From Corallococcus praedator (GTDB taxonomy: Bacteria > Myxococcota > Myxococcia > Myxococcales > Myxococcaceae): a DNA stretch of 33,605 nt. The notes below the pieces were generated by a model, which was not told where the DNA came from, did not search any database, and saw only the letters and a program-made list of their open reading frames with translations. The stretch lies in assembly GCF_003612125.1 (NCBI RefSeq), contig NZ_RAWI01000056.1, forward strand, positions 1 to 33,605. Reading direction: 5' to 3'. A program made the position numbers and the translations under genes. Position 1 is the first letter of the stretch. Every line of letters starts with the position of its first letter. This document shows, one piece after another, positions 1 to 33,605 of this stretch.

Positions 1-187
1 GCATGGGAGGGCTCAGGGGGGTCGTGGGATGGAGCCGGATGAAAGCGTCCGGTCCGTGTAGGCCTTCCCCAAAGCACGGCGTGTGCCAGCCCTCCGCAGC
101 GGCTTCCCGCGCACGGTTTCCCTCTGGAGCGCCCATTCCACGAGGTGCTCCGCCCCCCATGCTTCTGGTGAGGCGGGCCATCAGGGG

Positions 188-205
188 TGGTGACGCGTGT
201 CACCA
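188..205 (-). terminator. Hairpin downstream of the GDSL hydrolase
   Basis: A perfect 7-bp stem (188-194 with 199-205) and GCGT loop lie about 14 nt after the stop codon of the minus-strand GDSL gene. There is no clear U tract, so its efficiency as an intrinsic terminator is uncertain. The rest of positions 1-218 shows no supported gene. Confidence 0.45.
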
Positions 206-218
206 GCGCCCCGTGTTC

Positions 219-1343
219 CTAGACCTTGCACTCCCGGCTCTTGCTGAGCACCCCGAGCTCGTACCGGGTGACGAGGCCGCGCCCGATCTCCCGGGCCATG
301 AGCCGGTACACGGCCGAGGTGGGATGCTTCTGGTCCTTCGTCGCGATGGGGGTCGGGGGCAGCGGGGCGTGCTGGTAGTTGACCTGGCTGGAGGAGGAAA
401 GCGGCGCCAGCGAGGGCGTGAAGCCTGGAGGCGGCGCGAGCCGGGGGATGGGCGGACCCGGGATGAGGGGCGTGGAGGGGAGCGGGCCGACGTGGGGGTA
501 GTCCACGGGCGGCGCCTTGGCCTGCGCCGTCGCGGTGAGGTTGTTGTCCGCGAGCGTCCTGTTGATCCCCTTGAGGAGGGTGAACATGTCCACCAGCCAG
601 ATGGGCTGTTCATCCCGGTGCGCCAGTTGCGTGTACTCGTCGAGCTTCGCGTTGAAGGCCCGGGCCCCGTTGGTGAGGTTCCACACCGACTGCTGGGTCT
701 TCGTGGGCGCGTAGTAGACCGCGTCCGCGGGGTCCGGCAGGTTGAGCAGCGTGAAGTGGATCCTCCCGCCGGGGGTCGCCATGGCGAGCTCGTTGATGAG
801 CTGGAAGATCTCCACGACGACCCGCTCCATGTCCGTGTGGGGACGCTTGTTGGTCACCAGGTCGTTCAGGCCGAACCAGATCATGAACATCGTCGTCCCG
901 GGCAGACCGCCGGGACAGGCGGCCAGCTCCTTGCGGTAGCGCGTGACCTGCTGGCGGAACGTCCCGAGCCCCGTTCCGGGACGGTCCGACGCACCCATCG
1001 CGCCGCCCTCGGCGTAGTTCACATATGTGATGGGCCGCCCGAAGCCTGAATCCTGATTCGAGTCCCGGCTGAGCGAGCGGTGGACCTGCGTCGCCGCCAG
1101 GCTCCGGACCTTCGCGGTCGCCTTCTTGTCGAAGGGATCGTCCCCGTGGAACATCGAAATCCCACCGGCCCACTCCCAGAGGAAGTCCGTCCAGTTCTTC
1201 CCGTCGCTGAAGCGCCCCAGCTCGTTGGTCAGCATCAGCCCGGTGGTGTTCGCGAACATGCCCAGCCCGGTGTCGGCCTTGTTGCCGATGTCCGACATGC
1301 TGTCGCCAAAGATGATCAGGTTGTCGAGCTGGGTTCGCGGCAT
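219..1343 (-). CDS. SGNH/GDSL-family esterase or lipase
   Basis: A 374-aa serine hydrolase of the SGNH/GDSL family, which hydrolyses ester bonds in lipids or acylated carbohydrates. Visible motifs are block I GDSMSD (residues 13-18, nucleophile S15), block II around NYAEGGA (109-115), block III GLND (158-161, oxyanion N160) and block V DQKH (337-340, catalytic D337 and H340), so the active site is complete. Block I lies only 13 residues from the start and there is no signal peptide, so a cytoplasmic protein is likely unless it is exported by another route. Unusual is a proline-rich segment (about residues 278-335) inserted just before block V. The start has an upstream GGAG at acceptable distance and is divergent from the DUF1801 gene at 1450. 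The substrate cannot be told. Family assignment is confident. Confidence 0.88.
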   Translation of the reverse strand: MPRTQLDNLIIFGDSMSDIGNKADTGLGMFANTTGLMLTNELGRFSDGKNWTDFLWEWAGGISMFHGDDPFDKKATAKVRSLAATQVHRSLSRDSNQDSGFGRPITYVNYAEGGAMGASDRPGTGLGTFRQQVTRYRKELAACPGGLPGTTMFMIWFGLNDLVTNKRPHTDMERVVVEIFQLINELAMATPGGRIHFTLLNLPDPADAVYYAPTKTQQSVWNLTNGARAFNAKLDEYTQLAHRDEQPIWLVDMFTLLKGINRTLADNNLTATAQAKAPPVDYPHVGPLPSTPLIPGPPIPRLAPPPGFTPSLAPLSSSSQVNYQHAPLPPTPIATKDQKHPTSAVYRLMAREIGRGLVTRYELGVLSKSRECKV

Positions 1344-1449
1344 GGCTGTCTTTCTCCGGGGTCGAGCGCTCCGGGGAAAACTCTACCCCTGTCCGCCGCC
1401 CCAACCCCTCTGATAAGTCGGGACGAAACGCGTCGGGGGTCCAAAGACA

Positions 1450-2454
1450 ATGGCGACGAAGACTCGGGAACCGCAGCCCATCGACGCGTATCTGGCGAGC
1501 CTCACGGACCCGGCGGCGAAGAAGACGTTGCGAGCGCTGCGGATGCAGCTCCGGAAGCTGCTCCCAGGCGCCACCGAGACGATCAGCTACAGGATGCCCA
1601 CCTTCAAGGTGGACGGGAACGCCGTGGCGGGTTTCGCGTTCTTCAAGACCCACTGCGGCTACTACCCCTTCAGCGGCGGTGTGGTGCCGGCGCTGAAGTC
1701 AGAGCTGGACGGCTACACCACGTCGAAGAGCGGCATCACCTTTCCGCCCGACCAGCCGCTCCCGGTGAAGCTGGTGAAGATGCTGGTACAGGCGCGGCTC
1801 GCGGAGATCGCCACGCGTGGGAAAAAGCCCGCGGTCGCGAGCAGGAAGGCGCTCATCACCGAACGCGTGACAGACGCCGCCGTGAAGGAGGCCACCGGAC
1901 GTGACTGGAAGGCCTGGATGCGTGCCCTGGACAAGGCGGGAGGGGCCGGGCTGAATCACAAGCAGCTCGTCGCGCACCTGGCCCGGGAGGTCGAGTCCGG
2001 TTGGTGGCAGCAGTCCATCTCGGTCGCGTACGAGCAAGCGCGGGGCAAGCGGGTGGTGGGGGAGACGGCCGCGACGGGCTTCCAGGTGGGCGTGGTGCGC
2101 ACGCTGCCGATGAGCGCCCCCCAGGTGTGGGAATGGCTCACGACGCAGCCGGACCACTGGCTTGGCGCGGGCGCGACGTTGAAGCTCGAAAAGGGGAGCC
2201 GCTATGAGGTCCCCAAGCGTCGCGGAGCGCCAGCGGTGCACGGGGAGATCCGCGTGGTGAAGCCCGGGCAGCGCCTGCGCATGACCTGGCAGCCAGACGG
2301 CTGGAAGAAGCCGGCGACCCTGCAGTTCACGCTGACGCCGAAGCCGCGGGGCGTCTCCCTTGTCGTGCACATGGAGAAGCTCCCGGACGCGAAGGCCCGG
2401 GAGGTGATGCGGGAGCGCTGGTCGGAGATCCTCACGGGCCTCGCGAAGGACTGA
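1450..2454 (+). CDS. DUF1801 / DUF4287-like / SRPBCC three-domain protein
   Basis: A 334-aa cytoplasmic protein with three apparent modules. Residues about 10-120 match the DUF1801 (YdhG-like) fold, with the typical ISYRMPTFK and HCGYYPFSGG stretches. Residues about 130-205 resemble the short DUF4287-type helical module, ending in WWQQSISVAYEQARG. Residues about 210-332 look like an SRPBCC/AHSA1 ligand-binding domain, with a VWEWLTTQPDHWLG start and a C-terminal helix. DUF1801 and AHSA1 proteins are usually separate small genes, so this is a fusion. No catalytic role is established for DUF1801; AHSA1 domains bind hydrophobic ligands or act as co-chaperones. It has a GGGGGT sequence upstream of the ATG and is divergent from the GDSL gene. 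Function unknown. Confidence 0.82.
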   Translation: MATKTREPQPIDAYLASLTDPAAKKTLRALRMQLRKLLPGATETISYRMPTFKVDGNAVAGFAFFKTHCGYYPFSGGVVPALKSELDGYTTSKSGITFPPDQPLPVKLVKMLVQARLAEIATRGKKPAVASRKALITERVTDAAVKEATGRDWKAWMRALDKAGGAGLNHKQLVAHLAREVESGWWQQSISVAYEQARGKRVVGETAATGFQVGVVRTLPMSAPQVWEWLTTQPDHWLGAGATLKLEKGSRYEVPKRRGAPAVHGEIRVVKPGQRLRMTWQPDGWKKPATLQFTLTPKPRGVSLVVHMEKLPDAKAREVMRERWSEILTGLAKD

Positions 2455-2459
2455 CCCCG

Positions 2460-2810
2460 TCAGGGCTCGCGAGCCCCGCCTTGCGGTCGATGGGCGAACA
2501 GCTCCTTGTAGCGCGCCGCGGCCGACATGGCGTTGGGCCAGCCGGCGTAGAACGCCAGGTGCGTGATGAGCTCGACGAGCTCCTCCTGCGTCACGCCGTT
2601 CTCGATGGCGCGCGGAAAGTGGAAGGTCATCTGTTCGGTCTTGCCGGTCGCCACCAGCGCCGCGCAGGTGATGAGGCTGCGGTCGCGCTTGGACAGTTGG
2701 GGTCGCTCCCAGACGTCCCCGAACAGGACGTCGTCGGTGAGTTCGGCCAGCTTCGGCGCGAAGTCACCCAGGGCCTTCTGGGCGGCGGATGCGGGCTTCT
2801 TTGTCTCCAT
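2460..2810 (-). CDS. Carboxymuconolactone decarboxylase (CMD)-family protein
   Basis: A 116-aa all-helical protein of the CMD/AhpD superfamily. The core ALVATGKTEQMTFHFPRAIE (about 51-70) and the helix EELVELITHLAFYAGWPNAM (about 76-95) are typical. The CxxC redox pair of AhpD is absent; only one cysteine (C49) is present. It therefore resembles gamma-carboxymuconolactone decarboxylase-like proteins rather than a peroxidase partner, and the actual substrate is unknown. It starts about 100 nt downstream of an aldo/keto reductase on the same strand. A strong hairpin separates the two, so a separate transcript is likely. The family call is good; any role in aromatic degradation is inference, since no other genes of that pathway are present. 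Confidence 0.85.
   Translation of the reverse strand: METKKPASAAQKALGDFAPKLAELTDDVLFGDVWERPQLSKRDRSLITCAALVATGKTEQMTFHFPRAIENGVTQEELVELITHLAFYAGWPNAMSAAARYKELFAHRPQGGAREP
2463..2476. terminator. Palindrome between convergent genes
   Basis: A perfect 14-nt palindrome (GGGCTC/GAGCCC around CG) sits at the meeting point of the convergent DUF1801 gene (stop 2454) and the carboxymuconolactone decarboxylase-like gene (stop 2460), overlapping the last codons of the latter. It could act as a short bidirectional terminator, but no U tract is visible. Confidence 0.35.
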
Positions 2811-2878
2811 GTGTGGTCTTCCTTCCAGCGAAGGGGTGAGGAAGCTGATCAGATTCCTCTTTGAGAGGTGAAGGTGGA

Positions 2879-2907
2879 GGGCCGGGCGGAGACCTCCGCT
2901 CCGGCCC
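2879..2907 (-). terminator. Terminator of the first aldo/keto reductase
   Basis: A 12- to 13-bp G/C-rich stem (2879-2891 with 2894-2907, one bulged T at 2900) lies 6 nt after the stop codon of the minus-strand reductase. It lacks a long U tract, as is common in this GC-rich sequence. Confidence 0.6.
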
Positions 2908-2912
2908 GGTTC

Positions 2913-4230
<1,318 letters not shown>

Positions 4231-5379
4231 ATGAAGATGAAGACCTACTTCCGAAGTCACCGGGCGCTGTGCCTGCTGCTGGCAGGGGTGCTGCTGTCTG
4301 CCTGCGAGAAAGACGAGCCGAAGCCAGAGCCTGATCCTGGTTCGGACGTGTTGCGCCCCGGGGCCAGCGGGGAAGGGGAGCTGACGGAGCAGGGGCAGCG
4401 GGTCCGCTACAAGCTGGCCACGCAGGCTGGCCACTTCTACCGTTTCGGATGCGAAGGCGACAACCTGCCCCGCTGCGAGGTGCGGAGGCTGGACCCGGGC
4501 ACGCTGGAGCCCCTGCCGCCCGCCTCGGACAAGGTCGCCGCCCACGCCAGCACGACCTGGCGCGCGGCGGTGGACGAGACCGCCGTCGTGGATGTGCGGT
4601 CGTCCGTCAACACGGACGTCCAGGTCGGCAGGTATGCCTTCGACTTCTCCGAGACCGATGACACCGAGGGCAACACGCCAGAGGACGCTGTTTCCCAGCC
4701 GGTGCCGGCGGAGTTCACGGGCCGCGTGAACGCTCCGGTCCCGGACGACGTGGATGTCTTCCGGTTCTCCATCCCCCAGGGTCACATCCTGTCGGTGCTC
4801 TGCATCGGGACGGACGGCGACGCACCCGACACGGAGGTGGTGAGGGCGGATGGGACGTTGCTCAACAGGTACACCTATCTGGGCCCCAGGGACGGGGAGT
4901 CAGCGCTGTCCGCCGAGAATGACCTCGGAGAGGATCTCTTCCTGCGCGTCTCCTTCAAGGCGGCGCAAGGGCGGGGCCAGGTGGAGGGCTATCGCTGCAC
5001 GGTGAAGGACGACGGGCTGGACGATCATTCCGACGCGCCGCTGGCGGCCACGGTGGTGGCGGTGCCCTCCACGACGGCCGTGGTCTTCTGGCCCACGGGC
5101 GACGTGGACGTGCTCGCGGTGGACCTGGTGGAAGGCCACAAGTACCGGCTGTCCACGGTTTCGGGGGGCTATCCGTTCTATGCCGGCACGACGGTGATGG
5201 ATGCCCAGGGGGCGGTCATCGCGAAGGACCTCGTGAGCAACTACAACTCAGGGGCGGACTTCACGGCGCCTGGCACCGGGCGCTACTTCCTTTCACTCCG
5301 GCGCATCTTCGGTCCCGGTGTCTGGAAGTTCATCTTCCCCACGGCCTTCACCTACAGCATCTCCGAGGTCGCGCCCTGA
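4231..5379 (+). CDS. Lipoprotein with three PPC-like beta-sandwich repeats
   Basis: A 382-aa predicted lipoprotein. The chosen start gives a classic lipoprotein signal peptide (MKMKTYFRSHR, hydrophobic core, LLSAC with C25); upstream in-frame starts would bury it. After a proline/charged linker come three beta-rich repeats resembling bacterial pre-peptidase C-terminal (PPC) domains, at about 47-140, 155-256 and 265-380. Each has a (D)VDVF/LxxxxxxGHxxR-like core (e.g. DDVDVFRFSIPQGH), and two are preceded by an acidic TPEDA or DDHSDAP lead-in. PPC domains are usually non-catalytic accessory domains of secreted proteases; here no protease is attached. The protein is likely tethered to the outer membrane. 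A hairpin follows the stop. Role unknown. Confidence 0.8.
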   Translation: MKMKTYFRSHRALCLLLAGVLLSACEKDEPKPEPDPGSDVLRPGASGEGELTEQGQRVRYKLATQAGHFYRFGCEGDNLPRCEVRRLDPGTLEPLPPASDKVAAHASTTWRAAVDETAVVDVRSSVNTDVQVGRYAFDFSETDDTEGNTPEDAVSQPVPAEFTGRVNAPVPDDVDVFRFSIPQGHILSVLCIGTDGDAPDTEVVRADGTLLNRYTYLGPRDGESALSAENDLGEDLFLRVSFKAAQGRGQVEGYRCTVKDDGLDDHSDAPLAATVVAVPSTTAVVFWPTGDVDVLAVDLVEGHKYRLSTVSGGYPFYAGTTVMDAQGAVIAKDLVSNYNSGADFTAPGTGRYFLSLRRIFGPGVWKFIFPTAFTYSISEVAP

Positions 5380-5413
5380 ATCCCCCAGGGTGACGCGCCC
5401 GTGGAAGCGCGCG

Positions 5414-5447
5414 GCTCCCGGTCCCGGTGACAGCCCGGGACCGGAGC
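5414..5447 (+). terminator. Strong hairpin after PPC lipoprotein
   Basis: The 5' arm at 5414-5427 pairs with 5435-5447 as 8 bp plus 5 bp with a single bulged C at 5419 and a 7-nt loop. It sits 35 nt after the lipoprotein stop and ends 54 nt before the next start. No U tract follows. It is probably a terminator that separates the two genes. Confidence 0.55.
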
Positions 5448-5501
5448 GGTGTTCCATCCGCCGCCGGCAACCCCCGGCGTTCCCCAACGAGGAGATGGAA
5501 C

Positions 5502-6749
5502 ATGGCGGTCCTGCACCGTGGATTGCGGCTGGGCATGACGTTGCTTGCGAGTGTGATGGCTCCCGCATGTGGACCCGAGTTCCCGCCCGGAAGCGTTCCG
5601 GAGGTGGGAGAACTCGAGTCGACCGGAGTGGGGCTGGAGGAGGGGGCGCGCCTGCCCCCACTCAATCGCGAGGCCCTGCGGCAGGCCATTTCGGGCCTGC
5701 CGGACGGGGAGGTGACGGGCGCGCTCGTCCGGGTCGATGGCGCGGAGGGGCGGTGGATCGGGGCGTCCGGCGTGGCGGACGTGCGGACGGGGGCGCCGGT
5801 GCGGGCGGATGCACGCTTCCGCATCGGCAGCATGACCAAGACCTTCACCGCCACCGTGGTGTTGCAGCTCGCCGCCGAGCGCCGACTGGACCTGGACCGG
5901 CCCGTCCAGGAGTACCTGCCGCGCCTCCTGCCCGCGAACGTCTACGCTCCCATCACGGTGCGGCAGTTGCTCAATCACACGCATGGCCTGCCCGGCGTGC
6001 CGGTGCCGCAGAAGGATCCGGAGTGGTTCTTCGTGAACCGGTTCCGGCGCTACAGCCCCCGGGAGCTCGTCTCGCTGGCCTTGCCCGAGGGGCCGCGATT
6101 CGCGCCGGGCACGCAGCAGCAGTACGGCAACATCGGCTACATCGTCGCGGGGCTGCTCATCGAGCAGGTGACGGGCCGTCCCTATGGTGACGCGGTGCGG
6201 GACCGCATCCTGCGTCCGCTGGGGCTGCGGGACACCTTCGTGCCCGGCAACCTGGTGACGATTCCCGGGCCGCATGCCCATGGCTATGAGGTGGTCGCGG
6301 CGCAAGGGGAGGGGTGCCCGACGGGGGCCATCGCCTACCAGGGGCGGTGTCTGGTGGACGTCACGGAGGCCAGTCAGTCCGTCCCCTGGGCCGCGGGCGA
6401 GATGATCTCCAGCACGGCCGACCTGGACCGCTTCCTCGTCGCGCTCTTCCAGGGCCGGCTGCTGCCGCGTGCGCAGATGGAGGCGCTGTTCACCGTCCCG
6501 GACGTGCCCGCCGTGGGAGGCGGCCGCGCCACCTACAGCGCGGGGCTGTCTCGCATGGACGTCAACGGCCTCACGCTGTGGGGCAAGAGCGGCGACCGGC
6601 ACGGCTACAACAACGGGATGGGGGCCACGCGCGACCTGCGCCGGCGGCTCATCTATTCGGTCAACACGCTGCGCATGGGGCAGGACCGGCCGGACATCGC
6701 CGCGCGCATCGTCGCGGCGGCCATGGCTGGCCTCCAGGCCAATCCCTAG
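5502..6749 (+). CDS. Beta-lactamase-fold serine hydrolase (class C/EstB-like)
   Basis: A 415-aa penicillin-binding-protein-like serine hydrolase. Motif 1 is SMTK (S110, K113), motif 2 YGN (Y208, N210) and motif 3 HGY (H367-Y369, in place of KTG), the pattern of class C-type esterases and D-aminopeptidases. The start at 5502 is supported by GGAG 7 nt upstream and by the hydrophobic N-terminus ending in APAC (C23), a weak lipobox, so it is probably exported and perhaps lipid-anchored. In-frame codons further upstream would add a basic stretch and fall in the preceding hairpin. It may cleave peptides, esters or beta-lactams; the sequence does not decide. It is followed after 55 nt by a transporter gene on the same strand. 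Confidence 0.88.
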   Translation: MAVLHRGLRLGMTLLASVMAPACGPEFPPGSVPEVGELESTGVGLEEGARLPPLNREALRQAISGLPDGEVTGALVRVDGAEGRWIGASGVADVRTGAPVRADARFRIGSMTKTFTATVVLQLAAERRLDLDRPVQEYLPRLLPANVYAPITVRQLLNHTHGLPGVPVPQKDPEWFFVNRFRRYSPRELVSLALPEGPRFAPGTQQQYGNIGYIVAGLLIEQVTGRPYGDAVRDRILRPLGLRDTFVPGNLVTIPGPHAHGYEVVAAQGEGCPTGAIAYQGRCLVDVTEASQSVPWAAGEMISSTADLDRFLVALFQGRLLPRAQMEALFTVPDVPAVGGGRATYSAGLSRMDVNGLTLWGKSGDRHGYNNGMGATRDLRRRLIYSVNTLRMGQDRPDIAARIVAAAMAGLQANP

Positions 6750-6762
6750 GGTCCCAGGGACC
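6750..6762 (+). terminator. Short dyad after serine hydrolase stop
   Basis: GGTCC-CAG-GGACC directly follows the TAG stop codon, and GGGGCTTTCT lies just downstream. The stem is only 5 bp, so this is a weak candidate. Confidence 0.25.
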
Positions 6763-6804
6763 GGGGCTTTCTGGCAGAGTGCGTGCTTTTGCTGGGGGCC
6801 CGCC

Positions 6805-7695
6805 ATGCAGACCAGTGTCATCACCGAGGTGTTCCTGCCGATCGCGCTGGGCGTGATCATGCTTGGCCTTGGTTTGAGCCTTTCGCTCGCCGACTTCCGC
6901 CGCGTGGCCCAGTTTCCGCGCGCGGCGCTGGTGGGCCTGGGCTGTCAGACGTTGCTCATGCCGGTGGTGTGTTACGGCATCGCGGTCGGCTTCGGTCTGC
7001 CTCCGCAGCTGGCCGTGGGGTTGATGCTGCTGGCGGCCTCGCCGGGCGGTGCGACCGCGAACCTCTTCAGCCACCTGGCCAAGGGCGATGTCGCGCTGAA
7101 CGTCAGCCTGACGGCGGTCAACAGCGTGCTGTCGCTGTTCACGCTGCCGCTCATCGTGAACTTCTCCCTCCTGCATTTCATGGGGGAGGAGCGCGCCATT
7201 CCGTTGCAGTTCGCCAAGATCGTCCAGGTGTTCGGCATCGTCCTGGTGCCCATCTCGCTGGGAATGTGGGTGCGCGCGAAGTGGCCGGCGCTCGCGGACC
7301 GGCTGGACAGGCCGGTGCGCATCATGTCGGCGCTGTTCCTGGTGCTGGTGGTGGCCGCCGCGATCATCAAGGAGCGGGCGCAGTTGGTGACCTACTTCCA
7401 GAGCGTGGGGCTCGCGGCGCTCGCGTTCAACCTGGCCAGCATGGCGGTGGGCTTCGTGGTGCCCATGCTGCTGCGCATCGAGCGCAAGCAGGCGGTGGCG
7501 ATCGCGATGGAGGTGGGCATCCACAACGGCACGCTGGCCATCGCCATCGCGTCCAGCCCGCGACTGCTCAACGACGGCGTGATGGCCATTCCCGCGGCCA
7601 TCTACAGCGTCATCATGTTCTTCACCGCGGGCGTCTTCGGAGCTCTCGTCGCCCGGAGACAGGCCGCGAGCGTGGCCGCCGTGAGCCCCCGGTAG
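6805..7695 (+). CDS. Bile acid:sodium symporter (BASS)-family transporter
   Basis: A 296-aa polytopic inner-membrane protein of the SBF/BASS family, which couples Na+ entry to uptake of bile acids or other organic anions. About nine to ten hydrophobic segments are visible. The two conserved crossing motifs are present: ASPGGATANLFSHLAKGD in the first half and EVGIHNGTLAIAIA in the second, which supply Na+-site residues in the family. The start chosen (MQTSVITEVFLP) puts the first membrane helix at the N-terminus and has a G-rich TGGGGG stretch upstream. Upstream in-frame codons overlap the preceding hydrolase and read as low-complexity sequence. Substrate not determinable; bacterial members often carry organic acids such as pyruvate or pantothenate-like molecules rather than bile acids. 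Confidence 0.92.
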   Translation: MQTSVITEVFLPIALGVIMLGLGLSLSLADFRRVAQFPRAALVGLGCQTLLMPVVCYGIAVGFGLPPQLAVGLMLLAASPGGATANLFSHLAKGDVALNVSLTAVNSVLSLFTLPLIVNFSLLHFMGEERAIPLQFAKIVQVFGIVLVPISLGMWVRAKWPALADRLDRPVRIMSALFLVLVVAAAIIKERAQLVTYFQSVGLAALAFNLASMAVGFVVPMLLRIERKQAVAIAMEVGIHNGTLAIAIASSPRLLNDGVMAIPAAIYSVIMFFTAGVFGALVARRQAASVAAVSPR

Positions 7696-7707
7696 GCAGG
7701 CCGACGG

Positions 7708-7727
7708 TCGCGGGTTCAACCCCGCGA
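7708..7727 (+). terminator. Hairpin after BASS transporter
   Basis: A perfect 7-bp stem (7708-7714 with 7721-7727) and TTCAAC loop lie 13 nt after the stop codon. It resembles a tRNA T arm in isolation, but the rest of a tRNA is absent. A terminator is the better reading. Confidence 0.45.
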
Positions 7728-7749
7728 GTGTGGGGCCGTGTGGGGGCTT

Positions 7750-7849
7750 CCGGGAAAAAGAGGGGGCAGTGTCGATGGATGGGCGCGTCGTTCGTCGCGG
7801 AAGTAGAAGCCCGCGCATCCACCTGAACGCGGCACGCCCCCTTTCCCGG
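7750..7849 (+). promoter_or_regulatory. Nested inverted repeats in the DoxX-gene leader
   Basis: An outer pairing joins 7750-7757 with 7842-7849 (8 bp) and 7762-7767 with 7836-7841 (6 bp), separated by a 4-nt bulge. Inside it, TGGATG (7776-7781) pairs with CATCCA (7816-7821), and CGCG (7784-7787) with CGCG (7812-7815). The 3' arm ends in the GG of the GGAG Shine-Dalgarno of the next gene. It could be a structured leader controlling translation. This is inference from pairing alone. Confidence 0.35.
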
Positions 7850-7857
7850 AGCACCTC

Positions 7858-8325
7858 ATGGACACCGCCCTTTCCCCCGCTTCCACCCCCGTGGAGGCTT
7901 CCCAGCAGAAGAAGAAGTCGCTGACCCGGTTCCTGCCGACCATCGCTCGCGTGCTGATGGGGCTCGTCTTCTTCGTCTTCGGCCTGAACGGCTTCCTCGA
8001 CTTCATCCCGCCGCCGCCGAACCTGGATCCGGCGGACCCGGCGGTCGCCTTCGGCATCGCGATGAAGGCGACGGGCTACCTGTTCTGGCTGGTGAAGGGC
8101 ACGGAGGTGGTGGTGGGCGCGCTGCTGCTGACCAACCGCTTCGTGCCGCTGGCGCTGGCGCTCATCGCGCCCGTCCTCGTGAACATCTTCATGGTCCATG
8201 CGCTCCTGGCGCCCGCCGGCCTGGGGCTCGCGGTGGTGCTCATGACGCTGGAGCTCTTCCTGGCCTGGTCCTACCGCGCGGTGTACCGCCCCATGCTCGG
8301 CATGCGGGTCGCCCCCGGCGCTTGA
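7858..8325 (+). CDS. DoxX-like integral membrane protein
   Basis: A 155-aa inner-membrane protein. A charged N-terminal tail (EASQQKKKS) is followed by four hydrophobic segments at about 27-48, 72-92, 96-118 and 121-140. The first carries the ARVLMGLVFFVFGLNGFLDF pattern of DoxX/YphA-type proteins. Such proteins are small quinone- or redox-associated membrane proteins of poorly defined function. GGAG lies 6 nt before the ATG, inside the end of the leader structure described at 7750-7849. The gene ends just before a strong hairpin and faces a LysR gene. Confidence 0.85.
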   Translation: MDTALSPASTPVEASQQKKKSLTRFLPTIARVLMGLVFFVFGLNGFLDFIPPPPNLDPADPAVAFGIAMKATGYLFWLVKGTEVVVGALLLTNRFVPLALALIAPVLVNIFMVHALLAPAGLGLAVVLMTLELFLAWSYRAVYRPMLGMRVAPGA

Positions 8326-8332
8326 GCCTGAT

Positions 8333-8363
8333 GGCGAAGCGGGGCTTCACGTCCCGCTTCGCC
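8333..8363. terminator. 11-bp bidirectional terminator hairpin
   Basis: A perfect 11-bp stem (8333-8343 with 8353-8363) and a 9-nt loop lie between the convergent DoxX-like gene (stop 8325) and LysR gene (stop 8390). Position and stability fit a terminator serving both strands. Confidence 0.7.
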
Positions 8364-8389
8364 CGTTGCACGAACGCGTCGGGCAGGCC

Positions 8390-9274
8390 TCAGCCCGCGT
8401 CCTCCTTCGCCCGGGCGCGGACCTCCGCCGCGAACAGCTCCGCCGCGGGCGTGCGGGGTGCTCCCTTTCGCCAGAGGAGCGCCGCCAGCTCGGAGCGGGG
8501 CGCTGGGGACAATCGCTTCACCACCAGGCGCTCCGCGTCCGCGAGTCGCGGCTCCGGAAGCACCGTGACGGCGAGCCCCGCGCGGACGATGGCCAGCACC
8601 GTGGCCACCGCATTCGATTCGAGCGCGACCCGGGGGGCGAACCGCATCGCCGCGAAGTGCGCGTCCACCCGCGCGCGAACCCGCAGCCCGCGCGACAGCA
8701 ACGCGAACGGCTCCTCCGCGAGCAGCTTCACCCCCACGGACTCCGCCCCCGCCAGCGCGTGCCCCCGCGCGACGACGAGCGCGAGCCGGCTGTCGAAGAC
8801 GGGCTCCGCATCCAGGTCCGTCAGGCGTGCGGGCGCATAGCCCAGCCCCACGTCCAGCCTGCCGTCCGCAAGCCGCCGCTCCAGCCTTCTCACGACGGCC
8901 TCCTCCGCGCTCAGCGCCAGCCCGGGATGTCTGCGGAGCACCGCCGTGAGCGCTGGCACGACGATGCCGCGCATGCTCGGTGGGTAGCCCACGCGGAGCG
9001 CTCCCGTGGCCAGCCCCCGCAGCGCGCCCACCGCCGACAGGCCTGCGTTCACGTCCTCCAACGCGCGGGACGCATACGTGCGGAACAGCTCCCCAGCCTG
9101 TGTCAGCCGCACCCCGGCGCGGGCCCGCTCGAAGAGCGGTGTGCCGACCTCCTCCTCCAACTGACGGATCTGCTGCGACAGCGTGGGCTGGGAGATGTGC
9201 ACCCGCCGCGCTGCGCGCCCGAAGTGCAGCGTGTCAGCGACGGCGGAGAAGTAGCGGAGGTGTCGGAGCTCCAT
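8390..9274 (-). CDS. LysR-family regulator, divergent from the TPP enzyme
   Basis: A 294-aa LysR-type transcription factor. The N-terminal winged helix-turn-helix is clear (MELRHLRYFSAVADTLHFGR, then ISQPTLSQQIRQLEEEVG with the recognition helix around residues 28-40). The rest is the periplasmic-binding-protein-like effector domain. The start at MELRHL matches the usual family start; an upstream alternative would cross the shared promoter. It is divergent from the acetolactate synthase-like gene at 9376, separated by 101 nt that hold a perfect T-N11-A dyad. By the usual LysR arrangement it likely controls that gene and its own expression. The inducer is unknown. Confidence 0.9.
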   Translation of the reverse strand: MELRHLRYFSAVADTLHFGRAARRVHISQPTLSQQIRQLEEEVGTPLFERARAGVRLTQAGELFRTYASRALEDVNAGLSAVGALRGLATGALRVGYPPSMRGIVVPALTAVLRRHPGLALSAEEAVVRRLERRLADGRLDVGLGYAPARLTDLDAEPVFDSRLALVVARGHALAGAESVGVKLLAEEPFALLSRGLRVRARVDAHFAAMRFAPRVALESNAVATVLAIVRAGLAVTVLPEPRLADAERLVVKRLSPAPRSELAALLWRKGAPRTPAAELFAAEVRARAKEDAG

Positions 9275-9283
9275 GGGCCCATC

Positions 9284-9298
9284 ATAGATGGCATCTAT
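9284..9298. promoter_or_regulatory. T-N11-A dyad, probable LysR operator
   Basis: ATAGAT-GGC-ATCTAT is a perfect 6-3-6 dyad that contains the T-N11-A signature (T9285, A9297) of LysR binding sites. It lies 10 nt upstream of the LysR start and 78 nt upstream of the TPP-enzyme start. Confidence 0.65.
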
Positions 9299-9375
9299 CG
9301 GCTCGATGAGAACAGACGAATGTACGAATCGAGGCCCGCGGGTACATCTTCCTCGCCACGAAGGAGAGGGACCCC

Positions 9376-11007
9376 ATGAAGGCATCAGACCTGTTCGTCA
9401 AAGCGCTCGAAGCGGAGGGCGTGCGCTGCGTCTACGGACTTCCCGGCGAGGAGAACCTGGATCTGCTCGAGTCCATGCGCGCCGCCGGCATGCGCCTCGT
9501 CGTCACGCGCCACGAGCAGGCCGCCGGCTTCATGGCCGCCACGCAGGGCCGGCTCACCGGGCGCGCGGGCGTGTGTCTGGCCACGCTGGGGCCGGGGGCC
9601 ACCAACCTGGTCACCGCCGCCGCGTACGCCCAACTGGGCGCCATGCCCATGGTGATGCTCACCGGCCAGAAGCCCATCAAGGCCAGCAAGCAGGGCCACT
9701 TCCAGATCGTCGACGTCGTCGGGATGATGCGGCCCCTCACCAAGTCCACCCGCACGCTCGTCTCCGCGGAGCACGTCCCCTCGGCGGTCCGCGAGGCCTT
9801 CCGCCGGGCGGAGGAGGAGCGCCCCGGCGCCACCCATCTGGAGCTGCCCGAGGACGTGGCGCGCGAGTCCACCGACGCCGTGCCCCTGTCGCCCGGTGTC
9901 CTGCGCAGGCCCGTGGCCGACGAGGCGTCCATCGCCCAGGCCGTGGAGACCCTCGCGTCGGCCCGCCGCCCGCTCTTGATGATTGGCGCGGGGGCCAACC
10001 GCAAGCTCACCTCGGAGATGCTCCGCGCCTTCGTGGACCGCGTGGGATTGCCCTTCTTCAGCACGCAGATGGGCAAGGGCGTCGTGGATGAGGCGCACCC
10101 GCTGTGGATGGGCACCGCGGCGCTGTCCGACGGCGACTTCGTCCACCGCGCCATCGAGTCCTCGGACTGCATCCTCAACGTGGGCCACGACGTCATCGAG
10201 AAGCCCCCCTTCGTCATGCGCGACGGCCGCCGCACGGTGATCCACCTGGACTTCTCCTCCGCGGAGGTCGACCCCGTGTACTTCCCGCAGGTGCAGGTGA
10301 CGGGAGACCTGGCCAATGCCGTCTGGCGCATCGCGGAGGGCGTGGGCACGCGCTCGCACTGGGACTTCACGCCCTTCGAGCGGGCACGCGCGGGGCTCGA
10401 CGCGCAGTTCGTGAGCGGCGCCGCCGACGACCGTTTTCCCATCTACCCCGCGCGGCTCGTCGCGGAGGTGCGGCGCGCCATGCCGGAGGACGGCGTCGTG
10501 TGCCTGGACAACGGCATGTACAAGCTCTGGTTCGCCCGCTACTACCGCTGCCGCCGGCCCAACACGCTGCTGCTCGACAACGCGCTCGCGACGATGGGCG
10601 CGGGCCTGCCGTCCGCCATCGCCGCGAAGCTCGTCCACCCCAAGCGCAAGGTGGTGGCCGTCTGTGGTGACGGCGGCTTCATGATGAACTCGCAGGAGCT
10701 GGAGACGGCGGTGCGCTTGAAGCTGGACCTGACGGTGGTCGTGGTGCGCGACGACGGCTACGGGATGATCCGTTGGAAGCAGGGGGAGATGGGCCTGCCG
10801 GACTTCGGGATGACGCTGGGCAACCCGGACTTCGTCCGCTACGCGGAGGCATACGGCGCGCGCGGACACCGCCCGTCGAGCGCCACCGAGTTCGGCGCCA
10901 CGCTCGCGCGCTGCCTGGAGTCGGGCGGCGTGCACGTCATCGACCTGCCCATCGACTACCCGGACACCGCGCGGGCGCTGGGTGCCGGCGCGCTGGTGGA
11001 GGCGTGA
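9376..11007 (+). CDS. Acetolactate synthase large subunit-like TPP enzyme
   Basis: A 543-aa thiamine-diphosphate-dependent enzyme of the acetolactate synthase/pyruvate oxidase family, which decarboxylates a 2-oxo acid and transfers or oxidises the resulting carbanion. The N-terminal pyrimidine-binding domain carries the activating glutamate E47 (VTRHEQAAGF). The central domain spans about 190-320. The C-terminal PP-binding domain has the GDG motif at 431-433 and RDDGYGMIRWKQ (458-469), where D replaces the usual N of the metal site, as in catabolic acetolactate synthase-like members. AAGGAG lies about 10 nt before the start. No small regulatory subunit is nearby, which argues against a biosynthetic IlvB role. 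It is followed after 3 nt by an aldehyde dehydrogenase; together they look like a catabolic 2-oxo acid/aldehyde pair under the divergent LysR. Confidence 0.88.
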   Translation: MKASDLFVKALEAEGVRCVYGLPGEENLDLLESMRAAGMRLVVTRHEQAAGFMAATQGRLTGRAGVCLATLGPGATNLVTAAAYAQLGAMPMVMLTGQKPIKASKQGHFQIVDVVGMMRPLTKSTRTLVSAEHVPSAVREAFRRAEEERPGATHLELPEDVARESTDAVPLSPGVLRRPVADEASIAQAVETLASARRPLLMIGAGANRKLTSEMLRAFVDRVGLPFFSTQMGKGVVDEAHPLWMGTAALSDGDFVHRAIESSDCILNVGHDVIEKPPFVMRDGRRTVIHLDFSSAEVDPVYFPQVQVTGDLANAVWRIAEGVGTRSHWDFTPFERARAGLDAQFVSGAADDRFPIYPARLVAEVRRAMPEDGVVCLDNGMYKLWFARYYRCRRPNTLLLDNALATMGAGLPSAIAAKLVHPKRKVVAVCGDGGFMMNSQELETAVRLKLDLTVVVVRDDGYGMIRWKQGEMGLPDFGMTLGNPDFVRYAEAYGARGHRPSSATEFGATLARCLESGGVHVIDLPIDYPDTARALGAGALVEA

Positions 11008-11010
11008 GCC

Positions 11011-12403
11011 ATGGGAACGAAAGAGAACGAGGAGAACACCATGCTGGCTGAGCGCTACCCGTACTACCTGGCCAACCGACCGCGACAGCCCAACGCGGCG
11101 CTGGCCGTCACCGACAAATACTCGGGGGACATCGTCACGCACGTGGCCGTCGCCGACGCGGCCGCGGTGGAGGAGGCCATCGCCGCCGCGGTGCGCGCGA
11201 CAGGGCCGATGCGCAAGCTGCCGCCCTACGCCCGGCAGGAGGTGCTGGAGCACTGCGTGCGCCGCTTCCAGGAGCGGGCCGGGGAGCTCGCGCTCGCCCT
11301 GTGCATCGAGGCGGGCAAGCCGCTGCGCGACGCGCGGGCGGAGGTCACCCGCCTCATCGAGACCTTCAAGGCGGCGGCGGAGGAGGCCGTGCGCGGCGGG
11401 GGCGAGGTCCTCAACCTGGAGGTGTCGCGGCGCACGGAGGGCTACCGGGGCTTCACCCAGCGCGTGCCCGTGGGGCCGTGCTCCTTCATCACGCCGTTCA
11501 ACTTCCCGTTCAACCTGGTGGCGCACAAGGTGGCCCCCGCCATCGCCGCGGGCTGCCCCTTCGTCCTCAAGCCGTCGGACCGCACGCCGGTGAGCGCGCT
11601 GCTCATGGCGGAGGTGCTCGCGGAGACGGACCTGCCCGAGGGCGCCTTCTCCGTGCTCCCCACGCGCCTGGAGGACGTGGGCCCGTTCATCGAGGACGAC
11701 CGGTTGAAGCTCCTGTCGTTCACCGGCTCGGAGAAGGTGGGGTGGGACCTGAAGGCGCGCGCTGGCCGCAAGAAGGTGGTGCTGGAGCTGGGCGGCAACG
11801 CGGCCTGCGTGGTGGACGCGGATCAGGCCGGGCGCCTGGACTTCGTCGCGGACCGCATCGCCCAGGGCGCCTTCTTCCAGGCGGGGCAGAGCTGCATCTC
11901 GGTGCAGCGCGTGTTCGCGCACGCGTCGCTGTACGAAGCCCTGCGGGAGCGGCTCGTCGCGCGGGCCCGGGCCCTGCGTCCGGGCAACCCCCGGGACGAG
12001 TCCACCACGCTGGGGCCCCTGATTGACGAGCCCGCGGCGCGGCGCGCTGCTCGAGGCCACGGTGCTGGAGGGCGTCCTCGAGGACGCGCCGCTGTGCGCG
12101 GAGGAGGCCTTCGGGCCCGTCGTGCTGCTCCAACCGTTCCAGGACTTCGACGAGGCCCTGCGCCAGGTGAATGCCGGACGCTATGGCCTGCAAGCAGGCC
12201 TCTTCACGCAGGACGTGTCGCGGGCGATGCGGGCCTGGGACGAGCTGGAGGTGGGCGGCGTCGTCGTCGGTGACGTGCCGAGCTTCCGCGTGGACACCAT
12301 GCCCTACGGCGGGGTGAAGGGCTCCGGGCTGGGGCGCGAAGGCGTGAAGTACGCCATGGAGGACATGACGGAAGTGCGGCTGCTCGTGCTCCGTCAGGGT
12401 TGA
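11011..12403 (+). pseudogene. Aldehyde dehydrogenase, broken by internal deletion/frameshift
   Basis: An NAD(P)+-dependent aldehyde dehydrogenase. The first part (about 345 residues from 11011; a second start with GAGGAG is at 11041) has N164 (FNFPFN), K187 (KPSD), E259 (LELGG) and nucleophile C295 (GQSC). It runs up to GPLIDEPAARR near 12045 and then leaves frame. The C-terminal part (GALLEATVLEG, EEAFGPVV, YGGVKGSGLGREG) continues in the +1 frame from about 12041 to 12403. Comparison with the family shows that the roughly 20 residues normally between the LIDE segment and the GxLLEPTVL segment are also missing. The lesion is therefore a non-triplet deletion of about 60 nt, not a single-base slip. 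GGCGC repeats flank the junction. It is either a recent pseudogene or an assembly error. Confidence 0.85.
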
Positions 12404-12530
12404 ACTGTCACACGGGGGCGGGAACGGGCCCCTGCCTTCGGCCGGAAGTTGAATATCCCGCCGACCGTCACGTAGATGGGGCCGTGCGGCGCCAGGCCCG
12501 GCCCGCCTCTTACGTTTGGGGACTCAACGA

Positions 12531-12908
12531 ATGAACAGGAAGCTCGGCACGGCAGTGTTCATGATGATGGCGTGCACCTTCGGCCCGATGACGGCCGCCG
12601 CGGAGGAGGACGATGAGTCGGCGAGCGAGGCCACCATCGATGTCACCGGCACCGGCGAGACGTCCACCCACGAGTGCAAGCCGGACAGCACGGTGGAGAT
12701 CACCGGCGCGTCCAACAACGTCACGCTGACCGGCGAGTGCAAGAGCGTCACCGTGAACGGCTCCAGCAACGTCGTGAAGGTGGAGGCCACCCGCGTCATC
12801 GACGTGACGGGGGCGTCCAACACCGTCACCTGGAAGCGCGGTCACGGCAAGTCGAAGCCGAAGGTCAGCCGCACCGGCATGGGCAACAAGATCACCCAGG
12901 AGAAGTAA
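12531..12908 (+). CDS. Exported DUF3060-like repeat protein
   Basis: A 125-aa small secreted protein. It has a signal peptide (MNRKLGTAVFMMMACTFGPM, cleavage likely after TAAA at about 24), an acidic stretch (EEDDESASE), and then two to three short beta repeats with the motif ITGASNNVTLTGECKSVTVNG (two lines 57-77 and 89-101, core G-[AS]-S-N-x-V). This pattern matches DUF3060 proteins, which form small right-handed beta structures. A pair of cysteines (C49, C70) may form a disulfide. A basic tail ends the protein. The start is the first codon that gives a proper signal peptide. Function unknown. Confidence 0.75.
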   Translation: MNRKLGTAVFMMMACTFGPMTAAAEEDDESASEATIDVTGTGETSTHECKPDSTVEITGASNNVTLTGECKSVTVNGSSNVVKVEATRVIDVTGASNTVTWKRGHGKSKPKVSRTGMGNKITQEK

Positions 12909-12917
12909 TGCCCCGGG

Positions 12918-12948
12918 GCGACGCGTGACCCCGCCGGTCACGCGTCGC
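12918..12948. terminator. Perfect 13-bp bidirectional terminator
   Basis: GCGACGCGTGACC (12918-12930) pairs perfectly with 12936-12948 across a CCGCC loop. It lies between the convergent DUF3060-like gene (stop 12908) and a LysR gene, and includes the stop codon of the latter (12938-12940). Confidence 0.75.
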
Positions 12949-13858
12949 GCCAGAGGTCCTTCGTCACCTGCACCACGCGGTCGCGGATGAAGCGGATGGC
13001 CTCGTCGTCCTCGACCGCGCCCCGCCAGAGCAGCTCCAGCGGCGTCCCCTGCAGCGCGAGCGGCACCGCCGTCGTCTGGAGGTGCGGGCGCAGCCGGAGG
13101 ATGTCGCGCGCGACCATGAGTGGCACGGTGGCGAGCAGCGCACTGCCATCCACCAGGGCGCCGATGCTCTGGAACGTCGGCACCGACACCCGGACACGGC
13201 GCTGGACGTCGAAGTGGTCCTCCACGACGCCGCGCAGGTCTCCGTTGTACGAGACGATGACGTGCTCGTGCTCCAGGTAGCGCTCCAAGGTGAGGCGCCT
13301 TCCGACGCGCGCATGGCGCGGGTCATACAGGCACACGAAGCCCCCGTTGAAGAGCTCCAGGCGCTGGGTGCCGGCCGGAAGCTCATCCGCCACCGTCACC
13401 GCGAGGTCCACCGTCGAGCGGGTCAGGGCCTCCACGACGGTGCGGAACTGGACCGGCAGCACCACCAGCGTCATGCGCGGCGCTTCCCGGGCAAGGATTT
13501 GGAGGAGGGGAGGGAGCAGCCAGGCCTCGGTCACGTCCGACAGGCCAAGGCGCACCGTCCGCTCGCTCGTCATCGGGTCGAAGGACACCGGTGACAGCGT
13601 GGCCTCCACGAGCGCCCCCAGGTGCGGCCGCGCTGAAGCCAGCAGGCGCTCGCCGCGCGTGGTCAGCACCAGCCCCCGCCCCGAGCGGACGAAGAGGGGC
13701 GCGCCCACCGCGGACGCGAACCGTCTCAGCGCCGCGCTCACCGCGGGCTGCGTGAGGTAGAGGCGCTCGGCCGCCGCCGTGACGCTGCCGGCCTCCGCCA
13801 CCACGATGAAGACGCGGAGCAGGTTGAGGTCCAGGTTCCTTCCATAGATGGCGTTCAT
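12938..13858 (-). CDS. LysR-family regulator (NodD/PcpR-like subgroup)
   Basis: A 306-aa LysR-type regulator. The start MNAIYGRNLDLNLLRVFIVV and the recognition region LTQPAVSAALRRF (about 35-47) place it in the LNLL-type subgroup that includes NodD/SyrM/LeuO-like proteins. The effector domain fills about 95-300. It is divergent from an aldo/keto reductase, with only 75 nt between the two starts, so it probably regulates that gene. The intergenic space includes a small GGAT-AC-ATCC dyad (13865-13874). The ligand is unknown. Confidence 0.9.
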   Translation of the reverse strand: MNAIYGRNLDLNLLRVFIVVAEAGSVTAAAERLYLTQPAVSAALRRFASAVGAPLFVRSGRGLVLTTRGERLLASARPHLGALVEATLSPVSFDPMTSERTVRLGLSDVTEAWLLPPLLQILAREAPRMTLVVLPVQFRTVVEALTRSTVDLAVTVADELPAGTQRLELFNGGFVCLYDPRHARVGRRLTLERYLEHEHVIVSYNGDLRGVVEDHFDVQRRVRVSVPTFQSIGALVDGSALLATVPLMVARDILRLRPHLQTTAVPLALQGTPLELLWRGAVEDDEAIRFIRDRVVQVTKDLWRDA

Positions 13859-13933
13859 GATTGGGATACATCCTATTCAATGGATTTCAGCGTGGCGAAT
13901 GATGAATCTCTGCTCACACGGAAGGGGCGACAC

Positions 13934-14935
13934 ATGGCCACGCAAGAGACGAAGCAGGCGCAGCGCACGGTGAAGCTGGGGGCCACGGGGCCGGACGTAT
14001 TCCCGCTCGGGCTGGGGTGCATGGGCATGTCGGGCATGTACGGCGTGACGGATGACGCGGAGAGCATCCGGACCGTCCAGACCGCCATCGACCGGGGTGT
14101 CACGCTCATCGACACCGGGGACTTCTACGGGATGGGCCACAACGAGCTGCTGGTGGGGCGCGCCATCGCGGGCCGGCGGGAGCGGGTGCAGCTGTCGGTG
14201 AAGTTCGGGGCGCTGCGCGGGCCGGATGGAAGCTGGATGGGCATGGACATGCGTCCCGCCGCGGTGAAGACCTTCGCGGCCTACAGCCTGAAGCGGCTGG
14301 GGGTGGACGTCATCGACATCTACCGCCCCGCGCGGTTGGATCCCGCGGTCCCCATCGAGGACACCATCGGTGCCATCGCGGACCTCGTGAAGGCCGGCTA
14401 CGTGCGCCACATCGGGCTGTCAGAGATGGGGGCGGAGACGATCCGCCGCGCGCACCGCGTGCACCCCATCGTCGACCTGCAGATTGAATACTCGGTGGCG
14501 AGCCGTGGCCCCGAGGCGGACATCTTCCCCGTGCTCGCGGAGCTGGGCATCAGCGCGACGCTCTACGGTGTCTTTTCCCGGGGGCTGCTGACGGGGAGCA
14601 AGCCGAAGGGGCAGGGGGACTACCGCGCGTACCTGCCGCGCTTCGCGGGCGACAACGGCGAGAAGAACCAGGACAGCGTGGCCGCCTTCCAGCGCTTCGC
14701 CCAGGAGCGCCGGATGACGCCGGGTCAGCTCGCGATCGCCTGGGTGATGGCGCGCCAGCCGGCCTTCGTTCCCGTGGTGGGCGTGAAGACGCAGGCACAG
14801 CTGGACGACGCGCTGGGCGCCCTCACCCGGCCGCTGTCGAAGGAGGACGCGGCGGCGCTGGAGTCGCTGGTGACGATTGCCGGCGACCGCTACCCGGCGG
14901 AGCAGATGCACCACCTGGACAGCGAGCGCCGGTAG
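13934..14935 (+). CDS. Aldo/keto reductase-fold protein lacking the catalytic histidine
   Basis: A 333-aa (beta/alpha)8 aldo/keto reductase-like protein. D60 and Y65 (DTGDFY) and K90 (LSVKFG) of the catalytic tetrad are present. The position of the histidine in the RVDP/RLDP segment is alanine (A133 in IYRPARLDP); the other reductase in this window has QHRVDP. I recall this YRPARLDP form as a recognisable subgroup, so it is probably not a random mutation, but the chemistry may differ. The start at 13934 has GAAGGGG 6 nt upstream; an earlier in-frame ATG at 13880 would overlap the shared promoter with the divergent LysR gene. Cytoplasmic. Substrate unknown. Confidence 0.87.
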   Translation: MATQETKQAQRTVKLGATGPDVFPLGLGCMGMSGMYGVTDDAESIRTVQTAIDRGVTLIDTGDFYGMGHNELLVGRAIAGRRERVQLSVKFGALRGPDGSWMGMDMRPAAVKTFAAYSLKRLGVDVIDIYRPARLDPAVPIEDTIGAIADLVKAGYVRHIGLSEMGAETIRRAHRVHPIVDLQIEYSVASRGPEADIFPVLAELGISATLYGVFSRGLLTGSKPKGQGDYRAYLPRFAGDNGEKNQDSVAAFQRFAQERRMTPGQLAIAWVMARQPAFVPVVGVKTQAQLDDALGALTRPLSKEDAAALESLVTIAGDRYPAEQMHHLDSERR

Positions 14936-14959
14936 CCGCGCCGGGGCCTGCCCGCGGGG

Positions 14960-15361
14960 TCAGTACACCCAGACGCTCTTCGGCTGGAAGGGCAGGGTGC
15001 TCTGTCCCGAGTGCGGATCAACGGGGTGCGGACCGCCGACACAGTCCTCGTTGAGGAACAGCGACGCGTAGTAGTTCCCCGTGTTGATGGCCGAGTACGC
15101 GCGGTCCTCCCAGCCGTGCTCCGGCAGGTTCACGCACACCCCCACGCCGGGCGTGATGGAACGGACGTTCCAGACCGCACCCGTGTAGTCCACGCCGTCG
15201 AACAGGCAGAGCACGCCCGAGAAGGGACAGGGTGAGTCGTCCTGGGCCACCGCGCTTCCCGGGGTCAGCAGCGACGCGACCGCCAGGGCTCCGGTCGCCA
15301 CGAGGATGCGCCACCGGGGCGCGTGGCGATGCATGGAAAGACGCTTGAACCAGTTCACCAT
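14960..15361 (-). CDS. Secreted I36/crystallin-like protein
   Basis: A 133-aa exported protein. A long basic N-region (to R18) and hydrophobic core lead to a probable signal peptidase site after GSAVA (about 39). The mature part has one beta/gamma-crystallin-like unit, with LCLFDGVDYTGAVWNV and YSAINTGNYYASLFLNEDC, and four cysteines (C45, C52, C76, C107). This fits peptidase inhibitor family I36 (streptomyces metalloprotease inhibitor-like) proteins common in actinobacteria and myxobacteria. Whether this one inhibits a protease is not shown. The start is fixed by a very strong AAGGAGGAT sequence just before the ATG. That Shine-Dalgarno is complementary to an upstream leader segment (see 15362-15411). 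Confidence 0.78.
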   Translation of the reverse strand: MVNWFKRLSMHRHAPRWRILVATGALAVASLLTPGSAVAQDDSPCPFSGVLCLFDGVDYTGAVWNVRSITPGVGVCVNLPEHGWEDRAYSAINTGNYYASLFLNEDCVGGPHPVDPHSGQSTLPFQPKSVWVY

Positions 15362-15411
15362 GGATCCTCCTTTGCCCTTCAAGGGCAGGTCCTTTGTGAG
15401 CCAAGGAGGAT
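15362..15411 (-). promoter_or_regulatory. Leader RNA able to sequester the I36-gene Shine-Dalgarno
   Basis: In the minus-strand mRNA leader, ATCCTCCTT (15411-15403) is perfectly complementary over 9 nt to AAGGAGGAT (15372-15364), the Shine-Dalgarno, which ends 2 nt before the ATG. Between them is a second perfect hairpin, TGCCCTT-G-AAGGGCA (15387-15373), stacked directly on the SD arm. The geometry is that of a translational switch such as an RNA thermometer or protein/ligand-controlled leader. The trigger is unknown. Confidence 0.55.
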
Positions 15412-15435
15412 AGTCAGTCTTGCTGGAAATGCAGG

Positions 15436-15458
15436 ACTTTCGCTGCTGCGGTGAAAGT
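15436..15458 (-). terminator. Stem-loop downstream of the AAA+ operon
   Basis: ACTTTC (15436-15441) pairs with GAAAGT (15453-15458), extended by one C-G pair and one G-U pair. It lies about 80 nt after the stop of the last AAA+ gene and upstream of the I36 gene on the same strand. It is a modest terminator candidate. The 175 nt between these genes otherwise hold only the I36 leader. Confidence 0.3.
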
Positions 15459-15536
15459 GTGGTGATTGGGCAATGAGAGACGCCCTCGACCCTCCGCGTC
15501 TGTCTTCCATTGAGCATGCATGACGCAGCGCAATCG

Positions 15537-17846
15537 CTACGGGCCGAGCTCCACCGTTCCTTCCGTCCCCACCCGCAGCACCACCTGGGCGGGTGGGGCG
15601 CTTGCGTGTCCGGCGAGCCACTGGGCCAGCCGGGTGACGACGTGCTGCTCCACCGCGCGCTTCAGGGGTCGGGCGCCGTAGCGCGCATCGAAGCCGGTGC
15701 GCGCCAGGTACTCCACCACGTCCTCGCCGAAGGACACCTTCACACCCCGACGGGTGAGCCCCTCGCGCGCCAGGGCCGCCTCCAGTGTGCGCCGCGCCAG
15801 GGCCCGGATGACGTCCGGCGTGAGGGGCCGGTAGGGCACCACCTGATCCAGCCGATTCAGCAGTTCGGGTCGGAAGAAGGCGGTGGCTGCGCCCAGGTAG
15901 TGCTGCTCCAGGTCGCGCACGCTGCCCCCGCCGAAGCCCAGCGAGCGCCCCGCGCTGTCCGCGCCCAGGTTGCTGGTGAGCAGCACCACCGTGTTGCGGA
16001 AGCTGACGGTGCGGCCGGTGCCGTCCGTGAGGCGTCCCTCGCCCAATACCTGGAGGAGCAGGTCATGGACGCCCGCGTCCGCCTTCTCCACTTCGTCCAG
16101 CAGCACCACGCCGAAGGGCTGCTCACGCACGCGGCGCGCAAGGCCGCCCTGCTGGCCGCCCACCTCGCCCACCAGTCGCGCGGCGCTGCCGGGCGCCGCG
16201 TACTCCGCCATGTCGAAGCGGGCCAGCCGGGACGTGTCGCCGAAGAGGTACTCCGCCAGCGCCAGCGCGGACTCCGTCTTGCCCACGCCGGTGGGGCCCA
16301 GCAGCAGGAAGGCGCCCAGCGGGCGGGACGGGTCCGCCAGCCCCGTCTTCAGCGTGACGATGAGGTTGCGCAGCAGCAGCGTGGCCTCGTCCTGGCCGAC
16401 GATGCGCTCGCGGAAGCGCCGCAGCAGGGCCTCCGGATCCAATCGCACGGACGTGTCCACCAGCTCGCGCGGGTAGCCGGTGCGCGTGCAGAAGGCCTGC
16501 GTCACCCCGGCCGCGTCCACTTCTCCGGTGGAGGAGGGCTGGGTGCTGGCCGAGCGCAAGAGGGCCACCGCACCCCCGGGAGGCGGGCCGTCTCCGAAGC
16601 GCTCCGTCAATTCGGCGGCGCGCTCCAGCGCGTCCTGCGTGAAGCGCACCTTGCGCGCGCGGGCCACCCGCTGCGAGGCCTGCTGGAGCGCGGAGCGCGC
16701 GGCCACGGCGGCCAGGGGCGCCACCGAGAGCTGCCGCAGCGCCTGCAGGAAGGCCCCGTGCGTCCGCTCCGCGCGGGCCACGTCCTCCGGGGTGGCCTCC
16801 AGCACCAGCGCCACCTCTCCGCCCTCCAGGGCCGGTAGCAGGTGACGCGCCACGTCCAGCCCCGTGTCGCCGCCGCCCAGCGAGAGCAGCTCCGACAGGC
16901 TGTCCAGGTGCAGCACCGCGCGGCGCACGCGCAGCGCCTCCACCATGTGCTGTACGCGCTCCTGCCACTGCCCCAGGTAGCGCATGCCGGCCATGATGCG
17001 GCCGCCCGACGTGCTGTAGACCTCCAGGCCGCGCAGGGGATGGCCCACGGCGGCGACTTCCGCGCGCTGCACCAGTTCGTGCACGAGCGCTGTCTTGCCC
17101 ACCGACGCCGGGCCCACCAGCAGCACGCTGGCGCGGCTGCTCGCGGTGACGGCCTCGGCGAGCCGGGCTACCTCCGCGTCGCGCTCCCACGCTCGCTCCA
17201 GCAGTCCGGCGCGCGCCTCTTCGTTGAGGCAGCGGCTGGCCTCCGCGAGCCCGGGAGGCGGCGGCAGGCGCTTCGGCTGCTTCGAGGTCCCCTCGTCGGC
17301 GCGGGCCTTCGGCGTCTGCTTCCCGCGCGAGGGCACGGACAGCGTCTCCACCGACTCCTCGCCCAGGTACGCCAGCCCGTGCAGCCGCTCCAGCGGCGCG
17401 AGGTACAGCTCGTGGCGGACCAGCTCCTCCACGTAGGACTCCAGGTCCGCCGCGTCGTGCAGCATGCCCTCCACGCCCACGCGCGGCACCCACACCCGCA
17501 GCGGCCCCTTCGCCTTCGCCTTCGCCGTGTCGCCCTTGCGCGCGGTGCGAGACGCGCCGCGCCCGCCGTGGGTCACCACCGTGAGGCGCAGCGGTACGGG
17601 CAACAGCCGCCCGTGCTGCATGGCGCGCACGGTGAAAGCCATGCGGCGCTGGCGCAGATCCTCCCAGTGCGTCACGTCGTCCCACAGCTCGCCGCGGTGC
17701 AGGAGGCGGCCCACCACCTCCGCCAGGTCCAGCCGCGCGGTGCTCAGGTCGGCGGCGAACGACGCCAGGTGCGGGTGCGTCAGCACGTGGGCCGCCACGC
17801 CCAGTCCCGGGTAGCGGCGCACGAAGAGATGAAAGTTCTTGTCCAT
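15537..17846 (-). CDS. Clp/HSP100-like double AAA+ ATPase, third of tandem array (769 aa)
   Basis: A two-ring AAA+ protein. Residues 1-170 are a non-Clp N domain shared with the two upstream paralogues, then a Lys/Pro linker. D1: Walker A GPASVGKT (245-252), pore-loop-like AGMRYLGQW (Y290), Walker B-like VLHLDSL (D315, S316, so no catalytic Glu). D2: Walker A GPTGVGKT (517-524), Walker B VVLLDE (580-585), sensor 1 N626, Arg finger R659 in FFRPELLNRLD, sensor 2 GARPLKR (724-730), then the Clp D2-small domain. The D2 GYVG pore segment is replaced by a shorter LVGEVGGQQGGL (558-569). A ClpP-loop-like tripeptide LGF occurs at 636-638. It lacks the long C-terminal extensions of its paralogues. Its Shine-Dalgarno AAGGAGGG lies inside the end of the preceding gene, 3 nt away, indicating translational coupling. 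Likely an ATP-driven remodelling factor; the substrate is unknown. Confidence 0.85.
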   Translation of the reverse strand: MDKNFHLFVRRYPGLGVAAHVLTHPHLASFAADLSTARLDLAEVVGRLLHRGELWDDVTHWEDLRQRRMAFTVRAMQHGRLLPVPLRLTVVTHGGRGASRTARKGDTAKAKAKGPLRVWVPRVGVEGMLHDAADLESYVEELVRHELYLAPLERLHGLAYLGEESVETLSVPSRGKQTPKARADEGTSKQPKRLPPPPGLAEASRCLNEEARAGLLERAWERDAEVARLAEAVTASSRASVLLVGPASVGKTALVHELVQRAEVAAVGHPLRGLEVYSTSGGRIMAGMRYLGQWQERVQHMVEALRVRRAVLHLDSLSELLSLGGGDTGLDVARHLLPALEGGEVALVLEATPEDVARAERTHGAFLQALRQLSVAPLAAVAARSALQQASQRVARARKVRFTQDALERAAELTERFGDGPPPGGAVALLRSASTQPSSTGEVDAAGVTQAFCTRTGYPRELVDTSVRLDPEALLRRFRERIVGQDEATLLLRNLIVTLKTGLADPSRPLGAFLLLGPTGVGKTESALALAEYLFGDTSRLARFDMAEYAAPGSAARLVGEVGGQQGGLARRVREQPFGVVLLDEVEKADAGVHDLLLQVLGEGRLTDGTGRTVSFRNTVVLLTSNLGADSAGRSLGFGGGSVRDLEQHYLGAATAFFRPELLNRLDQVVPYRPLTPDVIRALARRTLEAALAREGLTRRGVKVSFGEDVVEYLARTGFDARYGARPLKRAVEQHVVTRLAQWLAGHASAPPAQVVLRVGTEGTVELGP

Positions 17847-17849
17847 GGC

Positions 17850-20800
17850 TCAGCCCTCCTTCCGGGTCGCGCGCCGCAGCACGCCCCCGGCCCAGGCGAG
17901 CGCCTCCGACGGCGTGCGCCGGCTCGCCAGGTGTAGAAGCCCGCTCTCGCTTCCCTCCACCACCACGCGGCCCGGGCGCTGCTCCCGTGCCGTCCCCGCG
18001 CGCCGCGCCTCGCGTTCCGCCGCGCGCACCGCATCCCGCGCGGCCACCGCTCCGGACACGTCGTCCATCAGGCCCGCGCCGCCGTCCATCAGCTCCACGC
18101 GCACGGGCGCAGGGCGCACCAGGTCGCCGCGCAGAGTCTCCACCAGTGCGTATCCCTCCAGCGGCGCCAGCACCTCCGCGAGGCCGAAGGCGGTGAGGCT
18201 CACGGCGATGCGCCGCACCCGCACCCCCACCGGACGCTGCGAGCCGGGAGGCGCCCAGGCGATGCGGCCCTCCGGCTCCACGCGCTCCTCGTGCACCGCC
18301 GCGCGCCCCAGGGCCTGCGGCAGCGCGCGCGCCACCGCCTCCAACGCGGACACGGGTGCATCGCCCAGTCCTTCGATGAGCACTGTCCGCACGTCCGGCC
18401 CGCGCTCGCGGCAGGCGAGCTGATGCGCAAGCCAGTCCACCTCGTCCCGCAGGTTCACCACCCGGGGGCGGCAGCGACGCAGCCGCTCCTCGCGGGACAC
18501 CGGCAGGGGAACGGAGGCATAGGTCGGACGGGCCCGGAGGCCGCCGCGACCGGGGTTGCGGCGCCAGTCGTACGCGCGCTCGACCTCCTTGGGCACCGCC
18601 TCCTCTGTCTCCACGAAGTCGCGCTCCGCCAGATCGGTCTCCCGGATGTCCACCGCCTCCACACGGAGGCGCTCCAGCCGCTCCAGCAGCTCCAACGCTT
18701 CCGCGTTCGCCGCCGGGGCGCGAGGTCGTGCCGCCTCCCCGGCGGAGAGCGCATCCAGCCGCGACGCCGTCTCCTCCAGCACGCGCGACACATCCGCCAG
18801 CGTCCAGACCGCCGGGTCCGGCTCCGGCGCCCAGGCCGACTCGCGCGTCATCAGCTCCACGGACAGACCCATGTCGTCGCCCCGGGGGAACAGCTCCACC
18901 CGGGCGAGGTCCTCGGCGCCTCGGCGCACCAGGTGGTGGGCCAGGGGCACCGTGAGGCGCCGCTCCAGCGCGCGCTTGAGGGGACGCGCGCCGTAGCGCG
19001 GGTCATAGGCCTGCTCCACGAGCAGATCCAACAGCGCGGGCTCCACCTCCACCAGCACGTTGCCGCGGCGGATGCCCCGGCGCGACAGCAGCGACTCCAG
19101 CGCGTGCTCCACCACCACGCGCAGCGCCGTGGGCGTCAGCGGGCGGAAGGGCACCACCCGGTCCAACCGGTTGAAGAACTCCGGGCGGAAGAAGGCGCGC
19201 ACGGAGGACAGGTAGTGCGCCTCCGCGCTGTCGGCCGTGCGATGGAAGCCGGTGCGCGCCGCGGCCTCGCGCACGCCCAGGTTGGACGTCAGCACCACCA
19301 CCGCCTGTCGCGCGTCCACCGTGCGGCCGGCACCATCCGTCAGCCGCCCCTCGCCGAGGAACTGGAGCAGGGCATCGAAGACGCGCGGGTGCGCCTTCTC
19401 CACCTCGTCGAAGAGCACCACGCAGAAGGGCTGGGTGCGCAGCGCGGTGGTCAACTCACCGTCCGGCGCGCCCGGCATGCCGAGCAGCCGGGTGATGCTG
19501 GACGCGGACACGAACTCCGACATGTCGAAGCGCACGAGCCGCCCCTCGCCACCGAAGAGGGTGCGCGCCAGGGCCTTGGCCGTCTCCGTCTTGCCCACGC
19601 CGGTGGGGCCCACGAAGAGGTACGTGGCCAGCGGCTTGTCCGGCGGCTGCAACGAGCGTTGCAGCGTGAGGATGGCATCCACCACCGCGGACACCGCCTC
19701 CGGCTGGCCCGCCACCTGCGCGGCCAGCTCACGCTCCAGCGCGTCGCGCGTCTTCGGCGGCGCGCTGCCCAGCACGAAGTCCGGCAGGCCCGTCTGCTCG
19801 CGCATGGCGGAGGTGACGTCCTCCTGGGTGAAGCGGCGCACGCCGTTCTCCTGCGTGCCGGGCCGCGACACCACCCGGCGCAGCAGCCGGACGGCCTTGC
19901 CCGGAAAGGCTTCGTGCGCGACGAAGCGCTGCTGCAGATCCAACAGCGTCTCCAACGCCAGCGGGGACAGCCGCACCGCGCCCGCGTGGCTCGCGGCCTC
20001 CAGCTCGCGCAGCGTGCCCAGGAGCGCGGGCAGCGTGGCGCGCGCGTCCAGCGCCGGCACGTGCACCACGCGGAAGAGCGAGGCGAAGGTGGGGGCCTCC
20101 TCACGCACGCGCTCGAAGCGCTCCGGCGTGGACTCGGCCAGCACCGTCAGCTCACCGCGCGCCAGGTGGGGCTCCAGGAACTGCGCCACGTTGGTGCGCT
20201 CGCTGTGGGTGCGCCCCGCGTAGACGAGCGAGGCCAGGTCGTCCACGTAGAGCAGGTCGCCCACCTCCACCAGCTCCTGCACCACGCCGCGCGCGCGGGC
20301 CTCCCACTGGCCCACGTACATCATGCCCGCGATGAACTGGTTGCCGTCCACGCGCCACACGTCGCGCCGGGTGCCCGCGGCGTCCTGCCGCGCGGTGAGG
20401 CGGCTGACGGCCTCGTGCACCAGCGCCGTCTTGCCGGAGCCGGACGGGCCCACGAGGATCACCGCGGCGCCCTCGCGGCCTTCCAGCGCGTCCACCACCT
20501 CGCGCACCAGGGCCTCGCGGCCGAAGCAGTGCTCCAGGGCTCCGTCCCGCGCGCCATGGCTCAGGTTGCGGGCCACCGCGCGCAGCTCCACGAGCGACAG
20601 GCGGCGGCGGTTGCGGCGCGCTTCGCGCTGCTCGGGCGTCTCCGGGGTCGGCTCCTTCTTCTTCTCGGCGGTGGCCTTGCGGCGGCGCGCCGCAGTGGGG
20701 GGCTTGGGCGGAGTCCTCGGGAGGACGGTGGGCGCGTACGCGTCCACCTCCAACAGCTCCAGGCGCTCGTGTCCGGTGGACCAGGCCTCGTCCAGGTTCT

Positions 20801-21230
20801 CCAGGTCGTGCTCCAGGCACCACGCGGCCAGCCGGCGCGCGAGCGCCTGGGGCAGCGCGTCCGGGTGGCCGAGCGCGAAGCGGGCCGCGGGCAGCCGCGT
20901 GGGCGTCACCACCCAGAACTCGTCGCGCGGCCACTTCTCCAGCAGCACGGCCATGCGGCCCTGGAGGACGACGCGCTTGTTCTTTTCGCGGTCCCTCGCC
21001 TCCGTGTCCACGTTGACGTGCCGCAGGGCCAGGTGCGGCGGGAGCTGATAGGCCGCTACGTTGGCCACGGGCTCCTTCTCGAAGCGCTCCATGACGGCGA
21101 GCGCCAGCTCATCGCGGAGCGTGGAGAGGCTGGGGCCCACGCCGCTCAGCCGGGGCCAGAAGGCGGGCACCCAGGCCTGCACCAGCCGTCCGCCAAGAGG
21201 GCACACCACCAGGGGAAGCTTGAGGTCCAT
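17850..21230 (-). CDS. Clp/HSP100-like double AAA+ ATPase with C-terminal extension, second of array (1126 aa)
   Basis: Organised like its neighbours. The N domain (1-170) is followed by a basic linker (about 171-212). D1 has Walker A GPSGSGKT (261-268), pore-like AGMMYVGQW (Y305) and Walker B-like LLYVDDL (no Glu). D2 has Walker A GPTGVGKT (541-548), Walker B VVLFDE (604-609), sensor 1 N650, R682 in FFRPEFFNRLD and sensor 2 GARPLKR (747-753). The D2 pore segment is RLLGMPGAPDGEL (581-593), without the aromatic GYVG. The tripeptide at the ClpP-loop position is TGF (660-662). Residues about 770-1126 form an extension without a recognised domain; its order of coiled-coil then alpha/beta segments resembles, weakly, the release-factor-like tail of the first paralogue. 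Its Shine-Dalgarno AAGGAGG is in the end of the upstream gene, 4 nt away. Function inferred only as ATP-driven remodelling. Confidence 0.83.
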   Translation of the reverse strand: MDLKLPLVVCPLGGRLVQAWVPAFWPRLSGVGPSLSTLRDELALAVMERFEKEPVANVAAYQLPPHLALRHVNVDTEARDREKNKRVVLQGRMAVLLEKWPRDEFWVVTPTRLPAARFALGHPDALPQALARRLAAWCLEHDLENLDEAWSTGHERLELLEVDAYAPTVLPRTPPKPPTAARRRKATAEKKKEPTPETPEQREARRNRRRLSLVELRAVARNLSHGARDGALEHCFGREALVREVVDALEGREGAAVILVGPSGSGKTALVHEAVSRLTARQDAAGTRRDVWRVDGNQFIAGMMYVGQWEARARGVVQELVEVGDLLYVDDLASLVYAGRTHSERTNVAQFLEPHLARGELTVLAESTPERFERVREEAPTFASLFRVVHVPALDARATLPALLGTLRELEAASHAGAVRLSPLALETLLDLQQRFVAHEAFPGKAVRLLRRVVSRPGTQENGVRRFTQEDVTSAMREQTGLPDFVLGSAPPKTRDALERELAAQVAGQPEAVSAVVDAILTLQRSLQPPDKPLATYLFVGPTGVGKTETAKALARTLFGGEGRLVRFDMSEFVSASSITRLLGMPGAPDGELTTALRTQPFCVVLFDEVEKAHPRVFDALLQFLGEGRLTDGAGRTVDARQAVVVLTSNLGVREAAARTGFHRTADSAEAHYLSSVRAFFRPEFFNRLDRVVPFRPLTPTALRVVVEHALESLLSRRGIRRGNVLVEVEPALLDLLVEQAYDPRYGARPLKRALERRLTVPLAHHLVRRGAEDLARVELFPRGDDMGLSVELMTRESAWAPEPDPAVWTLADVSRVLEETASRLDALSAGEAARPRAPAANAEALELLERLERLRVEAVDIRETDLAERDFVETEEAVPKEVERAYDWRRNPGRGGLRARPTYASVPLPVSREERLRRCRPRVVNLRDEVDWLAHQLACRERGPDVRTVLIEGLGDAPVSALEAVARALPQALGRAAVHEERVEPEGRIAWAPPGSQRPVGVRVRRIAVSLTAFGLAEVLAPLEGYALVETLRGDLVRPAPVRVELMDGGAGLMDDVSGAVAARDAVRAAEREARRAGTAREQRPGRVVVEGSESGLLHLASRRTPSEALAWAGGVLRRATRKEG

Positions 21231-21234
21231 GGCG

Positions 21235-24200
21235 TCAGTCCTCCTTCCGCGCGCCGAAGACGCGCCACTGCAACCACGCTTCCAGCAGGGCTTCCATGTC
21301 CAGCCCCGCCGACCCGTAGCGCTGCTTCGCGCCGGTGCGCAGGTCTTCCAATGAGCCTCCCCCCAGGTCGCTGGAGGAGGGACGCAGCCGGCGCACCTCC
21401 TCCTTCGTCAGCGACTTCTCCAGGTCCTCCAGCGCCGGCAGTGCGTGCAGGGCCAGGGGCTGCGGCTCGAAGCGCACGCGCACCAGCGCGGCCTGGCTGC
21501 CCTCGACGAAGCGGTGCACGCCCTGCTCACCCGCGAGCAGCAGCGGCAGCGTGTCGCTGGTGAGCTGCAGCGCATACGCGGCGGGAGTGCGCTTCAACGT
21601 GGCCAGCTCCGCCTTCTGCTCCCAGCTCCACTTGTGCCGGAGGTCCTTGTCCTTGCGCGAGGGCTTCGGCTTCTCTCCGTCCTTGGGCTCCTCGGGCAGC
21701 AGCAGGGCCCGCTGGAAGGCGATGGACTGCGCCTGGGCCCAGGCCTCGTAGGCCTTCGCCAGCGTGCACAGGTGCGGCCACGCGCCGCGTCCGGGAACGA
21801 GCAGGAGGGTGACGCCGCGTGAGGGCGGAAAGAGGCTGGCGTGGATGCGCTGGCGCAGGGGCTGGAAGGCCCGCCGCAGTCCGGCCACGTCGCGGGCCAG
21901 GGACTCCGCCTGTCCCACGGCGCGCGTGAGGTGCGCCTCGAAGAGGAGGTCCTCCACGGCCTCGGCCTGCTGCGCGCAGTCTCGGAAGGCCTTGTCCAAC
22001 TCGCGCGCCTCGGACGACTTGCGCGAGGACGCCTCGGCCAGGGCCCGCTCCTCCCAGTACGCCGGCTGGCGGGACGCCTTGTCGAAGACGGCCAGCTCGC
22101 GGCGCAGGGCCAGCATGGGTTCGCAGCGGCTCCAGCGCTGCACCTCCGCGCGCAGGCTGGCCGCGTCCTCCAGCACCTGCTCGATGGCCTGCCGTCCCAC
22201 GCCCTCCGCGTCCCCGCCCACCGCCTCCGCGCGCAGCGCGAGCCCCGTGTCGCCGGCCTCCACGGACAGCTTCACCGCGCCGCCCCGGGGATGCGCGGCG
22301 AGCCATGCCGCCACCGGCACGACCAGCTCCCGCTCCAGCGCGCGCTTGAGGGGACGGGCGCCATAGCGCGGGTCGAAGCCGCGCGCGGCCAGCCAGTCCA
22401 GCGCGGAAGGGGCGACCTCCAGCGCCGCGTCGTGGAGGGACAGGCCCGGGCGGCGGCACACGGCCTCCACCTCGCGCACCACCAGCCGGCGCAGCAGGTC
22501 CTGGGAGAGGGGAGAGAAGACGACCACGTCATCGAGCCGGTTGAACAGCTCCGGGCGGAAGAAGCGCTGCACCTCCGCGAGGTAGTGCGCGCGCAGGGCG
22601 GCGGTGTCGGGCGCGCCGCCGGAGGAGTCGAAGCCCACGCGGGCGCGCCAGGTGTCCGCGCCCAGGTTGCTGGTGAGCACGAGCACCGCGTTGCGGAAGT
22701 CGGTGAAGCGGCCGGACGCGTCGGTGAGGCGGCCCTCGCCCAGCACGCCCAGCAGCGCGTCGTGCACGGCGGGGTGGGCCTTCTCCACCTCGTCCAGCAA
22801 CACCACGCAGAAGGGCTGGCGGCGCACCGCGGAAGACAGGTGTCCGGGCGTCTCGCCGTCACCCAGCAGGCGCAGCAGCGCATCCGGGCCGGCGTACTCG
22901 CCCATGTCCAGACGGACCATGCGCTCCTTCGCGCCGAAGAGCAGCTCCGCCAGGGCCTTGGACAGCTCCGTCTTGCCCACGCCGGTGGGGCCCACGAAGA
23001 GCAGCACGCCCAGGGGACGGCGGGTGTCGGCGAGGCCCGCCTTGAGCACGGACACCACCGCCGCCGCGCGCTCCACCGCCGTCTCCTGCCCCAGCACCCG
23101 CGTGGAGAGGAAGGCGCGCACCCCGGCCGGCTCCAGCGGGACGTCGTCGCGCAGGAGCGACTCGGGGATGCCGGACTCGGAGGCGAACTGGCGGACGGCG
23201 TCCAGGCGGGTGACGCGCGGCTGGGCCGCGTGCGCGCACGTGGCCAGCAGGCGGCGGAGGAAGGCCACCGCGTTGCCCACCTGCGCGCCGTAGGGCAGGA
23301 AGCGGCGGCAGAGGAAGCGCGCCTCGTCGAGCGCCTCGGGCAGCACCTCCAGCGGCTTGGGTCCCGCGTCGTCCTCCGCCACGCGCGCGAGGATTCGGGC
23401 CAGCGCGTCCGCTGACGGCTCCTCCACGCGCACCACGGAGAAGAGGCGGGCGAAGCTGGCGTTGCGGCGCTCCACCTGGGCCCACGTCTCCGGCGTGGCC
23501 TCCGCCACCACGGACACCTCGCGGGTGGCGAGCAGCGGCAGGAGGAGCTGGGCCACGTTCTGATCGCTGTGCGCGCTCTTGCCCGCGTCCAGCAGGTCCA
23601 CCGCGTGGCCCAGGCTGAGGATCGCGTGCGACTCGGCGGCTTCACGCAGGCAGCGGATCACCTGCTGCTGCCAGTCGCCCATCATGCCCTCGCCCGCGAT
23701 GAGGCGGCTGCCATCCAGGAAGAAGAAGGGACGGGCGCGCTCGGATGCGGTGCCTGCGGGCGCGCGCAGCTCCTGGGCGAGCGCGTGGAGCACCGCCGTC
23801 TTTCCCACGCCGGAGGGACCCACCAGCACCACGGACTCCGCGTCCTTCGCCGCGAGGCGCGCGCGGAGCAGCGTCACCAGGGCGTCCTGCTCGTACGCGG
23901 GGTCGAGCTGACCGTCCTGGGCGAGCGCATGCCAGGGCACGGCGATGCGGTCCAGCGTGGGAGTGGGGGGCGGCTTCTGGGGCCGTGCGCCCGCGTCGCG
24001 GCGGCGGGAGCGGCGGCGCGGCTCCCACGAGTCCGGGTCCAGCGCGTCCTCGTCCTCGTCGTCCAGGCCGGCGGCGTCCGACTTCTCCGCTGGAGCATCC
24101 GGAGGACGCGGCGGCGGGCGGATGTCCAGGCGAAGCTGGCGCGGGGTGAGGGTGGCGAGCGGGGTGGGCGTGGCCTGCACCTCCAACTCCACCAGCGACT

Positions 24201-24648
24201 CCTGGCCCTCCGGGCGCAGCGCGAGCCGACGCGCGTCGGAGAGGCCCTCCAGTTGTTCGCTCAAGCGCTCCGTCGCGTCCGGGGGGAGCGCCTTGCCCTG
24301 GAACCACAGGTGCGTTCCGAGCCTCGGGGTGTGAAGTCCGGTGAAGGACTGGTGCGCGGGGGCGACGACGGCGGAGAAGTGCAGCGGTGAGACGGTGTTC
24401 TCCTCCGCGCCCCAGACGGGGATGCCCGGCACCTCCAGCGTGTGCAGGACGCCGTCGGGCGCGGCGATGAACTCCGGCACCCGGCGGGGGTGTACGCGGG
24501 TGAGCTGATCATCCAGCGCCAGCGTCAGCTCCTCGGTGGCCTTCTCCAGCGAGTCCGCGTGCACGGCGAGGTGGGGAAGGGCCAGCGGCGTGAGCGTGAC
24601 CCGGCGACTGGCGTGCCGCTGCACCCAGCATTGAAAACGGAAGTTCAT
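21235..24648 (-). CDS. Clp/HSP100-like double AAA+ ATPase fused to an RF2-like domain, first of array (1137 aa)
   Basis: Residues 1-175 form the shared N domain, 176-235 an acidic then Arg/Pro-rich linker. D1 has Walker A GPSGVGKT (277-284) but its Walker B region reads AILSLGHAVDLL (no D or E), and the pore motif is GMMGDW without tyrosine. D2 is complete: GPTGVGKT (553-560), VVLLDE (615-620), N661, R698 in FFRPELFNRLD, GARPLKR (763-769). The GYVG pore segment is lost (LLGDGETPGHL) and VGF is present at 671-673. Residues about 845-1137 read as a degenerate peptide chain release factor 2: a coiled coil beginning RQPAYWEER, a central GRGAWPHL...YEAWAQAQSIAF segment, EQGVHRFV (1041-1048) and a terminal DLRTG (1102-1106) followed by a leucine-rich helix. 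SPF and GGQ motifs are absent. No Shine-Dalgarno is visible before the ATG, unlike the two downstream genes. The start is supported by alignment with both paralogues. Confidence 0.83.
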   Translation of the reverse strand: MNFRFQCWVQRHASRRVTLTPLALPHLAVHADSLEKATEELTLALDDQLTRVHPRRVPEFIAAPDGVLHTLEVPGIPVWGAEENTVSPLHFSAVVAPAHQSFTGLHTPRLGTHLWFQGKALPPDATERLSEQLEGLSDARRLALRPEGQESLVELEVQATPTPLATLTPRQLRLDIRPPPRPPDAPAEKSDAAGLDDEDEDALDPDSWEPRRRSRRRDAGARPQKPPPTPTLDRIAVPWHALAQDGQLDPAYEQDALVTLLRARLAAKDAESVVLVGPSGVGKTAVLHALAQELRAPAGTASERARPFFFLDGSRLIAGEGMMGDWQQQVIRCLREAAESHAILSLGHAVDLLDAGKSAHSDQNVAQLLLPLLATREVSVVAEATPETWAQVERRNASFARLFSVVRVEEPSADALARILARVAEDDAGPKPLEVLPEALDEARFLCRRFLPYGAQVGNAVAFLRRLLATCAHAAQPRVTRLDAVRQFASESGIPESLLRDDVPLEPAGVRAFLSTRVLGQETAVERAAAVVSVLKAGLADTRRPLGVLLFVGPTGVGKTELSKALAELLFGAKERMVRLDMGEYAGPDALLRLLGDGETPGHLSSAVRRQPFCVVLLDEVEKAHPAVHDALLGVLGEGRLTDASGRFTDFRNAVLVLTSNLGADTWRARVGFDSSGGAPDTAALRAHYLAEVQRFFRPELFNRLDDVVVFSPLSQDLLRRLVVREVEAVCRRPGLSLHDAALEVAPSALDWLAARGFDPRYGARPLKRALERELVVPVAAWLAAHPRGGAVKLSVEAGDTGLALRAEAVGGDAEGVGRQAIEQVLEDAASLRAEVQRWSRCEPMLALRRELAVFDKASRQPAYWEERALAEASSRKSSEARELDKAFRDCAQQAEAVEDLLFEAHLTRAVGQAESLARDVAGLRRAFQPLRQRIHASLFPPSRGVTLLLVPGRGAWPHLCTLAKAYEAWAQAQSIAFQRALLLPEEPKDGEKPKPSRKDKDLRHKWSWEQKAELATLKRTPAAYALQLTSDTLPLLLAGEQGVHRFVEGSQAALVRVRFEPQPLALHALPALEDLEKSLTKEEVRRLRPSSSDLGGGSLEDLRTGAKQRYGSAGLDMEALLEAWLQWRVFGARKED

Positions 24649-24763
24649 GGAGAGGGCTCAGGCTAGCACGGCGCCGCACAGCGACGCCCCGGGCCCCGGG
24701 GAACTGACGCGCGGCGGGACGCAGTGGAAGCTTCGCGGCGATGCGGGGCCGCCCCGTCTTCCT

Positions 24764-24779
24764 GATGCCGCGCGGCATC
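24764..24779 (-). terminator. Palindrome between HExxH lipoprotein and AAA+ array
   Basis: GATGCCGC/GCGGCATC is a perfect 16-nt palindrome 12 nt after the lipoprotein stop codon (24791), usable as a 6-bp hairpin with a GCGC loop. If it terminates, the AAA+ genes need a promoter within 24649-24763; I cannot identify one by eye. Confidence 0.35.
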
Positions 24780-24790
24780 CTGGCCGTGGC

Positions 24791-25963
24791 TCACTTCGGC
24801 GCGGGCGGAACCCAGAGCTGTTCGGAAGGCAGTCCCAGCACGCCGGCCGCCGAGGCGTGCAGCGACGCGGACCCAAGCCGTCCCTCGTGCGCGGCCTTGC
24901 CCAGCCACTCCTGGATGACGCCGCCGGTGCGCTCGAAGCCGTCGGCCTTGAGGAGTCCGTACAGTCCGGCGGCCAGCACGTGCATGCCGTCGTCGGCCTT
25001 GCGCCAGCGCTCGCGTGCCGGGACGGCGACGCCGAGCCGCTCGGTGATGAGCTGCTCCAGCGCTTCGGCGGTGTCCTCGTCGAAGAGGCCTTCGAGCGTG
25101 GTGTAGCCGAAGGCCGGATCATGGTCCGCGACAATGCGGGGGAGCAGCGGGTCGCGTCGCAGCACCTCCAGCGCCGCGAGGATGGAGGGATGCGTGGCGT
25201 CGAAGGGCGGGTGCAGGATCTCATGCGCCGCGTTCCGGATGATCAGCGCATCGGAGTAGGTCCGGTGCGTCAGGAACCGCTGCCCGATGACCTTGATGCC
25301 GTGCGGCTTGGAGAAGTGCAGCAGGTCGATGGTGATGTCCTCCTCCAGGCGGTGGCCCAGCAGCCGCTCCTGTTCGGCGATGACGTCGACTCCGGCCAGC
25401 CGCTGTCGAAGCTCCGCCGCGCGCTGCTCCACGAGGTCTCCGAGCACCTCCCGGCGGAACGTGGGGAAGTCGCTCGCGGCCAGCGCTTCGAGCACGCGGG
25501 CCAGCTCGGGACGGGCGGTGAGGAACCAGTCCCAGGCCTCGGGCTCCCAGTACGGGCTGGCGCGGAAGCCCGGCAGCAGCCGCGTCTCCGCGTTCGTGAG
25601 CGCACCGCGCAGGTCCGCGAGCGTCCCCGTGGGCCCGGCGGAGAACACCAGACAGAGAAAGGGGCCCATCATCCGGTGCTGCGCCTTCGACGAGGCCATG
25701 AGCTGCTTGATCAACGGGACGGCGTCCGAGGGAAAGCGCGGGGTGAACCGCGCCAGCTCCTCGGCATAGTAGCGCGCGTAGAAGGACTCCCCGGACAGGG
25801 GATTGAGGAAGCAGAGCGCATCCATGCCCTCGGATTCGGCGACCTTCCAGCGGGTGCGGGGAGGGGAAGCGGAGGAGGAGGGCCGAGGGCTTCGGGAAGC
25901 GCAGCCCATCGTTGCGGCGAAGGGCAGGGCGAGCAGCGCGGAGAGACAGTCGCGTCGGTTCAT
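24791..25963 (-). CDS. Unknown exported protein with HExxH motif
   Basis: A 390-aa protein of unrecognised family. The N-terminus MNRRDCLSALLALPFAATMGC has an arginine pair, a hydrophobic core and a weak lipobox (C21), so it is probably a Tat- or Sec-exported lipoprotein; a Ser/Pro linker follows. Residues 244-251 read RNAAHEILH, i.e. HExxH (H247, E248, H251) as in zinc metallopeptidases. Acidic residues downstream (GLFDEDTAEALEQL, 292-305) could give the third zinc ligand, but I cannot fix which. It starts 18 nt after the stop of the AraC-type gene and lies 142 nt upstream of the AAA+ array on the same strand. No clear Shine-Dalgarno precedes its ATG. Peptidase activity is an inference from one motif. 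Confidence 0.7.
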   Translation of the reverse strand: MNRRDCLSALLALPFAATMGCASRSPRPSSSASPPRTRWKVAESEGMDALCFLNPLSGESFYARYYAEELARFTPRFPSDAVPLIKQLMASSKAQHRMMGPFLCLVFSAGPTGTLADLRGALTNAETRLLPGFRASPYWEPEAWDWFLTARPELARVLEALAASDFPTFRREVLGDLVEQRAAELRQRLAGVDVIAEQERLLGHRLEEDITIDLLHFSKPHGIKVIGQRFLTHRTYSDALIIRNAAHEILHPPFDATHPSILAALEVLRRDPLLPRIVADHDPAFGYTTLEGLFDEDTAEALEQLITERLGVAVPARERWRKADDGMHVLAAGLYGLLKADGFERTGGVIQEWLGKAAHEGRLGSASLHASAAGVLGLPSEQLWVPPAPK

Positions 25964-25981
25964 GCCTGCGTCGTGTAATCG

Positions 25982-26707
25982 CTAGCGCCGGGCCATTCTT
26001 GGATCCACTTGACCCTCGCGCAGCGGGGCTCCGCGCCGGAGGGCCGCGGGCGTCCGGCCCGTGAGGGCGACGACGTCGCGGGTCATGTGCGCCTGATCGG
26101 TGAAACCCAGCGCGAGTGCGAGCTGCGCGAGCGGCAGCGTCGAACGGGGAATCTGTCGCCAGGCCTGGAGCGCGCGCACGTCGGCCCGGTAGCGCTTGGG
26201 TGAGACGCCATAGGCCCGCTTGAAGCCGCGAGCCACCGTCTCCACCGCGAGGCCCGTGGTCTCCGCCCATTCCCGGAGCCCCAGCGAGGGATTGTCGCGC
26301 AGCGCGGCGGCGAGCAGGTCCGGCCAGTCCCCGGGACCCGTGATGGGCGCCACGGGTGACGAGGCCACGAGGTCCGCCGCCGCCCTCGGGTCCTTCCGCG
26401 CCAGCCGCACCACGGCATCCACATCCCGCAGCAGTCCTGCGGCCACATCGGGCGCCGAGGTGGGAAGCGGCAGGTTGAGGACGACGGCCCCGGTGGTGTC
26501 GAAGTGGTTCGCGTGCGACTCGAAGGCGCGATGGAACACCACGGAGCCCGCGCGCAGTCGGAAGCGGCCGGAGTCCCCCGCCTCCACATAGCCCCCCGCG
26601 ACGATGACGGAGGTGTAGCCCGTCACGTGTCGGTGGCGCTCCAGCCGGGTCGCCGCCGTGAAGCGCTGCCGCGTCGCGGGTTGCGTGGCGGTCATCGGCT
26701 CGGGCAT
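25982..26707 (-). CDS. AraC-family transcriptional regulator
   Basis: A 241-aa regulator. The N-terminal part contains a cupin-like sensor (HRHVTGYTSVIVAGG, then RAGSVVFHRAFESHANHFD, about 25-85). The C-terminal part holds the AraC double helix-turn-helix: first helix pair around LREWAETTGLAVETVARGFKRAYGVSPKRY (144-173), second around PLAQLALALGFTDQAHMTRDVVALTGRTP (192-220). The start at 26707 has GAGG 5 nt upstream; a further ATG at 26770 is possible but has poorer spacing. It is divergent from the isochorismatase-family gene, with a 7-bp dyad in the shared 114-nt region, and immediately precedes the HExxH lipoprotein gene. It could control either side. Confidence 0.88.
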   Translation of the reverse strand: MPEPMTATQPATRQRFTAATRLERHRHVTGYTSVIVAGGYVEAGDSGRFRLRAGSVVFHRAFESHANHFDTTGAVVLNLPLPTSAPDVAAGLLRDVDAVVRLARKDPRAAADLVASSPVAPITGPGDWPDLLAAALRDNPSLGLREWAETTGLAVETVARGFKRAYGVSPKRYRADVRALQAWRQIPRSTLPLAQLALALGFTDQAHMTRDVVALTGRTPAALRRGAPLREGQVDPRMARR

Positions 26708-26776
26708 CGCGGCCTCACGGCTCCTGGGACGGGCGCGGCTTGACCGCTTCTCCGAGGGGCTGGCAAACATAACAGG

Positions 26777-26795
26777 CCTGCCCGGAAAGGGCAGG
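26777..26795. promoter_or_regulatory. Dyad between AraC regulator and isochorismatase-family gene
   Basis: CCTGCCC-GGAAA-GGGCAGG is a perfect 7-bp inverted repeat in the divergent intergenic region, 27 nt before the isochorismatase-family start. It may be an operator or a leader hairpin. Confidence 0.4.
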
Positions 26796-26821
26796 TCAGG
26801 CCCTTCGCCCCGGAGTCCGCC

Positions 26822-27430
26822 ATGTCGCTCGACCCGTCGACCACCGCCGTGCTGCTGATCGAATACCAGAACGAGTTCGCCACCGAGGGAGGCGTGCTGC
26901 ACCCGGCGGTGAAGGGCGTGATGGCCGAAACGAAGATGCTCCAGAACACCGAGGCGCTGGTGAGGGCCGCGCGGACGAAGGGCGTGACGGTGATGCACGT
27001 GCCCATCTCCTTCGCCGAGGGCTACGGCGAGTTGACCCGGCACCCCTACGGCATCTTGAAGGGCGTGGTCGACGGCAAGGCGTTCGTGAAGGGCAGTTGG
27101 GGCGCGCGGATCATCGACTCGCTGGAGCCGCAGAAGGGCGACATCGTGATTGAAGGCAAGCGCGGCCTGGACACCTTCGCCAGCACGAACCTCGACTTCA
27201 TCCTGCGCAGCAAGGGCATCAAGACGGTGGTGATTGGCGGCTTCCTCACCAACTGCTGTGTCGAGTCCACGATGCGCACCGCGTACGAGCACGGCTACGA
27301 CGTCATCACCCTCGTCGACTGCACTGCCGCGACCTCATCGGAAGAGCACAAGAGCGCGCTCAAGTATGACTTCCCGATGTTCTCGCGTCCGATGCCGTCC
27401 TCGGAAGTGATCGGCATGTTCAAGGCGTAG
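26822..27430 (+). CDS. Isochorismatase/nicotinamidase-family cysteine hydrolase
   Basis: A 202-aa cytoplasmic hydrolase of the isochorismatase superfamily, which hydrolyses C-N or vinyl-ether bonds. The nucleophile is C146 in GFLTNCCVEST, the conserved cis-peptide neighbour precedes it, and the catalytic lysine is K113 (EGKRGLDTF). The catalytic aspartate of the IDxQxDF motif is glutamate here (E14 in LLIEYQNEF), a conservative change that I believe occurs in one branch of the family. GGAG lies 6 nt before the start. It is divergent from an AraC regulator. The substrate is not predictable from sequence. Confidence 0.9.
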   Translation: MSLDPSTTAVLLIEYQNEFATEGGVLHPAVKGVMAETKMLQNTEALVRAARTKGVTVMHVPISFAEGYGELTRHPYGILKGVVDGKAFVKGSWGARIIDSLEPQKGDIVIEGKRGLDTFASTNLDFILRSKGIKTVVIGGFLTNCCVESTMRTAYEHGYDVITLVDCTAATSSEEHKSALKYDFPMFSRPMPSSEVIGMFKA

Positions 27431-27462
27431 GGCCCTGTCCGGTGCCGACATGTGAATGATTG

Positions 27463-27498
27463 GAAGCCCGGCTCCCCTGTCGCGGAGGGCCGGGCTTC
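27463..27498. terminator. 10-bp bidirectional terminator
   Basis: GAAGCCCGGC (27463-27472) pairs with GCCGGGCTTC (27489-27498), with an additional inner TCC/GGA pairing. It sits between the convergent isochorismatase-family gene (stop 27430) and the MYXO-CTERM gene (stop 27531). Confidence 0.68.
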
Positions 27499-27530
27499 AA
27501 GCTGTGCAGGCGCCAGAAGTCCGGCCCCTG

Positions 27531-30077
27531 TCAGTGCCGTGCCCGGCGGGGCTTCCACACCAGTCCCGCCAGGAGCCACCAGCCCAGGACGCCCGGAATC
27601 GCGGTGGCGCCACAGCCACAGCCGCCGGATTCGTCCTCCATCCCGTCCGGCACCGTGCCGGCGTCGTGCGTGGTGCCCGCATCCAGCCCGGTGCCCGCGT
27701 CCGCGACGGTGCCCGCATCAACCTCGGTGCCTGCGTCCGCGACGGTGCCCGCATCGGCATCAGGGCCCGCGTCCGTTTCGGGTCCAGCATCAATCGCCCC
27801 GCCACCATCCGGCTCCGTTCCCGCGTCGGCCGCGACTGGCGACTGGACCCGGAGCTGGAACGTCTGCACCGCATCCGGCGTCTGCCCATTGCTCGCGCGA
27901 ACGGACACGCTCACGGTCGTTTCAGCCGGGGGCGTCCACGACAGGAGCCCGGACTCAGCGTTCAGCGTCATGCCCTCCGGGGCCTGCTCCAGCGTGAGCA
28001 CGGGCGTGGGCCGCCCGGCCGCCGTGACGGAATAGGCATAGGGCTCACCGACAGTGGCCTCCGTGACGGGCACGGAGGTGATGACAGGCACCCCGGCGAC
28101 ATCCCGGGCGGTGACGGTGACGGCCCGCGCTTCCATCCCGGGCGCGGATACCGTGAACACCGCGATGTCATCATCACTGTCGGAGTCCCGGGTCGTCGCG
28201 ACGGTGACGGTCTTCGGCGCCGTACCGTCCTCCGGGGTGAACGTCAGGGTTGCGCCTTCCGTGACGGTCACGTCTTCGCTCCCCGACGTGCGCGCGACGG
28301 TGAGCGTCACGGGCGCTGTCGGCGCGTAGGCCAGGGCCACGGTGAAGGAGCCGCCCGTGCCTTCCTCCAGGTCCAGGGAGGTAGCGGAGAGCTGGAGCGC
28401 CTGGATTTCATCCTCCGAGGTGCGCACCCGGATGTCCGCTCCGGGAAGGCCCTCCGGGAAACCCTCGTACGTGGTGAAGTAGACCGTACCGTGGTCGACG
28501 TCGGCGTCCGCGTCCTGGGCGGCGGAGATCGTCACGAACTGCGGGACGCTCCAGTTGGTTGCGTTGAAGCCGAGCACGCGGCCTTCGCTCACCTGGAAGT
28601 CTCCTTCCTCACGCAGCTCCGCGATGACGGTCATCGGCTTGGTGGGGGGCGCGGACAGGGACACCATGATCGTCTTCGTCCCTCCTTCCGGAATGACCAG
28701 GTCCTGCGACGACACGATCAAGCCCAGTCCCGGCGGGAGGGGGGTGACCCGGATGATTTGTCCCCAGAAGGACAAGGCATACAGAGCCCCGTCCGGTCCC
28801 ATCGTCATGTCGGTGAACGGGCCCATGCCGATCAGGAACAGCTCCACCCGGTCCACGGAGCTGTCCGGTCGGAGGACGGCGCGATAGGAATTGCCACTGA
28901 AGTCCGCGAAGAAATAGTTGCCCTGGTACTCCGGAGGAAAGAGCGGGCCCTCGCAGAAGGCGCCGCCTACCAGGGCATAGCCCATCCAATCCGTCCTCAA
29001 GCTGCCGCCTCCACTCACTGCATCGGGTCCGGGCTGCGCCACCGTGAAGGTGTGGGGCGAGGGGAATCCGGAGATGAACGCGAGCCCGTTGAAGCTCGGA
29101 TCCCGCACATCGATCAGGTGGAGCCGCGTGCCCTGACGCAGGGAGGAGACAGGGCGCCAGGCGTCCTCCACCGTGAAGGTCACGACGCCATCCTTGCGGA
29201 CCGCGCCTGTCTCCGTGAATGCATACTCATCCCACCCCGCCGGATTGTAGGTGACCTGCGGCTTCAGGTAGCCCTCGGGTTGGTTGTTCTCGTACAGGGA
29301 CCAGCCCGCGTGGTCGCCCGGCCCCACCCGGAAGATCTGCTCAGCCCTGTCTCCGGCGACGTTGACCCAGAGATGTGACGTGCCAGGCTGGAAGCGCATC
29401 CGGAAGGGATTGCGGAAGCCCCGGGCCCAGATGAGATCGTTGTTGGGGCCGGGGCCGTCGTAGAAGGGGTTGTCCGTGGGGACGGTCCCGTCCTTGTGGA
29501 CGCGGTTGATCTTCGACGCCATCAGCGTCAGGTCATCGTCGGTTCCCTCTCCTCCCCTGTCTCCTACCCCGAAGTACAGCAGACCGTCAGGACCGAAGGC
29601 CAAGCCACCGCCGTTGTGATAGGAGTTGGCGGGGATGTTGTCCACGATGACGGTGCGGTCCATTCCCACGCCCTCGACGTCGGTGTACCGGAGGATCCGG
29701 GTGACAGGCCGGATGGCAGGGCCCTCCTGGGTGGCGAAGAAGTAGACGTAGTGATTGTTCGTGAAATCCGGGTCGAAGACGAGGCTCACCAATCCCTGCT
29801 CGTTCTCGGTCACCACGTCTTCGGTGATGAAGGGCACCGGCTGCAATACGCCGTTCTGGAAGATGAGGGCCTTACCGTCCTTGAGCGTCACGAAGAGGCG
29901 GTTGGAACCGTCCGGAGCCCAGGCCAGCCCTGTCGACTCGCGCAGTGCATTCGACAAGATGTAGTCCTCCATCTCGACGCCATAGGAACCCTGGGCGGGC
30001 GGAGGAACGCGGGTCTGCGCTTGGGAGGAGAGAGCTGTCAATAACGTCAGGGCAAGCCAGGGAAGCAATAAGCGCAT
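27531..30077 (-). CDS. PQQ-dependent sugar dehydrogenase-like MYXO-CTERM surface protein
   Basis: An 848-aa exported protein. The signal peptide is MRLLLPWLALTLLTALSSQAQ. Residues about 40-445 form a six-bladed propeller like soluble glucose/sorbosone dehydrogenases (YliI type): LAWAPDGSNRLFVTLKDG, HNGGGLAFGPDGLLYFGVGD, WARGFRNPFRM. Two Calx-beta-like beta domains (about 452-555 and 560-660) and an Ig-like putative binding domain (about 663-745) follow. Then comes a DAG-rich repeat linker (751-812) and a MYXO-CTERM signal: SGGCGCG (817-823), hydrophobic helix, KPRRARH end. MYXO-CTERM proteins are processed by a myxosortase and displayed on the surface. It probably oxidises sugars or aldoses; PQQ binding is inferred. 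It starts 10 nt after the PPOX-family gene, so the two are probably co-transcribed. The Shine-Dalgarno is weak. Confidence 0.87.
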   Translation of the reverse strand: MRLLLPWLALTLLTALSSQAQTRVPPPAQGSYGVEMEDYILSNALRESTGLAWAPDGSNRLFVTLKDGKALIFQNGVLQPVPFITEDVVTENEQGLVSLVFDPDFTNNHYVYFFATQEGPAIRPVTRILRYTDVEGVGMDRTVIVDNIPANSYHNGGGLAFGPDGLLYFGVGDRGGEGTDDDLTLMASKINRVHKDGTVPTDNPFYDGPGPNNDLIWARGFRNPFRMRFQPGTSHLWVNVAGDRAEQIFRVGPGDHAGWSLYENNQPEGYLKPQVTYNPAGWDEYAFTETGAVRKDGVVTFTVEDAWRPVSSLRQGTRLHLIDVRDPSFNGLAFISGFPSPHTFTVAQPGPDAVSGGGSLRTDWMGYALVGGAFCEGPLFPPEYQGNYFFADFSGNSYRAVLRPDSSVDRVELFLIGMGPFTDMTMGPDGALYALSFWGQIIRVTPLPPGLGLIVSSQDLVIPEGGTKTIMVSLSAPPTKPMTVIAELREEGDFQVSEGRVLGFNATNWSVPQFVTISAAQDADADVDHGTVYFTTYEGFPEGLPGADIRVRTSEDEIQALQLSATSLDLEEGTGGSFTVALAYAPTAPVTLTVARTSGSEDVTVTEGATLTFTPEDGTAPKTVTVATTRDSDSDDDIAVFTVSAPGMEARAVTVTARDVAGVPVITSVPVTEATVGEPYAYSVTAAGRPTPVLTLEQAPEGMTLNAESGLLSWTPPAETTVSVSVRASNGQTPDAVQTFQLRVQSPVAADAGTEPDGGGAIDAGPETDAGPDADAGTVADAGTEVDAGTVADAGTGLDAGTTHDAGTVPDGMEDESGGCGCGATAIPGVLGWWLLAGLVWKPRRARH
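27642..27827 (-). repeat. In-frame DAG-type coding repeat
   Basis: This stretch encodes about nine spaced DAG tripeptides (patterns DAGTVA, DAGTEV, DAGTGL) from near-identical 18-nt units. It is the flexible linker before the MYXO-CTERM signal and is likely to vary in length between strains through slippage. Confidence 0.8.
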
Positions 30078-30087
30078 GCCTCGGACT

Positions 30088-30738
30088 CTAACCCCTTTCG
30101 GTTTCGTCTCCTGTCTTTGAATCGCGGCTCCGGAGCTCCGCCTTGAGGCTGCGGTTCTCGGCTTCCAGCTCCGCGATGCGCTTCTCCAGTCGTTGGAGCG
30201 CCTGGGCCACGTCGGAGGCATCGAGCTTCTGGGGAATGTGCTTCGGGCAGTTCACGTCCCAGGCGCTCACCGTGAGGAGGATCACCTGCTCGGGGCGCGC
30301 CCGGGGCTCCGTGGGAGCGAACCGGGACAGCAGAGCGTCCGTCGCGGGGACGGCGCGCGCCGTGCCCCAGACCTTGACGCGGCGCTGGTGCGCGTAGTCG
30401 ATGAGAAAGAGGCAGACCCGATCATTCTCCGACAGGTTGCCCGTCGAGACGTACTGGCGGTTGCCCACGAAGTCGACGAACCCGAGCGTGTGATCATCGA
30501 GCGCCTGGATGAAGCCTGGGAGGCCCCCTCGATGCTGGACGTAGGGCTGTCCATCCGCGCTCGCGGTGGCCAGGAACCCCGTGTTCACCTGCGCCAGGAA
30601 CGCGCGCAGGTCCTCCGTCACCTCGGTCTCGAAGCCCCCGGCGCGCTCCATCCGGGCATACGCGGCCCTGGAGCCGCGCTCGCCCTGCACCTGCTTCACC
30701 GCCGGGGAGAAGGCCACATCACTTGAGATGGGTTTCAT
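30088..30738 (-). CDS. Pyridoxamine 5'-phosphate oxidase-family flavin-binding protein
   Basis: A 216-aa protein with the split-barrel FMN-binding fold. Characteristic segments are VNTGFLATASADGQPYVQHRGG (about 51-72) and FVDFVGNRQYVSTGNLSENDRVCLFLIDY (about 87-115), typical of pyridoxamine 5'-phosphate oxidase-like (PPOX) proteins. This branch is a general FMN/F420-type reductase group rather than true PdxH. The last 45 residues (ALQRLEKRIAELEAENRSLK) form a coiled coil that is unusual for the family and suggests dimer or partner binding. GGAGG lies about 9 nt before the ATG. It is divergent from a LysR gene and followed after 10 nt by the surface dehydrogenase gene. Substrate unknown. Confidence 0.87.
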   Translation of the reverse strand: MKPISSDVAFSPAVKQVQGERGSRAAYARMERAGGFETEVTEDLRAFLAQVNTGFLATASADGQPYVQHRGGLPGFIQALDDHTLGFVDFVGNRQYVSTGNLSENDRVCLFLIDYAHQRRVKVWGTARAVPATDALLSRFAPTEPRARPEQVILLTVSAWDVNCPKHIPQKLDASDVAQALQRLEKRIAELEAENRSLKAELRSRDSKTGDETERG

Positions 30739-30829
30739 TGAGAAGAACCTCCAAGCTTCCCAAGGTACGGACCTCCCGCTTCGTCAACAATGGCGCGTCC
30801 GTGGTAACAGTATTCCAGGAGGTGGAACA

Positions 30830-31732
30830 ATGGATCGAGTCGGGGAGTGGCGCCTCTTCGTGTCCGTCGCGAGCCTGGGAAGCTTCATCGAGGCGGCCCG
30901 CGCCCACTCACGTTCCCCGCAGAGCGTCACCCGCGCCGTCGCCGCGCTGGAGAAGCGGCTGGGCACGCGCCTGCTGAACCGGACCACCCGGTCCGTCTCG
31001 CTCACGGGAGAGGGGGAGCGCTACCTCGAGCGCAGCCGCCGGGCGCTGGCGGAGTTCGAGCTGCTCGAAGCGCCCTCGGACGCCCGGGCCGAGCTGCACG
31101 GCACGCTGTCCGTGACGGCGTCGGTGCTGTTCGGCCAGCTCCACCTCGTGCCCGTGGTGGCGGAGTTCCTGGAGGCCCATCCCCAACTGGACCTGCGGCT
31201 CACCCTGCTCGATCGCGTGGTGTCATTGGCGGAGGAGGGCATCGACCTGGGCGTGCGCATCGGCGCGCTCTCCGACTCGGCGCTGCGGGCCCTCAGGATC
31301 GGCCACGTGCGGTCGGTCCTTTGCGCGAGCCCGGCGTACTTGAAACGCGCGGGCGTGCCGAAGGACCCGGAGGCGCTGGCCCGCCACGCCTGCATCGCGT
31401 TCACGACCACGACCCCCATCGCGGACCGGTGGTCCTTCCCGAGCGGTGGAAGGCGGGAGCGAGGCGTCGCCGTGCATCCACGGCTGATCGTCAACACGGC
31501 CCAGGCGGCCATCGAAGCCGCGCTGGCCGGCGTGGGGCTCGTGCGGGTCCTCTCCTATCAGGTGGACTCGCTGCTCGCGGACAAGCGGCTGCGCGTGGTG
31601 CTTGAGCCGTTCGAGCCGGAGCCCGTTCCGGTGCACCTCGTCCACCTGCCGGGCCCCCAGCGTCGCGCGGCGGCGGCCTTCCTGGAGTTCGCCGCCCAGC
31701 GACTGCGCAAGCGCATCGGCTCGCGGGCATGA
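30830..31732 (+). CDS. LysR-family regulator (CrgA-like), divergent from PPOX gene
   Basis: A 300-aa LysR-type regulator. The winged helix-turn-helix covers SFIEAARAHSRSPQSVTRAVA and continues into LEKRLGTRLLNRTTRSVSLT (about 19-59), a sequence typical of the large CrgA/DmlR-like branch. The effector domain (about 90-290) starts at GTLSVTASVLFGQLHLVP. AGGAGG lies 7 nt before the chosen ATG. An earlier in-frame start would run through the divergent promoter and the PPOX gene. Only 91 nt separate it from the PPOX-family gene, which it probably controls together with the following surface-protein gene. Confidence 0.91.
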   Translation: MDRVGEWRLFVSVASLGSFIEAARAHSRSPQSVTRAVAALEKRLGTRLLNRTTRSVSLTGEGERYLERSRRALAEFELLEAPSDARAELHGTLSVTASVLFGQLHLVPVVAEFLEAHPQLDLRLTLLDRVVSLAEEGIDLGVRIGALSDSALRALRIGHVRSVLCASPAYLKRAGVPKDPEALARHACIAFTTTTPIADRWSFPSGGRRERGVAVHPRLIVNTAQAAIEAALAGVGLVRVLSYQVDSLLADKRLRVVLEPFEPEPVPVHLVHLPGPQRRAAAAFLEFAAQRLRKRIGSRA

Positions 31733-31912
31733 CGCACCCGCGCACGCCCACGGGTCTCAAGACGTGTGTGGCAGGGATTGTTGTGATTATTGCTTAATCC
31801 GTGCTTGCTGGTTTTTGAGGGTGAGGTGTCCTAGAAAGGTGTGTTGTCCGCCCCGACGCTCCCGTGCCGGGACCGTGGGAAGAAACGCTTCAGGACAAGA
31901 GGGGAAACGAGA

Positions 31913-32665
31913 ATGTTCAAGCCAGCGGCAGTCCTCGTGGTGAGCTGTGGCGTGTTGTTGTCCGGCTGCGGTACCGACCTGCCCTCGGAGAACGAGGCGA
32001 TCCGTTCCAACCTCATCGAAGCCGGGTTTCCGGCCGAGGACATCCGGGTCGTCGACGGTGCCGTGTACCTGGGGCACGACGCCCAGGTGAGCCTTGAGGC
32101 GTCCCAGGAGATGCTCCAGCGCGACGAGGGGACCGCGGAGCACTACCGCACGACCAACCTCGTCGGTGCGAGCGTGACGCGGATCTGCATCAATCCCACC
32201 GCGGCGTTCAACAGCTACAGCCGGCTGAGCCAGGGGCTCGACCTGGCCATCCAGAACTACAACAGCCTGGGGCTGCGCTTCACCATGACGCGGGGGCCGA
32301 GCAGCGCTTGCAACGCGAACATCACCGCGACGACCATGAGCGGGGCCAACGGTTCCTCGGGATACCCCTCGGGCGGCCTTCCCTACGGGACCATCAGCAT
32401 CGGGACCGGCCTGCAGAGCTACAGCGTGGATGTGAATGAGCACGTCATCACCCACCAGCTGGGCCACACCCTCGGCCTGCGCCACACGGACTTCTTCAAC
32501 ACGGCGGGTTGCGGCGGCAGCGAAGGTTCAGCAGGAGTGGGTGGCATCCTCATTCCCGGGACGCCGACCGTGGACCCTCTGTCCATCATGAACTCCTGCT
32601 TCAGTTCGACCGCGACCGGCGAGTTCTCCCAATACGACATCCTCGCGCTGAACTACCTCTACTGA
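31913..32665 (+). CDS. M57-like metalloprotease lipoprotein with HQxxH active site
   Basis: A 250-aa predicted lipoprotein (MFKPAAVLVVSCGVLLSGC, C19) related to the myxobacterial M57-type metzincin proteases. The zinc-site segment is THQLGHTLGLRHTD (180-193): H181, H185 and H191 match HExxHxxGxxH, but the general-base glutamate is glutamine (Q182, codon CAG at 32456-32458). A Met-turn is present (SIMNSC, 224-229). Family members are extracellular proteases. With Gln in place of Glu this one should bind zinc but have little or no peptidase activity. GAGGGG lies 8 nt before the ATG. Upstream is a 180-nt gap with an A/T-rich patch near 31775-31820 that may hold its promoter. Family confident; activity doubtful. 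Confidence 0.83.
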   Translation: MFKPAAVLVVSCGVLLSGCGTDLPSENEAIRSNLIEAGFPAEDIRVVDGAVYLGHDAQVSLEASQEMLQRDEGTAEHYRTTNLVGASVTRICINPTAAFNSYSRLSQGLDLAIQNYNSLGLRFTMTRGPSSACNANITATTMSGANGSSGYPSGGLPYGTISIGTGLQSYSVDVNEHVITHQLGHTLGLRHTDFFNTAGCGGSEGSAGVGGILIPGTPTVDPLSIMNSCFSSTATGEFSQYDILALNYLY

Positions 32666-32672
32666 GCGTCCA

Positions 32673-32688
32673 GGCCCGGTCGCGGGCC
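32673..32688. terminator. Hairpin between convergent protease-like and methyltransferase genes
   Basis: GGCCCG-GTCG-CGGGCC is a perfect 6-bp stem within the 31 nt that separate the two stop codons (32665 and 32697). It is a plausible bidirectional terminator. Confidence 0.5.
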
Positions 32689-32696
32689 GCCTCGCA

Positions 32697-33605
32697 CTAC
32701 GCGAAGGCGGCGCTGCGCAGGACCATCACGTCGGCGAAGTCCAGGCGCTCCGGCGCGAGGCACAGCGCGCCCTGCGTCACCTGCTCGAGGAAATGCTCTC
32801 CGTAGTCGAGGCGCGGGCCCTGGGCGTACACGGTGATGTCCCGGGCCCGCGCGAAGTCCCCGAGCATCCGGGCCACCGCGTGCGCCACCTCTCCCCAGAA
32901 GGGGAAGTACAGGTAGAACGCGGTGCCGTCCGACATGTCCACGTCGCGGACATCCGCGTGGATGAACTCCAGGTTCGGCAACGCGAAACGTTCGCCATTG
33001 CGGCGCGCGGACTCGACGTATGTCTGTCCATACTCCACGCCCTTGACCCGGGCGGAGGAGCTGGCGGCCACGGTGATGGCGAACTTCCCATTGCCACAGC
33101 CAAGGTCGTAGACGGTGTCGCGCGGCCCGGGGCTCGTGATGGACAGGAAGTCGGAGATGCGCCTGGCCCGTGAGGCCATGTTCACCTGACCGAACGGGGG
33201 CCGGTCCTGGCCGGTGGTGATGCGCGAAATGCGCAGCAGGCCCTCGAGCCAGTCATCCGCCGCCGTGCTCGCGCGGCCCGTGGACTCGGTGAAGCCCAGT
33301 CCCTCCCACTGCTCCCGGAAGCCCGCCGCGGAGAGGTCTCCCGAGCGAAGCTGCCGGGCGACGTCCGCGCCGGTCGCATCCAGCGCTGCGGTCACCACGA
33401 GCGCACGCGCCTCCAGCGCCGTCCAGAGCGCCTGGAGCTCCGGGCGCGCCCGCACATCGAGCAGGAGCAGCTCCGGTTCGACGTTCTCTTGAACGAAGGC
33501 GAACCGCTCGAGCAGCTCCCACTGCGCGCCCAGGCCCAACGTCCGCGGATCCGATGGGGCGAGGAGAAGCTCGGCGCGCTCGACCCACCAGGGGGAGGCA
33601 GGTGG
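32697..33605 (-). CDS. Class I SAM-dependent methyltransferase, 5' end outside window
   Basis: A partial protein; 302 codons are visible and the frame stays open to the right edge, so its start is outside. The C-terminal half is a Rossmann-type S-adenosylmethionine methyltransferase: motif I VYDLGCGNGKFA, acidic post-I GVEYGQTYVESARRN, motif II/III FIHADVRDVDM, and a YLYFPFW strand in the motif IV region. The N-terminal ~150 residues are helical and not recognised. A TTG at 33537-33539 could in principle start it. However, upstream codons (WWVERAELLLAPSDPR) look like coding sequence, so the gene is more likely truncated by the window. Methyl acceptor unknown. Confidence 0.82.
   Translation of the reverse strand, partial: PPASPWWVERAELLLAPSDPRTLGLGAQWELLERFAFVQENVEPELLLLDVRARPELQALWTALEARALVVTAALDATGADVARQLRSGDLSAAGFREQWEGLGFTESTGRASTAADDWLEGLLRISRITTGQDRPPFGQVNMASRARRISDFLSITSPGPRDTVYDLGCGNGKFAITVAASSSARVKGVEYGQTYVESARRNGERFALPNLEFIHADVRDVDMSDGTAFYLYFPFWGEVAHAVARMLGDFARARDITVYAQGPRLDYGEHFLEQVTQGALCLAPERLDFADVMVLRSAAFA

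Follow-up and report, generated by a model that had tools for sequence, protein, structure and literature searches.

What is the body of a release factor doing behind a Clp-type motor? The question is raised by an operon of Corallococcus praedator, one of the myxobacteria, which are predatory soil bacteria. The operon lies in a window of 33,605 nucleotides (contig NZ_RAWI01000056.1 of assembly GCF_003612125.1), the whole stretch of DNA that was analyzed, and encodes three ATPases in the order P0001, P0002, and P0003 (Table 1). P0001 is a divergent member of the Clp/Hsp100 AAA+ ATPases whose tail derives from release factor 2 (RF2), and P0003 reaches its C terminus soon after the D2-small domain. 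A small, probably secreted protein is encoded directly 3' of the operon (positions 14963 to 15517, minus strand); by eye we take it to have a beta/gamma-crystallin-type likeness.

Table 1. Features of the operon, in positions of the window
Feature	Position	Strand	Basis
P0001, 1137-aa Clp/Hsp100-like double AAA+ ATPase with RF2-derived tail	21235..24648	-	1137-codon ORF
P0001 D1 AAA module (residues 253-377): Walker A present, Walker B Glu gone	23518..23892	-	
P0001 D2 AAA_2 module (residues 544-707): Walker A/B and sensors intact; no GYVG pore-loop motif; VGF at ClpP-loop position	22528..23019	-	
P0001 ClpB_D2-small domain (residues 714-782)	22303..22509	-	
P0001 degenerate RF2 body (~residues 822-1131), GGQ domain deleted	21256..22185	-	profiles and predicted structure
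P0001 RQPAYWEER, counterpart of RF2 QP..W segment, domain 1	22045..22071	-	
P0001 EQGVHR, counterpart of RF2 ETGVHR	21511..21528	-	
P0001 DLRTG, counterpart of RF2 C-terminal DLRTG	21331..21345	-	
P0002, 1126-aa Clp-like ATPase, 4 bp downstream of P0001	17850..21230	-	
P0002 release-factor-like tail (~residues 811-1121)	17868..18800	-	predicted structure only
P0003, 769-aa Clp-like ATPase without RF-like tail, 3 bp downstream of P0002	15537..17846	-	

A degenerate RF2 body at the C terminus of P0001

A preliminary description, made from the letters of the sequence, had proposed that the end of P0001 follows the order of RF2 and quoted the strings RQPAYWEER, GRGAWPHL...YEAWAQAQSIAF, EQGVHRFV, and SLEDLRTG, all of which are present in the minus-strand open reading frame. 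The 298-aa tail alone matched a single Pfam family up to an E value of 1, PCRF (PF03462), with E 0.0096 and 16.2 bits, which is under the curated cutoff of 24 bits. The better of its two NCBIfam matches was prfB (TIGR00020; E 0.03). A phmmer search of the PDB with the same single tail returned no RF2, its one match being Snu13 (E 1.1).

The alignment A1 contains 22 P0001-type tails, that of the window and those of 21 of the 24 loci at which P0001 relatives were found in a collection of 84,980 species; L015, which lacks the N terminus, L026, which is distant, and L027, a fragment, were left out. PCRF was matched in 16 of the 22 members (best E 1.4e-6), at least two of which, L020 (28.7 bits) and L022 (24.6 bits), pass the cutoff, and prfB was matched in 21 (best E 1.8e-8). 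When the A1 profile was searched against 177,635 PDB sequences, all 21 matches up to E = 10 were RF2 (best E 2.5e-8). These matches were collinear with RF2 through the N-terminal coiled coil, the central domain, ExGxHR, and then, weakly, DLRTG.

An AlphaFold2 model of the tail built with A1 (pLDDT 86.2, pTM 0.80) has long predicted helices. Class-I release factors (RF2, RF1, mtRF1, and PrfH) occupied ranks 1 to 47 of a Foldseek search of the PDB with this model (best E 1.1e-10), and VIA-align placed model residues 19 to 326 on residues 5 to 366 of the RF2 chain 6szs (Z 15.6, 260 residues, 6.4 A). The first VIA-align row from another kind of protein, sperm flagella doublets, had a Z of 10.4 and covered only model residues 3 to 138. 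Global TM-scores were modest (0.22 to 0.45) and the Foldseek rmsd was large, as expected if the domains sit at different angles. All three parts of the class-I release factor fold (the domain 1 coiled coil, domain 2, and the C-terminal segment) were found, in RF2 order.

These results confirm that the last ~315 residues of P0001 are a degenerate RF2 body, a distant homologue of RF2 and no copy of it. The proposed RF2 order is thus borne out by the profiles, the AlphaFold model, and Foldseek. The top match to RF2/PCRF across the coiled coil as well as the central domain, which the preliminary description had offered as the deciding observation, was obtained with profiles, Foldseek, and VIA-align, and the opposite outcome that it had named, matches to generic coiled coils only, did not occur. 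Its placement of the body at the C terminus stands, but the body starts ~23 residues earlier than it had indicated.

In three loci from Archangium-like and related MAGs (L020:12410-13558, L022:11283-12431, and L023:5458-6606) the RF2-like tail carries an insert. The insert resembles the C-terminal domain of ribosomal L7/L12 (PF00542) in L022 (E 1.4e-5, 25.8 bits against a cutoff of 25.9) and weakly in L020 (E 0.033), a hint that may be another pointer to translation.

There is also more to be found than the preliminary description had proposed, for the host genome contains a further fusion of this type. A PCRF search of that genome returned RF1, RF2, and P0013 (E 2.3e-14), a 966-aa Clp-like ATPase with an RF2 tail (G000:C919; L028:2106-5003, minus strand), referred to here as the core fusion. 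A3, a profile of 11 core-fusion tail sequences, matched almost the whole of Escherichia coli RF2 (48-344 on 29-360, E 4.4e-22); the match spans the diverged GGQ domain, and the GGQ loop is missing. Release factors made up 40 of the 45 PDB matches of A3 up to E = 10, the other five beginning at E 0.47. All 11 members matched prfB (best E 5e-27), and matches to the RF1 models were weaker (best 1.4e-12).

Comparison of A1 with A3 by hhalign gave a probability of 93.6 and an E value of 2.1e-7. In a tree of 8 of the 22 A1 tails, 11 core tails, and 28 release factors, core and operon tails group together (100/99), RF1 sequences form a second group (100/100), and the placement of RF2 between the two is unresolved; the tree has long branches, and its bootstrap had not converged. 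Six of the release factor rows had long open frames and were trimmed to the release factor part; L115 and L117, which have no GGQ frame, were excluded, and L104, with SPY rather than SPF, was assigned to RF2 by hand. The tree is consistent with one origin of the core and operon tails from RF2.

Could the resemblance to RF2 reflect chance or a generic coiled coil? The single-sequence signals were weak (E 0.0096 and 0.03), phmmer missed RF2, and 4 of the 22 A1 members touched the coiled-coil family Rootletin (best E 0.02). However, the profiles, the predicted structure, and the core paralogue agree on release factors, with no other match of comparable strength. This explanation was therefore rejected, and we give it almost no weight.

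Distribution of the fusions and the tail of P0002

The core fusion was found in 86 of the 96 genomes of the host family and, outside the family, in 1 of 99 genomes sampled from the phylum (E < 1e-40), with absences that are soft because a limited number of candidates was scored in the first look. A few of the counted matches lie on short or cut frames, and that of G034 contains an in-frame TAG (G034:C277:7037-7951). In 10 genomes, nine of the host family and one of another, the core fusion shares 60-95% identity with P0013 along nearly its full length. Each neighboring gene recurs in at most two of the other nine loci, and there was no translation-related conserved neighbor. The core fusion therefore works independently of any fixed operon.

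The operon is patchy. P0001 tails were found in 39 of the 96 family genomes (E < 1e-80, with weaker matches to the P0001 profile in two further genomes left uncounted) and P0002 tails in the same 39. Operon tails are present in all 27 genomes of genus g41 and in 7 of the 16 genomes of the host genus.

Beyond the phylum, P0001 was the query for the species collection and for plasmids. The 24 loci from the species collection bear the labels of myxobacteria (Corallococcus, Myxococcus, Pyxidicoccus, Archangium, and their kin), of deltaproteobacterial or Polyangia MAGs, and of one Comamonas; 14 of them have the P0001-P0002-P0003 order. Among the matches listed from 2273 plasmid records, only Clp-type AAA+ similarity was seen, and none covered 80% of the query. 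The label Comamonas sp. KCTC 72670 (L014, BNCN01000006.1) is probably wrong; there the operon lies in a Myxococcus-like neighborhood of a 603-kb contig.

Some loci depart from the usual arrangement. At L025:9929-13444 a P0001-like gene with an RF2-like tail stands alone, and neither P0002 nor P0003 follows it within 7 kb. P0002 is interrupted by an in-frame TAG and split into two frames in L011/G007 (L011:10790-14152; G007:C79:13175-14152). In the Polyangia MAG L026, two distant Clp-like ORFs (9341-12688 and 12208-16134) run on into long C-terminal extensions; a PCRF search of both extensions gave no match, and one of them contains a GEHGTH string like the ExGxHR segment.

The tail could also serve as a decoy or sensor in a conflict or stress system, in which the dead RF2 would bind factors or toxins aimed at RF2 or at the A site and then trigger the ATPase. 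The presence of the operon in 39 of 96 genomes is the patchy pattern that such a role would fit, and inactive copies of cellular enzymes have been described as effectors in multicellular bacteria (PMC7159879). However, the accessible text of that paper names no release factor, and the core fusion, near-universal in the family and with 60-95% identity across 10 genomes, is unlike fast-evolving conflict genes. We consider a decoy or sensor role improbable.

The MoxR-vWA ternary conflict systems, for which the same accessible text (PMC7159879) names neither PCRF nor any release factor, were rejected as an identity for the operon; bpMoxR (PF20030) scored 24.5, 19.8, and 14.3 bits against P0001, P0002, and P0003, below its cutoff of 27.

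The tail of P0002 was analyzed with A2, an alignment of 15 tails from which the two L026 ORFs, the interrupted L011 gene, and loci cut off inside the gene were omitted. No Pfam family was matched, hhalign against the P0001 tail gave a probability of 0.8, and the three matches of the tail profile in the PDB up to E = 10 included no release factor. The predicted structure (pLDDT 87.5, pTM 0.80) has an order of elements similar to that of the P0001 tail, and Foldseek ranks 1 to 47 were release factors (best E 7.6e-6). VIA-align matched it to RF2 (1gqe) with a Z of 11.2 over 255 residues at 6.2 A; the first 44 rows were release factors, and the next row had a Z of 6.5. To judge from the model, P0002 also appears to end in a release-factor-like fold, so that release factor bodies are apparently present in two of the three operon subunits.

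Retained and lost features of the tail and the motor

The host genome encodes separate, intact RF1 and RF2, both with GGQ. The GGQ and SPF motifs of an active class-I release factor were found in neither the operon tails nor the core tails. For P0001 the motif check agreed with the preliminary description, which had listed both motifs as missing and called the domain catalytically dead; their absence from all 22 operon tails and the deletion of the GGQ domain in P0001 support that label at the sequence level. The GGQ domain is deleted in the operon tails and degenerate in the core tails.

Motif counts for the core are from 40 rows (39 genomes, with G009 twice) out of 87 core matches. SPF is absent from all 62 tail rows (22 operon and 40 core) and GGQ from 61; the core row L075 has the string at another place, and at the GGQ position itself none of the 40 core rows has it. 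ExGxHR of domain 2 is conserved in 22/22 operon tails and 40/40 core rows. The alignment also shows conservation of the Trp of the RQPAYWEER segment in core and operon tails.

For a count of conserved columns, the core and operon tails were aligned with 14 RF2 and 12 RF1 sequences of the same phylum (L114 and L116, the same gene, were both dropped). Region borders were cut along the host's RF2, and a column was scored as kept when at least 80% of the tails retained it. The core retains 29 and the operon tails 16 of 127 RF2-conserved columns, mainly in domain 2 up to ExGxHR (12/34 in the core, 10/34 in the operon tails) and in the switch loop and C terminus (9/22 and 3/22). Retention was 6/20 and 3/20 in domain 1, 1/12 and 0/12 in the SPF loop, 0/6 in both for the strand and linker that follow this loop, and 1/33 and 0/33 in the GGQ domain. 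The C-terminal RF2 segment of the core is nearly invariant among the 11 sequences of A3. At the G.GG.E tip of RF2 the core has neither Gly and the operon tails have two. Net charges of the tails are close to neutral (+1, -3, -2).

The main rival to ribosome targeting is a non-ribosomal scaffold. The RF2 fold might have been exapted as a structural or regulatory arm that makes no contact with ribosomes, its coiled coil either holding the ring together or behaving like the middle domain of ClpB/ClpC and its head binding some other client. The loss of SPF, GGQ, and most RF2-conserved columns, the long predicted helices, the near-neutral charge, and a P0002 tail that has passed beyond sequence recognition with its fold retained all point in this direction. 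However, ExGxHR in 62/62 rows and a near-invariant C-terminal segment in the core are more than a bare scaffold seems to need, and induction of the operon by a ribosome inhibitor, discussed below, also speaks against it. We regard a scaffold as a serious possibility, although one with less than an even chance.

P0001 passes the Pfam cutoffs of AAA_2 (139.1 bits versus 27) and ClpB_D2-small (48 versus 21.9) and misses every NCBIfam equivalog cutoff that was compared: ClpB (322 of 1232 bits), ClpA (289 of 993), and TssH (274 of 885). P0001 does not qualify as a ClpA, ClpB, or TssH equivalog, nor is it an active release factor. TssH/ClpV of type VI secretion is an Hsp100 relative whose gene lies near the operon in Myxococcus xanthus; as an identity for P0001 it was rejected on its score against TIGR03345.

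With ClpA, ClpC, and ClpB, P0001-type proteins share the D1-D2-D2-small architecture and intact D2 catalytic motifs. Walker A, Walker B (DE), sensor 1, and sensor 2 of D2 were found in every row tested, and the arginine finger box pattern was found in 18/22 P0001, 15/15 P0002, 14/15 P0003, and 36/39 core rows. In D1, Walker A is kept and the Walker B Glu is replaced, in sequences such as LGHA, VDDLA, LDSLS, or IRDLP, in the 22 P0001, 15 P0002, 15 P0003, and 10 core rows printed. With this Glu replaced, D1 is predicted to bind and not to hydrolyze ATP. From these motifs D2 looks catalytically intact and D1 looks limited to ATP binding.

In ordinary Clp proteins the GYVG motif forms the D2 pore loop for threading, and an xGF loop docks ClpP, as in ClpA, ClpC, and ClpX. 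GYVG is missing from D2 in 22/22 P0001, 14/15 P0002, 15/15 P0003, and 39/39 core rows, and it is present in all four other Hsp100 proteins of the host. Some P0001 orthologues have PGYL or PGHL in its place, perhaps as a remnant. The missing loop makes classical D2 threading doubtful. At the place of the ClpP-docking loop, VGF was found in 21/22 P0001 rows, L/V/MGF in 15/15 P0003, and L/M/IGF in 39/40 core rows (one frame is cut); P0002 has TGF in 13/15. The hydrophobic-Gly-Phe at this position in P0001, P0003, and the core is a further likeness to ClpA, ClpC, and ClpB, and a link to ClpP is possible. Unlike those proteins, the P0001 type lacks the D1 Walker B Glu and D2 GYVG and has an added RF2 tail.

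A possible role at the ribosome

Gene order connects the operon with M. xanthus. M. xanthus AM003 (L016, contig G195:C144) has the three genes flanked by a T6SS block on one side and a ClpB/ClpC-like gene on the other. MXAN_4807, 4808, and 4813 of strain DK1622, as given in the accessible part of PMC4239648, match the AM003 series of TssB, TssC, four genes, and then TssH, and clpC is MXAN_4832 in the accessible part of PMC11423568. With rough gene calling, AM003 has 10 genes from TssH to P0001, compared with 9 free MXAN tags, and 5 from P0003 to the clpC-like gene, compared with 6. By gene order, therefore, the operon corresponds to MXAN_4823-4825 and P0001 to MXAN_4823 as its orthologue.

Induction of MXAN_4823-4825 by the ribosome inhibitor chloramphenicol has been reported. 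The response of M. xanthus to chloramphenicol, as far as the accessible account gives it, is broad, with changes in 1920 genes at 8 h and in 481 genes of adapted cells. The induction is thus only suggestive as a link to translation.

We propose, with a probability of about one half, that the tail steers the AAA+ ring to ribosomes or to RF2's partners; ribosome docking had also been put forward as plausible in the preliminary description. P0001, a divergent Clp/Hsp100-type ATPase, has an RF2-derived C terminus that can no longer read stop codons or hydrolyze peptidyl-tRNA, and P0001, P0002, and P0003 may form a mixed ring. The tail would act as a targeting arm that brings this ring to the ribosomal A-site region, when vacant, stalled, or drug blocked, or to an RF2 partner. 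ATP hydrolysis by D2 would then remodel the bound complex, and protein might be handed to ClpP. The single-gene core would be the housekeeping form and the operon the inducible form of a role in translation quality control. The fuller version of this proposal is more tentative: a myxobacterial AAA+ machine that docks on ribosomes via a disarmed RF2 and remodels stalled or drug-blocked complexes, with a housekeeping form and an inducible three-subunit ring in which two subunits bear release factor bodies.

Ribosome targeting is favored by the homology and fold of the P0001 tail, by the end-to-end match of the core to RF2, and by the presence of the core in 86 of 96 family genomes with 60-95% identity in 10 genomes. 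It is further favored by the second release factor fold, that of P0002, with both tails in the same 39 of 96 genomes; by ExGxHR in 62/62 rows and the RF2 columns retained in domain 2 and the C-terminal segment; and by the intact D2 motifs and the correspondence of the operon to chloramphenicol-induced MXAN_4823-4825. However, both codon-reading elements are altered, SPF being lost and the G.GG.E tip changed, few RF2-conserved columns survive, and the tails are nearly neutral. The missing D2 GYVG loop, the breadth of the chloramphenicol response, and the lack of a translation-related neighbor of the core gene also weaken the proposal.

Like RF2 (prfB, TIGR00020; PCRF, PF03462), the tails have domains 1 and 2 and the C-terminal segment, alike in fold and arrangement, together with ExGxHR and DxRT(G); they differ from RF2 in lacking SPF and GGQ and in being fused behind a double AAA+ motor. 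PrfH, among the structural matches of the P0001 tail, is a release factor paralogue for damaged or stalled ribosomes; it retains GGQ and lacks an AAA+ motor. Cdc48/p97, which acts in the ribosome quality control of eukaryotes, is an AAA+ ring recruited to stalled ribosomes by separate factors. If the proposed function is right, an AAA+ ring is brought to stalled ribosomes in both cases, but Cdc48/p97 has no fused release factor for recruitment, and the targeting part is unrelated.

In the open-access literature, no AAA+ or Clp ATPase with a release factor or PCRF domain was found, nor anything relevant on RF2 together with myxobacteria or a Clp ATPase. The findings suggest that the Clp-RF2 fusion is an undescribed machine tied to the ribosome. 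Should its tail still find the ribosome, the fusion would give bacteria, in a single polypeptide, an equivalent of the AAA+ step of ribosome quality control. This idea can be tested directly, since the core fusion is near-universal in a family that includes genetic models, and the operon may explain in part how M. xanthus responds to chloramphenicol. The fusion would represent a translation factor turned into a motor accessory even without ribosome contact.
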